DNA from: Pontibacter sp. G13
Lineage (GTDB): Bacteria; Bacteroidota; Bacteroidia; J057
Assembly: GCF_031851795.1 (NCBI RefSeq)
Contig: NZ_CP134696.1
Span: 4,546,501-4,610,500 of the forward strand
DNA length: 64,000 nucleotides
Reading direction: 5' to 3'
The position numbers and the translations under genes were made by a program. The notes below the pieces were generated by a model. It made no database searches. It was given only the letters and a program-made list of their open reading frames with translations, and had not been told where the DNA came from. How positions within the stretch are numbered: the stretch's first letter is position 1; every line of letters starts with the position of its first letter. Below are positions 1 to 64,000 of this stretch, piece after piece.

Positions 1-41
1 GACGATCCAAGTATGGTTCTAGAAGACCTAAAAGCAAGTAA
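1..41 (+). CDS. rpsL: 30S ribosomal protein S12, 3' end only
   Basis: The first 41 bases read in frame from base 3 as RSKYGSRRPKSK followed by TAA. This matches the conserved S12 C-terminus (ARSKYGxKRPK). The rest of the gene lies before the window. S12 sits at the decoding centre of the 30S subunit. Its place seven bases before rpsG is the usual str-operon order, which supports the call despite the short length. Confidence 0.85.
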   Translation, partial: RSKYGSRRPKSK

Positions 42-48
42 TTAAGAC

Positions 49-516
49 ATGAGAAAGTCAAGAGCTAAGAACAGACAGGTCATTCCCGATCCTAAATTCA
101 AGAACGAGCTTGTATCCAAGTTTGTGAATAACTTGATGGTGGATGGCAAGAAGAGTCTTGCTTACAGCATTTTCTACGGTGCGATCGAGATTGTCGAGCA
201 GCGCACCAATGAAGATGGGGTCGAGGTGTTCAAGACCGCTCTCAATAATGTTGTTCCTGCTGTAGAGGTGAAGAGCCGTCGCGTGGGAGGTGCTACCTTC
301 CAGGTGCCTACAGAGGTAAAACCAAAGCGAAAAGAAGGTTTGGGTATTCGCTGGATGATCCGTTACGCGAAATCTCGCAACGGAAAGTCTATGCGCGAGA
401 AGCTTGCTGCTGAAATCATGGCTGCTGCCAAAGGTGAAGGTGGCGCTGTCAAGAAGAAAGAAGACACGCACCGTATGGCAGAAGCCAACAAAGCATTCTC
501 TCACTTCCGTTTCTAA
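49..516 (+). CDS. rpsG: 30S ribosomal protein S7
   Basis: The 155-residue product has the normal bacterial S7 length and starts [18 protein letters not shown]7 nucleates assembly of the 30S head by binding the 3' major domain of 16S rRNA and lies near the E site. The helical core ([20 protein letters not shown], about residues 24-43) and the [10 protein letters not shown] stretch near residue 103 are typical. The gene follows rpsL and precedes fusA by 41 bases, so it is part of the str operon and probably co-transcribed with both. Confidence 0.97.
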
Positions 517-557
517 TTTGTTGCCTTTAAACCTGAACCACTTTAGAGGGAAAGATC

Positions 558-2651
558 ATGAAAAAAGTACCACTTCGCGATACCCGTAACATCGGTATCA
601 TGGCCCACATCGACGCCGGTAAGACTACCACTACCGAGCGTATCCTGTACTACACCGGAATCTCTCACAAGATCGGTGAGGTGCATGACGGTGCTGCCAC
701 TATGGACTGGATGGAGCAAGAGCAAGAGCGTGGTATTACCATTACTTCTGCTGCAACCACTTGCTACTGGCCTTACGAAGGTACCAACAACCGTATCAAC
801 ATCATCGATACGCCTGGTCACGTTGACTTCACCGTTGAAGTAGAGCGTTCCTTGCGTGTATTGGACGGTGCTGTTGCGGTGTTTTGTTCTGTAGGCGGTG
901 TTGAGCCTCAGAGTGAAACTGTTTGGCGTCAAGCTGATAAATACAAAGTTCCTCGTATCGGATTCGTCAACAAGATGGACCGTTCTGGTGCTGACTTCTT
1001 TGAAGTTGTTCGCCAGGTGAAGGACATGTTGGGTGCTAACCCTGTGCCTATTCAGGTGCCTATCGGTGCTGAGACTGAGTTCAAAGGCGTTGTTGACTTG
1101 ATCGAAAACAAAGCCATTGTATGGAACGAGCATGACATGGGGATGACCTATGAAACCATCGAGATTCCAGAAGACTTGGCTGATACGGTTGAGGAATGGA
1201 GAACTTTCATGATCGAAGCCATCGCCGAGTACGACGAGGCGATCATGGAGAAGTACTTCGAAGATCCTGATTCCATCACTCGTGATGAGGTATTGAACGC
1301 ATTGCGTGCAGCTACCTTGGATATGGCGATTACGCCTATGATGTGTGGATCTGCCTTCAAAAACAAAGGGGTTCAGGCGATGCTCGACTCAGTTATCGCA
1401 TTGTTGCCTTCTCCGCTGGATATGCCAGAAATCGAAGGTACCAATCCTCATACTGGTGAGACTGTCACTCGTAAGGCTGACGTAAATGAGCCATTCTCCG
1501 CATTGGCTTTCAAGATTATGACCGACCCCTACGTAGGTCGTCTGGCGTTCTTCCGCGTGTACTCTGGTAAGTTGGATGGTGGATCTTATATCCTCAACAA
1601 CCGCACCGAGAACAAGGAGCGTATTAGCCGGATCCTGCAGATGCACTCCAACAAGCAGAATCAGATTGAATCTGTGGAAGCTGGTGACATCGCTGCAGGC
1701 GTAGGTTTCAAAGATATTCGTACTGGGGATACCTTGTCCGACTTGGATAACCCCATCACTTTGGAGTCCATGGAGTTCCCTGAGCCTGTAATCAAGCTGG
1801 CCGTTGAACCTAAGACTCAAAAGGACGAAGCAAAACTTGGTAACGGTTTGGCGAAACTTTCTGAAGAGGATCCAACCTTCCAAGTAAGAACTGACGAAGA
1901 GACAGGTCAGACTATTATCTCCGGAATGGGTGAGCTTCACTTGGAGATTATTGTTGACCGCCTTAGACGTGAGTTCAAAGTAGAAGTTACACAAGGTCAA
2001 CCTCAGGTATCCTACCGTGAGGCCATCACTACCAGCACGACTCACCGTGAGACTTATAAAAAGCAAACAGGTGGTCGTGGTAAGTTTGCCGATATCCAAG
2101 TGGAAGTAGGTCCTACCGAATCTGGAGAAGGCTTTGAATTTGAAAACGTAATTAAAGGTGGTGCAATTCCTCGTGAATTCATCCCATCCGTTGAGAAAGG
2201 ATTCAAAGAAGCTATGGGTGCTGGTGTACTCGCAGGATACCAATTGGAAGGGTTGAAGGTGCGCCTGTTTGATGGTTCATTCCACAACGTCGACTCCGAC
2301 CAGCTTTCTTTTGAATTGGCAGGTCGTCTGGCATACAAAGCTGCACTTCCTAAGTGTAAGCCTGTTTTGAAGGAGCCTATCATGGCAGTTGAGGTCGTTA
2401 CGCCAGAAGAATACATGGGTAACGTAGTGGGTGACTTGAACCGTCGCCGTGGTAAGATTGACGAAATGGGCGACCGTGGTAACTCCAAAGTAGTGAAGGC
2501 CAGCGTGCCGTTGTCAGAATTGTTTGGATACGTAACTGACCTTCGGACTATCTCCTCCGGTCGTGCGGCTTCCACCATGCAATTCTCCCGCTATGAGGAT
2601 TGTCCACGCAACATCCAAGATGAAGTTGTTGCCAAAGTAAAAGGTGCATAA
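558..2651 (+). CDS. fusA: Elongation factor G
   Basis: This 697-residue GTPase catalyses translocation and, with ribosome recycling factor, subunit splitting. The G motifs are visible: P-loop AHIDAGKTT (16-24), DTPGH (84-88) and NKMD (138-141). The full-length domain II-V region follows, including [10 protein letters not shown] and the C-terminal domain ending [10 protein letters not shown]. It follows rpsG and precedes rpsJ directly, with no tuf gene between, an arrangement common in Bacteroidota. Only one EF-G copy is visible, so whether a paralogue takes over recycling cannot be judged here. Confidence 0.97.
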
Positions 2652-2692
2652 CGTATAGGGAGTTTTCCTGTACCGCTAATTATCTCAAGGAA

Positions 2693-2998
2693 ATGACCCA
2701 GAAGATCAGAATCAAGTTGAAGTCGTACGACCACAATCTGGTAGACAAGTCTGCCGAGAAGATTGTCCGTACGGTGAAGGGTACCGGTGCCATCGTCAGT
2801 GGTCCTATTCCGCTTCCAACCGAACGCTCTGTGATCACAGTAAACCGGTCTCCTCACGTCAACAAGAAGTCTCGTGAGCAGTTTGAGATCAGTTCTTACA
2901 AGCGACTCATTGACATCTTTAGCTCCAGCTCCAAGACTGTAGATGTCCTGATGAAATTGGAACTCCCTAGCGGGGTGGACGTGGAGATCAAAGTGTAA
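2693..2998 (+). CDS. rpsJ: 30S ribosomal protein S10 (NusE)
   Basis: The 101-residue product has the S10 signature ([33 protein letters not shown]). S10 is a 30S head protein that also acts as NusE, pairing with NusB in transcription antitermination. It heads the S10 part of the cluster. An AAGGAAATG context places the start, and a strong hairpin follows the gene at about 3022. Confidence 0.97.
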
Positions 2999-3021
2999 GT
3001 AGCGCTGTTCGCTGATCGCAC

Positions 3022-3056
3022 CCCCCGTTGGTCGATCGAAGCCCAACGGGGGATTT
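3022..3056 (+). terminator. Terminator-like hairpin between rpsJ and rplC
   Basis: A perfect 10-bp stem (CCCCCGTTGG at 3022-3031 pairing with CCAACGGGGG at 3043-3052) is followed by ATTTT. It lies inside an otherwise continuous ribosomal operon, so it is more likely a partial terminator or attenuator than an operon end. The T-run is short, which would favour read-through. Confidence 0.55.
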
Positions 3057-3101
3057 TAAGGGGCGATCGCGATTAACTAAAACTCATTAATCCCAAGCAA
3101 G

Positions 3102-3737
3102 ATGGCAGGAATCATAGGCAAGAAAGTAGGGATGACCAGCATTTTCGATGAGAATCGAAAAAACATTGCCTGTACGCTGATATACGCCGAGCCAAACGTC
3201 GTTACGCAAGTCAAGTCTGCCGATACGCGTGAAGATGGCAAAACCGACGGCTACAACGCCGTGCAGTTGGCATTCGACGAGAAAAAGGAAAAGAACACTT
3301 CCAAGCCCATGAAAGGGCATTTCGATAAAGCCGGAACTACTCCTAAGCGCAAGCTCGTAGAATTCGAATTCGAAGGAATGGAAGTAAACCTAGGAGACTC
3401 AATCGGTGTGGACATCTTCGAAGAAGGAGAGTTTGTCGACGTCGTGGGAGTATCCAAAGGTAAAGGATTTCAGGGCGTTGTAAAGCGTCATGGATTCCGT
3501 GGTGTAGGTGGCCGTACCCACGGTCAGCACAACCGCGAACGTGCTCCAGGTTCTTTGGGACCAGGCTCTACCCCTTCCCGCGTATTCAAAGGAATGCGAA
3601 TGGCGGGCCAGATGGGTTCCGAGCGTGTGAAAGTTCAGAACTTGCGAATCATCAAGGTGATTCCAGAGAAGAATTTGTTGGTGGTTTCCGGATCTATCCC
3701 CGGGCACAAAGGGTCTTACGTTATTGTCGAGAAATAA
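3102..3737 (+). CDS. rplC: 50S ribosomal protein L3
   Basis: The 211-residue product begins [15 protein letters not shown] and contains the long loop motif [16 protein letters not shown] with [24 protein letters not shown], which reaches toward the peptidyl-transferase centre in L3. L3 is one of the two proteins that start 50S assembly. The gene is preceded by the hairpin at 3022-3056 and ends one base before rplD, which suggests translational coupling. Confidence 0.97.
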
Positions 3738-3738
3738 G

Positions 3739-4371
3739 ATGGAAGTAGCAGTATACAACATCCAAGGCTCAGACACAGGCAAGAAGATCAATCTGTCTGA
3801 GGCTGTCTTTGGCCTGGAAACCCCAAATGATCACGCGATCTACATGGACGTGAAGCAGTACTTGGCCAACCAGCGTCAAGGAACTTCCAAGTCCAAAGAG
3901 CGGGGTGAAGTTCACGGTACCGGCAAGAAGCCATACCGTCAGAAAGGAACAGGTAACGCACGTCAAGGTGACCGCAAGTCTCCATTGTGGAGACACGGGG
4001 GCCGGATCTTTGGACCCAAGCCACGCGATTATAGCTTCCGCTTGAACAAAAAGATCAAGGTACTCGCGCGCTCTAGTGCATTGACCTACAAAGCGAAGGA
4101 GGAAAACGTACGCGTTTTGGAAAACTTCAACTTCGAAGCTCCTAAAACCAAGCAGTTTCTGGATCTCCTGAACGGAATGGAAGCCCAAGACAAGAAAGTC
4201 TTGTTGGTGACCGGCGATGTTCAGAAGAATGTATACCTCTCCGGTAGAAATCTGCCCAAAGCCAGTGTGCTTCCTGCTTCCCAACTCAATACCTTTGCAA
4301 TTCTCAATGCAGACTTGCTCGTATTGACCGAAGACGCAGTCAACTTTATCAACCAACGCGAAGAGAACTAG
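3739..4371 (+). CDS. rplD: 50S ribosomal protein L4
   Basis: I chose the ATG at 3739 (MEVAVYNIQGSDTGKKI, 210 residues) rather than the in-frame codon at 3724, because the earlier one overlaps rplC and adds only residues unlike L4. L4 lines the exit tunnel. The extended loop with GTGKKPYRQKGTGNARQGDRKSPLWRHGG (about residues 57-85) is the tunnel constriction loop. In E. coli L4 represses the S10 operon; whether that occurs here is unknown. Confidence 0.96.
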   Translation: MEVAVYNIQGSDTGKKINLSEAVFGLETPNDHAIYMDVKQYLANQRQGTSKSKERGEVHGTGKKPYRQKGTGNARQGDRKSPLWRHGGRIFGPKPRDYSFRLNKKIKVLARSSALTYKAKEENVRVLENFNFEAPKTKQFLDLLNGMEAQDKKVLLVTGDVQKNVYLSGRNLPKASVLPASQLNTFAILNADLLVLTEDAVNFINQREEN

Positions 4372-4373
4372 TG

Positions 4374-4667
4374 ATGAGTATCCTGAAGCGACCGATCATT
4401 ACCGAAAAATCCAGCGGTTTCCTCGAAGCAGGACAGCCACGATACGGATTCGAAGTAGACATCAAAGCTACTAAGGCGGATATCAAGGCCGAGGTTGAGC
4501 GAGTGTACGAAGTGGCTGTCAAGGACGTGAATACCATGATCGTCCGTGGTAAGACCAAAGCTCGCTACACCAAGCGTGGCGTGGTTCGTGGAAAGGCTTC
4601 CAACTACAAGAAAGCCATTGTTACCCTCAAAGAGGGCCACGAGATCGATTTCTACAAACACATTTAA
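4374..4667 (+). CDS. rplW: 50S ribosomal protein L23
   Basis: The 97-residue product (MSILKRPIITEKSSGFLEAG) matches L23, the exit-port protein that docks trigger factor and SRP. An in-frame GTG at 4371 overlaps the rplD stop, but the ATG at 4374 gives the usual L23 N-terminus. The two bases between the rplD stop and this ATG suggest coupled translation. Confidence 0.95.
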   Translation: MSILKRPIITEKSSGFLEAGQPRYGFEVDIKATKADIKAEVERVYEVAVKDVNTMIVRGKTKARYTKRGVVRGKASNYKKAIVTLKEGHEIDFYKHI

Positions 4668-4692
4668 CCAGAAGCTCTGAAAATCTGAGAAG

Positions 4693-5526
4693 ATGGGTAT
4701 TAGAAAACTAAAACCGATAACTCCTGGGCAAAGAAACCGGTCTGTATCTGACTTCGATACAGTAACCAAATCTACGCCTGAAAAGTCCTTGACGAAGTCT
4801 CTCAGCAAGTCTGGTGGACGGAACTCCTTTGGACGCCGGGTAGTTCGGAACCGTGGAGGTGGCCACAAGCGCCGTTACCGCGAGATCGATTTTAAACGTG
4901 ATAAATTCGGCGTACCGGCTACGGTTCACGCCATCGAATATGATCCAAACCGTTCTGCACGGATCGCATTGTTGTTCTATGCAGATGGTGAGAAGCGTTA
5001 TATCATTGCTCCTGCCAAATTGGAAGTTGGACAAACCATCGTTTCCGGTGAGTCTGTTGATCCAGAATTGGGCAATGCCATGCAGATGCAAAATATGCCG
5101 ATGGGTACTACGGTACACAACATCGAGCTGCGTCCTGGCAAAGGTGGTGTAATGGCGCGCTCTGCGGGCTCTTTTGCCCAGATTACTGCGAAAGAAGGGA
5201 AGTACGTGGTCTTGCGTCTGCCTTCTGGTGAGACTAGAATGGTCTTGGGAACATGCATGGCAACTATCGGAACCGTCGGTAACTCCGAGCACCAAAACAT
5301 CGTGCTGGGTAAGGCTGGTCGTAACCGCTGGTTGGGCCGTCGTCCTCGCACAAGAGGTGTTGCCATGAACCCAGTTGATCACCCAATGGGTGGTGGTGAA
5401 GGACGTGCTTCTGGTGGGCACCCTCGTAACCGCAACGGCTTGCCAGCCAAAGGTTACAAGACCCGCAACAAGAACAAGTCCAGCAGCCGATTGATCATTA
5501 GCCGTAAAAAGAAAAGGAAGAAGTAA
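4693..5526 (+). CDS. rplB: 50S ribosomal protein L2
   Basis: L2 (277 residues) starts [21 protein letters not shown] and carries the conserved [12 protein letters not shown] stretch and the C-terminal [17 protein letters not shown] motif, including the histidine known to matter near the peptidyl-transferase centre. It has a basic tail (SRKKKRKK). L2 helps join the subunits and is needed for peptidyl-transferase activity. It lies 25 bases after rplW. Confidence 0.97.
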
Positions 5527-5538
5527 CGCAGCAATAAG

Positions 5539-5817
5539 ATGGCAAGATCACTGAAAAAGGGGCCGTTTATTGATCCGAAACTTGAGCGGAAGGTTAGTGC
5601 CCAAAATGAAAAAGGCGAGAAGCGCCTGATCAAGACTTGGGCACGTCGTTCCATGATTTCTCCTGATTTCGTAGGTCATACAATCGCGGTCCACAACGGC
5701 AACAAGTTTATTCCGGTGTATGTCACCGAGAATATGGTCGGCCACAAGCTGGGGGAGTTCGCTCCAACACGTAACTTCCGTGGCCACGCAGACAAGAAAA
5801 AGGATAAAAGACGATAG
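5539..5817 (+). CDS. rpsS: 30S ribosomal protein S19
   Basis: The 92-residue product [19 protein letters not shown]... with [22 protein letters not shown] and [17 protein letters not shown] is a complete S19. It sits in the 30S head close to S13 and contacts the A-site finger bridge. The spacer to rplB is 12 bases, and rplV follows after four bases. Confidence 0.97.
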
Positions 5818-5821
5818 AACG

Positions 5822-6289
5822 ATGGTCGAAAACGTGAAAATGACTCGCAAAGAGAAAGTCGCTGCGGGCGTTCCGAAAGGACCCAAGCGTAAGAAGGCTT
5901 ATGCTACGCGACTCAAAGATGAGCGTGCAGAGGTTGCGAAGGTTACCCTGAAAAACTATCGTTCTTCTGCCCGTAAAATGCGCCTGATCGTCGATCAAAT
6001 CCGAGGTATGGAAGTCTATGACGCCCTCAATACCTTGAAGTTCACCCAAAAATCTGCTGCTCCTGCAGTAGCTCGTCTTGTACGTGCTGGCGTTGCTAGT
6101 TACGAAGAGAAATTTGACGGTGAGCGTGTAGATGTAGGAACGCACTACGTCAAGACTGCATTTGTTGACGGAAGCCGCATGTTGAAGCGCCTCCGCCCTG
6201 CACCGCAAGGCCGCGCGCACATCATTCGCAAGCGCTATTGCCACGTTACTCTGGTAATTGACAGAATTCCTACGTCGGACGAAGATTAA
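5822..6289 (+). CDS. rplV: 50S ribosomal protein L22
   Basis: The open frame extends upstream through rpsS, but the ATG at 5822 lies just after the rpsS stop and gives 155 residues. The N-terminal [25 protein letters not shown] extension is lysine-rich; the L22 core begins near [23 protein letters not shown]. The tunnel-loop region ([23 protein letters not shown]) is intact. L22 lines the exit tunnel opposite L4. The extension is a little longer than in E. coli (110 residues in total), and length variation there is common. Confidence 0.94.
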
Positions 6290-6300
6290 ACAATAGGACA

Positions 6301-7002
6301 TTGGGACAGAAGACTCATCCAATCGGACTTAGGCTCGGAATCATCAAGGGTTGGGAATCCAACTGGTTTGGTGGAAAGGATTTTTCCGACAAACTCATTG
6401 AGGACGAACAGATCCGTGCCTATCTACATGCGCGTATTCCACGTGGTGGAATCTCTCGCATCGTGATCGAACGTACCCTTCGCAAGATTACCATTACCAT
6501 TCATACTTCCCGTCCCGGTATCGTGATCGGTAAAGGAGGTAAAGAGGTCGATAAGCTTCGCGAAGAGATCAAGAAGATCACCGGGAAAGACGTTCAGATC
6601 AACATTTTTGAGATCAAGCGTCCAGAACTCGATGCCACTTTGGTAGGACAGCAAATCGCTCAGCAATTGGAAGGACGGGTATCTTTCCGTCGTGCCATGA
6701 AGTCTGCGATTGCCGCTTCCATGCGTGCTGGAGCCAATGGTATCAAGATCATGTGCTCAGGCCGTCTGGGTGGCGCTGAAATGGCGCGGACTGAACAATA
6801 CAAACAAGGTCGTATTCCGTTGCAGACGTTGCGTGCCGACATCGACTATGCATTGGTCGAGGCTCGTACCATCTACGGTGTGATCGGTGTCAAGGTGTGG
6901 ATCTTCAAGAAGGAGATCTTCGGAAAGGTTGACCTTTCCCCAACCGAGAAGCAAGATCGCAAGCGTGGTGGTGGCAACAGAAGACGCAACAACAAGCGAT
7001 AA
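6301..7002 (+). CDS. rpsC: 30S ribosomal protein S3, TTG start
   Basis: The protein (233 residues) starts [17 protein letters not shown], the universal S3 N-terminus. The codon before it is TTG at 6301, with no ATG nearby, so this gene uses a TTG start. A KH-type RNA-binding motif ([18 protein letters not shown], about residues 77-94) and the C-terminal domain with [12 protein letters not shown] and [15 protein letters not shown] are present. S3 forms part of the mRNA entry site and helicase. The basic tail [11 protein letters not shown] is typical. Confidence 0.95.
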
Positions 7003-7074
7003 ACACTCCGGCATTGAGGAGTAGGGCCGAAAGGTTTATACTTTTCAATCGGATACTTAAACCCGTTTGAGATC

Positions 7075-7494
7075 ATGTTACAGCCGAAGAAAGTTAAGCG
7101 TAGAAAAGTCCAGAAAGGCCGAATGAAAGGTAATGCAGGACGTGGATCTGAAATCTCTTTCGGTTCCTACGGCTTGAAAGCATTGGAAAGCACCTTCATT
7201 ACTTCGCGCCAGATCGAGGCTTGTCGTATATCAATCTCCCGTGCTATGAAGCGGGAAGGTAATATGTGGATCAGGATCTTCCCTGACAAACCCATCACCA
7301 AGAAGCCTGCTGAGGTACGGATGGGTAAAGGTAAGGGTAACCCAGAATACTGGGCTGCTGTTGTCAAGCCTGGTCGATTGATGTTTGAGGTTGATGGTGT
7401 ACCTGAAGAGGTTGCGCGTGAAGCACTCCGCTTGGCTGCCAACAAATTGCCCATCAAGACCAAGTTTGTAATTAGAAGAGACCTACAAGCATAA
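7075..7494 (+). CDS. rplP: 50S ribosomal protein L16
   Basis: The 139-residue product ([24 protein letters not shown]) with [34 protein letters not shown] is a complete L16. It binds near the A-site tRNA and the GTPase centre and joins late in 50S assembly. A 72-base spacer after rpsC is longer than most in this cluster. rpmC follows after four bases. Confidence 0.97.
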
Positions 7495-7498
7495 GGAA

Positions 7499-7705
7499 AT
7501 GAAGGCTACCGAAATCAGAGAACTGACCACTGCTGAAATCGAGGCACGCCTCGTTGAGGAGCAGGATGCCATGCTTCGTATGCGCCTCAATCATGCAGTA
7601 TCAGCGATCGAGCAGCCATCCGATATCAAAAAGAGTCGGAAACTGATTGCAAGATTGCAAACTATCCTGCAAGAAAGACAAGTGGCTGAACAGCAAAACA
7701 ACTAA
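7499..7705 (+). CDS. rpmC: 50S ribosomal protein L29
   Basis: The 68-residue product ([34 protein letters not shown]) is two helices in a hairpin, as expected for L29, which sits beside L23 at the tunnel exit. The length and position between rplP and rpsQ are standard. Confidence 0.95.
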
Positions 7706-7710
7706 TAGTC

Positions 7711-7977
7711 ATGAGCGAGACTACTAGCAGAAACCTACGGAAAGTCCGTATCGGAAAAGTGGTGAGCGACAAGATGGAGAAATCTATTGTCGTCTCCGTT
7801 GAGCGGAAGGTCAAGCACCCCATTTATGGGAAATTCCTGAAAAAGACGAAGAAATTCGTTGCTCATGATGAAAACAACGACTGCGGAATTGGTGATACCG
7901 TGAAGATCATGGAAACCCGTCCGTTGTCCAAGCGTAAGTGCTGGCGCTTGATTGAAATCATCGAGCGAGCTAAGTAA
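7711..7977 (+). CDS. rpsQ: 30S ribosomal protein S17
   Basis: The 88-residue product with [40 protein letters not shown] and the C-terminal [21 protein letters not shown] is S17, an OB-fold protein that binds the 16S 5' domain early in assembly. It lies five bases after rpmC. A structured spacer separates it from rplN. Confidence 0.97.
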
Positions 7978-7990
7978 TTGGTTTAATCCT

Positions 7991-8032
7991 GGTGTTATCA
8001 GGTCTATTTCAGAGAGATAGAAACCGATAACC
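7991..8032 (+). other. Hairpin in rpsQ-rplN spacer
   Basis: The 70-base gap contains an imperfect hairpin: GGTGTTATC (7991-7999) faces GATAACC (8026-8032) with one bulge, and the inner arms GGTCTATTTC and GATAGAAACC pair partly. No T-run follows, so it is not a standard terminator. A processing site or an autoregulatory mRNA element for the rplN segment are possible; neither is proved. Confidence 0.4.
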
Positions 8033-8047
8033 TAAACTTCGATAGCA

Positions 8048-8416
8048 ATGATTCAACAGGAGAGCAGACTGAAAATCGCTGACAACTCCGGAGCCAAAGA
8101 AATCTTGTGTATTCGAGTGCTGGGTGGTACAAAACGCCGCTACGCCAGAATCGGAGATAAAATTGTTGCATCCGTGAAATCAGCTGACCCGAACTCCAAC
8201 GTGAAGAAGGGAGACGTCGTGAAGGCCGTTGTTGTACGGACTCGTAAAGAGATTCGTCGTCCAGATGGATCGTACATCCGTTTCGATGACAACGCTGCAG
8301 TACTGCTGGCAAATGATGGTGGACCTCGTGGTTCCCGTATTTTCGGTCCAGTGGCTCGTGAGTTGCGCGACAAAGGATATATGAAGATTGTTTCACTGGC
8401 ACCGGAGGTACTGTAA
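8048..8416 (+). CDS. rplN: 50S ribosomal protein L14
   Basis: The 122-residue product ([27 protein letters not shown]) with [25 protein letters not shown] and [13 protein letters not shown] is a full-length L14. L14 forms intersubunit bridges with 16S rRNA and is the docking site of the silencing factor RsfS. It opens the spc part of the cluster after the structured spacer. Confidence 0.97.
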
Positions 8417-8429
8417 ATTTTACGAGATC

Positions 8430-8756
8430 ATGGGAAAGAAACTCCATATCAAGAAAGACGACATCGTATATGTCTTGAGTGGGAAGGACCGTGGAAAAGA
8501 AGGCCGCGTACTCCGGGTGATCCCCGCTGAAGATAGAGCCATCGTCGAAGGCGTAAACGTGGTAAGTAAGCACGTTCGCCCTTCACAACAGTACCCAGAT
8601 GGGGGAATCATCCAACAGGAAGCCCCTATCCACGTGTCAAACCTGATGTTGGTTGATCCATCCACCAAAGAACGTACTCGTATCGGGCGCAAGCGCAACG
8701 AAGACGGAAAAGGTTGGGTGAGATATTCTAAGAAAAGCGGCGAAATCATCAAGTAA
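8430..8756 (+). CDS. rplX: 50S ribosomal protein L24
   Basis: The ATG at 8430 ([28 protein letters not shown], 108 residues) starts a KOW-motif protein that matches L24. An in-frame upstream codon at 8388 is rejected because it overlaps rplN. L24 is an early assembly protein near the tunnel exit. rplE starts two bases after the stop. Confidence 0.96.
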
Positions 8757-8758
8757 CA

Positions 8759-9328
8759 ATGGCGAACGAATCCAGACTTTATAAAAAGTACACCGAGGAG
8801 ATCCGCCCAGCATTGAAGGAGCAGTTCAATTACGCTACCGTAATGCAGCTTCCTAAACTGGAAAAGATTGTACTCAATCGTGGTGTTGGGGATGCCGTTT
8901 CTGACAAGAAGCTCATTGACGCTGCAGTTCAGGAATTTACCCTCATCAGTGGACAAAAGCCGGTTGTTACCTATGCCAAAAAATCTATCTCTAACTTTAA
9001 GCTTAGAGAAGAGATGCCGATTGGCTGTAAGGTGACATTGAGAGGAGAGCGTATGTACGAATTCCTCGATCGGTTGATCAACATCGCACTTCCTCGTGTT
9101 CGGGACTTCCGCGGAATTCCGGCTCGTGGGTTCGATGGACGTGGAAACTTTACCTTGGGTGTGAAGGAACAAATCATCTTTCCTGAAATCAATGTTGACA
9201 AGATCAACAACATCTCAGGGATGGATATTACTTTTGTAACCTCCGCCAAAACTGACGAAGAAGCCAAGGCTTTGTTGTTGGCATTTGGCATGCCATTCCA
9301 AGGAATGCATAAAAAGCAAGACGCGTAA
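8759..9328 (+). CDS. rplE: 50S ribosomal protein L5
   Basis: The 189-residue product contains the L5 motifs [46 protein letters not shown] and the conserved C-terminal [19 protein letters not shown]5 binds 5S rRNA and contacts P-site tRNA in the central protuberance. It starts almost directly on the rplX stop. Confidence 0.97.
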
Positions 9329-9333
9329 TCACT

Positions 9334-9603
9334 ATGGCTAGAAAAGCACTTATCGCACGGGAAGCCAAGCGGGCTCGCTTGGTGGCCAAGTACGCTGAAA
9401 AGCGCAAAAAGTTGAAGGAAGAAGGTGATTACCAAGCCTTGGCTCTTCTACCCAAAAACTCTTCTCCTGTTCGTCTGCACAATCGTTGCAAATTGACTGG
9501 AAGACCTAAAGGGTATATCAGAAGGTTTGGAATCTCCCGGATTAAATTCAGAGAATTGGCCCTCCAAGGAAAAATTCCTGGGGTAAAGAAAACGAGTTGG
9601 TAA
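9334..9603 (+). CDS. rpsN: 30S ribosomal protein S14, zinc-free type
   Basis: The 89-residue form ([33 protein letters not shown]) with [32 protein letters not shown] has only one cysteine in the C-terminal motif. It is therefore the longer C-minus S14 that does not use the CxxC zinc site. S14 lies in the 30S head. The gene is five bases after rplE and one base before rpsH. Confidence 0.96.
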
Positions 9604-9604
9604 T

Positions 9605-10003
9605 ATGTATACGGATCCTATTGCAGATTATCTGACCCGGATCAGAAATGCTCAGCGTGCTGGTCACAAGGTGGTAGACATTCCTGCTTCTAACTTGAAA
9701 AAGGAAGTCACCAAGGTTCTCTTTGAACAGGGATACATCCGGAAATACAAATTCCTGGAAGAAGGCCCTCAAGGAGTGATCAAGATCGCATTGAAGTACG
9801 ACAAGGTGAGCCGCAAACCCGCCATCACCAAGTTGGTTCGCGTCAGTAAGCCAGGCTTGCGTAAGTACGCCAAGGTCAAGACCGTTCCTCGTATTTTGAA
9901 TGGATTGGGAGTTGCCATCCTTTCCACTCCAAAAGGAGTTATGACAGGCAAGGCTGCCCGTGCTAACAATGTCGGCGGGGAAGTTTTGTGTTACGTTTAC
10001 TAA
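9605..10003 (+). CDS. rpsH: 30S ribosomal protein S8
   Basis: The product MYTDPIADYLTRIRNAQRAGHKVVDIPAS... (132 residues) ends with STPKGVMTGKAARANNVGGEVLCYVY, the S8 C-terminal signature. S8 binds the 16S central domain. In E. coli it represses the spc operon at the rplE region; no evidence for that was visible here. It starts one base after the rpsN stop. Confidence 0.97.
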   Translation: MYTDPIADYLTRIRNAQRAGHKVVDIPASNLKKEVTKVLFEQGYIRKYKFLEEGPQGVIKIALKYDKVSRKPAITKLVRVSKPGLRKYAKVKTVPRILNGLGVAILSTPKGVMTGKAARANNVGGEVLCYVY

Positions 10004-10012
10004 GATTAAGCG

Positions 10013-10567
10013 ATGTCTAGAATAGGAAAGTTGCCCATCACGCTTCCCGCTGGAGTCTCAGTTACTGTGGACAAGTCCAATATCGTAACTGTTAAGGGAC
10101 CCAAGGGTGAGCTCAAGAGAAATGTTGACGCGGATATCTCTGTCGAAGTCGCAGACGGCTTGATCCACGTTAAACGACCCACCGAACAAAAGCGCCATAA
10201 AGCCATGCACGGCTTGTATCGTACCCTCATCTCCAACATGGTAGAAGGGGTTGCGAAAGGCTTCGAAAAGAAGATGCAGGTAGTAGGGGTAGGTTATAAA
10301 GCAGAAGCCAAAGGTCAAACCCTTGAACTTTCTCTCGGTTTCTCTCACCCGATCGTGATGGTTTTGCCATCTGAGGTCAAAGCTGAAACCGAAACCAAAA
10401 GAGGGGAAGCTCCTCTCATTACTCTGACAAGCGCTGATAAGGAATTGTTGGGTCAGATCGCAGCTAAGATTCGGGGGTTCCGTCCGCCCGAGCCTTACAA
10501 AGGAAAGGGTATCCGCTTCTTGGGAGAGGTTATCCGTCGGAAAGCTGGTAAAGCTGCCGGTAAATAA
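10013..10567 (+). CDS. rplF: 50S ribosomal protein L6
   Basis: The 184-residue product has the two repeated L6 folds: MSRIGKLPITLPAGVSVTVD at the start and the C-terminal signature GQIAAKIRGFRPPEPYKGKGIRF near residue 145. L6 lies near the sarcin-ricin loop and the factor-binding site. The spacer before rplR holds a hairpin. Confidence 0.97.
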   Translation: MSRIGKLPITLPAGVSVTVDKSNIVTVKGPKGELKRNVDADISVEVADGLIHVKRPTEQKRHKAMHGLYRTLISNMVEGVAKGFEKKMQVVGVGYKAEAKGQTLELSLGFSHPIVMVLPSEVKAETETKRGEAPLITLTSADKELLGQIAAKIRGFRPPEPYKGKGIRFLGEVIRRKAGKAAGK

Positions 10568-10586
10568 TGACGATTGCGCTGGTCGC

Positions 10587-10628
10587 CATCCACGGCTGTT
10601 CGAGCTTGCTCGTTTACATCTGTGGATG
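10587..10628 (+). other. Hairpin in rplF-rplR spacer
   Basis: The 101-base gap holds a two-layer structure: outer arms CATCCAC (10587-10593) and GTGGATG (10622-10628), and an inner CGAGC-TT-GCTCG hairpin (10601-10612). No T-run follows. It may be a processing site or a control element for rplR and the genes after it. Confidence 0.4.
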
Positions 10629-10668
10629 TCGATCCGGCTTGTTTCACTAGAGTTCAAGGATTGAATCA

Positions 10669-11031
10669 ATGGGAAATACAGCTAAAAAGGTGCTGCGACG
10701 CGAAAGAATCCACAGACGCCTCCGTTCCAAAATTTCTGGAACTGCTGACATACCCCGTCTGTGTGTATTCCGCAGCAACAAGCAGATCTATGCTCAGATC
10801 ATTGACGACGAGGCTGGTCAGACACTAGCAAGTTGCTCTTCTCGACTAAAAGACCTAAATTTGGGCCCTGTTGCAAAAACAGAGGCAGCTTCTGCAGTAG
10901 GTAAAAAACTCGCAGAAATAGCCAAATCCAAGGGCATCGAGAAGGTTGTGTTCGACCGCGGTGGTTATAAATTTCACGGTAGAGTTAAAGCATTGGCTGA
11001 AGGCGCACGCGAAGGCGGGCTTAACTTCTAA
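10669..11031 (+). CDS. rplR: 50S ribosomal protein L18
   Basis: The 120-residue product ([53 protein letters not shown]) with [26 protein letters not shown] is L18, which binds 5S rRNA with L5. It follows the structured spacer and precedes rpsE by eight bases. Confidence 0.97.
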
Positions 11032-11039
11032 GTAGAGCT

Positions 11040-11558
11040 ATGAACATTCCAAACGAAATTAAAGTCAAAAGTAGCGACGTCGAGCTGCAAGAAAAGGTCG
11101 TAAAGATCAAGCGTGTAGCCAAGGTCGTGAAGGGGGGGCGTCGCTTCAGCTTCAGTGCGATCGTTGTCGTTGGTAATGGCGATGGAATTGTCGGATACGG
11201 TTTGGGTAAAGCCAACGAGGTGACCGATGCTATCTCCAAAGGTGTTGATGATGCCAAAAAGAACCTGATTAAAGTCAACGTTCTAAAAGGTACCATCCCA
11301 CACCCTAGCTGGACCAAGTTTGGTGCCGCTAAGGTATTGTTGAAGCCTGCTGCTCCTGGTACAGGGGTACTCGCTGGTGGTGCGATGCGTGCCGTTCTCG
11401 AGTCTGCAGGTGTCAAGGACGTAATCGGTAAGTCTCTGGGATCCTCCAACCCTCACAACGTAGTCAAAGCGACCATCAAAGCGCTTGCAGAAATGCGTAC
11501 CGCCAAAAGTGTTGCTGAAGCTCGTGGAGTGGCCCTGAGCAAGGTGTTTAATGGGTAA
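11040..11558 (+). CDS. rpsE: 30S ribosomal protein S5
   Basis: The 172-residue product has the S5 dsRBD-like domain ([40 protein letters not shown]) and the C-terminal [35 protein letters not shown]5 takes part in mRNA unwinding and decoding accuracy. It is in the standard place between rplR and rpmD. Confidence 0.97.
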
Positions 11559-11580
11559 AACCTATAAATAACAACGAGAG

Positions 11581-11766
11581 ATGTATCCGAAGGTGAAAAT
11601 TACCCAGGTCCGCAGCTTGATCGGACGTCCCGGAGACCAGAAAGCTACCATGGTAGCGCTTGGTTTGGGAAAGATCAACCGCGAAGTCGAAAAGACCTGT
11701 ACTCCTCAGATTCTGGGGATGATTAAGAAGGTGAGTCACTTGATTAAAGTCGAAGAGACGGAATAG
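11581..11766 (+). CDS. rpmD: 50S ribosomal protein L30
   Basis: The 61-residue product ([40 protein letters not shown]) is a complete L30. Its short alpha-beta fold and position between rpsE and rplO are standard. rplO begins four bases after its stop. Confidence 0.95.
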
Positions 11767-11770
11767 AGTC

Positions 11771-12220
11771 ATGAAGTTGCATACACTCAAACCCGCAGAA
11801 GGAGCGACTAAAACCCGGAAACGGATTGGTCGTGGCCAAGGATCTGGAAGAGGTGGTACCTCTACCAAAGGTCATAAAGGGCAACAGTCCCGAAGCGGTG
11901 CCAAATACCGGCCTTGGTTTGAAGGTGGTCAAATGCCTTTGTATCGCCGAGTGCCCAAATACGGTTTCAAGAACTTCAATCGCGTAGAGTATAAAGCCGT
12001 GAACTTGGATACCATTCAAGAACTCTTGGAAAAGTATCCTACTGAGGAACTGACTCATCAGTACCTTAAGGATCACGGAATTATCTCTTCAACCAAGTCC
12101 CTGGTCAAAGTATTGGGAAGAGGAGAGATTAAAGTTAAGGCTGATATTAAGTTGAACAAATTTAGCCAATCAGCTAAGGCTGCAATCGAAGCAGCGGGAG
12201 GTACGGCTACTGAAGTTTAA
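11771..12220 (+). CDS. rplO: 50S ribosomal protein L15
   Basis: The 149-residue product ([43 protein letters not shown]) has the long Gly/Arg-rich N-terminal tail that threads into 23S rRNA and a C-terminal globular part with [27 protein letters not shown]. It lies five bases ahead of secY. Confidence 0.97.
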
Positions 12221-12225
12221 TTCAC

Positions 12226-13563
12226 ATGAAGGACCTAATCCAGACATTACGTAACATCTTTAAGATTCCGGAGCTCAAAAGCCGGATCCTTTATACACTG
12301 CTTCTGCTGGCAGTGTACCGCCTAGGGACGTTTATCACTCTGCCTGGGGTAGATCCGGTAGCGCTGCAAGGCAGCTTCGGAAGTTCTGGCGCAGGAGGTA
12401 ATCTCCTCGATTTGTTTAACACATTTCTTGGAGGCGCTTTCGCCAGGGGTTCAATTCTGGCATTAGGTATCATGCCCTACATCTCGGCATCCATTGTGGT
12501 GCAGTTGCTGGGAGCCGTTTTGCCTGCCATCCAAAAACTTCGGTTGGAGGGTGAATCAGGCCAACGTAAGCTCAACCAAATTACCCGTTATCTCACCGTT
12601 ATTATCACATTGGTTCAGGCTGTCAGTTACATGACTTACCTGACTTCCCAGGAAGCTGGGTTGGCACTTACCCAACAGTGGTACTTGTACATGGTTAGTG
12701 TGTGTATCCTCACCGCTGGTACTATGTTTCTTGTATGGCTAGGTGAGCGCATCACTGACAACGGTATTGGAAACGGGGTTTCTCTGTTGATCATGATCGG
12801 GATTATTTCCCAGTTCCCTTCCGCACTCTTGAGTGAAGCGAACATGAACCTGCCGATGGTATTCTTTATTGAGATCCTCGCACTCATGGTCGTAACTGGA
12901 GCTGTTGTAGCTCTTACTCAAGCTACCCGGAAAATTCCAGTTCACTACGCCCGCCAAATGGTTGGTAACAAGCTGGGTCAAATGGGACGCGGAAATGCAG
13001 CGCGCCAGTACATTCCTTTGAAAGTGAATGCTGCCGGTGTAATGCCGATCATCTTTGCCCAAGCAATCATGTTCTTGCCTGCTACCCTGATTCAGTGGAG
13101 TGGCTCAGAATCTTTGCAGGGAATTGCAGGTCAATTGAGCGACATCACCAGCGTGCTCTACAATGTGATCTTTTTCTTACTGATCATTTTGTTCACATAC
13201 TTCTATACAGCGATTACTGTTAATCCAAACGAGATCGCAGACCAACTCAAGCGTAACGGAGGATTTATTCCTGGTGTTAAGCCTGGAAAACGTACAGCAG
13301 AATACATCGATACTGTCTTGTCTAGAATTACCCTTCCGGGATCTGTATTCTTGGCTTTCGTATCTATCTTTCCTGCCATCGCGGTTTCCATGGGTGTGTC
13401 TGGACCGTTCTCTCAATTCTTTGGAGGAACTACCTTGCTGATCATGATCGGGGTAACATTGGATACCTTGCAACAAGTTGAGAGCTATTTGCTCATGCGT
13501 CATTATGACGGCTTGATGCAGACTGGTCGTGTGAAAGGTCGCAGTAGAGGAGTAGCATATTAA
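12226..13563 (+). CDS. secY: Preprotein translocase subunit SecY
   Basis: This 445-residue inner-membrane protein forms the Sec channel with SecE and SecG. About ten membrane spans are visible, starting near RILYTLLLLAVYRLGTFITLPGV. The cytosolic loop GQRKLNQITRYLTV and the C-terminal signature region (NPNEIADQLKRNGGFIPGVKPGKRTAEYID) are intact. It sits between rplO and map, as in many spc operons. Confidence 0.97.
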   Translation: MKDLIQTLRNIFKIPELKSRILYTLLLLAVYRLGTFITLPGVDPVALQGSFGSSGAGGNLLDLFNTFLGGAFARGSILALGIMPYISASIVVQLLGAVLPAIQKLRLEGESGQRKLNQITRYLTVIITLVQAVSYMTYLTSQEAGLALTQQWYLYMVSVCILTAGTMFLVWLGERITDNGIGNGVSLLIMIGIISQFPSALLSEANMNLPMVFFIEILALMVVTGAVVALTQATRKIPVHYARQMVGNKLGQMGRGNAARQYIPLKVNAAGVMPIIFAQAIMFLPATLIQWSGSESLQGIAGQLSDITSVLYNVIFFLLIILFTYFYTAITVNPNEIADQLKRNGGFIPGVKPGKRTAEYIDTVLSRITLPGSVFLAFVSIFPAIAVSMGVSGPFSQFFGGTTLLIMIGVTLDTLQQVESYLLMRHYDGLMQTGRVKGRSRGVAY

Positions 13564-13589
13564 TAAGCTGACGTTGCAGCGATCATCCT

Positions 13590-14381
13590 ATGAGTGATGT
13601 GATAACTTATAAGACTCCAGAGGAGGTTGAGTTGATTCGTCAAAGTTCCATCTTGGTGGGAAAAACACTTGGCGAGTTGAAGAAGGCCATTAGGCCGGGA
13701 GTGAGTACTCTGGAATTGGATGATTTAGCAGAAACGTTCATTCGAGATCACGGAGCAATCCCTGCTTTTAAGGGGTATGCTCCGAGTTTTGGAGAAACTC
13801 CATTCCCCAATACCCTCTGTACCTCGGTGAATGAGGAGGTTGTTCATGGAATGCCTTCCGCTAGCCGGATACTCAAAGATGGAGATGTGATTTCCATTGA
13901 TTGCGGGGTATTGATGAATGGTTATTATGGCGACTCGGCCTATACCTTCACGGTGGGTGAGGTCTCTGCGAAAGTAAGACGTCTGCTGGAAGTGACGAAA
14001 GAGTCCCTTTACAAAGGAATCGAGCAAGCAGTTGCCGGAAACAATGTGGGGGCGATTTCACATGCCGTTCAAAGACATGCTGAAACCTATGGTTACAGTG
14101 TGGTTCGGGAAATGGTGGGCCATGGCTTAGGCAAGAATTTGCACGAGCCACCAGAAGTGCCCAACTACGGAAAGCGACGAGATGGAATCAAGCTCCGTGA
14201 AGGATTGGTGATAGCCATTGAACCTATGATCAATTTGGGCAAACGCCATATTGATGTGGAGTCCGATGGCTGGACGATCTTCGCTACGGATAGGCTTCCT
14301 TCCGCACATTTCGAGCATAGCTTGGTGATCGGAAAGGACAAAGCTGATATTCTATCTACTTTCGAATATATAGAGAACTAA
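13590..14381 (+). CDS. map: Methionine aminopeptidase, type I
   Basis: The enzyme (263 residues) removes the initiator methionine from new proteins. The five metal ligands can be placed as D104 (SIDCG), D115 (GYYGDSAYTF), H178 (EMVGHGLG), E211 (AIEPMI) and E242 (FEHSLVI); H86 in VVHGMPS matches the substrate-binding histidine. The length is that of a type I enzyme with no N-terminal zinc-finger extension. It lies 26 bases after secY in the usual place. Confidence 0.96.
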   Translation: MSDVITYKTPEEVELIRQSSILVGKTLGELKKAIRPGVSTLELDDLAETFIRDHGAIPAFKGYAPSFGETPFPNTLCTSVNEEVVHGMPSASRILKDGDVISIDCGVLMNGYYGDSAYTFTVGEVSAKVRRLLEVTKESLYKGIEQAVAGNNVGAISHAVQRHAETYGYSVVREMVGHGLGKNLHEPPEVPNYGKRRDGIKLREGLVIAIEPMINLGKRHIDVESDGWTIFATDRLPSAHFEHSLVIGKDKADILSTFEYIEN

Positions 14382-14396
14382 AACCATCTAATCGTT

Positions 14397-14615
14397 TTGG
14401 CAAAACAAGCTCCCATTAAAGTGGACGGTGTAGTAGTTGAGGCTTTGCCTAATGCTACTTTCAAGGTCAGATTGGAAAACGGACACGAGCTGTTGGCTCA
14501 CATTGCTGGGAAAATGCGGATGTATTACATCAAGATTCTACCCGGCGACCGGGTGGCACTTGAGATCCCTCCGTATGACCTTAGCAAAGGACGGATTGTG
14601 TATCGGTATAAATAA
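14397..14615 (+). CDS. infA: Translation initiation factor IF-1, TTG start
   Basis: The 72-residue S1/OB-fold protein ([40 protein letters not shown]) matches IF-1, which binds the 30S A site and helps IF2/IF3 at initiation. The codon before AKQAP is TTG at 14397 and no ATG gives the right N-terminus, so the start is TTG. It follows map by 15 bases. Confidence 0.94.
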
Positions 14616-14678
14616 GGGAAGAAGGTCATTCTATTTCTTTCGAAACTAGAGAGATCAGATCCCACAATCTTTTTTGAG

Positions 14679-14795
14679 ATGAAAGTTAGAGCATCTGTGA
14701 AAAAACGGACTTCTGATTGCAAGATCATCCGCCGTAAGGGGAAGGTCTACGTGATCAACAAGAAGAATCCTAAGTGTAAACAGAGACAAGGTTAA
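14679..14795 (+). CDS. rpmJ: 50S ribosomal protein L36
   Basis: This 38-residue gene reads [20 protein letters not shown]... and ends NPKCKQRQG followed by TAA. It has the L36 framework, but the zinc site is degenerate: only C14 and C33 remain, with R/T/S and N27 where other L36 proteins have cysteines and C33 in place of histidine. It lies between infA and rpsM, the usual position. Confidence 0.93.
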
Positions 14796-14800
14796 CGGAT

Positions 14801-15178
14801 ATGGCACGTATAGCTGGTGTAGATCTACCCAAGAACAAGCGAGGCGTGATCGGTTTGACCTACGTTTTCGGAATTGGTCGGACCACGTCCACCGAGATTT
14901 TGGCAAAAGCTGGAATTGACGAAAACAAGAAAGTCAATGATTGGACCGACGAAGATGTTGTAAACATCCGCCGTATCATCGGTGATGATTACAAAGTCGA
15001 AGGAGCGTTGCGTAGTGAGATCCAATTGAACATCAAGCGTCTGATGGATATTGGTTGTTACCGCGGTTTGCGCCACCGTAAAGGATTGCCTTTGCGTGGT
15101 CAGCGTACCCAAACGAACGCACGGACTCGTAAGGGTAGACGTAAAACTGTTGCCAACAAGAAGAAGGTTGGTAAGTAA
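14801..15178 (+). CDS. rpsM: 30S ribosomal protein S13
   Basis: The 125-residue product ([30 protein letters not shown]) has the helical core and the basic tail ([22 protein letters not shown]) that reaches P-site tRNA. S13 forms bridges between the 30S head and 50S. It starts five bases after rpmJ. Confidence 0.97.
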
Positions 15179-15196
15179 CATTCTTTGGTTTTGAGT

Positions 15197-15217
15197 CCTG
15201 AATATCCTGTATTCAGG
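15197..15217 (+). other. Hairpin in rpsM-rpsK spacer
   Basis: CCTGAAT (15197-15203) and ATTCAGG (15211-15217) form a perfect 7-bp stem with a 7-base loop in the 62-base gap. No T-run follows. A processing or translational-control element is possible. Confidence 0.35.
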
Positions 15218-15240
15218 CTACTCACAACGTAAGATATAGC

Positions 15241-15633
15241 ATGGCAAAGAAACAGGCGAATAGCAGAAACAAGAAGAAAAAGAAGGTTGATTCAGTGGGC
15301 CAAGTCCACGTCTCCTCTTCTTTCAACAACATCTTGATTACCATCACTGACTTGGGTGGAAACACCATCTCTTGGTCCGCTGCTGGTAAGATGGGTTTCC
15401 GGGGGTCTAAGAAAAACACCCCTTATGCTGCTCAGGTAGCCGCAAGTGACTGTGGTAAGAAGGCGTTTGATATGGGTCTCCGTCGTGTTGAGGCTTTTGT
15501 CAAAGGTACTGGCGCAGGTCGCGAAGCCGCAATTCGTGGAATTGCAGCTTGTGGAATCGAGGTTACCATGATCAAGGACATCACTCCATTGCCACACAAT
15601 GGATGCCGTCCACCTAAAAGAAGACGCGTTTGA
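15241..15633 (+). CDS. rpsK: 30S ribosomal protein S11
   Basis: The 130-residue product contains the S11 core [44 protein letters not shown] and the C-terminal signature [18 protein letters not shown]. It forms the platform near the E site with S7. The N-terminus is lysine-rich (NSRNKKKKK). The position between rpsM and rpsD is standard for the alpha operon. Confidence 0.97.
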
Positions 15634-15718
15634 TTTTTGTGGGTCTTAGCTGACAGGTGGACGTTAGTACGTTTGCGACCTGATCAACATTTCCCAAGTT
15701 ATTAAACCCCATATTTGA

Positions 15719-16315
15719 ATGGCACGTTATAGAGGCCCGAAAGGGAAGATCGATAGGAAGTTCAAAGAACCTATCTTTGGATCGTCCAAAGTATTGGACA
15801 GAAGGAAGTCTCAGCCCGGCCAACACGGTCGTCGCCGTAAGAAGGTTTCCGAATACGCCACTCAGTTGGCTGAAAAGCAAAAGACAAAATTTATCTACGG
15901 CCTGCTTGAAAAGCAATTCCGTAATACCTTTAAAAGAGCTGCTCGTAAGAGTGGAGTTACTGGTACTGTCTTCTTGCAACTGCTTGAATCCCGCTTGGAT
16001 AATTCTATCTTCCGCATGGGATTCGCCCCAACTCGCCGTGCAGCACGCCAGCTCGTGAGCCATAAACATGTTATGGTAAATGGTGTCGTGACCAATATCG
16101 CTTCTTTCCAGCTCCGCCCAGGAGACGAAGTGACTATCCGTGAGAAGTCTAGAAACCTCGAAGTTGTTAATCGCAGCTTGGGAACTGGTCAAAGATTTTC
16201 TTGGCTTGACGTACAAGCCGATCAATATAAAGGAATCTTTCAGACGCTCCCTGAACGGGAAGAGATTCCAGAGAAGATCAACGAACAGTTGATCGTCGAA
16301 CTGTACTCCAAGTAA
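15719..16315 (+). CDS. rpsD: 30S ribosomal protein S4
   Basis: The 198-residue product starts MARYRGPKGKIDRKFKEPIFGSSKVLDRRKSQPGQHGRRRKK and lacks the N-terminal zinc cysteines, so it is the C-minus type. The S4 RNA-binding domain is at about residues 90-150 (ESRLDNSIFRMGFAPTRRAARQLVSHKHVMVNG). S4 nucleates 30S assembly and can act as a translational repressor of the alpha operon in E. coli; the hairpin after the gene may be relevant but this is untested. Confidence 0.97.
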   Translation: MARYRGPKGKIDRKFKEPIFGSSKVLDRRKSQPGQHGRRRKKVSEYATQLAEKQKTKFIYGLLEKQFRNTFKRAARKSGVTGTVFLQLLESRLDNSIFRMGFAPTRRAARQLVSHKHVMVNGVVTNIASFQLRPGDEVTIREKSRNLEVVNRSLGTGQRFSWLDVQADQYKGIFQTLPEREEIPEKINEQLIVELYSK

Positions 16316-16322
16316 TGATATT

Positions 16323-16346
16323 GTGCAATACCTTCGGGTATTGCAC
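16323..16346 (+). other. UUCG hairpin between rpsD and rpoA
   Basis: A perfect 10-bp stem (GTGCAATACC at 16323-16332, GGTATTGCAC at 16337-16346) is closed by a TTCG tetraloop, one of the most stable RNA loops. CTCCCC rather than a T-run follows, so this is not a standard terminator. An RNA-processing or stability element separating rpsD from rpoA expression is the most likely role. Confidence 0.5.
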
Positions 16347-16413
16347 CTCCCCTTGCTTGGATTTCGATGAGTGCTTTTGTTGGTAGAATTTAATTACGAA
16401 AGGAAAACACCGT

Positions 16414-17400
16414 ATGGCACTGTTAAACTTCCAAATGCCGGAGAAGGTAGTACTTGAAAAGGAAAACGACTTTTTTGGCCGCTTTCTCCTTAGACCCCTT
16501 GAGCGTGGATATGGTATCACCGTAGGGAATGCACTTAGGAGAGTATTGCTTTCTTCACTGGAGGGTTTTGCTATCACGACTGTGAAGATCCCAGGTGTGG
16601 ATCATGAGTTTTCCGTTGTGCCTGGTGTGGTGGAAGACGTTACGGAGATTATCCTCAACCTGAAAGGCGTTCGCCTCAAAAAGGTCAATGAAGGAGATCC
16701 TAAAATCTTCGTTTCTGTCCGGAATAAAGAGGTTTTCACAGCGGGAGATATTTCTGATCACACCGCTGCGTTTGAGATCACCAATCCGGATCATGTCATC
16801 TGCCATTTGGATCCAAAAACTCAGTTTGACATTGAGTTGACCGTAGCAAAAGGACGTGGTTACCGCCCTGCAGAGGAAAATAAGGTAGCAAACGCTCCAA
16901 TTGGTGAAATTGCTATTGACTCCATTTTCACACCTATTCGCAATGTGCGATACGCTGTAGAAGATTATCGGATCGAGCAAAAAACCGACTACGAGCAACT
17001 TCAAATTGATGTCCAAACTGATGGAACCATCGACGCCGAAGACGCTTTGAAGGAAGGTGCCAACATCCTCCTTCGTCACTTGATGCTCTTCTCTGATGAT
17101 AGCATTACGCTTAAATCTGACGAGCCAGAGAAAAAGGACGAGGTGGACGAAAACTACCTTCAGATGCGCAAGGTCCTCAAAACTCCGCTTTCAGAGCTGG
17201 ATTTGTCCGTTCGTGCCTACAACTGTTTGAAGGCCGCTGACATCAAAACGCTTGGAGATCTGGTCAGCTACAATATCGCAGACCTCCTCAAGTTCCGGAA
17301 CTTCGGTAAGAAGTCCCTCACCGAACTCGAGGAACTCGTAGCTGAAAAAGCCTTGAGCTTCGGGATGGATGTTTCCAAATTCAAGCTTGACGAAGATTAA
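16414..17400 (+). CDS. rpoA: RNA polymerase alpha subunit
   Basis: The 328-residue subunit dimerises to scaffold core polymerase. The N-terminal domain has [26 protein letters not shown] (about residues 27-52) and the C-terminal domain (about 245-320) has the helix-hairpin-helix [46 protein letters not shown], which contacts UP elements and activators. A purine-rich GAAAGGA lies just upstream of the ATG. It is the last gene but one of the cluster. Confidence 0.98.
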
Positions 17401-17408
17401 TTCTCAAC

Positions 17409-17439
17409 GACGGGTCTTTTGACCCGTCTATATTTTTTG
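17409..17439 (+). terminator. Terminator-like hairpin between rpoA and rplQ
   Basis: GACGGGTC (17409-17416) and GACCCGTC (17421-17428) form a perfect 8-bp stem with a TTTT loop, followed by TATATTTTTT. This is a textbook intrinsic terminator, yet rplQ follows 67 bases later. It may reduce rplQ transcription or mark a separate rplQ promoter. Confidence 0.7.
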
Positions 17440-17505
17440 TCCATTTCCCAAGGGACTATGACTCCTGTCGGATGATTGCCCTTGGCTAGCAAACTAAGCC
17501 TAAAA

Positions 17506-18030
17506 ATGAGACACGGTAAGAAGTTCAACCACTTGGGCCGCTCTGCTTCTCACAGACGTGCCATGCTCGCCAACATGGCGATCTCTTTGATCGAACACAA
17601 ACGGATCAAAACCACGATTGCGAAAGCCAAAGCTTTGCGCCAGTATGTTGAGCCTTTGATCACCAAAGCCAAAAACGATACCACACACTCCCGCCGTACT
17701 GTATTCTCTTACTTGCAGAATAAAGAAGCGGTCAAAGAGTTGTTTGGTGAAATCTCCAACCGCGTTGCAGATCGTCCAGGTGGATACACTCGGATTCTGA
17801 AAATCGGCAACCGTCAAGGTGACAACGCGGAAATGGCGATTATCGAATTGGTGGATTACAACGAATTTGCTCCTGGCAAATCCGCTGGATCCAAGAAGAA
17901 GCGTCGTCGTAAGAAGACTACTTCTAAGCCTAAAGCTGAAGCTGCGGCTGAAGAAACTCCAGTTGTTGAAGAAGCTGCTGCCGAAGCACCTGAAACAACT
18001 GAAACTCCTGACGAAAAGTCTGAAGAGTAA
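17506..18030 (+). CDS. rplQ: 50S ribosomal protein L17 with acidic tail
   Basis: I start at the ATG at 17506 ([37 protein letters not shown]), the standard L17 N-terminus; an earlier in-frame TTG at 17476 adds ten unlikely residues. The L17 core is about 117 residues. After it comes a lysine-rich stretch and an Ala/Glu/Thr/Pro-rich tail ([24 protein letters not shown]), giving 174 residues. Such low-complexity tails occur in other Bacteroidota L17 proteins. It is followed by a strong terminator. Confidence 0.95.
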
Positions 18031-18049
18031 ATCTTACTTGTACGATATA

Positions 18050-18079
18050 AAAAAGCCCACCTTATGGTGGGCTTTTTTT
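18050..18079 (+). terminator. Intrinsic terminator of the ribosomal cluster
   Basis: AGCCCACC (18054-18061) and GGTGGGCT (18066-18073) form a perfect stem with a TTAT loop, flanked by A-runs on the left and a seven-T run on the right. It can end rplQ on the plus strand and, through the A-run, also the convergent Lrp gene on the minus strand. Confidence 0.85.
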
Positions 18080-18124
18080 GTGCGCTGAAATCTGAGCGTA
18101 CTCAGAAAAAAACTTGGATTCAGA

Positions 18125-18631
18125 TTATGCTGGAGTCTCCTCAGATGGGGTTTCTCCTCTGAAAATATCCTTTACACTTGGCTCCCGCTCAAAATTCTGT
18201 TGGAGGGAAATGAATGTCTCCGTACGTCTCACAAATGGGATAGTCTGAATCTTCTCGATCAGCAGATCCCGCAAATGATGGGTGTCCCGGCAATGAACTT
18301 TGAGGAAAATGGCATACACGCCTGTCGTGTAATGGCATTCTACAATCTCCGGAATCTGCTCCATGTGCGTGAAGACTTCTTCAAAACTGTCACACTTGTC
18401 CAGATAGATACCTAGAAAAGCACATACCCCCAGACCTAATTTCTTGTAGTCAAGTGTTAGTCGAGAACCCTTGATAATTCCTAGTTTCTCAAGCTTTTGG
18501 ATGCGCAGGTGGACCGTTGCGCCCGATACATTGCACATTCGAGCAATCTCTAGGTAGGGCGTTCGTGCGTCCTTCAAGAGAATTTCTAGAATGGTACGAT
18601 CAAGCTTGTCCAGTTGAATGGAACTCTGCAT
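18125..18631 (-). CDS. Lrp/AsnC-family transcriptional regulator
   Basis: The 168-residue protein has an N-terminal winged HTH (LDKLDRTILEILLKDARTPYLEIARMCNVSGATVHLRIQKLEKLGIIKG, about residues 7-55) and a C-terminal RAM/AsnC effector domain with IVECHYTTGVYAIFLKVHC. Family members bind DNA as dimers or octamers and often respond to amino acids. The effector here is unknown. An inverted repeat just before the gene (18645-18687) may be its own operator. It is convergent with the ribosomal cluster and the last 18 residues are acidic and variable. Confidence 0.93.
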   Translation of the reverse strand: MQSSIQLDKLDRTILEILLKDARTPYLEIARMCNVSGATVHLRIQKLEKLGIIKGSRLTLDYKKLGLGVCAFLGIYLDKCDSFEEVFTHMEQIPEIVECHYTTGVYAIFLKVHCRDTHHLRDLLIEKIQTIPFVRRTETFISLQQNFEREPSVKDIFRGETPSEETPA

Positions 18632-18644
18632 GCAGAATCAATAA

Positions 18645-18687
18645 TTTGTTAGCCTTCTGATTGTACAATTGGAAGGATGCTAACAAA
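18645..18687. promoter_or_regulatory. Inverted repeat between Lrp gene and thioesterase gene
   Basis: TTTGTTAGC (18645-18653) is repeated inverted as GCTAACAAA (18679-18687), with inner CTTC/GAAG also pairing. It lies 14 bases upstream of the Lrp start and downstream of the minus-strand thioesterase stop. It may be an autoregulatory Lrp site or the thioesterase terminator; position suits both and no T-run is strong enough to decide. Confidence 0.4.
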
Positions 18688-18734
18688 ATAACGAAAAAGC
18701 TGCTGATTTATCAATTCTGGGCCAATCAGGATAA

Positions 18735-19289
18735 TCATTTGTCCATTCCTTGTGGTCTATGGCCGCTGATTCCCTGATCTATTCCGAAAATCTCCTTCAA
18801 TCCCTTAGCCTGATCTGCCTTGATCCGGCCAGCTAGTAACAATCTGAGCTCTCGCCTTTGCAAAGCGCCTTGATACAATTCCTTTTCTGGATCGGTTTCA
18901 GGTTCTACGTTACCAACTGGAATGGGACGACCTGACTGATCGACAGCGACAAAGGTGTAATACGCGGAATTACTCGATTGCTTTTCTCCTGTTCCCAAGT
19001 TTTCGAATGCCACATCTACTCGCACCTCTAAGGATGAGTTGAAAGTCCGAGTTACTCTGGATTCCAGAATCACCACGGAACCCAGTGGGATCGATTTCTT
19101 GAATTCCACAAAATCTACCGATACCGTTACGACTGTCCGGTTTGAGGCGCGTTGTGCAGAAATGGCAGTGATTACGTCCATCCAGTGGAGAAGCTTCCCG
19201 CCCATCAAATTCCCGAGGTTATTCGTGTCATTGGGCAAGACGATTTCGGTCTTCAGGGCATAGGTTTCGGATACTTTTTTGCTTTTCAT
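18735..19289 (-). CDS. Acyl-CoA thioesterase, hotdog fold
   Basis: The 184-residue protein begins with a single hotdog domain of the YciA/BFIT type: LPNDTNNLGNLMGGKLLHWMD (about residues 18-38), where the D of WMD and the N-G-GG motif are conserved, then VVTVSVDFVEFKKSIPLGSVV. Family members hydrolyse acyl-CoA to free CoA and fatty acid in the cytosol. The C-terminal part (about 130-184) is variable and partly charged. It is transcribed towards the Lrp gene and divergent from thyA. Confidence 0.9.
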   Translation of the reverse strand: MKSKKVSETYALKTEIVLPNDTNNLGNLMGGKLLHWMDVITAISAQRASNRTVVTVSVDFVEFKKSIPLGSVVILESRVTRTFNSSLEVRVDVAFENLGTGEKQSSNSAYYTFVAVDQSGRPIPVGNVEPETDPEKELYQGALQRRELRLLLAGRIKADQAKGLKEIFGIDQGISGHRPQGMDK

Positions 19290-19398
19290 GTGATCAGTTT
19301 GTCAGGTCATGAGATTCAGCCACGTGACCCAATAATTATTGCTAATTTTAACCTCAAACTAAGTACAAGAGCGAAACCCCTTTTTCCAAAACAAATCC

Positions 19399-20193
19399 AT
19401 GCAAGCTTACCTAGATTTGTTGCAGCACGTGCTGGACAACGGCACTGATCGCGGAGACCGCACCGGAACTGGTACGAGAAGTGTCTTTGGTTATCAGATG
19501 AGATTTGATCTCTCCGAAGGATTTCCTGTGGTCACAACCAAAAAACTTCATCTCAAATCCATCATCCATGAGCTGCTTTGGTTCCTGAAAGGGGAAAGCA
19601 ATATCCAATACCTCAAGGAAAACAATGTCCGGATTTGGAATGAATGGGCCGACGAAAATGGAGAATTGGGACCTGTCTATGGCGTGCAATGGCGAAGCTG
19701 GCCAACTCCTGATGGAAAACATATCGACCAGATCACTGAGGTCATCAATCAAATCAAACAGAATCCACATTCCCGAAGACATATCGTCAATGCGTGGAAT
19801 GTAGGGCTCATTGAGCAGATGGCGCTTCCTCCTTGCCACACGATGTTTCAATTCTATGTGGCGGATGGCAAGCTCTCTTGCCAATTGTACCAACGTAGCG
19901 CTGATCTATTCTTGGGGGTTCCATTTAATATTGCGTCTTATGCACTTTTGACGATGATGGTTGCCCAAGTGACAGGTTTGGGGCTGGGGGACTTTGTTCA
20001 CACGTTTGGCGATGCGCATATCTACCATAACCACTTTGATCAAGTAAAGCTGCAACTAAGTCGTGAACCACGAGGCTTGCCCACTATGGCAATCAATCCG
20101 GACATCAAGGATATCTTCGAGTTCACCTATGAAGATTTCCAGTTGCAAGGTTACGATCCTCATCCATCCATCAAGGCACCAATAGCCGTTTAG
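19399..20193 (+). CDS. thyA: Thymidylate synthase
   Basis: The 264-residue enzyme methylates dUMP to dTMP using methylenetetrahydrofolate. The nucleophile is C146 in [14 protein letters not shown], the position used in E. coli ThyA. The [41 protein letters not shown] and IYHNHFDQ motifs are intact. No folA is seen next to it. The next gene starts 18 bases downstream, though the functions are unrelated. Confidence 0.97.
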
Positions 20194-20211
20194 GAATCTC
20201 AAATTTTCACT

Positions 20212-21138
20212 GTGAAGGACATCATCAAAAAGGTAAGGAGGCTTGAAATCAAAATCCGCAAAATGGTGGACAACACATTTGCGGGTGAATATCACTCTGC
20301 TTTCAAAGGGCAGGGCTTGGAATTCGATGAAGTACGCCCCTACCAGTACGGTGATGATATCCGGACCATTGATTGGAATGTTACAGCCAAGATGGGGCAG
20401 GTCTTCATCAAGAAGTTCCGCGAGGAGCGTGAGCAAACCCTATTCGTGCTTTTTGATGTGAGTGGATCTGGGGACTTTGGCCCCGCAGAGGAAAACAAGC
20501 GCCTCATCGGAATGGAGATTGCCTCCCTGCTGGCTTTCTCTGCTTTGAAGAACAATGACAAGTTCGGACTGGCGACCTTTTCCGATCAGATTGAAACCTA
20601 TTACAAGCCCAATAAGGGCCGAAAACATATTCTCAAAATCGTTCAGGGGGTGCTCTCCCACCAAAATCGAAGCGAACAGACCTATCTCGGAATGGCGCTA
20701 GATTTTGTCAAGCATACCCTCAAGCGACGGAGCATCTTGATTGTCATTTCCGACTTTTTGGATCAGGGCTATGAACAATCACTCATTCAATTGAGTAAGC
20801 GGCATGAAGTGATCCTGATTCGGCTTTTTCACCCCAACGAGGTCTTTCATGTAGGAACGGGGATCATCCCGGTCGTGGATATCGAAACCCAGCAATACCG
20901 ATGGCTCAATGCCGGTGATATGGGCTACCGATCCATGCTAGAGGAAAGCTTCGACCAGATTCGTGCGGACCTGGAAGAGCTGTCCCGAAGAAATCGAATC
21001 GATATGATCTCCGTCAATACCCAAGAAGACTATTTCCCCGTCTTGGAATCATTTTTCCGGACTAGAAGCCAACGCCGGGAAAGCGGGAAAAGCCGCAAGA
21101 AATCATCCAAATCCCCCCAACAATCTCGTCCTGCATGA
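20212..21138 (+). CDS. DUF58 / vWA-like protein, GTG start
   Basis: This 308-residue cytosolic protein starts at GTG 20212 and has the DUF58 signature GQGLEFDEVRPYQYGDDIRTIDWNVTAK (about residues 32-59). A vWA-like fold follows, with a MIDAS-type DVSGSGDF (DxSxS) and DFLDQGYEQSL. Such proteins are usually encoded with a MoxR ATPase and Bat proteins in stress or protein-maturation systems. The tail is Ser/Lys/Arg rich. It overlaps the next gene by four bases (ATGA), so the two are coupled. No MoxR gene is adjacent. Confidence 0.88.
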   Translation: MKDIIKKVRRLEIKIRKMVDNTFAGEYHSAFKGQGLEFDEVRPYQYGDDIRTIDWNVTAKMGQVFIKKFREEREQTLFVLFDVSGSGDFGPAEENKRLIGMEIASLLAFSALKNNDKFGLATFSDQIETYYKPNKGRKHILKIVQGVLSHQNRSEQTYLGMALDFVKHTLKRRSILIVISDFLDQGYEQSLIQLSKRHEVILIRLFHPNEVFHVGTGIIPVVDIETQQYRWLNAGDMGYRSMLEESFDQIRADLEELSRRNRIDMISVNTQEDYFPVLESFFRTRSQRRESGKSRKKSSKSPQQSRPA

Positions 21139-22076
21139 TCAATGCCTTTATGCGCCATATACGTTGGTTTGCCCTGTGTTTGATGGGCTTGGCTATCTGG
21201 ACTTCCAGTGCCCATGCACAGCAGACGCTCGCCTCGCTGGAGTTTTCGGAAGATTCCGTGGCTTTGGGGATGCCTACGGAATTGGTGATGCGTATCCAGC
21301 ATGATGAGGATGTCGAGGTCATGTTCCCCAATCGCCAAGAGTACTTCGCGCCCTTTGAACAAGTGGGCAAGGAAGTATCGCCGATGCGGATTCGGGATAG
21401 CATCGCCCGGGAGGTCGTGGTATTCAGTCTCAGAACCTTTGAGCTGGTCCCCAAACAGTCCGTTCGTCTACCATACTGGTACGTGGCTGGGAGAGATACC
21501 TTCCAAAAATGGATTGCCAGCGACACGGTGGTTCTCAAACAGCAGATTGAAACGGTGTCGGATTCGCTGAATTATCGGGTAGGGGAGAAGCTGATTGCAT
21601 TCCAAAAGCCCTTCAACTGGCCGGTACTTCTCCTTGTGTTGGGGGTGTGTGCGATTGTGGGATTGGGCATCATTGCCTTTCTCCGCAAACCCGTCGAGCG
21701 ATTTTTGGCATTGCGTAGGCTGCGCCGTAAACAGTTGGCTATGCAGGCTCGAATCAGAGATCTCGTCCATATCGAGCATCAGCCGGATTTCTTCGAGTCT
21801 TTGACTGGACTTTGGAAGGGCTACTTTGACCCTCAAGACCAGATTGGCCTTCGTAGTATGACCACTACGGAATTGAGCGAGCAGATTCACAGACTCCGAA
21901 ATCTGACTCACGATCAGCAAGAAATGCTTGTCAAGACTTCACATGCTGCTGACCAGGTGATCTACGCCGGAAATACCTATGCTTCCGAAGAGCTCGAAAC
22001 CTTCGTATGGGAGCTGGAGCAAGTCATGGATTATGTATTCGAGCTGAAGGAGGCGGAAATCAAGAAGCGTAAATAG
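21135..22076 (+). CDS. BatD-like membrane protein
   Basis: This 313-residue protein has an N-terminal signal (ALCLMGLAIWTSSAHA), a periplasmic beta-sandwich-like part (about 30-150, with ELVMRIQHDEDVEVMFPN), one membrane span (about 153-175, WPVLLLVLGVCAIVGLGIIAFL) and a cytosolic helical C-terminus. That layout fits the BatD/oxygen-tolerance-like or DUF4381-like partners of DUF58 proteins. It is translationally coupled to the DUF58 gene, so they likely act as one membrane-linked module. The exact role is unknown. Confidence 0.7.
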   Translation: MINAFMRHIRWFALCLMGLAIWTSSAHAQQTLASLEFSEDSVALGMPTELVMRIQHDEDVEVMFPNRQEYFAPFEQVGKEVSPMRIRDSIAREVVVFSLRTFELVPKQSVRLPYWYVAGRDTFQKWIASDTVVLKQQIETVSDSLNYRVGEKLIAFQKPFNWPVLLLVLGVCAIVGLGIIAFLRKPVERFLALRRLRRKQLAMQARIRDLVHIEHQPDFFESLTGLWKGYFDPQDQIGLRSMTTTELSEQIHRLRNLTHDQQEMLVKTSHAADQVIYAGNTYASEELETFVWELEQVMDYVFELKEAEIKKRK

Positions 22077-22082
22077 TGTGGG

Positions 22083-22317
22083 GATTTGGGCGTATCCCGG
22101 CGAATAGGCATCTCTTTCCTCGATTGGCTGGGTTGGCGCCGGGTCAGGCTGTCCACGAGTCCGCTATCGCTCCCGTCCTCGGATTTGAAGAATACCCCAT
22201 CTGGATTTTCCACCTGTTGATTGGGATGGCTGAGCATAAAAGCTCTTTGTCCTCGGACCTCGCCGATGGCTCGCCGTTCCCATCCTTTACGCCGCACTAG
22301 CCAGCCGCACATTTCAT
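22083..22317 (-). repeat. GC-rich dispersed repeat, copy A
   Basis: This copy (read on the minus strand) starts GTGCGGCTGGCT, continues with GGATGGGAACGGCGAGCC, carries a diverged CGAGGACGGGAGCG core, and ends at ATACGCCCAAATC. The same blocks in the same order occur near 41.6, 50.0 and 50.6 kb. Copy A follows the BatD-like gene and holds only a spurious ORF. It has been compared by eye, not aligned by program. Confidence 0.6.
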
Positions 22318-22328
22318 GAAAATCTCTA

Positions 22329-22491
22329 AGAAACTGTTTAAGGATTTCTCTTTTGGCTGCAAACGCCCATATCCAGAACCTCAATTGGCCATTTTTTCGG
22401 ACATAGCCCCACTATGCCCTGCAAAAATGGCGGCTTGAGAACCTGAATCTGATCGTTTTCGCTTCAAAATTTCAACCCTTAAACAGTTTCT
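22329..22491. repeat. 163-bp imperfect palindrome with 15-bp perfect ends
   Basis: AGAAACTGTTTAAGG (22329-22343) is matched by its exact reverse complement at 22477-22491. Further in, the arms keep partial symmetry (GGCCATTTTT near 22386 against AAAAATGGCG near 22424). It lacks any coding potential and looks like a small non-autonomous mobile element (MITE-like) lying between inverted copies of the GC-rich repeat. Confidence 0.65.
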
Positions 22492-22498
22492 AAAAAGC

Positions 22499-22709
22499 GA
22501 TGGCCCGTGGGGCGTGAGTTGCCTGAAGGGTTCAGTTGGTGGAAGGATAATCATCGCTTCAAATCCTCCATCCTTCCCTGTTTTCAATACTCACACCAGA
22601 TAGAGCTCTTTCCACCGACCGAGCGACCAGCGAGCCCGGAAGGGAACGGCCGGGCGACCAAGATGCCAAGCATAAGTCATCTTCCCATCCGCCCGGACAC
22701 GCCCAAATC
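22499..22709 (+). repeat. GC-rich dispersed repeat, partial copy A'
   Basis: A degenerate copy in plus orientation: GATGGCCCGTGGGGCGTGAG near 22500, GAGCGACCAGCGAGCCC near 22621, then ATGCCAAGC, TTCCCATCC and ACGCCCAAATCC at the end (about 22663-22710). Together with copy A it makes an inverted pair flanking the palindrome at 22329-22491. The middle part is unlike other copies. Confidence 0.45.
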
Positions 22710-22756
22710 CTCATTCTCCAATCCTCACTTCTTTTATGGGTTTACCGGTTTCTGCC

Positions 22757-22793
22757 AAAAAGAAAGGCGTGCATTCCGCTTGAAATGCACGCC
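22757..22793 (-). terminator. Terminator of the TonB-domain gene
   Basis: AATGCACGCC and GGCGTGCATT (22784-22793 and 22766-22775) form a perfect 10-bp stem. Read on the minus strand it is followed by TTTCTTTTT. It lies 23 bases beyond the stop codon at 22816. Confidence 0.8.
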
Positions 22794-22815
22794 CGAAGAT
22801 ATGTATCTGTTCTGC

Positions 22816-23670
22816 CTAGTTGGCGAGTTTGAATCGAATGGTAACTCGGAGTCTTTGCTCCCGATTGCCGGAGACCTTGCTAAATTTCCATTTGCGGATG
22901 GCTTCGATACCGCGGCGCTTCAAGCAAGGAGTGTTGACGACGCCAACCGTTTTGACGGAGGAGACTGAGCCATCTGTGCGCACGTAGAATTCGAACGTCA
23001 CCTGGCCTTCCTCTTGGCAATCGTAGTTGGGGTAGCCGAGTGAGAGTCCCTGACGACCGTTGAGGCCATTGTCAGATCCGCTTCCAAAGTCATACATGCC
23101 TTTCGGGTCGAGCTTCTTCAAGTCTGTGGACCCTTGGTTTCCGGTACCGCTGTCATTGGTGCCCTGATTGGAGCCGCTAGGGGAATCAGAGGCTTCGTAC
23201 AGCAAATCGTCGTCCAGCGTTTGTTGCTGTTGCTGATTGCTATTATCGGTTTCGGTAGGCTGGGTTTCGGTCGGCGTAACCGTTTTGGGAGGATCAGGTG
23301 TAGGGTCATCCACGACCGGAGGATCAGGCTCGACCACATCGGATGGTGCTTCAGAGGTGATATGCTCAGTCTGGCTCGGATTGGTCTCGCTGACCTCGGC
23401 TTGGCTGGGAGCAGCCTCCTGCGTAGGGGTTTCCTGTGGAGTAGGCGTGGGCTTTTGATAGTTGTTGACATTGCGGCTACCATTGGTGTAATCACCAAAG
23501 TCAAAAGCGGCAACAGCTTCATACTCCTTCATTTCCACGGTCATGGTGCGGGACATCTGACCGATCCAGAGCATGGCCAACAGCAGCAGGACGACCATGA
23601 TAACGGTCGTGATTGCAGCGCTGATGCGCTCATTTCTGCGCTCTTGGATAAAGATTTCCTTGGACAACAT
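22816..23670 (-). CDS. TonB-family protein (energy transducer-like)
   Basis: I start at the ATG at 23670 (MLSKEIFIQERRNERISAAITTVIMVVLLLLAMLWIG), giving 284 residues; an open frame continues upstream but has no signal. One membrane span lies at about 16-38, then a long Pro/Thr/Glu/Gln-rich periplasmic linker with a Q5 stretch, and a C-terminal TonB domain (about 200-284) with GQVTFEFYVRTDGSVSSVKTVGVVNTPCLKRRGIEAIRKWKF. It is TonB-like and may energise outer-membrane receptors, but no ExbB/ExbD genes are adjacent, so a pairing with SusC-type transporters is inference. Confidence 0.85.
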   Translation of the reverse strand: MLSKEIFIQERRNERISAAITTVIMVVLLLLAMLWIGQMSRTMTVEMKEYEAVAAFDFGDYTNGSRNVNNYQKPTPTPQETPTQEAAPSQAEVSETNPSQTEHITSEAPSDVVEPDPPVVDDPTPDPPKTVTPTETQPTETDNSNQQQQQTLDDDLLYEASDSPSGSNQGTNDSGTGNQGSTDLKKLDPKGMYDFGSGSDNGLNGRQGLSLGYPNYDCQEEGQVTFEFYVRTDGSVSSVKTVGVVNTPCLKRRGIEAIRKWKFSKVSGNREQRLRVTIRFKLAN

Positions 23671-23895
23671 ACTTGATGAGTTTTCGGGTATGTGGGAAGG
23701 CTCCCTTTCCCCTTTGAGATGGCCGCTTGCGCTTGATTCCACAATTCGGTCACAAAGACCAGCGGATTGCACAAAGATTGCGGGCCTAGCAGGAAATTCA
23801 AGAAGCAAAAAAAATGCTCAAGTCGCAATCTGCGGCTTCGGTTGGTCGCATTTTTTCGCATCGGGAAGGAAATCTCCTCGATGAATCGGCCCTCC

Positions 23896-23941
23896 ATGAA
23901 AAACGCCTGCATCCAACGTGATTGGAAACAGGCGCTTTTTC
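23896..23941 (-). terminator. Terminator of the thioredoxin-like gene
   Basis: CGCCTG (23904-23909) and CAGGCG (23929-23934) pair, with flanking A/T runs extending the stem. On the minus strand it ends in GCGTTTTTC. It lies just past the stop of the gene at 23961. Confidence 0.7.
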
Positions 23942-23960
23942 GCGGATAGATAGCCTCGAA

Positions 23961-24575
23961 CTAGACCAGCACAAGGTGCAGTTGATCGAGGAGTTGTAGC
24001 ATTTCGAGCTGCGTAGAACGGGTTTTGTCCCTTGCATAGGCGAGATGGGCCTTTTCGATGACCTCCTTCATGTCGATCCCTCTGCTTTTTGCATCTGTGA
24101 TCACTTCCTGAATGGACTGCGGCCTAGGTCCCCAAACTGCGATTTCGCGATAGTCTTCATCCAGCACAATCAGTTTGGGGATGGATTTGGAACCGTTGGT
24201 CAGGTACAGATCCATCAGATCTGGGTTTTCATCTCGGAGCACAAGCTTCAAATCAATATTGGGCGTGGCATCCGTCAGTTTTTGTAGGACCGGAACAATC
24301 TGGGCGGCATCGCCACACCATCCTTCGGTAATGATCAGCCATGTCAAGGGCTGATTCAGCGCCTCCAAAGCCATCGTGATCTCAGGTAGGATCTTGACCG
24401 TCTTGTCCAGCCGATTCATGCGCTGCACGTTCAGCTTGGTATATCCCGTCAATTCCTCAGACTGTTTAGGTCCAGTGGTCTTTCCGGCTTCGAGTAACTC
24501 GTCGATAAGCTGCCGATAGGCGCTGTAATCCATCGCCTTGGCAACGGCTTGCTTGAGCAATTGGGTCTTTTCCAT
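23961..24575 (-). CDS. Thioredoxin-family protein with WCGDA motif
   Basis: From the ATG at 24575 (MEKTQLLKQAVAKAMDYSAYRQ) the protein has 204 residues; an upstream ATG at 24593 adds six. The thioredoxin fold lies at about 75-165 (TWLIITEGWCGDAAQIVPVLQKL, IPKLIVLD). The active site has WCGDA in place of WCxxC, so the second cysteine is missing and simple dithiol reduction is unlikely. Proteins of this type are common in Bacteroidota and uncharacterised. No signal peptide is seen, so it is cytosolic. Confidence 0.8.
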   Translation of the reverse strand: MEKTQLLKQAVAKAMDYSAYRQLIDELLEAGKTTGPKQSEELTGYTKLNVQRMNRLDKTVKILPEITMALEALNQPLTWLIITEGWCGDAAQIVPVLQKLTDATPNIDLKLVLRDENPDLMDLYLTNGSKSIPKLIVLDEDYREIAVWGPRPQSIQEVITDAKSRGIDMKEVIEKAHLAYARDKTRSTQLEMLQLLDQLHLVLV

Positions 24576-24684
24576 GCTTTCAGTACGCTCCAAAACCCCC
24601 TCAGTTATGTCAATTCGGCGACATAGGGGCGTTTTGTAGCAAAATCATTGTTCGGTCAAGCTTTTGTTTCACCGACCGATGTGA

Positions 24685-25281
24685 TTAGAATATATAAGGA
24701 ATGAGCATCTTCACCTTCCGCTGATACTGGAGATATTCATCCCCAAATTCATCGATCAGTTTCCGCTCTTCCCACTTGGTGCCTATGATCAAATAGATCA
24801 GTGATATCGCCACGAATATGGCCATCCCTCCTGAAGGTCTCACCAAATATGCCCCCATCAAGATCCAGATTCCTGCGAAGTAGAGAGGATGCCGAACCCA
24901 GGCATTCATACCGCCTGTGTACAGCTTGCCTCCCGAATGCCTAGGGGAGTCCAATCCTGCAAACTCACGGAGATTATATCCCCGCATAGCCCATTTCATC
25001 AGAACGCTTCCCACAAGTATCATGGCCGCCCCCATCATCCAGCTCCATGCAGGTAACTCAAGCGGAGATTGAATGGCGAGCTGTCGCTGCCAAAGAAATC
25101 CCGCACCTAGCGTCAGAATTGCCACTGCATTGTAGGTAAGGCGATAGTGCCTCCCAAAATTAGGCCACTTGGCGAGGAGGCGCCGTTTGAATGCGGTGCT
25201 CGCGAGCAGGCTGTGCAAGGCATAGTACCCGATCCAGATCAGGGCAAGAGACACGATTTTCCAAAACTCGATGATTTCCAT
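24685..25281 (-). CDS. ICMT/NnrU-like integral membrane protein
   Basis: The 198-residue protein has about five membrane spans and a C-terminal motif typical of phospholipid or isoprenylcysteine methyltransferases (WVRHPLYFAGIWILMGAYL and GTKWEERKLIDEFGDEYLQYQRKVKMLIP, about residues 130-197). Family members transfer a methyl group from S-adenosylmethionine at the membrane. The true substrate is unknown. It is downstream of no related gene and is transcribed away from the phosphonate-type pair. Confidence 0.75.
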   Translation of the reverse strand: MEIIEFWKIVSLALIWIGYYALHSLLASTAFKRRLLAKWPNFGRHYRLTYNAVAILTLGAGFLWQRQLAIQSPLELPAWSWMMGAAMILVGSVLMKWAMRGYNLREFAGLDSPRHSGGKLYTGGMNAWVRHPLYFAGIWILMGAYLVRPSGGMAIFVAISLIYLIIGTKWEERKLIDEFGDEYLQYQRKVKMLIPYIF

Positions 25282-25769
25282 GGGAATGAATCGCTCATGC
25301 TTCTGTTCAACAAGATATTTGATAAAGGCGCTCGGGCCAAATGCAATTTGGGGATGATGATGTTAGGCTGTGTGCCTAGACTGAGGAGTCATGAAAATCT
25401 ATCTTGTGCATATTTGTAAATGATGGGGGATTAAGTTTGTATGAAAATTTCATTAAATGCGTGCTGCATTAATTTAGCTATTTGGTCATTTAGGGGCCTT
25501 TTGTAAGGCTTTTTAAAATTGGATTGGGAGCTTTCGCGTGAGTTGTACGGTCCATGATCTGAATTCGTTAATTTACTATTTGTAAAAATCCGGATTTTCC
25601 CGAACCTTTGCAGCAGACAGGAATCCACACCAATCACCTTGATTGGTTGCGGATCATATTCGATTCATAGTATGTGTACTTGTCCACTGTCCTGCAATCT
25701 CAGGAAGGAAGGCGGGGAATCTGATCCTCGCCCTACTTTCGGACCATTCCTCATTCATTCTATTTCGCC
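25282..25769. other. 488-base divergent spacer
   Basis: This stretch lies between the minus-strand ICMT-like gene and the plus-strand FAD gene. It is AT-rich in the middle (25380-25620) and contains a small hairpin (TAGGC/GCCTA near 25365). It probably holds both promoters. I see no gene, tRNA or known riboswitch. Confidence 0.4.
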
Positions 25770-26930
25770 ATGCAAGCAGATCTGATCGTGGTGGGCGGCG
25801 GGATTTTAGGCACTTTCCATGCCTATCATGCCCTCAAGAGAGGACTCAAGGTGATCCTCTTCGAACGCAATCAACGTCCTCAAGGAGCTACCGTACGCAA
25901 TTTCGGGCAGGTAGTACCCTCTGGCCTCAACCGAAAATGGCAAGCTTTCGGCCGACGAAGTCTGGAGATCTATCGGGACCTTCAAGCTGAAGCCGATATC
26001 TCCATTCGCCAGCAGGGAACCATGTATCTAGCGTCCAATGCTGAAGAGCTGACCCTGATTCAAGAGCTGAACCAGATCAATGATACCTCTGGATACCGTT
26101 CTGAGCTTTGGGATGCCCAAGCATGCAAAAAAAGATATCCCGGTCTTCAAGACTCCTATTGCCAAGGGGGGCTATTCTTCCCGCAGGAAGTCACCGTCGA
26201 ACCCGACCAGATGATCCATCGGGTGCTGGGATTGCTGGTTGAGCAATACGGGCTTCAATACAATCCTTCTACGCGGATTGATGCTGTGGAATCCGAAGGT
26301 GCAGGATGCAAGGTCCGAGATCATCGCGGCAAGGAGTATCATGCGGCTCAAACCATTGTCTGCAGCGGAGTCGAATGCCAGAGTTTGTTTCCCGAAATCA
26401 TCGAGGAAAGCGACCTTGTGGTTTCCAAGCTTCAGATGCTTCAGACCGTTCCACAACCTTCACAGGTTCTGCCCGGAAGTATCTTGACTGGTTGGTCGAT
26501 TCGACGGTACGAAAGTTTTGTGGAATGTCCTTCCTATGTCACCATCAAGGTTGGTGAAGATCCGGATTCTCCCCAGCGAAAATGGGGCGTACATATCCTC
26601 TTCAAGCAAGCTTTGGACGGTTCGGTCATCGTGGGTGATTCGCATGAATATGCCCCCATTGCCCGACAGGAGGAATTGGGGTTTGATCTGAAAGCAGATA
26701 TCAATCGGTTTATGATGGATGAATCCCGCAAAATCATCCAGCTCCAAGATGACCGCATTAGAACCTCGTGGGCTGGCTTTTACAGCCAAACTCCCGATGG
26801 GAATCTATTTACGCACACCATCGATGCTCGCATTCACCTGATTACAGGCATCGGCGGTAAGGGGATGACCAGTAGCGCCGGGTATGCGGAAAAACGAATC
26901 GAAGAACTATTCAATTTGCAACCTTCATGA
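25770..26930 (+). CDS. FAD-dependent oxidoreductase, TIGR03364-type
   Basis: The 386-residue flavoprotein belongs to the DAO family: N-terminal MQADLIVVGGGILGTFHAYHALKRGLKVILFER with GGGILG at 9-14, the EPDQMIHRVLGLL region, and a C-terminal GIGGKGMTSSAGYAEKRI. It resembles the TIGR03364 group, which has been proposed to act in phosphonate catabolism, oxidising an amine substrate. Its stop overlaps the start of the next gene by four bases (26927-26930), a clear sign of coupled expression. No transporter for phosphonates is in the window. Confidence 0.85.
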   Translation: MQADLIVVGGGILGTFHAYHALKRGLKVILFERNQRPQGATVRNFGQVVPSGLNRKWQAFGRRSLEIYRDLQAEADISIRQQGTMYLASNAEELTLIQELNQINDTSGYRSELWDAQACKKRYPGLQDSYCQGGLFFPQEVTVEPDQMIHRVLGLLVEQYGLQYNPSTRIDAVESEGAGCKVRDHRGKEYHAAQTIVCSGVECQSLFPEIIEESDLVVSKLQMLQTVPQPSQVLPGSILTGWSIRRYESFVECPSYVTIKVGEDPDSPQRKWGVHILFKQALDGSVIVGDSHEYAPIARQEELGFDLKADINRFMMDESRKIIQLQDDRIRTSWAGFYSQTPDGNLFTHTIDARIHLITGIGGKGMTSSAGYAEKRIEELFNLQPS

Positions 26931-27652
26931 TCCAACTCATCATAAGCGACATGGCCGGTACCACGGTCAAGGACAATCACGAGGTCGAAGCCTGTTTTGC
27001 GCAAGCGGCCCAACAAACCGGTCTGAATATGACCGATGAAGAAATTCTCGGAGCTCAAGGTTGGGCCAAGCGGTATGTATTCGAAACCTATTGGGAGCGA
27101 CAGATGGGTGCCCGCAATGACGAATGGGCCAAACAGGTGGAGCATTCCTACCAAACCTTCAAGGAAATATTGGAGGAGCATTATCGGGTGGCAGAGATTG
27201 TTCCCACCGACGGGACGCCTGAGCTGTTTGAATACTGCCGGACTCACGGGATCAAGATTGCGCTGACAACTGGATTTTACCGCAAGGTGGCAGACATCAT
27301 TTTGGAGCGTCTGGGATGGTTGGATGGATTGGACAGTCAGCGCCTAGGAAGTGCAGATAGTATCATCCAATTGTCTATCACCAGTGACGAGGTAGCGCAA
27401 GGACGACCAGCGCCGGACATGATTCAGCAGGCGATGGAGCGACTCGGAGTGACGGATTTGAGCGCAGTCCTGAAAGTGGGCGATACCCCATCTGATCTTC
27501 AAGCCGGAAAAGCTGCCGGAGTGGGTTTCACTTTTGGCCTTACCAATGGGACGCATACAGAGGATCAATTGGTAGGCTTTGAGCATGACCAGTTGGTAGG
27601 TTCCATGCACGAGGTGGTGGAATTCCTCAAATCCAAGGAGACGGTCAGCTAG
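26927..27652 (+). CDS. Phosphonatase-like HAD hydrolase, TIGR03351-type
   Basis: The 241-residue HAD enzyme starts MIQLIISDMAGTTVKDN, with nucleophile D8 and alanine at position 10 (DMAGT), as in phosphonoacetaldehyde hydrolase rather than the usual DxD. Motif III includes GDTPSDLQAGKAAGVGFTFGLTNGTHT. K48 (GWAKR) is in the cap region; whether it serves as a Schiff-base lysine, as in PhnX, is unknown. The coupling with the FAD gene suggests a two-step phosphonate route: amine oxidation, then C-P cleavage. Confidence 0.85.
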   Translation: MIQLIISDMAGTTVKDNHEVEACFAQAAQQTGLNMTDEEILGAQGWAKRYVFETYWERQMGARNDEWAKQVEHSYQTFKEILEEHYRVAEIVPTDGTPELFEYCRTHGIKIALTTGFYRKVADIILERLGWLDGLDSQRLGSADSIIQLSITSDEVAQGRPAPDMIQQAMERLGVTDLSAVLKVGDTPSDLQAGKAAGVGFTFGLTNGTHTEDQLVGFEHDQLVGSMHEVVEFLKSKETVS

Positions 27653-27680
27653 ACTTGATCGTTTGTAAGTGATTCATACC

Positions 27681-27712
27681 AATAGGGACTCTCAGGCAAT
27701 GAGGTCCCTATT
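27681..27712 (+). terminator. Terminator after the phosphonatase-like gene
   Basis: AATAGGGAC (27681-27689) and GTCCCTATT (27704-27712) form a 9-bp stem followed by TTGG. It lies between two convergent genes and may serve both directions. Confidence 0.7.
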
Positions 27713-27774
27713 TTGGATGGTGGGATTGGGAGTCTGGATGTGTCTATCCTTTCGCAGTACCAGTCAGCCTTCTT

Positions 27775-29952
27775 TTAATACTTGACGAACTTGACCACTT
27801 CCTCGAGGCCGTGTTGGCGGAATTTCAAGAAATAATGCCCGGCAGGCATATTTGAGACTGGCCAAGAAATGAGTTCATCCTGCACGTGTAATTCCCCTTT
27901 CCAATCATGGAGGATTCTCCCTTGAACATCGAGGATCTGCAAGGCTGAAAAATCGCCACCTGTCAAGTGGATGTACAAGGCATCTTGAATGGGACTTTCG
28001 ATCCAGACAGGCGCTCCAATTCGACCAATTTTCACTTCTACCACTTCTGAGTAGGAATATGATCCATCAATGTCTACACTTTTGATCCGGTATATTGCAT
28101 TCCCTAAAGGCGGATTGTGATCTGCAAATCGATATGAGGAAGCCGTCCCTTGGGCTGGTATTTCCCCGATTGCATGAAATTGCTGCCCGTTCCAACGCTC
28201 TACTTCGAAGTGCTGGACATGAATCTCCGAAAAGGTGGACCAGCTGACTTCAACATCTGATTGGATAAGAGATGCCTCAACCTTTCCCCATTCTACCGGA
28301 AGAACTGCCAAAGCCGCTTGTACTGCTTCGTAGGCATTGACGATCCCATATCCAAAGAAGTCGTCCCTGCCTGTGGAACCTACATCCGTGGCGCTAGATC
28401 TCAAGATGGATTCCACCTCAGACACGGTCAGATTGGGGTTGGTGGCGAGTACGAGCGCAGCGATACCGGATACCGTGGCACATGCGACCGAGCTTCCTCC
28501 GAAGTATCGAGAATAATTGGTATTGCTGGATTCTTCGTATGTGATCGCATCATTGTTGAATCCTAGATTGCCCATGCGATCCATCACGAACACATTACTG
28601 ATGTTGTCCGGATTGGATGGAACCACTACATCCAATTCTGAGCCGTATTTGGCCCAGCCGGGTAGGGTGCCTGTTGGAGAGATTCCTCCCGCTGTGAAGG
28701 TGGTAGGTAAATTAGCTGGATAGGAAAGGCAAGTCTCGGTGATGAGCGCTTCTCGATTTCCAGTTGCAAAGTTTACGATGCATCCTTTACCATTTCGGCC
28801 ATAAGTGCGTGCATCCTCGATAGCGTCTTCTAGCACTGGGAAGGTTCCGGCATCAAAGCAGGATACCAAGGTCCATGAGTTGTTGATGACATCTGCTCCG
28901 TTTTGCCAGGCATACTGGATTGCGTCGGCGAACTCCGATGCCAAGGATGGCGGATCGATATAGACATGGATTGGAAGAACTTTGACTTCGGGAGCGATTC
29001 CAGCCACGCCCAGATCATTGTGCGATGCTGCAATGATCCCTGATACGGCCTGACCGTGCGCTGCATCGTTGGTAAAAGGAGCGCCAGTCGTATTGGTGGG
29101 CTCCACAGCAGAATAGCCGTTTAGAACCCGAGATTCTCCGGTGGCATCGTCCTCCAGATCTTCATGAGCTTCGACGCCTTCATCAATGACTGCAACGATG
29201 AGATCGGAACTCCCTTTGGTGATGCACCATGCTTCGGGGGCATCTACATCCAGATCTTCCAGCGAGCGCATGTAGGGATAAATGAAAAAGCTATAGTTGC
29301 CTTCGTTGTGGGCGTAATATTGCAAGTTCCAATAGGGATCATTGGGTTCGCAGCGAGGAGCATTGTTCAAGGAGTGTTTCTGAGATTGCACCCACATATC
29401 TGGATGCGCCCATTCAACCCAACTTCCCTTCACCAGTTCCTGCGAAATCATCAGGGCTTCTTCGGCGGTAGGGTATTCTGCATAGGTGATTCCACCGGGA
29501 GTCGTACCCTGCTTCCCTTCCCCGAGCAGTATTTGTATCTCCTCTGGGTCAACCCCTGCTTTAACTTCCAACAATAGGCGATTGGAGAGCCAGACAGGAT
29601 TTCCGTCTAGGAGATAACCCGGAAAACTTTGTATTGGGCCTTCGCTTCTGCTATTGGTTTGTGCCAATATGTGATTCAGGGACCGCATAGCTTTGCCTTC
29701 CAACATAGCCAAGCCACGATTTCCTAGATTGAAGGTTTGCGAGCCTGAAATCCCCGATTGGTGTAGCATTCGCTCATCAGTCGCCGACATTCCTCCTGAA
29801 AAATGAATCAAGGCGCGGTCAGGATCTGGTACCAAAACATGAGATTGCCCCGGTTGCCACCAGACCAGCTGTGCGACTACTTGGGAACTATTCAAAAGAA
29901 TCAGCATCAGCACGCAAAATCCTATATGCAGACGAACGAGAGGTGAATTCAT
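27775..29952 (-). CDS. Secreted subtilisin-like serine protease with T9SS tail
   Basis: The 725-residue protein has a signal peptide (to about residue 28), a propeptide-like region, an S8 catalytic domain (about 230-545) and a C-terminal sorting domain of the type IX secretion system (about 640-725, with LQILDVQGRILHDWKG and MPAGHYFLKF). The triad can be placed at D257 (VIDEGV), H299 (HGQAVSGIIAA) and S488 (GGSSVACATVSG), with N357/N358 for the oxyanion hole. DEG and GSSVA replace the common DTG and GTSMA. Fibronectin-like residues (about 555-640) link the two. It is a secreted protein-degrading enzyme. Confidence 0.9.
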   Translation of the reverse strand: MNSPLVRLHIGFCVLMLILLNSSQVVAQLVWWQPGQSHVLVPDPDRALIHFSGGMSATDERMLHQSGISGSQTFNLGNRGLAMLEGKAMRSLNHILAQTNSRSEGPIQSFPGYLLDGNPVWLSNRLLLEVKAGVDPEEIQILLGEGKQGTTPGGITYAEYPTAEEALMISQELVKGSWVEWAHPDMWVQSQKHSLNNAPRCEPNDPYWNLQYYAHNEGNYSFFIYPYMRSLEDLDVDAPEAWCITKGSSDLIVAVIDEGVEAHEDLEDDATGESRVLNGYSAVEPTNTTGAPFTNDAAHGQAVSGIIAASHNDLGVAGIAPEVKVLPIHVYIDPPSLASEFADAIQYAWQNGADVINNSWTLVSCFDAGTFPVLEDAIEDARTYGRNGKGCIVNFATGNREALITETCLSYPANLPTTFTAGGISPTGTLPGWAKYGSELDVVVPSNPDNISNVFVMDRMGNLGFNNDAITYEESSNTNYSRYFGGSSVACATVSGIAALVLATNPNLTVSEVESILRSSATDVGSTGRDDFFGYGIVNAYEAVQAALAVLPVEWGKVEASLIQSDVEVSWSTFSEIHVQHFEVERWNGQQFHAIGEIPAQGTASSYRFADHNPPLGNAIYRIKSVDIDGSYSYSEVVEVKIGRIGAPVWIESPIQDALYIHLTGGDFSALQILDVQGRILHDWKGELHVQDELISWPVSNMPAGHYFLKFRQHGLEEVVKFVKY

Positions 29953-30842
29953 GGTGAATGCTCAAAGTTGAGGCATACATCGAGTAAGCCTGAAAGAGAA
30001 AGGAAGGTAGGAAACGGTGGCTTTTTGTACGATTTTTGGGATAAGGCAAATGTCGTAATATATGACAAATTGCAAGCATTTTTGTTTTCGAATAGCTTGA
30101 TCTGGCCGTTAATTGGTATTTGGGGAGCGCGAATTGTCAAATGTTTCGGGTAAGGTATTCCCCTAATCGTGGGAACTTTCCCGTTGGGACATGATAGAGA
30201 AGCGATCTAGATAAGCATTGAGGGCTGAATGCCATGATTTTGTGCCTTTCTTGTGTTCCCTCATTTCCAATAAACGAATAGGCTTATGTATCTCTCGCAC
30301 GCTATTGTTTCTCTGACGATGATTCTGGGCTATTGGGTCTGCCAAGCTCCGCCAACCTCCAAATCCGATTCTGCACTGTGAGGCTTTTGTGAAATGAGGG
30401 CCAATCGCCTCAGAATCCTTCGTGGTATGAAAGAGATTGCCGGAAATCTCGGGCAATCCGAGGCGGTATCGGTACGGGAGGACTCCATTCTATCCATTCA
30501 AGGTGATCAGTCGCTTGTAATCCCCATTTTTCCCTAACCCTACCTCTGCGTAACAAATGGGGGCAACCTCACTGCCAAATGTCAATCCTATCCTGAATTT
30601 TAAGGGAGGCACGAAGGAATGAAATGAACGATCTTGCGGGCAACCGAGTAGTCTCCGAATCAGGGCTGAAACTATCCCGAAAGCATGAAAAATTGATTTG
30701 TTAACATTCCAGTTGGTTTGGGGAAACAACAATTTTGCTATTCGCGGGTGAAAACTCAGGCACTGGATCGAGGCCCCATTTCAACATTCATTTTTCCTAA
30801 AAATCGAGGTCCATGTATGCCGATGAGTTGAATAAAATCGTC
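29953..30842. other. 890-base non-coding spacer
   Basis: This gap separates the divergent protease and TPR genes. Short frames on either strand have no recognisable family and poor codon composition. Both promoters must be here, but I could not pick a reliable -33/-7 pair. No RNA gene or mobile element was recognised. Confidence 0.4.
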
Positions 30843-32015
30843 ATGAAGACTACGACTCAGGCGCTGATTCTTATCCTCGCCATTTTGATATATCCGCCCC
30901 AGGCCATCTCTCAAGATCTCATCGCTCGCGCACAGATCTTATTGGAAAAGGGCAAATATGAAAGAGCTATCCGCATCTCCCGCCAGGCGGTGCAAGAAGC
31001 GGAACAAGTTTATGGATCGAACTCCCGAAAAGCCATTGATGCAAAATGGTATCTCGGACGGGTCCTGCACAAGAGCCAGATGTATGCACAGGCTCACGAG
31101 AAGATGACAGAGGCCATGGACAAATTTTTGGCCCTACCTGAAACTTCCGACTCTCTCAAAGCAGCATGGTTGATGGAATATGGGATCGTGAAAATCGAGA
31201 TCCACCATCATCTAGCAGCCAAGACATGGCTCCTCAAAGCCGCAACCTTCGCTGCCACATCCGGTCAGCAGAAAATCCATGCGGACATCTTGACTCAGCT
31301 CGCCCGAAACTCACGTCTCAGTGGCAAATCCGTGGAGGCATCTTCCTATATGGAATCTGCTTTGGCAGGCTATTCCGAAATATTGCCTGCGGATCATTCT
31401 GGTTGGTTCATGCCGCTGTGTGAATCTGCAGCCATTTTTGAGGACCAGGGAGAATCCCTACGAGCCCAAAAGGAGATCCGAAAAGCGCTGGAGATTGCAG
31501 ACCAACAACCTATGGCACCTCTGTCTATGGCGGACTTTTTGGTTCAAATGGGGGAGGTGATGTTCCAGAAAAAGCAATACAATCAAGCGGAACCGATCCT
31601 CTTTCGCGCACAGGAATTGCTCGACGAGCATTTGGGGCCCCATCACGACCGTTCTGTGGCGCTTTTGAAGCAGCGGGCGGAAATGGCTTCCTTCCAACGC
31701 CACTGGTGTATGGCGGCTGAGCGGTATCGGGATTTGCTAGGGAATGGGCAATACGGCCGAAACAATCCCATAGCAACCGCGGCAGCCCATGCCAATCTGG
31801 GAGTAGCACTGATTCACATGCATGACTACACTGATGCAGAACGGGCATGGTTGAAGTCTCTCAAGCATTATCAGTTGGTTCTCGCTGAAGATCACGAATA
31901 TATCCTTCACGTCTATCGCGAATTGCTTGAGCTTTATAGGCTGACTGGAAATCGCGACAAAGAGATATTCATCCTCGCCCGATTGGACCGATTGGAAGGG
32001 ATGGCTCGGAGATAG
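30843..32015 (+). CDS. Secreted TPR-repeat protein
   Basis: From the ATG at 30843 the 390-residue protein has a signal peptide (MKTTTQALILILAILIYPPQAIS) followed by about six tetratricopeptide repeats (for example ARAQILLEKGKYERAIRISRQAVQEAEQVYG, GEVMFQKKQYNQAEPILFRAQELLDEHLGPHHDRSVALLKQR). The longer frame from 30813 would hide the signal peptide. TPR proteins act as protein-binding scaffolds; no partner can be named. No other gene is in its unit. Confidence 0.75.
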   Translation: MKTTTQALILILAILIYPPQAISQDLIARAQILLEKGKYERAIRISRQAVQEAEQVYGSNSRKAIDAKWYLGRVLHKSQMYAQAHEKMTEAMDKFLALPETSDSLKAAWLMEYGIVKIEIHHHLAAKTWLLKAATFAATSGQQKIHADILTQLARNSRLSGKSVEASSYMESALAGYSEILPADHSGWFMPLCESAAIFEDQGESLRAQKEIRKALEIADQQPMAPLSMADFLVQMGEVMFQKKQYNQAEPILFRAQELLDEHLGPHHDRSVALLKQRAEMASFQRHWCMAAERYRDLLGNGQYGRNNPIATAAAHANLGVALIHMHDYTDAERAWLKSLKHYQLVLAEDHEYILHVYRELLELYRLTGNRDKEIFILARLDRLEGMARR

Positions 32016-32041
32016 ACACTATAATATATGTAGGCAATTGG

Positions 32042-32083
32042 AAATGGATCGATAGGCATCGAGTATGTCTGTCGATCCATTTT
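32042..32083 (+). terminator. Terminator after the TPR gene
   Basis: AAATGGATCGA (32042-32052) and TCGATCCATTT (32072-32082) form a perfect 11-bp stem ending in a short T-run. It is 27 bases after the stop. Confidence 0.7.
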
Positions 32084-32662
32084 TGGTAGAAGCTTTTTTG
32101 ATCCAAATCATGGAGTCCACATGGAAGATTCAAGCTCTATAGGATTTCCGAGTTTTTGCTCAAACTCATGATACCGGCAAGGGTAAGAAAAATCGACTAG
32201 AGGAATCCCCCAGAATGGAAGCCCGGTCAGCTGAAATTTCGTGAGGTCGCAAGGTAGAATTGGGAGCATCGAGACCAAATCAGAACCCTGCTTTAGAAAT
32301 CTGACTGGCGGGAGCTGAAAATAACGACCTCGAAATCGGTTCTAAATCTGGAAATATACGGAGGTCTCCCTCATTGAGGGGAAGCTTACAAGTGGGAATT
32401 GGCAAATTTTAGGCATTCGGGGTCTGAAGAGAGGTCGATTTGGGCGTAAGTTGACTGTCTATCCTAACGCTGGTAAAAAAGGCCCATACGAGAAGATAGG
32501 GGCCTATGTGTCTATGAAATGTACCTATTGTATAGGTGCTTAAATGGCTTAAATCGGGCCATATAAACTTATTGTTATAGGATTTAAATCAATGATGTTC
32601 CTTGCATAGTCCTGAGCCCTCCATATTTACACTGAACGATTTACTACATAACTACTTTCAGG
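32084..32662 (+). other. Leader and promoter region of the SusC operon
   Basis: This 579-base stretch precedes the SusC gene. It is AT-rich and contains a hairpin-forming segment (AGGCCCAT near 32480 against GGGGCCT near 32499) with an A-run ahead of it. It may hold the PUL promoter and an untranslated leader. No clear Bacteroidota -33/-7 pair or sRNA could be identified. Confidence 0.35.
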
Positions 32663-35600
32663 ATGATGCGAACTTTACAAGCTTTTAGCATTCAAGCACT
32701 CGCCCTCCTGTTGTTCCTAATATGTGGGACTTCAGGAACGGTGTCCGCCCAAAATGGGCAGGTAAGTGGCTTGATCCGAGGGGAGAGAAATGAGCCTCTA
32801 CAAGGGGTAAGTGTAATATTGAAAGGCACTACGCGGGGAGCGATCTCCGATGAACGAGGACTATTCGCGATCAGTATTGATTCTCCGAATGACACCTTGA
32901 CTTTCCGATACCTAGGGTATGAAGATGAGGACATCGCCATTGAAGGCCGGTCCAAAATCGACCTCACCATGCAGCCCAATACTTTGACCTTGGAAGAGGT
33001 TGCCGTAATTGGGTACGGAGAGCAAAAGAAGATTGAAGTAACTGGTGCGACCAGCTCTATCGAGGCTACGGACATTACCAAACTTTCCTCCGCAAACTTC
33101 CAAGAAAGTTTCCAAGGATTGATGGCAGGTGTCAACGTGGCTTCCGGTGATGGTAACCCCGGTGCGCCTCCTACTATCACTATCCGCGGTATTTCTTCTG
33201 CCTTGGATATCGGTGATGCAAACCAACCACTTTTCGTAGTCGATGGAATTCCATACCAAGGAGTTCCCAATATCAGCCCCAACGAAATCGAGCGTGTCGA
33301 TGTACTGAAAGATGCCGCTTCTGCAGCGATCTATGGTACTCGTGGTTCCAACGGGGTCATCCTCATTACCACCAAGCGTGCCAAAGCGGGTGAGATGAAA
33401 GTGGATTTCAACGCTTACTACGGAATGCAGACGCTTTCCGAAGGAGTAGAATTGATGAACACTACGGATTTCTTGTTCTACGAGCGTTCTTGGTTGTTGA
33501 ACATGACTACGCCTGACAACATCGTATACTTGGACGATTTCCGTAACCAAAACTTCGATGTTTCTGCCAACACAGATTGGATTGACGTTTTCCAAAATCC
33601 AACTCCATCGATTCAGAACTACAACTTGGGCCTCTCAGGTGGTAACAAGCAGTTGAGCTACAATGTCAACCTCAACCGTTTCGACCAAGAAGGGATGTTC
33701 ATCAACTCGAATTTCGGACGTACATCCATCCGTGCGACGACCCAATTCGAGAAGAACAAATTCAAGGTGCGTACTACCCTGAACCTTCAGAACAGAAACC
33801 GCGATGAGTTGACTCGTAACTTGTTCCGCAATGCGATCAACATGACGCCAGCGCGTGATGTGCCTGATTTTGAGGCAGAGGAGTTCGAGGCAGCTTTGGG
33901 CGGTCGTTCCAATGACAACCAGATCGTACAGTTGATCCGAATCGTGAAGGACCGCAGTGAATTCACCGAGAATGAATTGTTTGGTGCTGTCCGCATGGAT
34001 TATGAGATCTTGGACGGATTGACAGTGGCAGCCAACTTGGGTGGGCGTTACACTTCTCAGAGACGTGAAGTCTTCAGACCTTCCTTTGTATTGGTGGACC
34101 CAGAAGGATTCGTGGTAGACCAGAACAATAGCTCCAACTTGATTTCCCGTTACGAGCAGCGCATCATTGAGCGTAGCCGCTACACAGGGGATATCTCTTT
34201 GAACTACAAGAAGCAGTTCGGAGGTCATGATGTGAATGCTTTTGTGTTGTATTCTCGCGAGCGTTTCAGCCGCAACACCATCAACGCACAGCTTTCTGGA
34301 TTTACTTCCAACGAGGCGATGGTCATCTCCAACTCCACCAATCCTCCGATTCTGGCTGGAGACAAAGATGCACAAGCGATCACCAGTACCTTGGGTCGTG
34401 TTCAGTATGACTACAAAGACAAATACTTGTTGAGCGCGAGTATCCGTCGTGATGGTGCTTCTGTATTCCCTGAGGCAAACCGTTACGGGGTATTCCCATC
34501 CTTCTCAGTGGGATATAACCTCGCCAAGGAGGAATTCTTCAGAAAGGTCATTCCTCAACGAATCGTCAACGGGTTCAAAATCCGCTACGGATACGGACAG
34601 ACAGGTAATAGCCGAATCAACTCATTCGTCTACATCCCGACCGTTACTTCCAACATCGACTACATCTTGGGTGGAGACATCCTACAGTCTGGAACGACGA
34701 TCAGCGACATCTTCAATGAGAATGATCTTCGTTGGGAAACCAGCATCCAGAACAACCTCGGATTTGACATGTCCTTCTTCCGCTCACGCTTTACACTTGC
34801 AGTAGACTTGTACAACAAGCGTAGCCAAGACTTGCTCTTCCCATTGAATATTCCCGGTTCCGCTGGTACTGGATTCACCGGAAATAGCACTGTCATCAAA
34901 AACGTAGGGGACATCGAAAACAGAGGGATCGAGATTGCTGCTCGCTACCGTGGCCGTATTGGCAAAGACCTTTCCTACAACATCCGCGGTACCTTCACCA
35001 AGAACGTCAACACGGTATTGAAAATGGGTACTCCTGGACAGGTGATCTACGGTGGCCGATTCACCAACACCACTGACGCTGTTACTGCGATTCAAGAAGG
35101 GTATCCAGTAGGTTCCTTCTTCGTCATCCCAGCCAACGGAGTCATCCAGACCCAAGATGACCTTGAGCGCGCAAGAGCTTACCAGCCATCTGCCAAGTAT
35201 GGTGATTTGATGTACCAAGACACCAACGGCGACGGAACGCTCGACGACAACGACCGTGTGTATGCAGGTACTCCAAACCCAGAGTTCGAAGCTGGTTTCA
35301 ACGTGAACCTCCGCTATAAGGCATTCGACTTGTCTGTGTCTCTCTACGGGGTATATGGCAACACCTTGTTCAACGGTGCCAAATACTACGCTTACGATCG
35401 TCAGCGCTACAAAGAGCTGATCAACATGTGGAGCTTCGAGAATCCTGAGAGCGATATTCCAGTTCCTACACGTGCCAACAACAGCCGTGCATGGAGTGAC
35501 TACTGGCTTGAGGATGGTTCTTACCTCCGTGTCCGTAACATCAATTTCGGTTACACAGTGCCTTCCTTCTTGAAGATCGACAACGCCCGTGTGTACGTGA

Positions 35601-35740
35601 GCATGATCAACCCATTCACCTTCACGAAATACACTGGATTTGATCCTGAGGTAGGTGGTTCCCTCCTATTCCAAGGCGTTGACCGCACCAACTATCCGTT
35701 GACCAAACGCTTCCTGTTTGGCGTTCAAATTGGATTTTAA
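32663..35740 (+). CDS. SusC/RagA-family TonB-dependent outer-membrane transporter
   Basis: The 1025-residue protein has a signal peptide (to about residue 29), an N-terminal carboxypeptidase-D-regulatory-like domain (about 32-108, GQVSGLIRGERNEPLQGVSVILKGTTRGAISDERGLF), then a plug domain (about 115-240, with QPLFVVDGIPYQGVPNISPNEIERVDVLKDAASAAIYGTRGSNGVILITTK) and a 22-stranded barrel. The last residues (LFGVQIGF) suit a barrel end. It imports oligosaccharides captured by the SusD partner encoded next to it, powered by TonB. It opens the SusCD unit of the locus. Confidence 0.96.
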   Translation: MMRTLQAFSIQALALLLFLICGTSGTVSAQNGQVSGLIRGERNEPLQGVSVILKGTTRGAISDERGLFAISIDSPNDTLTFRYLGYEDEDIAIEGRSKIDLTMQPNTLTLEEVAVIGYGEQKKIEVTGATSSIEATDITKLSSANFQESFQGLMAGVNVASGDGNPGAPPTITIRGISSALDIGDANQPLFVVDGIPYQGVPNISPNEIERVDVLKDAASAAIYGTRGSNGVILITTKRAKAGEMKVDFNAYYGMQTLSEGVELMNTTDFLFYERSWLLNMTTPDNIVYLDDFRNQNFDVSANTDWIDVFQNPTPSIQNYNLGLSGGNKQLSYNVNLNRFDQEGMFINSNFGRTSIRATTQFEKNKFKVRTTLNLQNRNRDELTRNLFRNAINMTPARDVPDFEAEEFEAALGGRSNDNQIVQLIRIVKDRSEFTENELFGAVRMDYEILDGLTVAANLGGRYTSQRREVFRPSFVLVDPEGFVVDQNNSSNLISRYEQRIIERSRYTGDISLNYKKQFGGHDVNAFVLYSRERFSRNTINAQLSGFTSNEAMVISNSTNPPILAGDKDAQAITSTLGRVQYDYKDKYLLSASIRRDGASVFPEANRYGVFPSFSVGYNLAKEEFFRKVIPQRIVNGFKIRYGYGQTGNSRINSFVYIPTVTSNIDYILGGDILQSGTTISDIFNENDLRWETSIQNNLGFDMSFFRSRFTLAVDLYNKRSQDLLFPLNIPGSAGTGFTGNSTVIKNVGDIENRGIEIAARYRGRIGKDLSYNIRGTFTKNVNTVLKMGTPGQVIYGGRFTNTTDAVTAIQEGYPVGSFFVIPANGVIQTQDDLERARAYQPSAKYGDLMYQDTNGDGTLDDNDRVYAGTPNPEFEAGFNVNLRYKAFDLSVSLYGVYGNTLFNGAKYYAYDRQRYKELINMWSFENPESDIPVPTRANNSRAWSDYWLEDGSYLRVRNINFGYTVPSFLKIDNARVYVSMINPFTFTKYTGFDPEVGGSLLFQGVDRTNYPLTKRFLFGVQIGF

Positions 35741-35766
35741 TCTCGGCTACTACTCAAACATAAGCG

Positions 35767-37488
35767 ATGAACAAGCAAATTATCACCATCCTCCTACTGA
35801 TGCCAGTATTGCTGCTTCAGTCTGCGTGTGAGCAAGGAGGCCTATTTGGCGACGACGAATTTTTGGATATCGCCAATCCCAATAAAACGACTTTGAACTC
35901 ATTCTGGAGATCTCGCAATGATGCATTCTCCGGGGTGATGGCTACCTATAGCGCCCTGCAATCTCCGAGTGTCATGGGCGGAACCGGCATGCTGATGCGT
36001 GCTTGCTTGAGTGGAGATGAAGGTCAACCACGTGCCTTCAACGAAGCCGACCAGCGTGACCAGCTTTATACCTTCAACTACAACAGCAACACCGTATTCG
36101 TCAACGAAATGTGGGAAGAGCTGTACACCGGGGTATTTCGTGCCAATCAGGTCATCAAAAACGTACCGACGATCACTACGCTCGATGCTGATGAAATGGC
36201 CACATTCGTAGCAGAGGCGAAGTTCTTGCGTGGCGTATTCTACTTCTGGTTGTCCAACTTCTACAATGAAGGAAATATTCCTTTGGTTACACAAGTTGCG
36301 ACGACACCTGACGAGATCTATACAGACCTGTCCGACAGATCTGCAGTCATCGCTCAGATCGTTCAAGATTTGGAAGAAGCACGTATTGTCCTTCCAGCAT
36401 CTTGGGATGAGACCAACAAAGGACGTGCAACTTGGGGAGCGGCAACTGCCATGCTCGGAAAAGTGCACTTGTACCAGGAGAATTGGACAGAGGCTGCTGC
36501 GCTCTTCCAAGAAGTGATCAACTCAGGCGTTTATTCTTTGGTAGCTGATCCTTTCCAGAACTTCAACATTGCAGGTGAGCACAACAGTGAGTCTATCTTC
36601 GAGGTTGGGTTTGCTATCAAGGAAGGTTCCAATGCTTCCCAAAGATGGGCGTTTGATACGCCTGCTGGTGCAGAAGGAACTTACCGTGGTCGTCAGTTTG
36701 CCAATGCTGGCCCAATGGCTGGATGGCATAGCTTCATGATCAGTGGTACCGTGGGAGCAGCTTTGATCTTGGATACGTTGGATACTTCCAACCCCATGAA
36801 TGCTGGCCGGACCTACTCTGTTCGTTCCGAAGCTTCAATCGGGTTCCAGTATGATGGACTGCCTTATTATACGGTAACTGCCGAAGAAGCCCGCCACAAC
36901 AACACTGCTACTGGTATTGTAGCGAAGAAATACCAAAACTGGGAGTTGACTCAAGAGGACATCATCACCAATTCTTCTGCGATCAACGAGCGAGTGATTC
37001 GTTTGGCGGATGTGTACTTGATGTATGCTGAAGCAATTGTGGAGCGCGATGGAATGGTATCTCAGGAAGCTGTGGATTACCTCAACATGGTACGTGAGCG
37101 TGCGGGTGTCTCCAAGAAAATCGGACCAGCTGATGATCCGACCAACCCAAGCTTTGCTACCAGAGATCAATTCATCGAATACTTGTTCCGCTACGAGCGT
37201 CTTCGCGAGTTCTGCTTGGAAGGAATGGGTATCCGCTTCTTGGACCTTCGCAGAAAAGGGATGTACGGAGAAACTGTAGAACAGCTGAGCGATGAGCCTG
37301 GCTTCTACCGTCAACCATCTTGGAAAAACGTGCAGGACCCAACGGGGCTGACCTACAACATGTCGAATGTCACATTCAAAAACATGAGTGCTAGACGATT
37401 CAACAACTACAACCCCAATGAGGTATTCCACCATTGGTTGCCACTGCCATCCGAAGAAGTCCTCGCCAACATACTGCTACAAGACTAA
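35767..37488 (+). CDS. SusD/RagB-family surface lipoprotein
   Basis: The 573-residue protein has a lipobox ending at C21 (LLQSAC) and the SusD fold: N-terminal TPR-like helices with TLNSFWRSRNDAFSGVMATYSAL, FLRGVFYFWLSNFYNEGNIPLV, and the C-terminal YLFRYERLREFCLEGMGIRFLDLRRKGM and HHWLPLPSEEVLAN. SusD proteins close over the SusC barrel and bind the glycan. It lies 26 bases after the SusC gene and is co-transcribed. Confidence 0.96.
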   Translation: MNKQIITILLLMPVLLLQSACEQGGLFGDDEFLDIANPNKTTLNSFWRSRNDAFSGVMATYSALQSPSVMGGTGMLMRACLSGDEGQPRAFNEADQRDQLYTFNYNSNTVFVNEMWEELYTGVFRANQVIKNVPTITTLDADEMATFVAEAKFLRGVFYFWLSNFYNEGNIPLVTQVATTPDEIYTDLSDRSAVIAQIVQDLEEARIVLPASWDETNKGRATWGAATAMLGKVHLYQENWTEAAALFQEVINSGVYSLVADPFQNFNIAGEHNSESIFEVGFAIKEGSNASQRWAFDTPAGAEGTYRGRQFANAGPMAGWHSFMISGTVGAALILDTLDTSNPMNAGRTYSVRSEASIGFQYDGLPYYTVTAEEARHNNTATGIVAKKYQNWELTQEDIITNSSAINERVIRLADVYLMYAEAIVERDGMVSQEAVDYLNMVRERAGVSKKIGPADDPTNPSFATRDQFIEYLFRYERLREFCLEGMGIRFLDLRRKGMYGETVEQLSDEPGFYRQPSWKNVQDPTGLTYNMSNVTFKNMSARRFNNYNPNEVFHHWLPLPSEEVLANILLQD

Positions 37489-37499
37489 CTCCTAGAACA

Positions 37500-39188
37500 A
37501 TGAAACTTAGAAATATATTCACGGTAGTGCTTTCCGCGCTCTTGGTAGCGGTTGGTATCACTTCCTGTAAACAAGCTGAGATCATTCCTGATGATGTTCA
37601 GGCCTTCTATGTGATCACAACGCCATATATTAGTAGAGACTCCATCTTTGAAGGTGGGCAGCATATCATCTTCCGTTCCGTCGGAGAAGAAGTTTCCTTG
37701 CTGGATGCTTCCCGCGGAGTTGTGAAACGTACTTGGTTCCTCGATGGGGGCGATGTATTGGAGCACGACAACAACACCATGGTAGAAGGGGATAGCTTGA
37801 TCAAGGTTCGCTACGACAACCCCGGTATCTACACCGTGCGCTTGTTGGCTAGCTTGGACTCCACAGATCTTTTCTACTACGATACTGTCAATGACACTGC
37901 CAAGGATGAAGATGGAAATATATTGCTGGATGTAAATGGCAATGATTCTATCAACTGCCTGAACTGTAAGCTCGTTCCTTATGCTCCTCCTGGTGTGTTG
38001 GACACTACCTTCACCGTAGAGGTATTTGACAGCTTGCAGGCAGATTTCTCTGTGATGCAAAATGGAGTTGTTGAGGAAACTTTCGAAGCAGGGGTGCCTG
38101 TTGAATTCATCGACGAGACCCTCGGAACTCCTTATGATTGGGAGTGGACCTTGCGTGGTGCTGATCCTGGCGAATCTACCGATCAGAATCCTTCCGCAGT
38201 GTGGAAGAAGTCTGGAACTTACCGCATCACTTTGAGAGCTTCTCGTCCATACGTGGAGGGTGATGTTGAGCGTGAAGCGCGCACGATCACCAAAGACATC
38301 GTGATCACTCCTTCTACTGCTCCACTAGAGTTCTTGAATGGCGGCTCATCTGAAGCGGGGGATTACATCGATCTTTCCTTCAACCAGCCATTGATCGACC
38401 TGCCCGGAGCCAATGAGTTCACCGTTGAAGTGAATGGCGCTCCATTCAACATCTTCAAGACTTCCTTCCCGAATAGCAATGATTCATCTGTCTTGCGTCT
38501 GGAGTTGGATGGTACCATGCCTTCTTCCTCTATGTACACGGTGACTTCCACTACCAACATCGTGGCTGATGGAAAAAACCTGAGCATGCCAGTCGAATTG
38601 ATGACCTACTTCAAAGGTGCAGGCAACCTGTTCCCGGTAGGATTTGGCGACATGGAAGGCGTCACGCCTGAGGGACTTCCTGTAGTACCCAACACTACCC
38701 GGAATACCATCGAGGGACTCTTTACCAATGGTACTATCAACGCTGTTGGTGAGCCTAACGGTACTCAGACCTACTGGAAGAGAATGTGGGCTGACAGAGA
38801 AGATTCTACCATGATGACGGAGGCGAACGATAATCCGATGTACGTACTGGACGGAAACTACAGTATGAAGTGGACACCGGGCGACGCCATGGTCATGGAG
38901 CAACACCCCGCTCGTGGTCCTAGTTTCAGCCTCACCACAGGTGCTTCTTACAAAGTAGTGCTCTGGATGATGGCTGAAGGTGGTCAAGGAGATGTCAACA
39001 TCGAAATCAAGAAAGGCGGTGGAACTGTACAGCAGGTAGAAGCCAATGTCATGGTTTCTGACACTGAATGGACCCGCATCGAAATCCCACATGTCGCAGT
39101 TGCCGATGGACTTCACAACATCAAGTTCATCAACAACGCCGCAGGGACTGTCTACTACATTGACGAAGTAAGCGTGTTCGAAGAATAA
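37500..39188 (+). CDS. PKD-domain surface glycan-binding lipoprotein (SusE/F position)
   Basis: Starting at the ATG at 37500 (MKLRNIFTVVLSALLVAVGITSCKQ) gives 562 residues with a lipobox at C23. A PKD-type domain lies at about 190-270 (VEFIDETLGTPYDWEWTLRGADPGESTDQNPSAVWKKSGTYRITLRASRP), a bacterial Ig-like domain follows, and a jelly-roll carbohydrate-binding-like domain occupies about 400-560. It fills the SusE/F place, probably binding polysaccharide at the cell surface. The sequence resembles other PKD lipoproteins in PULs, but the ligand is unknown. Confidence 0.85.
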   Translation: MKLRNIFTVVLSALLVAVGITSCKQAEIIPDDVQAFYVITTPYISRDSIFEGGQHIIFRSVGEEVSLLDASRGVVKRTWFLDGGDVLEHDNNTMVEGDSLIKVRYDNPGIYTVRLLASLDSTDLFYYDTVNDTAKDEDGNILLDVNGNDSINCLNCKLVPYAPPGVLDTTFTVEVFDSLQADFSVMQNGVVEETFEAGVPVEFIDETLGTPYDWEWTLRGADPGESTDQNPSAVWKKSGTYRITLRASRPYVEGDVEREARTITKDIVITPSTAPLEFLNGGSSEAGDYIDLSFNQPLIDLPGANEFTVEVNGAPFNIFKTSFPNSNDSSVLRLELDGTMPSSSMYTVTSTTNIVADGKNLSMPVELMTYFKGAGNLFPVGFGDMEGVTPEGLPVVPNTTRNTIEGLFTNGTINAVGEPNGTQTYWKRMWADREDSTMMTEANDNPMYVLDGNYSMKWTPGDAMVMEQHPARGPSFSLTTGASYKVVLWMMAEGGQGDVNIEIKKGGGTVQQVEANVMVSDTEWTRIEIPHVAVADGLHNIKFINNAAGTVYYIDEVSVFEE

Positions 39189-39213
39189 TCTCCGAATAGC
39201 ATAGCAAACCAGA

Positions 39214-39252
39214 AAACCTGCCTGGCCGAAATGGCTATGGCAGGTTTTTTCA
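39214..39252 (+). terminator. Terminator of the SusCD unit
   Basis: AACCTGCC (39216-39223) and GGCAGGTT (39240-39247) form an 8-bp stem with an inner TGGCC/GGCTA extension and a TTTTTT run. It separates the SusC-SusD-PKD unit from the epimerase-permease pair. Confidence 0.8.
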
Positions 39253-39472
39253 TGGACAAATGTCTGGTGTTCGCTTGATGATAAATCGACATAAACTGAA
39301 CATGGAGACAATATGTATGGGCGAAACATATGTGTTAAGGACTGGTGGATAAATTGTCCTCAATCAGCCGTGAGGATCGGAAATTCTATCCATCACTCCC
39401 CACCTATATCGAGCGCTTTCTGACCGGAAAATGCCGGCGGGGCAGGGCTCGCGATACCAAATACACATCAAC

Positions 39473-40516
39473 ATGCAACATGCAAAAGGACTATTCGGCA
39501 CCCACAATGGCCAAGATATCGAGCAATTCGTGTTGGCCAATGACCACGGGATGCAGGTAAGCATCATGAACTACGGTGCCACCATCACTTCCATCAAAAT
39601 CCCCCATTCGGATGGCTCTCTCAAAGAGATCACTTGTGGGTTCGACACTTTCGAAGGATACTTTGGCGATGCATACGTAGCCAATGCACCCTATTTCGGT
39701 GGTACGGTCGGAAGATATTGCTCCCAGATCAAGGATGCTCAATTCTCGCTAGGTGGAGAAACTTACTCCTTGGCTGCGAATGTCGGGAACAACAATCTCC
39801 ACGGCGGTGTCCAAGGATTTGACAAGCAAATCTGGCAGGCAGAACCTTTCCAAACTACGGATGTGGTAGGCGTGGAAATGAAATTGACCTCTCCGCACAT
39901 GGAGGAGGGATTCCCCGGAAATGTGGAGGTAACCGTCCGCTTCTCGCTCACGCAAGACAATACCCTGAATATCGAGTATCAAGCAGAGACCGATCAGGAG
40001 ACCCCTTTGGCACTGACCAATCATACCTATTTCAATCTAGGCGGATTCGAGCAGGGAAATGAGGCACATCAAGTCAAAGTGCATGCAAGCCGCAAGCTGC
40101 AGCTGGATGAGACAGGTGCTGCAACTGGAGCGGAAATCACCCTCGATGGAGCGGTCGATGATCTCCGAAATGGCAAATCCATTGGAGAAGTGCATGCAGC
40201 CATGAATACCGGATTTGAGCACTATTACCTCTTTGACAAGGAGCCATTCGCTTTTGCGCCAGTAGCGGAGATTCACGATCCGAATTCCGGGCTGACGATG
40301 GAAGTTGCTACGAGTGAGCCGGGCATGCTCTTCTATTCCGGCATGTACACTTCAGATGAATTGGCTCGGGAAAATGGACAGCAATTCGGCAAGTACCGAG
40401 CATTCTGCTGCGAGACGCATCGCTATCCCAATGGCCCGAATATTCCCGGATCACCTCGCTCCACGACCAAGCCGGGAGAGCCATTTGTGAGTCAAACCTC
40501 TTTCACCTTCCGCTAG
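39473..40516 (+). CDS. galM: Aldose 1-epimerase (mutarotase)
   Basis: The ATG at 39473 (MQHAKGLFGTHNGQDIEQFVLANDHGMQVSIMNYGATI) gives 347 residues. The GalM motifs are present: NNNLHGG (H110), LTNHTYFNLGGF (H184) and the C-terminal CCETHRYPNGPN with the catalytic glutamate. It interconverts alpha and beta anomers of galactose or a similar aldose. An earlier in-frame ATG at 39431 is unlikely. No signal peptide is seen. The permease follows after 40 bases, so the two are likely one unit serving sugar intake. Confidence 0.92.
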   Translation: MQHAKGLFGTHNGQDIEQFVLANDHGMQVSIMNYGATITSIKIPHSDGSLKEITCGFDTFEGYFGDAYVANAPYFGGTVGRYCSQIKDAQFSLGGETYSLAANVGNNNLHGGVQGFDKQIWQAEPFQTTDVVGVEMKLTSPHMEEGFPGNVEVTVRFSLTQDNTLNIEYQAETDQETPLALTNHTYFNLGGFEQGNEAHQVKVHASRKLQLDETGAATGAEITLDGAVDDLRNGKSIGEVHAAMNTGFEHYYLFDKEPFAFAPVAEIHDPNSGLTMEVATSEPGMLFYSGMYTSDELARENGQQFGKYRAFCCETHRYPNGPNIPGSPRSTTKPGEPFVSQTSFTFR

Positions 40517-40556
40517 AACTACGAGTTATTTTATTCGCTTTCAAATACTGTACATC

Positions 40557-41564
40557 ATGATTGAAGGAATACTATGGGCCGTATTTGCAGGGATTACCCT
40601 GGGACTTTACGCCCTTCCCGAGAAGTTCACCAAGGAATTCGAATTTGAGAATACCTGGGGACTCATGTTCGCAATCAATATGTTTTTGGTACCGCTGGTA
40701 GCTGGCCTACTCCTGATCAATGGATTCTGGGAGGTGCTTGCTGCCATGCCAATGGACATCGTCCTCAAAATGGGGATCGCGAGTGTCCTCTGGGGAATTG
40801 GGGTGATGATGTGGGGGCGTGCCATCAACTATATCGGCCTTTCGTTGGGATTCTCGATTTTCATTGGAACGGTCATCTTGGTAGGGTCCATGCTGCCGTT
40901 TATCGTAGATGGATTGCCGAGCTCAGACATACTCACCACGATTTTGGTGGGAATCGGAATTGTCCTGTTGGGGATTTTCGCCAATGGTCAAGCGGGAATG
41001 CTTCGCCAGCGGGATGAAGGTAATTCTCCACAAGGCAAAGGCTCAATGGTGACCGGAATCATCATCGCTGTGACAGGCGGACTGCTGGCGACTGGGTTCA
41101 GCTATGCCAATGCGGTAGGTCGTCCAACGATCCATGCTGCTTCTGTCGCTGCTGGCAATCCTGAATGGGTGACTGCTGTGGGCGTGATGTTCGTGATCTA
41201 TGTCGCTGGGGGCCTATTTGTCGTGCCTTACTTCATTGTCAATCTCACTACCAAGAAGCTCTGGGGTAATTTCCGGACTCCATTCATGGCCAATAACCTG
41301 TTGATGACAGGCTCTATGGCGATCCTGAACTTCACGGCTTCCGCGTCTTTTGCTTATGCAGCCTATCTGCTTGGGCAGGCCGGAAACACCGTAGGCTATG
41401 CGATCTTCAACACCATCTCGGTGGCCGTGGCGATCGTGAGTGGATTGCTGACCAAGGAGTGGGCAAATGCTTCCTCCAAAGCAAGATTGGCCCTTTTTGC
41501 AGGATTGGGGTGTATGATCATCGGCGTATTGATCATCGCCTTTGGAAATAATCTCGCTGCTTAA
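40557..41564 (+). CDS. RhaT-like sugar/proton symporter
   Basis: The 335-residue protein has ten predicted membrane spans and belongs to the L-rhamnose/H+ symporter (RhaT) family of the drug-metabolite superfamily, with NYIGLSLGFSIFIGTVILVGSMLP, FSYANAVGRPTIHAA and NTISVAVAIVSGLLTKEW. In this galactan-type locus the cargo is unlikely to be rhamnose; an anhydrosugar, L-galactose or fucose are alternatives. It is linked to galM, which supports transport of a mutarotating sugar. The substrate is not proved. Confidence 0.8.
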   Translation: MIEGILWAVFAGITLGLYALPEKFTKEFEFENTWGLMFAINMFLVPLVAGLLLINGFWEVLAAMPMDIVLKMGIASVLWGIGVMMWGRAINYIGLSLGFSIFIGTVILVGSMLPFIVDGLPSSDILTTILVGIGIVLLGIFANGQAGMLRQRDEGNSPQGKGSMVTGIIIAVTGGLLATGFSYANAVGRPTIHAASVAAGNPEWVTAVGVMFVIYVAGGLFVVPYFIVNLTTKKLWGNFRTPFMANNLLMTGSMAILNFTASASFAYAAYLLGQAGNTVGYAIFNTISVAVAIVSGLLTKEWANASSKARLALFAGLGCMIIGVLIIAFGNNLAA

Positions 41565-41593
41565 TCTGTGAGCAGCTACTCATGCGAAATGAC

Positions 41594-41630
41594 AGAGGCC
41601 GCCTTTTTGGGGGCCTCTTTTGTTTTTTGG
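41594..41630 (+). terminator. Terminator after the RhaT-like gene
   Basis: AGAGGCC (41594-41600) and GGCCTCT (41612-41618) form a perfect stem, followed by TTTGTTTTTT. It ends the galM-permease unit. Confidence 0.85.
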
Positions 41631-41644
41631 GGAATAAATCTCCG

Positions 41645-41812
41645 GTGCGGATGGCTCGTGTGGGGTGAGGGATGGGAATGGTGCGACGTCAGGAGCAGTC
41701 CGGAGCCTTCAGCGGAGGACGGAGCGCCAGCGACCCATGGACAAGCCCGACTCGGCGACTCGATAGCTAGGAGACCTACTTCCTGCTAAGCACGCCGAGG
41801 CACCCCCAAATC
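41645..41812 (+). repeat. GC-rich dispersed repeat, copy B
   Basis: This plus-orientation copy contains GTGCGGATGGC, GGATGGGAATGG, GTCCGGAGCC, AGCGGAGGACGGAGCG, CAGCGACCCATG and ends TAAGCACGCCGAGG with CCCCCAAATC. Its blocks match copies A, C and D. It sits between the convergent permease and sulfatase genes. Confidence 0.65.
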
Positions 41813-41837
41813 TCCCTCCATCTAAACATCCAGCATC

Positions 41838-41870
41838 AAAAAATGGCCACCAGAAGATTCCAGTGGCCAT
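41838..41870 (-). terminator. Terminator after the first sulfatase
   Basis: ATGGCCAC (41843-41850) and GTGGCCAT (41863-41870) form an 8-bp stem. On the minus strand it is followed by TTTTTTG. It ends the sulfatase/small-protein unit. Confidence 0.8.
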
Positions 41871-41893
41871 ACCTAATTTCGGGCAATTGTGAT

Positions 41894-43525
41894 TTATTCT
41901 ACAGAATCCGCTGTCTGAAGGGGGGCTGCTTTTGGCGCTCCTTTGGCGGGGGCGTCATGGGCATTGGCATGTAGGTCATAGGGCTTCATCGCTTTCAAGA
42001 GGCGGTCGCGCTCTTTGCGGTGCGCTTTCGAGACCTTGCTCCAGTCCTTGATCTTCGGGAAACTGATCAAGTCGGTGGGGTTCCCAGTCACATCGTACCA
42101 ATGGCCATTGCCATCGCGCATGACGTATTTGCCGCGCACGAGCTGCATTTCCTTGTGATAGGCGTAGATCCACTCGCGATGCTCGGGCTGATCGGTCGTC
42201 AGGAAGGGAACCAGACTCTCGCCATTCACCTCGTAGGAATCGGGAATTTCCACCCCTGCGATTTCGGCGATCGTGGGCAATATGTCAGAGATATTGACCA
42301 GTACATCTTGCTCTCCCTGCTTGGTCAAATCCATTCCGGGCGCATAGATGATCATGGGAACATGCGTTCCTCGCTGGCTGATGGGCTTGCTTTTGCCATA
42401 ACCGCTGGTGCCATTGTCTGCACAGAAAATGAAGATCGTATTGTTTTCGATACCCATTTCCTTGAGCTTGTTCATGTACTGCCATACTTGATAGTCCAAA
42501 TAGTTGATGTGGTGGTGAATGCCTGACTCGGTGATGGTGCCATGTGTGTCATAGACGCCATTGTCGCCGGTAACGATCGGTTTGGTGCGGGTATATTGCT
42601 CACCGTCCCAGCTGATTTTGGGTGTGCCGGGCCATTTGTAATTGGACTCAGGATGCAACCAATCGAAGGCATCGTGACCTAGGTGGCTGGTATGGTACAC
42701 GAAGAACGGCTTGCCTTCCTCATGTTTCCGCTCCATGAAATCGAACGTGAATTCCAGTTCGACATCTGGGCCGTAGGTCGCCAATCCAAAGGTGTCTTTG
42801 GCAGCCTGATTGTTGGGCCACCACTCCAGATCCTCGGTCGCATCGGGGTGATTGAGCAATTGCACATGCGGGTACCAGTACCAAGCAGATTGGAGATAGG
42901 TATCTACTTCTTCTCCGGTGTCGGCATTGATGGTTTTGCGGACGCCATCGATCTTCTTCTTCTCTAGGCGGAAATCGGTAGTCGGAATGGCTTTGTTGTA
43001 GGAACCCTGTCCCGGGGTGAAGCATCCCTCCTCGAATCCGAAATCTCGCACATCTTCCATCTGCGTTTTTCCCGCCCAGTAGGTAGCGTATCCGCCTGCT
43101 TGAGCGACATGGGCGATGGTGTGTTGGGAGCTTTCATACAGTCTCCAAACCCCACGGCCTTTGGGGGCCTTGCCTTTGTCCTTGTTGTGCCACCATTTGT
43201 GGAGGTGGGCGTAGCGGCCCGTCATCATCATGGCCCGACTTGGTCCACAGACCGTTGCCGCCCATGCGGTTTTGATGTAGCAACCCTCCTGGGCCAATTG
43301 GTCCAAAACGGGTGTTTGGGCACGATATTCAGGATCGGAGGTGTCTGCCCCCCCTTTGTAGTCCTTACGTCTCGGTAAGCTCCAAGTGTCTGATCCATAG
43401 GTTGGCATCTCCCGCGCACTGATATCATCCGCGTACAGCACGATGATATTGGGTTTTTGTTGGGCAAATCCCTGCGCCAGCGGGAGCATGAGCAGCGCGA
43501 GGAATGTATGTATCTTCAATCTCAT
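41894..43525 (-). CDS. Sulfatase, S1 family, secreted or periplasmic
   Basis: I start at the ATG at 43525 ([23 protein letters not shown]), giving 543 residues with a signal peptide; the frame upstream is open but is not signal-like. The formylglycine motif CGPSR places the modified cysteine at C93 ([17 protein letters not shown]). The metal-binding DD of [10 protein letters not shown] and [11 protein letters not shown] fit the S1 sulfatase active site. It removes sulfate esters from glycans; the exact position specificity cannot be read. A formylglycine maturase is not in the window. Confidence 0.92.
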
Positions 43526-43546
43526 TTTTATCCTTGGGTTAACATA

Positions 43547-43570
43547 GCGAGGCACCCGAGAGTGCCTCGC
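43547..43570 (-). other. Hairpin between sulfatase and small-protein genes
   Basis: GCGAGGCAC (43547-43555) and GTGCCTCGC (43562-43570) form a perfect 9-bp stem with a 6-base loop and no T-run. It lies in the spacer of a likely bicistronic unit and may be an mRNA stability or processing element. Confidence 0.45.
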
Positions 43571-43580
43571 ATCATCACTT

Positions 43581-43952
43581 CTACTTATTGAGCTTTTGGA
43601 GTTCCTGATTGACGCGCTTGTTGAAGGCATAGAATTCCTTTTTGGGCACGCCGATCACGTCGATCAAGTCAGCAACGATAGGCTTTTGAGCTGCTTGACG
43701 GGCAGCTTTCACGGCAGCATCGTCAGCAAATTCACCGGCTTTCTTCCTTTTGGTGACTTCGCGATTGGCTTCCATTTGGGCCAATTTGAGTTCGTAGACC
43801 TTCTGCTTTTGCTTTTTCTTCAGGCCAAACTCCTTGGCAGCTTCTTCAGCGTAGAAAGAAGCCTTCTTTTCCATCATGTTTTGTGGAGCCTGCGCTTGGA
43901 CGAATCCGAAGCCTGCGATGAGCATAAGCCCCAAAAGTAGTGTTCTTAGCAT
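43581..43952 (-). CDS. Small Lys-rich periplasmic protein
   Basis: From the ATG at 43952 the 123-residue protein has a signal peptide ([20 protein letters not shown]), then a helical Lys/Glu/Ala-rich part ([34 protein letters not shown]). An ATG at 43958 adds two residues. No known domain is recognisable; the helical, charged character recalls Spy/CpxP-like periplasmic helpers. Its place between two sulfatase genes suggests a role with them, but that is inference. Confidence 0.65.
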
Positions 43953-44045
43953 AATCAATACAGAATTAAGGATAAAATGAGACTCCCCACATTGGGGAAT
44001 GAATTGATCCTTGAGAACGGAGCCGGGTCATTTGCAACATGCTAA

Positions 44046-45881
44046 TTATCTCACGCCGATCTTGTAGTCGTGAGCGCCTGATGCATGGTTGCGACGGTGT
44101 ACGGTGGTGCCTGTGGCAGTCTTGCCCCATTCCACCTCCACGCGATTGTCCCCCAGCACGATCGCCATGAGTTTCTTTTTCATCTTCTTGGCGATCTTCT
44201 TGTATTTTTTGTCGAATGCCAGATTGTTCAATTCGTGAGGGTCCGAAGCAGTATGGTACAGTGCTGGATCGAGTTCCTCATAAGTGGCATTGCTGGCCCA
44301 ATCCATATCCTGACCGCGTTTTTTGTGTGGGCGGGTCTGCATGGAAAAGACGTATTCTTTGGTTCGGATATAAGCTCTAGGGCCGGTTACCGCATGATTT
44401 TCACCGACGACGTACTCACGGGCTGGAATCTCTCCGGCGGCCACATCGGCCATGTCGAGCCCATCCAAGTAATCGAATTCTGGCGCTTCCAGATTGGCTC
44501 CTCCCGCGGATAGGATCGTCGGGGCGATATCCACAAACTCGGTGAATTCCCTTACGACCTTGCCAGCAGGGTAGGCTTGCTTGTCGGAGGATACCACGAC
44601 GATCGGATTGTGGGTATCGATGTCCCAGGTACTGAATTTGGAAACAGACCCATGATCGTTGAGCTTCCAGCCATGATCTCCGCACACATATACGATCATC
44701 CAAGGCTGATTTTTGGACTCGCTATACTCGATAAAGGCATCTACAGATTGTCCCACCAGACGATCCCCGTACGCACAGAATGCATAGTAATCCTGAATCA
44801 TGGCCTGTTTTTCGTCGTCAGTGAAATGATCAGAATAGCCGTTCATCACCTGCTTCCGATGCTGCTCGGGCATGGTCTCCAATTCTGCCTCGTCAAACTC
44901 AGGCACCTTGTAGGTATGTTGTTTGAATCGCTCGCGATAATCGGCTGGCGGAAGTACCGGAGTATGTGGAAAGTCAAAACCAATATGACAGAATAATGGC
45001 TTGGAAGGATTGACTCCGTGGAAAGTCTGACTTCCTACCTGAAAGTCTTGATCTTCATTGTCGAGGAAATCTTCGAATATCGATGCGTAATATCCATCCC
45101 GCGTTTTGCCCGCAGGTTGCGGACTGACCCCTGCAAGGATTCCCCCGGAGTAGATCGACTTTCCTTTTTTCTTGTTGTAATGACGCAGTAGATCGTACCG
45201 CTCGATGACGGCTTGGGCACTTCCTGCGTACTCGGGTTTGATCTGCTCCAATCGTTCTGATACATACTGGAACTCCCCATCTGGCGTGACCATGAATTCT
45301 ACATTTTTGAGGGCGGGCTTCATGCGTTCTCCATCGAATTCATGGAACCAGTCCTTCCCCCAATCTGTTAGGCCGTCTCTTCTCAATGGCTTGAACGTGA
45401 AGTCAGTCTCATAGATTTTGAAGGGTTTTGCTTTCCCATTTTCCACAGACTTGAGTCTGACGCCCAGCTTGCCGACATGCACAGTCTGGTATCCTAGTTG
45501 CGCCATTTGTTCGGGGAGGGTAGGGCGGAAGTGCGGGGCATTTCGGTTGTGATACTCAAACTCATAAACGCCGGAGCGGAACGGATACCGCCCATAGTGC
45601 ATAGATGCGCGTGAAGGTGCACACCCGGCAGCTTGACAATAGGTGTTGATAAAGGTGGTTCCCATCTGTGCCAATCGGTCCACGTTGGGCGATTCGACAT
45701 AGCCCAATTTGCTCATCTGCTGGCCATCTAGCATTTGGTTGAATGCACGAATGGCATCATACCGCTGATCATCCGTCAAGATCCACAAGACGTTGGGTTG
45801 CTGGGCTTGGCTCAATTTGGGAACAAGAAATGCTCCCAAGCAAACCCATATCAGCATGATTCGCGAGGTAAAAAAATGCAT
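44046..45881 (-). CDS. Sulfatase, S1 family, secreted
   Basis: The 611-residue protein has a signal peptide (to about residue 27) and the sulfatase fold: [14 protein letters not shown], FGly motif CAPSR with the modified cysteine at C87 ([18 protein letters not shown]), the GKLG motif, and [12 protein letters not shown]. Its sequence is clearly unlike the neighbouring sulfatase at 41894-43525, so it probably has a different site preference. A 15-of-18 inverted repeat lies just upstream. No terminator is evident before the small-protein gene, so the three may be one transcript. Confidence 0.93.
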
Positions 45882-45920
45882 GTAAAGGAAAATTTGTTTG
45901 AATAATGAATGAATCGCGAA

Positions 45921-46005
45921 GTAACCCGTGAAAAATGAGGCTCCCAGTTGGCCTATTCCTTGGGTGAGATCAAGCGCTATCGGTTGGTCATTTTTCGGGT
46001 GTTAC
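45921..46005. promoter_or_regulatory. Inverted repeat upstream of the second sulfatase
   Basis: GTAACCCGTGAAAAATGA (45921-45938) matches the reverse complement of TCATTTTTCGGGTGTTAC (45988-46005) at 15 of 18 positions. It lies 40-124 bases ahead of the sulfatase start. It could be an operator for a PUL regulator. The 49-base inner spacing suggests two half-sites and possible looping, or an mRNA leader stem. Confidence 0.35.
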
Positions 46006-46070
46006 TAGAGATAAAGCTGCCAGCATTTTGGAGTATTGGATGGGAATCAAACGCCAGCTTATGAGTGGTC

Positions 46071-46111
46071 TAAAAAGTCCCAGACCGAGACAGGTTTCCT
46101 GCCCGGTCTGG
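46071..46111 (-). terminator. Terminator after the Asp-box protein gene
   Basis: CGGTCTGG (46104-46111) and CCAGACCG (46080-46087) pair, with an inner CAGG/CCTG extension. On the minus strand GACTTTTTAG follows. It lies ten bases past the stop codon. Confidence 0.85.
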
Positions 46112-46120
46112 AACCTATGA

Positions 46121-49100
46121 TTATCGGGCTACCATGAATTTGATATTCACGATGCTGTCTTGCTCCTTCAATTGCAGAATGTGCAATCCTGGGCTCAGTC
46201 GAGATACATCGATCGCGCCGATTCCGGTGTTGCCGGTTGCGACTACCCGTCCTTGGATATCTATGATGGTGTAAAGTGTGCGGTCAGGCATGCCTTCAAC
46301 ACGCAGCGTACCATTGGAAACAGGGTTTGGATATACCCATACGAGGTTTTCCTCGGGAGTCTCGATGTCTACGGTCGGTGCTACAGTCATGGTAGGGCCG
46401 ATGATGGCCTTGTACCAGCCACTTCCCCAGCCAGCAGCCCAGAGGATGCCAGTGTCAACCGGGTCAGGCTTGGCGTCGACGATACGGTCGGAGTGTGCAA
46501 GCCCTTGGTTGATTTTGTCCCAAGTCTGTCCTCCATCTCTGGAGAGGTACAATCCGGGGTTGAGGAAATCATGTGCGATGGATGGAATCTGTGCAGCTAC
46601 CGTGACCAAGATCAGGTTGGAATCCGCAGGAGAAACCTCCGTCTGCCAAACATAAGGCGCATTGAAAATCCGCTCCCATGTTGCTCCTTGATCCATACTG
46701 CGGTATACACCCCCCGTTCCGTAAGCGCCAGAGCGGAATCCGGCAGACAGGAAGTAGTATCCAGTGTTGCGGTCGATGAAGAGATTGTTCACTCCTTCGA
46801 TCTCCATAGGAAGTGCCATCGGAGACCAGTTTTCCCCTTTGTCCGCAGACATGTAGAGACCAAAAGTGTCATTTGCTCCGAACTTGTTCAGGGAAGCATA
46901 CAGGGTGTCGTGGTTTTGTGGGTGCATGGTAAGACGTCTCACGCTCCCTTCAGCTGGCAATCCGGTTTTCTTCGGAGCCCAAGTGAATCCACCATCGGTA
47001 GACTTGTAAACGCCGAACTCACCCAGTGTCAAGATGCTTTCGTCCGTGTTGGTCGTCACCTCAGAAATCGGCTTTCTGATCGCGGTGAAGTACATGTTGT
47101 CCGGTTCATTCGGATCGATCAACAGGGAGGATTGAGCGACCAGGTTCTCCCAAGAGTTGTTGGAACCTTCGAAGATGGTCGCGATGTTTTCCCACGTTTG
47201 GCCACCGTCAGTCGATCTTCTCAATTTCCCGCGGTGCTCTTGACGCCACATCAGCATGTAGATGGTCTGTGGGTCAGTCGGGTGTACAGCCACGGTGGAG
47301 ATGGAGTGTGCTCCCCCCGGATGGATTTGGCCTTCCAATTGACGTACAGGAACCGCCTCGATGTCCGGATACGTTTGGACACTGGCATTTTCCCACAATC
47401 CATGCTCTCCGCTACAGAAAAGCTTGCGGCCTTCTACCCCAGTTTCCAGCAACATGAATCGTCCCGGAAGGGCGCTTCCCCCACGGCTCAACCACGTTTC
47501 GCTACCGGGAGCGATTTCGATGTCATCGATCTGGGCCCAAGATTGACCACCGTTGGAACTTTTCAGCGTTTGCTGATCGATTCCGGTGTACACTTCTCCA
47601 GCTGCGTTGATAGCCAATGAGCGTGTACCCGATCCTTCGGAACCTTCATCCATATATCGCTGCAAATGTGCAAAGTCGATGTTGGCACCGGTAGGATTGG
47701 TTCTGCCATCCCAGTAGGATTTGTCTTCTTCCGAGATCCAGTATGCGCCATTTCGTGCAGTGGCAACCCAAGTCTGGCCACCATCTTCAGTCTTCCACAC
47801 ATCGCCAGGGCCAAAGCCATAGTCGTGCTTCTTGTTGTGGGAAATGTAAATCTCGTCCTTGTTGAGAGGGTTGACGACGATGCGGTTGAATACCGGAAGA
47901 GTCTGCGAAGGAAAATCGGTGTATGTGCCTTCAGAAACTGTCTGATCAACGCCCAACCAGTAAGATACTGCTCGGTGGAAACGCCCCCGAACGGTTGCAT
48001 TCGTAATGGTCTGGAGATCGATGCCCAAGTTTCCGGTGATGCTGGTCCAAGTCATACCGCCATCGGTACTCTTGAATACCCCACCGTCCGTGTCGATGGA
48101 AGTTCCATTCGGCGTGTAGACAGATTGCTCGATGGCATAGAGGATAAATTCACCTGTCTGCGCATCGTAGTATGAGGTCAAATCCCGTGGCAGATCGTTT
48201 GGCAATCCCGTGGCGCTGGAAGTCCAAGTTTCTCCCCCGTCTGCACTGATGTACATACCTTGGCCAGTAGCCATGATCATGCTGTCAGGCTGGTTGGGAT
48301 TGAAGATGATACGCCCTACATCCAACGTTGGGTCCAAGCTGTCGGCAACCTGCGTCCAAGTAGCACCGTGGTCTACCGTCTTCCAGACATATCCATAATC
48401 AGCGCGGTCCTGCATGATGCCTGCAGGTTCGGCCAAGCTGCGGTGATTGGCTTTGACGTTCCAGAAATCACCCGCTCCGACGAACCAGATGCTGTCGTTG
48501 GTTGGGTGAATGGCCATTTTGGTGTGGGCATTGCCAAGGTCAGCGACGACTGTCCAAGTGCGGCCACGGTCTTGTGTTTCGAAGATTTCGCCTTCGCGCT
48601 CTAGCATCAAACCAAAGTCAGGATTGGTGCGGGAGAATACGATGTCGTGGATTCGGCGGCGTCTTACCCCGGTTCCGTCCCAGTCTTTCAAGGTTTCCCA
48701 AGTCTGGCCATTGTCCCAAGTACCAAATGCCGAGTGCATATCAGGTCCCATGAACATGACATTGGTGTCGGTCGGATGGCACCAGAATTCTTCACAGTAT
48801 CCAGAGAGACCCGGGCCGAAGTTCTTCCAGACGATGGTGTCCACTGAGGCCGAACGCTGAACGCGCAACAAGTCGAAGTAAGTCAATTCTACCGATGGAT
48901 ATGAAGCGAATACCGCATATCCCAAGGTGGAATCGATCATCCAAGTGTTGGCAAAATCAAAGGTGGTATAGCTGTTCGGATCGAGCAATTGAGCAGTGCT
49001 GAGTGAATCGCCATACTCGTCATTGGCACCGATAGAGGCAGCATAGAATGCATGGGTCGGAGGAAGGCCATTTTTGCCTGCTCCGGGATCATCGTCCTGC

Positions 49101-49780
49101 ACCTGTGCGATCGCCACATTGTTGGAAATGCTTCCATAGAATGCCACTCGGTCAATGGTGTGCTGACCTCGGATTGCTCCGATGGCTCCGGCAGATCCCC
49201 AGTTGGCCGTGACAGATGCTGTCGCATAGCAATCTATGATGTAGGCGGTGTCGATGGTGGTATTCCACATGACGCCCACCAAGCTCCCAGCCCAGCCAAA
49301 CGTACCGACATCGATCGTGCCTCCCTGAACGTAGCAGCGGGAGAGGGTTCCGCCATCCATGTGGCCGATGATACCCGCAACACGCGATACGCCTGTGGTG
49401 ACAATGTTGACGTCTATCAATCCGAGGTTGAGAACGTCCCCCCGAGATTTACCAAACATGGCGGTACCGCTGGAAGTCGGTTGTTGGGTGACGGTGAGGT
49501 TGGAAATCGTGTGGCCATTTCCATCGAATACTCCTGTAAAAAGCGCACCGTCTTTTCCGATGGGAGTGTAGGCAATCCCCGACATGTCGAGGTCTTGCAT
49601 GAGTCTGAAGTGTTTCCCTTGCCAGTCACTTTGGGTGGTGGAGAGGGTTACCAAGTCGTTTGTAGTGATAATGAGATAGGGATCAGTGTCGGTACCTGCT
49701 CCTCCGCCATACTGGGCGTGCAGATTACCCGCAAACACGATCGCCAGCAAGATGAGCAGCGTCTGTTTTACAGAAGTCAT
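46121..49780 (-). CDS. Large Asp-box beta-propeller protein, T9SS-secreted
   Basis: The 1219-residue protein has a signal peptide (to about residue 22), an N-terminal right-handed beta-helix-like region with a GLUG-type motif (GVFDGNGHTISNLTVTQ), and then a long sialidase/sortilin-type propeller region. At least twelve Asp-box motifs (SxDxGxTW type, such as STDGGMTW, SADGGETW, TEDGGQTW) lie between about 355 and 1120. A type IX secretion C-terminal domain closes it (about 1140-1219, VYPNPVSNGTLRVEG). The repeat type occurs in sialidases, GH74 enzymes and some lyases, but no catalytic signature could be fixed. It is encoded beside sulfatases and is a strong candidate for an unassigned glycan-active protein. 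Confidence 0.75.
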   Translation of the reverse strand: MTSVKQTLLILLAIVFAGNLHAQYGGGAGTDTDPYLIITTNDLVTLSTTQSDWQGKHFRLMQDLDMSGIAYTPIGKDGALFTGVFDGNGHTISNLTVTQQPTSSGTAMFGKSRGDVLNLGLIDVNIVTTGVSRVAGIIGHMDGGTLSRCYVQGGTIDVGTFGWAGSLVGVMWNTTIDTAYIIDCYATASVTANWGSAGAIGAIRGQHTIDRVAFYGSISNNVAIAQVQDDDPGAGKNGLPPTHAFYAASIGANDEYGDSLSTAQLLDPNSYTTFDFANTWMIDSTLGYAVFASYPSVELTYFDLLRVQRSASVDTIVWKNFGPGLSGYCEEFWCHPTDTNVMFMGPDMHSAFGTWDNGQTWETLKDWDGTGVRRRRIHDIVFSRTNPDFGLMLEREGEIFETQDRGRTWTVVADLGNAHTKMAIHPTNDSIWFVGAGDFWNVKANHRSLAEPAGIMQDRADYGYVWKTVDHGATWTQVADSLDPTLDVGRIIFNPNQPDSMIMATGQGMYISADGGETWTSSATGLPNDLPRDLTSYYDAQTGEFILYAIEQSVYTPNGTSIDTDGGVFKSTDGGMTWTSITGNLGIDLQTITNATVRGRFHRAVSYWLGVDQTVSEGTYTDFPSQTLPVFNRIVVNPLNKDEIYISHNKKHDYGFGPGDVWKTEDGGQTWVATARNGAYWISEEDKSYWDGRTNPTGANIDFAHLQRYMDEGSEGSGTRSLAINAAGEVYTGIDQQTLKSSNGGQSWAQIDDIEIAPGSETWLSRGGSALPGRFMLLETGVEGRKLFCSGEHGLWENASVQTYPDIEAVPVRQLEGQIHPGGAHSISTVAVHPTDPQTIYMLMWRQEHRGKLRRSTDGGQTWENIATIFEGSNNSWENLVAQSSLLIDPNEPDNMYFTAIRKPISEVTTNTDESILTLGEFGVYKSTDGGFTWAPKKTGLPAEGSVRRLTMHPQNHDTLYASLNKFGANDTFGLYMSADKGENWSPMALPMEIEGVNNLFIDRNTGYYFLSAGFRSGAYGTGGVYRSMDQGATWERIFNAPYVWQTEVSPADSNLILVTVAAQIPSIAHDFLNPGLYLSRDGGQTWDKINQGLAHSDRIVDAKPDPVDTGILWAAGWGSGWYKAIIGPTMTVAPTVDIETPEENLVWVYPNPVSNGTLRVEGMPDRTLYTIIDIQGRVVATGNTGIGAIDVSRLSPGLHILQLKEQDSIVNIKFMVAR

Positions 49781-50033
49781 GATGAGTAGAAGTCAAGGTT
49801 ATGACCGGCTGGAATGGCAGCGTGATCAATGGACTTCCATGATACTTTACGACCCGTTTTGTTCCTGCAACGAATGATTCCGACTATGCACGAAATGATA
49901 TTCCCCCTTCGGAATAGGGGTAATTTTTGGGATTTCGGTAAATCCCGGGGCTGAATCAGCCGCTCAAGGGTGGTTTGGACGATCGCTTTTTTGAGGGAGA
50001 ATCCTCAGAGATTTGATGCATAAGTTTGAGATT

Positions 50034-50287
50034 GATTTGGGCGATTCCGGCGTGCTGGGCTTCTGTTTCGTACTGGGCATGGAAGTCGCCGGACCGGGCT
50101 GTTCCAGGGGTCCGCTAGCGCTTCCGTCCTCGGAGGTTGTCGCCTGACGGGCGGTTTCTCCAAGATCATAAGGTCCCGCACCATGCATGCCCGGAGGCCT
50201 CGGACCTCGCCCCGCCACCCCACGACCCCATCGGGGGCTCGCCCTTCCCATCCCTATCGCCGCCGCAGGCCCACCGCACTTGAGATG
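50034..50287 (-). repeat. GC-rich dispersed repeat, copy C
   Basis: Read on the minus strand it starts at CAAGTGCGGTGGGCC and contains GGGATGGGAAGGGCGAGCC, CGAGGACGGAAGCGCTAG and GCCCAGCACGCCGG, ending in CGCCCAAATC. Order and identity fit copies A, B and D. It is the left half of an inverted pair with copy D. Confidence 0.65.
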
Positions 50288-50360
50288 TCCGGGCATTGGA
50301 AATACCCATCTATGAGATGTCGTCCCTACAGGACTTCCCAAGATTTCAAGCGAGCATAAT

Positions 50361-50584
50361 GCGTCATCCCGGAAAATTCCTGCGATGGATTTGAAGCGGG
50401 GTGGGATTTATCCGGGATCTCACGTTCCTATGATGGGCGCCGCAGGTTGGGCGCCCGCAGGGCAGGCGGGATGTCGAGCGAGAATCAAAATGCTCATTTC
50501 GCTCTTGGCCTTCATGCGTTGCGCTCAGGAGATTTCCGATCGGCGCCCTCGCTGGGGCCAAGGTCATCGCCGCTGGGAATGACG
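50361..50584. repeat. Long imperfect palindrome between repeat copies C and D
   Basis: The left end GCGTCATCCCGG (50361-50372) mirrors the right end GGGAATGACGT (50574-50584), and the middle has symmetric GGGATCTCACG- and GAGATTTCC-type blocks. It has no gene. The layout repeat (minus) - palindrome - repeat (plus) is the same as at 22.1-22.7 kb with a different palindrome. Confidence 0.45.
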
Positions 50585-50630
50585 TGATAAGTTGTGGGAG
50601 TGGGAGCTGGCGACCTTGGACTTCATCAAA

Positions 50631-50798
50631 TGTGCGGATGGCCTGCGGCGGCGTAAGCGGGCGGAATGGCGCTCCTTTGGGAGCGGTCCGGAGCCTTTAG
50701 CGGAGGACGGAGCGCAGCGAACCCATGCAGCACGCGACCCCGCGACATGTATGCCAAGCGGAATCCATGTTCCCAGCACGCGGGGGTACGCCCAAATC
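50631..50798 (+). repeat. GC-rich dispersed repeat, copy D
   Basis: This plus-orientation copy has TGTGCGGATGGCC, GGTCCGGAGCC, AGCGGAGGACGGAGCG, CAGCGAACCCATG, ATGCCAAGC, TTCCCAGCACGCGG and TACGCCCAAATC. It is the best match to copy B and lies between the GH117 terminator and copy C. Confidence 0.7.
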
Positions 50799-50843
50799 AT
50801 CCATCAATTGCTCAGACCTTGCATTCGGGAGAAGGAGGGACCC

Positions 50844-50874
50844 ATAAAAAAACCCAGAGGCGGAACCTCCGGGT
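50844..50874 (-). terminator. Terminator of the six-gene GH operon
   Basis: CCTCCGGGT (50866-50874) pairs with ACCCAGAGG (50852-50860) with one mismatch, and on the minus strand seven or more Ts follow. It lies 25 bases after the GH117 stop and ends the operon that begins with the SSS symporter. Confidence 0.85.
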
Positions 50875-50898
50875 ATGCACAGCTTGGGATGTCCAGCA

Positions 50899-52170
50899 TC
50901 ATTCTGCTTGCTGGAGCTGTGTGGTCTCTTGTGCAATGCGATCTCGCTGCTGCTTGCTCAATCCTTGACGGAAATACACCTGCGGATCGTGGTAGGTGCC
51001 GGTCTGCTTCATCCGGGGATCGTCGAGGGTTTGGCTGAGGTCGCAATCAAACCGCGCCAAAATCGAGTGGGGATTGACGCCGTTTTTGCCGGCATTGGTG
51101 AAGTGCGAAAGCCCCCAAGTGATGCCCTGTCCATCGCGGGTATCGGTAAAGGCATCGGGCACATACGGTCCCGGCGCGATCGGAACCAATTCGCAGATGG
51201 AAGCCACCTCGAAATTGACCCAATCCTCGGCATATTGAATCGTGAAATGCTCGGTCCCGTCCTTGACCGTGATGGAAGCGACGCCCTCCTTGAATGGAAA
51301 GAGGCTGACTTCGTGTCCGGAGCTGGTCACGGGATTGAGGGGATGCTTGACAAATGGCCCAAGCGGATCATCGGCAATGGCCAATCCACCGCCCACCCAG
51401 ACGGGATTGGGACGATTGAATGCGGATTTGTAGTACAGGTAGATCTTGCCGTCGTGCACCAACGGATAGGGATCGTGGATGGCATACTGATCCCAAGCGC
51501 CCTCGGGACCATTTTCGATGATGATCCGATTTGTCGGGGTCCAAGGTCCATCCGGCGAGTCGGCGAAGGAGGCTGTCACTGGGCAATAATCTCCGCGCTT
51601 GCCGCTAGCCTCCATGAATCCCTGATAGTAGAGATAGTATTTACCTTGCCACTTGAGGATGTCCGTGGTCGTCACGGATCGCCAGCCCACATGGGGTTTG
51701 GGCGGTCTGGGAACGGCGACGCCTTGCTCCTCCCATGTGAACCCGTCCTCGCTGGTGGCATACCAGATCTCCGCAAGATCCCAATCCGTGGAGGGAATGG
51801 TATCGTTACTTTCGTGTGCGCGCTTGGCTCCGACCGGAATCACGGGCGTTTTGCGGCGGGTGTACCAGACGTAGTAGCGGCCATTCTCGAATATGATCTT
51901 GGAGGGATCTCTCCTCGAAATCGTCCCATCATGTCCGTGGTAGTCCAATCCCTTCAACTCGGTGTATTTGAACTGGGAATACAGCTCATTGTCCCGCGGG
52001 TGAATGGCGCTGTAATGATGGAAACTTCTTTCCATGGCAGCGCTCAAGGTCCGCTTCGGGGTATTTTCCGTGATGGTGTATGGGAAGGGCGATTGAGTTT
52101 CCGAAGCGTCTGTCGGCGCTTGACAGGCTGTGGCCAAGCACGCCAGTAGGAGTAGGTAGATTCTGTGCAT
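50899..52170 (-). CDS. GH117-type anhydro-galactosidase lipoprotein
   Basis: The 423-residue protein has a lipobox ending at C16 (ACLATAC) and a five-bladed propeller with hallmark GH117 stretches: TISRRDPSKIIFENGRYYVWYTRRKT (D88 in RRDPS), DQYAIHDPYPLV (D233) and SSGHEVSLFPF (H286, E287). Known GH117 enzymes release 3,6-anhydro-L-galactose from the non-reducing end of neoagaro-oligosaccharides. The lipid anchor suggests a periplasmic or surface place. It is the last gene of the operon, nine bases after the GH16 gene. Confidence 0.85.
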   Translation of the reverse strand: MHRIYLLLLACLATACQAPTDASETQSPFPYTITENTPKRTLSAAMERSFHHYSAIHPRDNELYSQFKYTELKGLDYHGHDGTISRRDPSKIIFENGRYYVWYTRRKTPVIPVGAKRAHESNDTIPSTDWDLAEIWYATSEDGFTWEEQGVAVPRPPKPHVGWRSVTTTDILKWQGKYYLYYQGFMEASGKRGDYCPVTASFADSPDGPWTPTNRIIIENGPEGAWDQYAIHDPYPLVHDGKIYLYYKSAFNRPNPVWVGGGLAIADDPLGPFVKHPLNPVTSSGHEVSLFPFKEGVASITVKDGTEHFTIQYAEDWVNFEVASICELVPIAPGPYVPDAFTDTRDGQGITWGLSHFTNAGKNGVNPHSILARFDCDLSQTLDDPRMKQTGTYHDPQVYFRQGLSKQQRDRIAQETTQLQQAE

Positions 52171-52179
52171 GATGGTGGG

Positions 52180-53250
52180 TTAGGGCGTTTGGGGAATGGG
52201 GGATTTGTCTTTCTGAATGTTGCCTCCTCCTTGCGGCTGCTGGTTTTCCCAGGGCCAATCCATCTTCACCGCTTGCTTGTGGCGATAGTACCGGAAGTAG
52301 TCGAAATCCATGTGCATCTCCTGGACGGGGTGTGTGTTGGTCCCCGCCTCCATCCGAGCCCAGATATACCGGGCGATGATGTTGCCAAGAATCCAGAAAC
52401 CGGGCGTTCGAGCCTGATTGCCGATGGTGTTGAGCGTGTAACTTTGCTCCGGCTGTTGGGGATTTTCCTCCACGAATTTCACCACACGCTCTCCCATGTG
52501 CTGCCAAGCGCCGTTTTCCCAATTCCAGAGTTTGAGATACTCGGGCGTATATTCGAGGCCAATGGTTTGCCAGACGGGATCATAGATTTGGATGGGGCCT
52601 TTGTGCATGACGCCTTTTTCTGCGTTGGGGCCTTTGGTGATCACCTTGCGCTTTTCGCCTTGGCTATCTTTCAATCTCGCAGGTGCATCGCTGCTCCATC
52701 CGTTGGCCCCGTTTTCCCATTCCATGAGGTCGATTTCCAGCCAGAAGTCTCGGGATTCGGAGGCAAATTGCTTGACACCCGCCCGGCTATCTCCAATGGC
52801 GCTCCAGACGGCGGGGTGCCAAACGGTTCCATGCTCACGGACTTCCTCGGAGTCAAATCCCCGGTATCGGAACCGCACGACATAAAATCCATAGAATCCG
52901 GTCGCCTTGCTCACGAGTCCTGCTGTACGTGGGGGGCCATTCTTCGCGGTGCCGAGCAGGGAAACATATTGATTGAGGGTACCATCTGAGCGGGTTTCCG
53001 ATTCCATGCTCACGAGCGATTCGTCGCGAAAATGAGGCTCAATGGACCCTCCGCCAGTATTGCGCCGTCCCCATTTGAGGGTGTCGAGTTGGGGCCCGTT
53101 GAATTCATCCGAAAGGCTGTTGTCTCGATAGGAAACGTATTGCTTCCGTGACTCTTTGGGGAGTTGTTGGGGCGTTTGGGCCCATGATTTTGCTGGGAAA
53201 ATCAGGGCACTCAACCACCATGTGAAGGCCAGATGTTTGAAGCGAATCAT
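52180..53250 (-). CDS. GH16-family endo-galactanase (agarase/porphyranase type)
   Basis: The 356-residue protein has a signal peptide (to about residue 24) and a GH16 beta-jelly-roll: LSDEFNGPQLDTLKW at the start and the catalytic motif ExDxxE as EIDLME (E172, D174, E177). The WHPAVWS stretch (144-150) lies in the substrate cleft. The GH16 family contains agarases, porphyranases and kappa-carrageenases; which one this is cannot be settled by reading, but the GH117 neighbour favours an agar-type substrate. It is soluble periplasmic or secreted. Confidence 0.85.
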   Translation of the reverse strand: MIRFKHLAFTWWLSALIFPAKSWAQTPQQLPKESRKQYVSYRDNSLSDEFNGPQLDTLKWGRRNTGGGSIEPHFRDESLVSMESETRSDGTLNQYVSLLGTAKNGPPRTAGLVSKATGFYGFYVVRFRYRGFDSEEVREHGTVWHPAVWSAIGDSRAGVKQFASESRDFWLEIDLMEWENGANGWSSDAPARLKDSQGEKRKVITKGPNAEKGVMHKGPIQIYDPVWQTIGLEYTPEYLKLWNWENGAWQHMGERVVKFVEENPQQPEQSYTLNTIGNQARTPGFWILGNIIARYIWARMEAGTNTHPVQEMHMDFDYFRYYRHKQAVKMDWPWENQQPQGGGNIQKDKSPIPQTP

Positions 53251-53274
53251 GTGACGATATGTTGAGTGTGGTCC

Positions 53275-54390
53275 TTATTCGTGGATCTTGATTTCTAGGG
53301 GAATCTGCACATTGAAGGAATGGCGAATGTTGTTCGCATCGATCGTATCCGCAGCGCAAAGGAGTGCGACGGGCTTTCCATCTTGGATGAATACCTGCGG
53401 ACGTTCCAAGTGATCGAGGTCCAGGAGCTCTCCGTCCTCCCAAGTGATTTCGGTTTCGGAGAGGTGGAAATGTTTGGCCTGCTCCCAATGGATACCATCC
53501 ATAGAATCGTAATGCACCAGTGAGAATAGTCGCTTCTTTCCCTCGTGTTTGATGCGTTTCACGATGGCGCGGAACTTCCCCTCCTGATACCAAATGTAGG
53601 GGTCTTCGGCGGGAAATCGCTCTCCTTCGAAGGTGAAGACCGGATCGGGAAATTTCTTGAAAGGCCCGGTCGGACTATCGGCAATCGCCACCATGTGTAC
53701 CACAGGACCACCTTTGGGCAGGGCTATTTGCTTGCCTACCGCTTTGTAGACCATGAGGATTCTACCATCGGGCATTTGACACACGGAGGGATTCGAAGTC
53801 ATCAACGCATCGTGAGCGCTGCTGTCTCCAGCGGTGATATCCAATACGGGCGTATCAAATCGCGTCCAAGGGCCATTCGGATCATCTGCCACGGCCACGC
53901 CAATACGCTGATTGTTGCGGTGCTGCCAATTGAGTTTTGGCTTGCCGGGAACACTGACAATGTCCCGATCTCCGGTAGTGCCCATGTGGTACAGGTAGTA
54001 CTTGCCGTCAAATTTGTGAACAGTGGGATTGTGGGTGGTCATTCCATCCCAAAATTCCTTCCCGCGCATCGGGAGCGCCACATCTTGAAAGGTGAATGGG
54101 CCATAGGGGGATTCGGAGGTGGCGTGGGCGATCTCCGAATAAGTCACCCATTCCCAACCGATGGCTTTGGGCCACTGCGAATAGAACAGGTGATACAAGC
54201 CATCTGGACCTTCCACCAGTGAGCCGCCCCAAATGCTGAGACTGTCATGGACGAAGACGGATGAGCGGGAGACTTTGCCTAGCGAAATGTCGAAATCACT
54301 GGGCTTTTGTGGGGCTTCGGTCTGCTGTGCAGTTGTGCATGCAGTGAATAGGACCATGCCCCAAATGAGGTGGATAAGTGGAGATTTCAT
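53275..54390 (-). CDS. GH43/GH117-like propeller hydrolase lipoprotein
   Basis: The start at 54390 (MKSPLIHLIWGMVLFTACTTAQQ) gives 371 residues with a lipobox at C18; an upstream in-frame codon overlaps the GH2 gene. It has a five-bladed propeller with SIWGGSLVEGPDGLYHLFYSQWPK, MTTHNPTVHKFDGKYYLYH and AEDPYIWYQEGKFRAIVKR motifs. These suit the GH43/GH117/GH32 superfamily (clan GH-F/J-like), but I cannot assign a known family. It probably removes a terminal sugar from red algal galactan oligosaccharides. It starts five bases after the GH2 stop. Confidence 0.7.
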   Translation of the reverse strand: MKSPLIHLIWGMVLFTACTTAQQTEAPQKPSDFDISLGKVSRSSVFVHDSLSIWGGSLVEGPDGLYHLFYSQWPKAIGWEWVTYSEIAHATSESPYGPFTFQDVALPMRGKEFWDGMTTHNPTVHKFDGKYYLYHMGTTGDRDIVSVPGKPKLNWQHRNNQRIGVAVADDPNGPWTRFDTPVLDITAGDSSAHDALMTSNPSVCQMPDGRILMVYKAVGKQIALPKGGPVVHMVAIADSPTGPFKKFPDPVFTFEGERFPAEDPYIWYQEGKFRAIVKRIKHEGKKRLFSLVHYDSMDGIHWEQAKHFHLSETEITWEDGELLDLDHLERPQVFIQDGKPVALLCAADTIDANNIRHSFNVQIPLEIKIHE

Positions 54391-54395
54391 GTGCG

Positions 54396-57300
54396 TTATT
54401 CGTAGCGTCTGAAGGTTTCGGATTGGGCTTGTATGATGGGTGACCATTGGCTATCTCCGCTTGGGAGGGTTCGCTTGAGTTGGAGATACATCGTCGTTTC
54501 CCCTGCAAGATCCACCGTCATCATGCCTCGTGCATGGGAGGTGATCTGATCGTCGAGTGATTGGGGCGTTTTGCCATACCGGATGGTGTAGGACTGATCC
54601 GCCCATTCACCCGAATATCCCACCACAAGCTTGTTGTCAGCGATAAACGCATCCCAGATGATCGGCGCCAATGCTGCCCCTTGAAGGGTTGCTTTTTGGC
54701 GTTTGGAAGGTTGACTCGCTCCTTTTCCATTCCAAGCCACCAATTGCCATTCTACCTGAGATCCGGCAGGCAAACTGTCTAATTCGATGTAGGGAGCAAT
54801 GGTCTTGTCTGTCTGAAAGCGTTGGCCATCCACCGTGTAGATCAGTTCATATTCAAAGGCATCTGACGCCTTGGTGAAATGCACCCGAAGGCCCTTCGCT
54901 GAAACTTTCGCTTCGTCGATGACAGGACGATTGGGGACCTCGAAGAAGATCGTTTGATCATGGCGATTGTATCCATTCGGGGTCATCAATGCCACATGCA
55001 GGCGGTTGGGCCTTCCCCGAAATCTCGGCCAAGCGATCTCTTGAGTGATCAGATCCATGCCCGGGAGCAAGTCCGGTAATTCTGCCGTTTGCTGGCTCAG
55101 GAGCTGTCCCGTCTCGTCGAGGAGTTCATACCTCAATTGGTAGCCTTTCAGGGCGAAACTGGGGAAGTCATTCGCGGTTCGGATCTGAATGGCAACCTGA
55201 GCAGTTTGATTCGCTAGATCGAGATTTTTTACTTCGAATCGCTTTAATGGGCTGTTTTCGCGACGATGGGTGTAGTAGGAGCGCCGTTTGGTACGCCATG
55301 CATTCACCAATCCCCAAGCGCGGTTTTCGGAAGCCAAGGTCAAATTGTACCCACTCTTGTAATCGTTGTAGGTCCAGATAGAAGCGCCAGTCGTGTAAGG
55401 ACGTTTGCTGCGAATGAGGTCATACCAAGGCCCCAGCCCCGGAATATCGTTGTCGAGGCTCGGCGAGGTGAAGCGTTCAATCCCGAATTCAGAAAAGAAC
55501 ATCGCTTGGTCCGGCCATCGGTTGTGTAGCGTATCCATGATCGCTCCGGGATTCTTGGAGTAAATATTCTGGAAAATCATGTCTCCGTAGGCCAATGGAT
55601 TGTTCTCTGCAGATTCTCCCGGTTTGTAGCCTTGATTGCTGACGTGCAGGGCCATGCGGTTGGGATCGAGTCTTTTGGCGAATTCATAGGTGGATTTCAC
55701 ATAGTGGAAATGCTCCGTCAATTCGTTGCCGACACTCCAACCGACAATGCAGGGGTGATTGACATCGCGCTCGATCATCTCCTGGATCCATTGCTTGGCA
55801 AGGGGATAATCAGGTGCTGTCAATTCAGGATTGGTCAGCTCACGAATATTGGCTTCCTCCACGATCAATATGCCCTGTTCATCGCACCGATCCAGCAAGC
55901 GTTTATTCTGCGTGCCGTGCATGATTCGCATGAAATTGGCCCCAGACTGCTTCATCATGTCCACATCAAAGTCGATGAGCTCCTGTGGTTCCGATGAGCC
56001 CCAATACCGATGGTCGCTCACCCGGTTGAAGCCCACCAGTCGGACAGGTTCCCCATTCAGCAACATCTGGGTGGAGGTCGCTTCGAATTTCCGGATGCCA
56101 AATCGATCTCGTTTGACATGGATGGGGTTTCCTGCTGAAAGCAGCGTGGTTGTCAGTGTGTACAGTTCAGGGCGGTCGAAATGCCAGAGCTTGACTTGAT
56201 CTGCGGTCAGGGTACCCGTCAGGGAAAACTCCCGAATACTGTGCGCCGGAACTTGAACAGGGATCGTCTGTGAGCTTTCGAGGGAAGCATGGGAAATATT
56301 CGCTTGGATCGAAAGGGTCCTTGTTACGGCAGCGTTGTTCTCCACGCGCACCTTGAGTTCCCAAGTAGCGGTTCCGTCAGTCAGATTCGGCTCAGCATGA
56401 ATGTATTGGTAGGGAATGCGTACCTCATTCGACCGTATCAATCGGACATCCCGGATAATTCCGCCCCAGTTCCAAGTAGCGCCCACGATGAAGTTATTGT
56501 CTGCTTGAACGGCGAGGATGTTTTCCCCGGTTGGATTCAGTTGATCAGTTACATCAAACTCGAAGGGGGTAAATCCGCCTTGATGGGTGCCGATGTATGT
56601 GCCGTTGAGATAGACTTTGGCGAGGTGGTAGACTCCATCGAATGCCACTCGAATGCGTTCATTCTCGGTTTGTGTCCAAGTATCCGGCAGATTGAACGCT
56701 TTGCGATACCAGCCTTTTCCGGTGTAGTTGGCAAATTCGTTGATCATGCCCCAGTGCCCCGGAACTTTCAAGTCGTGCCAATCAGTGTCGTCATATTCGG
56801 GCTTGAAGACGGATATTTTCTGCGAATGCGCCTGACGAATCGTTTCCTCAGAAACAGGGCGAAGCATAACGGCATCTGCGACCACTTGTCCATGAGTGAT
56901 GGCCGTGACTTCGGTGAAATGATCGGCAGCAGGATCGACCTTGAAAATCCCCAAGCTGACCCAGCGTGCATTTCGGTTGCGCTGACTGATGTGTTGGGTG
57001 TAGGTTCCATGCGCGTGCCGGATATTGACCTGCGTCGTCAGATGATTGCCAAAGGGGTAATAGATAAAGTGCTCGTAATACCCGGCATTCGGGACGTCGG
57101 ATTTGAAGCGCACATAGGCATCATCTCCGTCGTGGAAATAGCGCTTGAGGAAGTTGGATTTCCAGTGCTGTACGCCCCGCTCCATCTGGTCGATGGTCTG
57201 CCATTTGCCGTGAACTTCCACGAATGGAGATTGCGAGTTGTCAAACACGAAGTCCTCATCTGTGGGCTGGATGTCCAGATAATTGGAACCATCTCCAAAG

Positions 57301-57419
57301 AGCGTCTGGAATTTCCAGTAGCCATTGAGCGAGAGGGTGTCCTGTGCGGAAGCATTCAGCATCACACTCAGGAATGCGAATAGGCACATGCCCATTCGTG
57401 CTGTGAATGGTTGAAGCAT
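54396..57419 (-). CDS. GH2-family glycosidase with inserted golvesin-like domain
   Basis: The 1007-residue protein has a signal peptide (to about residue 25), GH2 sugar-binding, immunoglobulin-like and TIM-barrel domains, and catalytic E566 (WSVGNELTEH) and E644 (FFSEFGIERF). Between the GH2 N-terminal strand (GYWKFQT, 33-38) and the sugar-binding domain (from about 205, DTDWHDLKVPGHWG) is an extra 130-residue block. Its features (FKSDVPNAGYYEHFIYYPFGNHLTTQVNIRHAHG, WVSLGIFKVDPA, GQVVADAVMLRP) match golvesin/xanthan-lyase-type carbohydrate-binding domains. A C-terminal fibronectin-like part follows. It is most likely a beta-galactosidase of the locus. Confidence 0.85.
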   Translation of the reverse strand: MLQPFTARMGMCLFAFLSVMLNASAQDTLSLNGYWKFQTLFGDGSNYLDIQPTDEDFVFDNSQSPFVEVHGKWQTIDQMERGVQHWKSNFLKRYFHDGDDAYVRFKSDVPNAGYYEHFIYYPFGNHLTTQVNIRHAHGTYTQHISQRNRNARWVSLGIFKVDPAADHFTEVTAITHGQVVADAVMLRPVSEETIRQAHSQKISVFKPEYDDTDWHDLKVPGHWGMINEFANYTGKGWYRKAFNLPDTWTQTENERIRVAFDGVYHLAKVYLNGTYIGTHQGGFTPFEFDVTDQLNPTGENILAVQADNNFIVGATWNWGGIIRDVRLIRSNEVRIPYQYIHAEPNLTDGTATWELKVRVENNAAVTRTLSIQANISHASLESSQTIPVQVPAHSIREFSLTGTLTADQVKLWHFDRPELYTLTTTLLSAGNPIHVKRDRFGIRKFEATSTQMLLNGEPVRLVGFNRVSDHRYWGSSEPQELIDFDVDMMKQSGANFMRIMHGTQNKRLLDRCDEQGILIVEEANIRELTNPELTAPDYPLAKQWIQEMIERDVNHPCIVGWSVGNELTEHFHYVKSTYEFAKRLDPNRMALHVSNQGYKPGESAENNPLAYGDMIFQNIYSKNPGAIMDTLHNRWPDQAMFFSEFGIERFTSPSLDNDIPGLGPWYDLIRSKRPYTTGASIWTYNDYKSGYNLTLASENRAWGLVNAWRTKRRSYYTHRRENSPLKRFEVKNLDLANQTAQVAIQIRTANDFPSFALKGYQLRYELLDETGQLLSQQTAELPDLLPGMDLITQEIAWPRFRGRPNRLHVALMTPNGYNRHDQTIFFEVPNRPVIDEAKVSAKGLRVHFTKASDAFEYELIYTVDGQRFQTDKTIAPYIELDSLPAGSQVEWQLVAWNGKGASQPSKRQKATLQGAALAPIIWDAFIADNKLVVGYSGEWADQSYTIRYGKTPQSLDDQITSHARGMMTVDLAGETTMYLQLKRTLPSGDSQWSPIIQAQSETFRRYE

Positions 57420-57464
57420 AGATTTAGGTCCTTATTTGATGTCTGTGTGATTGAATGAATGAAT

Positions 57465-59744
57465 CTATCGGACGACCCATTCGAATAGAGCTGCCGGAAT
57501 ATGTTCGCTCGGGTGCTCCATTTTCAGGACCAATCCCTTCACGTGAGTTTCTGGTGGCAACGCATGGACATTGAGGGTCTGGTAGTTGCCTGTGACCTCG
57601 GCCAGCAATTGACCTTCGAGATCGAAGATTTGGTAATTGCGAACGCAAAACGGCATGACGGATTCTGGATGGCCCATAAGAGTCGATTCCATGGCGTGGT
57701 CGTAATCTGTGTCCCAAAACAGGCGGATTTCCGAGACTGGGCGATCCGCTTCCCATTCCACCGTGAGGGTAGGAGTCGGGTCTGCTAAGTCAGCTACCCA
57801 AGCATTGACCGAGCGAATGGGTCTCACCCATCCGTTGCCAAGATTCGTCGCTTCGAATGCCTCGATGGTAGGGCTGATTTTCATGGCGAGATTGTGTCCG
57901 GATGGCCTTCTTTGGGGAATCCAAAATTCGAATGCGTCGATGCCAATGTCTTTTGGGGGGCGTTGGCTGCCATCGTTTGACACAGCTTTATTCACCCCAT
58001 TGAATACCGAAAGTACCCCTGTATATCGCTGCTCGGACTGGCGGATTTGCACTGATTCATTCGCCAGAAAAGTCAGAAACCCATATTGCTCCTCCTCCAA
58101 TTCGCAGGAAAAGGAAACTGTCATCTCTTGCACGCCTTGAGCCAAATGTAGGGTTTGAGATTCCAACACGACCTCTGGGGTGAAATGCTCAGGATGTGCC
58201 GACGTTCGTAGTTGGACTTCCAGAGAGGTAGCCGCAGTTGCTTGTACTTGTATGGAAAAAGAATAGGCTTGTCGAGCTTTGAGCGGAATCATCTGGGCCG
58301 CCGAAGTCTTCAGATTCAGCCATTCTCTATCAGCGGGAATTTCTGCCAACTTCAAGGCTGAAGACGCGGAATACTTTGCTTGATTGAGGGCATTTCCTCC
58401 TGATGGAATCGCTGTTCCGGGAATGCTCTGCCCGATGAGATTCAGGGCTTCTTGCAATTGCTGGATTCCGGGGTCTTCAGAAAGTCCTGCTGGAGAAAGG
58501 TGCTGCTGCGTGCATAATGCCGCCGCCATTCCGACCGCTTGACCGCCCGCTCCACAGGTCGCCATCACACGCGTAGAACCGAATGCCACGTGGGAGGCAC
58601 TGATGATTCGCCCGGCGAGAAAGAGATTGTCGATGTCCTTGCTGTAATAGCAGCGGTAGGGAATGCTGTAGATCCCCTTGGAATGCCATTGGGTACAGCC
58701 GGATCGTTCGCTGTAAATGCCGTCTGCCGGGTGGAGGTCCAGTGCCCAGCCCCCAAAGGCTACTGCATCTTCAAATCGTCGCTGCTCGATGACATCCTGC
58801 TGCTTGAGGATGTAGGGCCCTTCGAATCTCCGACTCTCGCGCTTGCCTGGGATGGTGGCTACCCACTCCAAGGTCAGATCGTCCACATCGTCGAATTCGC
58901 CTGAATTTTTGATGTAATCCCACACGCCATAAATCACCTTCCACAGCTCGTATTTGATCTCCTCGGTTTGGTGAATGGTGTCTGTCCGGCCGCCATATTC
59001 AAACCACCAGAATCGGCATCCCATGTCGGTTTTACTGATGAGCTTGTAGCGGGGAATTTCCGTGATATCCTTCAGCGCATAGGAGGGAGGAATGTACCGG
59101 ACAGGTGTCCCAGCGGATTTGCTGTAGAAATACATGGAATGTCCCAGCAACTCCCCATAGGCTTCATCGGGGGCAAAGCCCTCTCCGAATTCCGACTGTT
59201 TTTCCGCCCCCATCCGAAAGCTAGCCCCTGCCTGAAAAGCCACAATCCCGTCACCGGACGCATCGCAAAAAAGCGGTGCCGAAAGCTGGTACCGTGTGGA
59301 GTTTTGTGGGTTGAAGGCCGTGACGGACTGGATGGTTTGGGCGTTGGATTTCGTCACTTCGTAAACTGCTGTATTCAGCAGCAGGGTGATATTGGGCTCT
59401 TGAAGTACCTTGTCGAGCAGGACCGTGTCGAAGATGACGGCATTGCCTTCAGGATTGCGGTACATATTCTCCACGAGAAGTTCGTCCATGACCCCGCCTT
59501 CTCTGGACCATCGGTTGTTGTTTCCCATATGCGAGGTCGCGCCCAAAATCCAAAGCCTGACTTCTGAAGACGCATTGCCTCCCAATACTGGGCGGTCTTG
59601 GACCAATATGGTTTGGGTGCCTTGACGGGCTGCGGTGATCGCAGCGCAAACACCTGCGATTCCTCCGCCGACGATCACGAGTTCGGCGGATAGATGCTGG
59701 GTGCGATTCTCCCGTCGATCCGATTGAAATTCCGCTTGTATCAT
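57465..59744 (-). CDS. Cytosolic FAD-dependent oxidoreductase (FAD_oxidored type)
   Basis: The 759-residue protein has no signal peptide. It starts with a Rossmann dinucleotide motif (VIVGGGIAGVCAAITAARQG, GGGIAG at 26-31), the PVLGGNASSEVRLW block, and the FAD-binding C-terminal segment LFLAGRIISASHVAFGSTRVMATCGAGGQAVGMAAALC (about 380-418). The last 300 residues form two beta-sandwich, discoidin-like domains. Such proteins are frequent in marine PULs but unassigned. Being cytosolic and five bases after the SSS gene, it probably acts on an imported sugar. Confidence 0.75.
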   Translation of the reverse strand: MIQAEFQSDRRENRTQHLSAELVIVGGGIAGVCAAITAARQGTQTILVQDRPVLGGNASSEVRLWILGATSHMGNNNRWSREGGVMDELLVENMYRNPEGNAVIFDTVLLDKVLQEPNITLLLNTAVYEVTKSNAQTIQSVTAFNPQNSTRYQLSAPLFCDASGDGIVAFQAGASFRMGAEKQSEFGEGFAPDEAYGELLGHSMYFYSKSAGTPVRYIPPSYALKDITEIPRYKLISKTDMGCRFWWFEYGGRTDTIHQTEEIKYELWKVIYGVWDYIKNSGEFDDVDDLTLEWVATIPGKRESRRFEGPYILKQQDVIEQRRFEDAVAFGGWALDLHPADGIYSERSGCTQWHSKGIYSIPYRCYYSKDIDNLFLAGRIISASHVAFGSTRVMATCGAGGQAVGMAAALCTQQHLSPAGLSEDPGIQQLQEALNLIGQSIPGTAIPSGGNALNQAKYSASSALKLAEIPADREWLNLKTSAAQMIPLKARQAYSFSIQVQATAATSLEVQLRTSAHPEHFTPEVVLESQTLHLAQGVQEMTVSFSCELEEEQYGFLTFLANESVQIRQSEQRYTGVLSVFNGVNKAVSNDGSQRPPKDIGIDAFEFWIPQRRPSGHNLAMKISPTIEAFEATNLGNGWVRPIRSVNAWVADLADPTPTLTVEWEADRPVSEIRLFWDTDYDHAMESTLMGHPESVMPFCVRNYQIFDLEGQLLAEVTGNYQTLNVHALPPETHVKGLVLKMEHPSEHIPAALFEWVVR

Positions 59745-59749
59745 TTGTG

Positions 59750-61399
59750 CTAGCGCTTGTTTTTGAGGGTGATGATAGATCCGAGCAGGGTGATGAGGAT
59801 TCCCATACTTCCGACGAGCAATTGGGATTCATTTCCCATCAAGGCCAAAATGAAGATGAGTACGCCTGTAGCCGTGGTGCCCATGCCGAAGACTCGCACG
59901 CCTTGCCGATTTTCCGAATTGGAAGTGGGCAGGGGATCTTCTTGCACAGGGACGGTACGTGTCGCTTGGTACTGATCATAATCCGCAGTACTGCCACCGG
60001 TGAAGTAGCCCCATGCTTCGAAGGCTGTGAGCAACAACAAGGGAATGCCTACGCCCACGCTCATTTCCTCCATTCGGTCGAAGCTGTGGCCGATGGTGTG
60101 GGGCATGATGAATTTGAAAAATCCATTGATTACCAATGCCACAAGGGTCGTGACCAAAGCAGTTCTGCCAGTAAGCCGTTTGGAAAAAAGGGCCCAGATC
60201 GGAGGTAGAAACATGGCGCCGCCTGTCACAGCCGCCAATCCCATGACGACCTCCACGATTCCGCCCATGGCAGGCACGAGCAGCGCCACTACAATGGTGA
60301 TAAGCCCGAGGATAACCGTAGACAAACGTCCGATCTTGAGGAGTTTCTCCGAGCTGGTTTTGGGGAAGAATCCACGATAGAGGTCATGCGTGAGTACGCC
60401 CGCAGAAATGTTGAGCGTCGTGTTGACAGAGCTAGAAGTCGCGAATACCATTCCGCCGATCATCAGCCCCATCATCCCCACGGGCAAGACTTTTTGGCAC
60501 ATCAGCAGATAGGCCCCCTCATCGGCAAGTCCTTCCAAGCTGGGATTCATGGTCCGGTAGATCATGGGAGGAAGCATCCAGATGACAGGGCTAATGATGT
60601 AGAGGGCGCTAAAGAGCCAACCGACTTTCTGGGCATCTTTCGGAGTAGAGACAGATGTGTATCGCTGGACATACGCCCAGTTACCTGCAATGAAGAACAG
60701 GTTGTAAAGCCCAAAGGCCAGCATGAATCCCCACGTATATTCCGAGTTGGTGAGCTCAAACAGGTCTGCGGGCGCTTGCTCAATGAATCCTCCCAAGCCT
60801 CCTACCTGATCCAGTGCCAAGGGAACCACGATGAATACGGCCGCCGTCAACACCACAAATTGTAGCACATCCGTCACAATCACTGCCCATAGCCCTCCGG
60901 TAGCTGTGTAAATCAGGATCAACACCCCAATACACAAGATGCTCGCATAGATTGGAATGCCGGTGGAGACCTCCACGATCTTGGCTACAGGATACAGGAA
61001 CGCTCCCGTGGTAAACATGCTGATCAGGAGAAATAGGTAGGTGTAGACCTGCTGAATGCGTGGTCCCAGTCGCTCGGAGATAAATTGAGCCGCCGTCATG
61101 GCACGTGTCTTGTGCCAACGAGGCGCAATGAACAACCCGATGACCAGTCCAGCTATGCTCATGGTCCATTGGATCGTAACAGCCACCCAGCCACTCGTGT
61201 AGGCAATCGATCCCCAGACCACGAAGGTTCCTGCGGAGAAAAAACTCATAAAGAGGGAGAGTCCGCTCATCCACCAAGGGAGCGATCCTCCCGCGGCAAA
61301 ATAGGACTTGACATTGCTTCCAGATCTGGAAAAACTCATTCCGCAGATGAAGATCAATGCGGTGAACAAGAGTAGCGTTACGAGGTCAATAGTCGGCAT
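59750..61399 (-). CDS. Sodium/solute symporter (SSS family)
   Basis: I start at the ATG at 61399 (MPTIDLVTLLLFTALIFICG), giving 549 residues, since the frame from 61468 adds a non-membrane stretch. About 13-14 membrane spans are visible, with GSLPWWMSGLSLFMSFFSAGTFVVWGSIAYTSGW and the sodium-site region SSVNTTLNISAGVLTHDLYR. SSS members import sugars, amino acids or vitamins with sodium. Leading the operon, it likely brings the final sugar product into the cytosol. Confidence 0.88.
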   Translation of the reverse strand: MPTIDLVTLLLFTALIFICGMSFSRSGSNVKSYFAAGGSLPWWMSGLSLFMSFFSAGTFVVWGSIAYTSGWVAVTIQWTMSIAGLVIGLFIAPRWHKTRAMTAAQFISERLGPRIQQVYTYLFLLISMFTTGAFLYPVAKIVEVSTGIPIYASILCIGVLILIYTATGGLWAVIVTDVLQFVVLTAAVFIVVPLALDQVGGLGGFIEQAPADLFELTNSEYTWGFMLAFGLYNLFFIAGNWAYVQRYTSVSTPKDAQKVGWLFSALYIISPVIWMLPPMIYRTMNPSLEGLADEGAYLLMCQKVLPVGMMGLMIGGMVFATSSSVNTTLNISAGVLTHDLYRGFFPKTSSEKLLKIGRLSTVILGLITIVVALLVPAMGGIVEVVMGLAAVTGGAMFLPPIWALFSKRLTGRTALVTTLVALVINGFFKFIMPHTIGHSFDRMEEMSVGVGIPLLLLTAFEAWGYFTGGSTADYDQYQATRTVPVQEDPLPTSNSENRQGVRVFGMGTTATGVLIFILALMGNESQLLVGSMGILITLLGSIITLKNKR

Positions 61400-61584
61400 G
61401 GTTCTGGATTCGGCGAATAGTCTCAGGGCAGGGGAGGCGTTCAAAAGGGAAGCTATATCCGTTTCCACAGGCGTTTTGCGGAGGATATTCCCACTGCTTC
61501 ATCCAAAACTATGGAAGATTTTTTCCAAGCTTTTAGCTAGCTTGTATCCATCTTTGGAACAAATGAATGAATAGGCTAAGTCGC

Positions 61585-61617
61585 TTGTCTTCAGGTGGGT
61601 ATCTAGGGGTAATTTTG
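61585..61617 (+). promoter_or_regulatory. Candidate Bacteroidota promoter of the HTH-TM protein gene
   Basis: TTG at 61585-61587 and TAATTTTG at 61610-61617 fit the -33 (TTG) and -7 (TAnnTTTG) elements of Bacteroidota sigma, with 22 bases between. The gene starts at 61631, so the leader would be very short. The site is in the 231-base divergent region shared with the SSS operon. Confidence 0.3.
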
Positions 61618-61630
61618 TGCGAAAATCAGT

Positions 61631-62860
61631 ATGAACAAGGACGCGCTACCAAAACTGATCAAATTTGTCGAGCAGAAACTAGACAGGGGCAAGTGTGAAA
61701 ACTGGACCAATGGGGATTTTGAAATTCTGAGTGCCGAAATTCGTCGGGCCACCAAAGTCTCCATCAGTGCGGCGACGCTCAAACGGATCTTCGGGAAGGT
61801 CAGCGTGAGTGAGGGCTACTCGCCACAGCGTGCCACGCTTGATGCCTTGATGCAATACGCCGATTTCGAAGCGAAAGAGCAAGCTGCAACAACAGTCAGT
61901 CAAAAGCGCCGCCTGCATTACCGGTGGTTGGTCGGAGTTGCAAGCATCTTTGCCATCCTGCTCATTGGCTGGCAAATGTGGATGAATTCCTCCAATGAAC
62001 CTGCTTTTCAGCCTCAAGGCACCATCACCCTCCAAAGTCTAGAAGGAACCTGTCCCTCCACAGCCTTTTTTCGGCTTGCGCTAGATAGCATCTCGGGATA
62101 CCGGGTGACCTTTGACGATGAGTCCAAACCGTTGGCGATTCCCCCTGTTGCTGAATTCTCCTTCCCGCATTTCTATGCCTATCCGGGCTATTTTACACCA
62201 AAACTCTGGCATGACAATCGGATTGTCGCTACTGGGGAACCTGTGCTGGTAGAAACAGAGGGATGGCAAGCGTTCGCGTCGCTCTACAAGGACTCGGAGC
62301 CTCGCACCCGCTTTCACCCCATCAGAATCTCGGATAATGTCACGGATGGAGAGTTCTTTATTTCCAAGCCCCACCTTTCGCAAGCGGGATTGGATACGAC
62401 CAAAATTCTGGTGGTACAGCTTGATCATTATTCACCCATGCATGTTTCCGCGGATGAATTCGTCTATCAGACCCGCATCAAGAACGACGAGTTTTGGCCG
62501 GGTCTTAGATGCTATTCCATGCACCTTCGGATTCAAGGGACCGAGGGGAAAGTTGAGTTCAAATTGGTAGGGGAGGGATGTAGCGGATTTAGTGAAGCCA
62601 CCATTGGTAAGCACAAAGTGACGGATAAGGTTCGACTACAATCCTTGGCGTTGGATGTTTCGGAGTGGAATGATATCCAGATTTCTCATCTGGCAAATAG
62701 AGTCGAACTGTTGGTGAATGATCGATTGCTATTCGAAGGAAAGACGCTGGAATCTTTGGGGGAATTGATTGGGACCTCGCTGATATTCCACGGGAGCGGT
62801 AAGGTCGATTTTGTCAAGCTATCTGTTGGCGGAAAGAAGCGATTGGAAAGCCCCTTTTGA
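61631..62860 (+). CDS. Membrane-spanning protein with N-terminal HTH-like domain
   Basis: The 409-residue protein has a cytosolic N-terminal domain with W25 and ISAATLKRIFGKVSVSEGYSPQRATLDAL (about 45-73), a helix-turn-helix-like block common at the start of Bacteroidota sensor proteins. One membrane span follows (99-118, LVGVASIFAILLIGWQMWM), then a large periplasmic part with two beta-sandwich regions, the last one LamG/concanavalin-like. It is divergent from the SSS-GH operon. It could be a one-component transmembrane regulator; direct DNA binding is not proved. Confidence 0.65.
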   Translation: MNKDALPKLIKFVEQKLDRGKCENWTNGDFEILSAEIRRATKVSISAATLKRIFGKVSVSEGYSPQRATLDALMQYADFEAKEQAATTVSQKRRLHYRWLVGVASIFAILLIGWQMWMNSSNEPAFQPQGTITLQSLEGTCPSTAFFRLALDSISGYRVTFDDESKPLAIPPVAEFSFPHFYAYPGYFTPKLWHDNRIVATGEPVLVETEGWQAFASLYKDSEPRTRFHPIRISDNVTDGEFFISKPHLSQAGLDTTKILVVQLDHYSPMHVSADEFVYQTRIKNDEFWPGLRCYSMHLRIQGTEGKVEFKLVGEGCSGFSEATIGKHKVTDKVRLQSLALDVSEWNDIQISHLANRVELLVNDRLLFEGKTLESLGELIGTSLIFHGSGKVDFVKLSVGGKKRLESPF

Positions 62861-62949
62861 CAACCTGAACCATTTACAAAAAATCAGGGAATTCTGACGG
62901 AATTTTCATTCCCCAGAATTCCCTGTCTACATCAGGTTCTGAATACTTG

Positions 62950-64000
62950 TTATTTCAGCTCCAACTCCTTGACGCCGGAGGAATATTCCGCCCCGCGAAT
63001 GCTTTCGAAAATCTCCTTGAGTTCTTGGAGTTTCTCTGGATTGGATTCTGCCAGATTGTTCTGCTGGCCGATATCTTCCTTGAGGTTGTAGAGTTGGTAT
63101 TCGGAGTCATTCCCGAGTTCGATATTGACTTGGGTATTGACGGCTTTTCCTTTGTATGGAGGAATCAGCGCCCAATCGCCACTGCGCAGGGCAGTTCTAG
63201 ACCCCGCCTCGATGATGAGGTTTTCGCGTCCTGTTTCGGATTTTCCCATCAAGGCATCCAACATGTTTTCGCTATCGCCTAGTTCCGCTTCTGTTCCAAT
63301 CAGTGCCGAAATAGAAGCCAATAAATCCATTTGGCAAACCATCGCATCAGATACGCCCGGCTGGATGGTTCCTTTCCAATAGGTGATGAATGGAACACGG
63401 GTACCGGCTTCGAAGAGACTGTATTTTCCGCCGCGAAGAGGACCTGCGGGCTTGTGATCGCCGAGCTTTTCTACGGCATCGTCAAAATAACCGTCATTCA
63501 GTACAGGGCCATTGTCACTGGAGAAAACGATCAGGGTGTTCTCCAAAATGCCTGCTTCATCCAAGGTCTTCACGAACTCTCCGATACACCAATCGGCTTC
63601 CAAGATTACATCTCCACGTGGTCCCATGCCTGATTTTCCTGCGAATCGAGGATGAGGAGTACGGGGTACGTGTGGTTGCTGAAGTGCGTAATACAGGAAG
63701 AATGGCTCATCTTTGTGCGCCTTCACGTAGGCTTGAGCTTTGGCGAGGAAATTATCCGCCATGTCGATATCACTCCATTTGGCTTTTTCGCCGCCTTTCA
63801 TGTATCCGATGCGGGGAATCCCATTGACAATGCTGGAATTGTGGCCGTGGTGCCATTTCATGGTCAAAAGCTCTGGATTGTCTTTTCCAGTGGGCTCGCC
63901 TTCGAAATTCTCCTGATAATTGATGAGGATTGGATCATTGGGATCGAGTCCTTCCACCAAGCCATTGCGGAGATATACCGTAGGAACACGGTCTTGGGTC
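62950..64000 (-). CDS. Sulfatase, S1 family, 5' end outside window
   Basis: The frame stays open to base 64000, reading TQDRVPTVYLRNGLVEG before the first TTG at 63960, so the true start is beyond the window. The visible C-terminal two thirds include FFLYYALQQPHVPRTPHPRF, IVFSSDNGPVLNDGYFDDA and GGKYSLFEAGTRVPFITYWKG, all typical of arylsulfatase-like S1 enzymes. The formylglycine motif is in the missing part. It is a third, distinct sulfatase of the locus and convergent with the HTH-TM gene. Confidence 0.88.
   Translation of the reverse strand, partial: TQDRVPTVYLRNGLVEGLDPNDPILINYQENFEGEPTGKDNPELLTMKWHHGHNSSIVNGIPRIGYMKGGEKAKWSDIDMADNFLAKAQAYVKAHKDEPFFLYYALQQPHVPRTPHPRFAGKSGMGPRGDVILEADWCIGEFVKTLDEAGILENTLIVFSSDNGPVLNDGYFDDAVEKLGDHKPAGPLRGGKYSLFEAGTRVPFITYWKGTIQPGVSDAMVCQMDLLASISALIGTEAELGDSENMLDALMGKSETGRENLIIEAGSRTALRSGDWALIPPYKGKAVNTQVNIELGNDSEYQLYNLKEDIGQQNNLAESNPEKLQELKEIFESIRGAEYSSGVKELELK

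Follow-up and report, generated by a model that had tools for sequence, protein, structure and literature searches.

We analyzed a 64,000-nucleotide stretch of the genome of Pontibacter sp. G13 (contig NZ_CP134696.1, positions 4,546,501 to 4,610,500; referred to here as the window). Open reading frames (ORFs), read together with Pfam matches, revealed an operon on the minus strand in the order SSS importer, PF12831 flavoenzyme, GH2, GH43-like protein, GH16-like protein, and GH117. The host is a marine bacterium, and the operon is of the seaweed-polysaccharide type. The features are as follows.

59750-61399, minus strand: SSS importer (PF00474), 549 amino acids (aa), first gene of the operon
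57465-59744, minus strand: PF12831 FAD-dependent oxidoreductase, 759 aa, predicted to be cytosolic (PF12831, E = 6e-98)
58443-59681, minus strand: FAD domain of the flavoenzyme (aa 22 to 434), from Pfam and alignment motifs
57468-58400, minus strand: C-terminal part of the flavoenzyme (aa 449 to 759), a CBM32/F5-8-type domain interrupted by a beta-sandwich
57885-58307, minus strand: second, inserted beta-sandwich (aa ~480 to 620), from secondary structure and aligned ranges; no fold family given
54396-57419, minus strand: exported GH2 with a Golvesin_C domain (Pfam)
53275-54390, minus strand: GH43-like exported protein (PF04616, E = 2e-8)
52180-53250, minus strand: GH16-like exported protein (EIDLMEWE motif)
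50899-52170, minus strand: GH117 lipoprotein of the Zobellia Zg3597/Zg3615 type (nearest structures, 4U6D/4U6B)
61631-62860, plus strand: divergent 409-aa protein upstream of the SSS gene (ORF)

A preliminary description of this DNA had placed the transporter and the flavoenzyme at the head of a glycoside hydrolase operon, five bases apart, and both points held: the SSS gene comes first, with the divergent gene upstream of it, and a 5-bp gap separates its stop (at 59750) from the flavoenzyme gene (from 59744). The longest SSS ORF has a GTG start at 61468, and the homologues start level with the ATG at 61399. For the GH43-like protein, the probable start is the ATG at 54390 (the ORF is open to 54447). 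The NCBIfam model nearest to the GH2 was that of the beta-galactosidase GalA (E = 6e-70, below the cut-off of the model), and the GH16-like protein had no match in Pfam. As had been described, the other enzymes of the operon appear to be extracellular, with the N-termini of the GH2, GH16-like, and GH117 proteins reading as signal or lipoprotein sequences.

The flavoenzyme matched PF12831 (FAD_oxidored) along the full length of its FAD domain (profile positions 2 to 416 of 416; 329 bits; gathering cut-off, 27). PF12831 is a broad Pfam family whose members are, as far as we could find, mostly uncharacterized. The GGG of the FAD motif is at residue 26, behind a short, nonhydrophobic leader. In most of the 80 homologues described below, GGG begins at residues 25 to 27 (i.e., 24 to 26 residues ahead of it), and the few homologues with a longer N-terminus look like ORFs with starts extended too far. 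This leader, which is kept across the homologues, bears out on inspection the view that the enzyme has no signal peptide. In 59 aligned orthologues, the dinucleotide motif was invariant, and 135 of 445 positions were invariant in the FAD part (aa 1 to 445) versus 27 of 314 in the rest. Conserved elements of the FAD domain include GGGxxG, DRPVLGGN-SSE-R, H72, PGKRESRRF, H338, H354, and GR-S-SH-A-S-RVM. Because the protein is conserved over its whole length in 80 named genomes, it cannot be a chance ORF.

An AlphaFold2 model of the whole protein (pTM, 0.87) was compared with solved structures, and the fold of the FAD domain resembled those of fumarate reductases, geranylgeranyl reductases, and Thi4. 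Regarding the fumarate reductase/flavocytochrome c class, the folds are alike (Foldseek E of about 1e-10; Z of 15.8 and rmsd of 4.2 Å over 227 residues against 1Q9I), whereas the window enzyme has low sequence identity, no cytochrome, and a C-terminal sugar-binding-type domain. A sequence search of solved structures yielded no characterized close relative, and its best matches spanned only the dinucleotide-binding motif. The enzyme is very probably a flavoprotein, and its motif and modeled fold support a cytosolic flavoenzyme.

Within PF12831, the subfamily of the window is set apart by its conserved double beta-sandwich at the C-terminus and by the motif WILGATSHMGNNNRWxREGG. The two C-terminal beta-sandwiches that had been described earlier were present in two models, the second being of the C-terminal part alone (pTM, 0.85), but they are not consecutive. 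The second sandwich (aa ~480 to 620) is inserted into the CBM32/F5-8-type domain, which is built from aa ~449 to 478 and ~620 to 759 (boundaries taken from strand positions and aligned ranges). The interrupted domain has the galactose-binding-like fold of CBM32/F5-8 type C domains; it resembled 8AYR (Z of 16.6; 1.9 Å over 123 residues) as well as 4A42, 4ZXE, and galactose-bound 2V72, and it contains the conserved stretch DTDYDHxMESxLMGHPE. Cytosolic enzymes do not usually have such a domain, yet here it is conserved, and it may help to bind the substrate.

PF12831 paralogues with export signals were also detected, both in the same genome (L093) and in other genomes (L055, L085, L086, and L095). 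Each of their genes has a partner gene that overlaps it or lies close by and encodes a protein of 358 to 381 aa. A motif resembling the ApbE flavinylation site (D-A-[VI]-T-G-A-T) is kept in three of the five adjoining proteins; it reads HAVSGAS at L093 and is lost at L095. Pfam found no FMN_bind domain in these proteins, and we treat a possible ApbE-like flavinylation of the partner as a lead only.

The SSS importer matched PF00474 with 141 bits (E = 6e-41; threshold, 22.8). Its nearest solved SSS relative was vSGLT (2XQ2; E = 5e-30), a sugar transporter. Residues Q69, E88, and S91 of vSGLT, which we take to hold galactose, correspond to T, Q, and M in the window protein (alignment numbered by hand). 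Because these residues are not kept, a simple hexose is perhaps not what the SSS protein carries. Their loss counts against vSGLT-like galactose binding only and not against a sugar as the solute.

We scanned 84,980 species genomes and obtained the 80 best loci (56 to 67% identity; nearly all full length). The carriers were marine Flavobacteriia, other marine Bacteroidota, soil Bacteroidota (Pedobacter, Chitinophaga, Niastella, and Spirosoma), and one Bacteroides, together with two bins labeled as non-Bacteroidota (Verrucomicrobiales and Wenzhouxiangella). An SSS gene was present in 66 of the 80 loci; in 50 of 78, it was the immediate upstream neighbor on the same strand, usually <50 bp away; 14 loci showed no SSS gene, and in some of these the contig ends. 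Given about 10 SSS genes in the 7.67-Mb window genome (13 matches, some of which were halves of one gene), we roughly estimate the chance of such adjacency at a fraction of a percent. Pairwise identities of the SSS and FAD proteins were correlated (Spearman, 0.60), with none of 999 Mantel shuffles reaching this value, although the codivergence partly reflects species relatedness, an effect of kinship that the test does not remove. The pair thus recurs in other loci, and the two genes form a conserved module; we are highly confident that the pairing is genuine and reflects a functional link. In a phylum-wide sample, the other 117 genomes contained no orthologue (one had a paralogue at 42%), so the distribution of the module is patchy. 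A LacI-type regulator, nearly always divergent, was found in 43 of the 80 loci. The divergent 409-aa protein of the window, which consists of an N-terminal domain, a single hydrophobic segment, and a C-terminal domain and has no Pfam match, is a possible regulator occupying the place that LacI has in many relatives.

Glycoside hydrolases neighbored the pair throughout the relatives' loci. In the tree, the window protein fell within a mostly marine clade of 27 sequences (SH-aLRT, 99). The 26 other loci of this clade all contained an SSS gene (26/26) and also contained GH2 (22), GH43-like (15), GH117 (12), and sulfatase (11) genes. In the 54 loci outside the clade, we found GH2 (19), GH97 (9), GH117 (only 2), SusC/SusD, and six-hairpin-like enzymes in two clusters (c9 and c11; 12 and 13 loci). 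Among all 80 loci, GH43-like genes occurred in 18 and GH117 genes in 14, and GH16-like homologues were detected in 4 loci. Since the glycosidase sets differ inside and outside the clade, the module outlives changes of the substrate-specific glycosidases. Cooccurrence with GH117 had been anticipated. It was seen in the 14 loci, but soil Bacteroidota keep the pair without GH117, which is thus not a constant partner, and this persistence makes an agar-specific anhydrosugar unlikely as the substrate. Three loci (L018, L020, and L024) have DapA-type aldolase and galactonate-dehydratase-like enolase-superfamily genes in or adjoining the operon, and one (L047) has a galactokinase gene after it. These neighbors point to hexose metabolism; they are few and mutually inconsistent.

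The GH117 of the window was closest to 4U6D (E = 1.5e-187) and 4U6B (E = 1.3e-159), with AhgA (3P2N) matching only at an E of 5e-59, and it is thus not of the AhgA type. The same held for the relatives' loci, where 16 of 16 GH117s were nearest to the 4U6D/4U6B type and none to AhgA. These two structures are presumably the Zobellia proteins Zg3597 and Zg3615, one of which was reportedly solved with bound 3,6-anhydro-L-galactose in a 2015 structure paper, which leaves room for an extracellular agar-type substrate.

The AhgA-type GH117 of this genome lies elsewhere. About 4.3 Mb from the pair, locus L108 (C1, 292.5 to 298.1 kb) contains a cycloisomerase (matching 5XD7; E = 1e-192), an aldehyde dehydrogenase, an SDR, a zinc alcohol dehydrogenase, and an AhgA-type GH117. 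The best PDB match of its NAD-type dehydrogenase (L108:10642-12099) was 6J75 (E = 4e-209). We therefore annotate L108, on sequence similarity, as the canonical NAD-type 3,6-anhydro-L-galactose operon, at a locus separate from the SSS-flavoenzyme pair. With this dehydrogenase encoded elsewhere in the genome, the earlier remark that the window has no usual dehydrogenase carries little weight. In Aquimarina sp. ERC-38, the agar PUL has the same gene order for L-AHG and likewise uses an NAD-type aldehyde dehydrogenase, not a flavin enzyme (PMC10163077). The canonical dehydrogenase belongs to the aldehyde dehydrogenase family, whereas the window enzyme belongs to PF12831 and has no Aldedh domain match. 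The genome also carries galK-galT (at 5.656 Mb), so a replacement of the D-galactose route by the flavoenzyme is not needed; DGOK was not found in this genome.

As the preliminary description had stated, no firm function is known for such proteins in these loci: the searchable literature (FAD_oxidored, PULs, and symporters) provided no published function for the enzyme and no paper joining GH117, agar, and an FAD-dependent oxidoreductase. An FAD_oxidored-type gene is mentioned once in passing for Maribacter forsetii, in a different gene context (PMC11345257). The carrageenan PUL of Zobellia galactanivorans is similar in that genes for inner-membrane sugar transporters lie beside those for cytosolic oxidation (DauA and DauB), and it differs in that its dehydrogenase is one for 3,6-anhydro-D-galactose and its transporters are of other kinds; that paper (PMC5698469) contains neither the word FAD nor the word flavin.

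The best reading of these data, to which we assign a probability of roughly 0.5, is an early cytosolic, flavin-dependent oxidation of an imported sugar or short glycoside, with the transported solute being what the enzyme oxidizes. The intact GGGxxG, the fold class, the linkage to SSS, the glycoside hydrolase neighbors, and vSGLT as the nearest solved SSS relative all argue for such an oxidation module, as do the correlated divergence of the two proteins, the short conserved N-terminus, the few aldonate-dehydratase-like, aldolase, and galactokinase neighbors, and the AHG and D-galactose routes located elsewhere in the genome. Counting against it are the loss of the vSGLT galactose residues, the operon's lack of a gene for an electron-accepting partner, the lack of a characterized close relative, and the 14 loci with no SSS gene. 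Exported glycosidases (in the window, GH2, GH43-like, GH16-like, and GH117; in other loci, GH97, GH2, and six-hairpin enzymes) would act in the periplasm to free a sugar or short glycoside, which the SSS protein would import with sodium, and the PF12831 enzyme would move a hydride from it to FAD in an early intracellular step. In the marine clade, the imported substrate is most likely released from galactans; it would be a galactan-derived sugar that is neither 3,6-anhydro-L-galactose nor free D-galactose, and the strongest candidates are L-galactose and an intact short glycoside. A first intracellular oxidation of the imported sugar had been suggested previously; the cytosolic flavoenzyme and its pairing with SSS agree with this, but the data speak against the anhydrosugar as the substrate.

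The direction of the reaction could be the opposite, with the enzyme reducing an unsaturated or keto sugar derivative from the imported glycan. The FAD-domain fold is near those of fumarate reductase and geranylgeranyl reductase, and a conserved His and Arg lie, by eye, roughly at the site of the HGANR motif of that class. We nevertheless consider a reductase unlikely, given that no polysaccharide lyase was identified beside the flavoenzyme and that exo-glycosidases and sulfatases predominate in the loci. A special case of our preferred reading is C1 oxidation of free D- or L-galactose leading to an aldonate dehydratase and an aldolase. The galactonate-dehydratase-like and DapA-type genes would fit this scheme, but they occur in 3 of the 80 loci only, and for D-galactose the presence of galK-galT and the lack of DGOK in the window genome count against it; its chance is small.

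A similarly doubtful proposal is that the pair represents an undescribed route, spread over many Bacteroidota, that imports short glycosides intact and has the flavin enzyme act on a ring hydroxyl, possibly without net redox change. Such a route would parallel, with flavin, the NAD-dependent keto-glycoside pathways already known. A fully redox-neutral use of the flavin, in which a ring carbon is oxidized, the glycosidic bond or a substituent leaves, and the product is re-reduced, would amount to intracellular glycoside cleavage. In its favor, no electron-transfer partner gene lies beside the cytosolic form, whereas the exported paralogues have closely linked partners, and a sugar-binding-type domain is fused to the enzyme. 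However, FAD can be reoxidized by oxygen or diffusible acceptors, making a partner gene unnecessary, and we know of no flavin enzyme of this fold that performs redox-neutral glycoside cleavage; the prospects of this mechanism are slim.

The earlier proposal that the flavoenzyme is a 3,6-anhydro-L-galactose dehydrogenase replacing the usual NAD enzyme is very unlikely: GH117 genes here and in relatives' loci and the presence of the enzyme in Aquimarina agarivorans and other marine agar degraders speak for it, but this genome encodes the canonical dehydrogenase, cycloisomerase, and AhgA-type GH117 in a single operon, no GH117 near the pair is of the AhgA type, and the soil relatives do without GH117.

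As a caution for annotation, a GH117 gene does not prove that its own operon handles anhydro-galactose, the canonical operon being separate in this genome. The transporter-flavoenzyme pair is conserved in dozens of Bacteroidota glycan operons, with no assigned role that we could find. Once known, its role would fill a gap between the digestion of algal and plant glycans outside the cell and their central metabolism.

The gene divergent from the operon occupies the position of the LacI regulator gene in many relatives' loci.

61631-62860, + strand: gene for a 409-aa protein with one hydrophobic segment

A Pfam search of this protein gave no match. Given its position, the protein is possibly a membrane-bound PUL regulator of a kind other than LacI.

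Four marine loci (L016, L019, L025, and L027) encode homologues of the operon's GH16-like protein; a Pfam search of this protein returned no match, even at an E value of 0.1.

52180-53250, - strand: GH16-like exported protein with an EIDLMEWE motif

Elsewhere in the genome (coordinates C1), there is a canonical operon for 3,6-anhydro-L-galactose (L-AHG).

C1:292.5-298.1 kb (locus L108): canonical L-AHG operon with an AhgA-type GH117

The lower part of the L-AHG route is probably encoded at C1:about 2.487 Mb (L118), where a PfkB-type kinase gene and a KDPG-aldolase-like gene were read from the sequence.

In soil Bacteroidota (loci L050-L092), the flavoenzyme is adjoined by two protein families (clusters c9 and c11; roughly 770-970 aa) with weak GH127/GH88 (six-hairpin) matches.

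The genome also encodes an exported PF12831 paralogue (L093:6953-10091; C1:about 6.421-6.424 Mb) with a twin-arginine and lipobox-like leader, near GH2 and GH29 genes; exported paralogues likewise occur in L055, L085, L086, and L095. At all these loci, a second gene adjoins or overlaps the paralogue gene, and relatives of this adjoining gene carry D-A-V-T-G-A-T, which resembles an ApbE FMN attachment site. The two products may constitute a periplasmic flavin electron-transfer pair.
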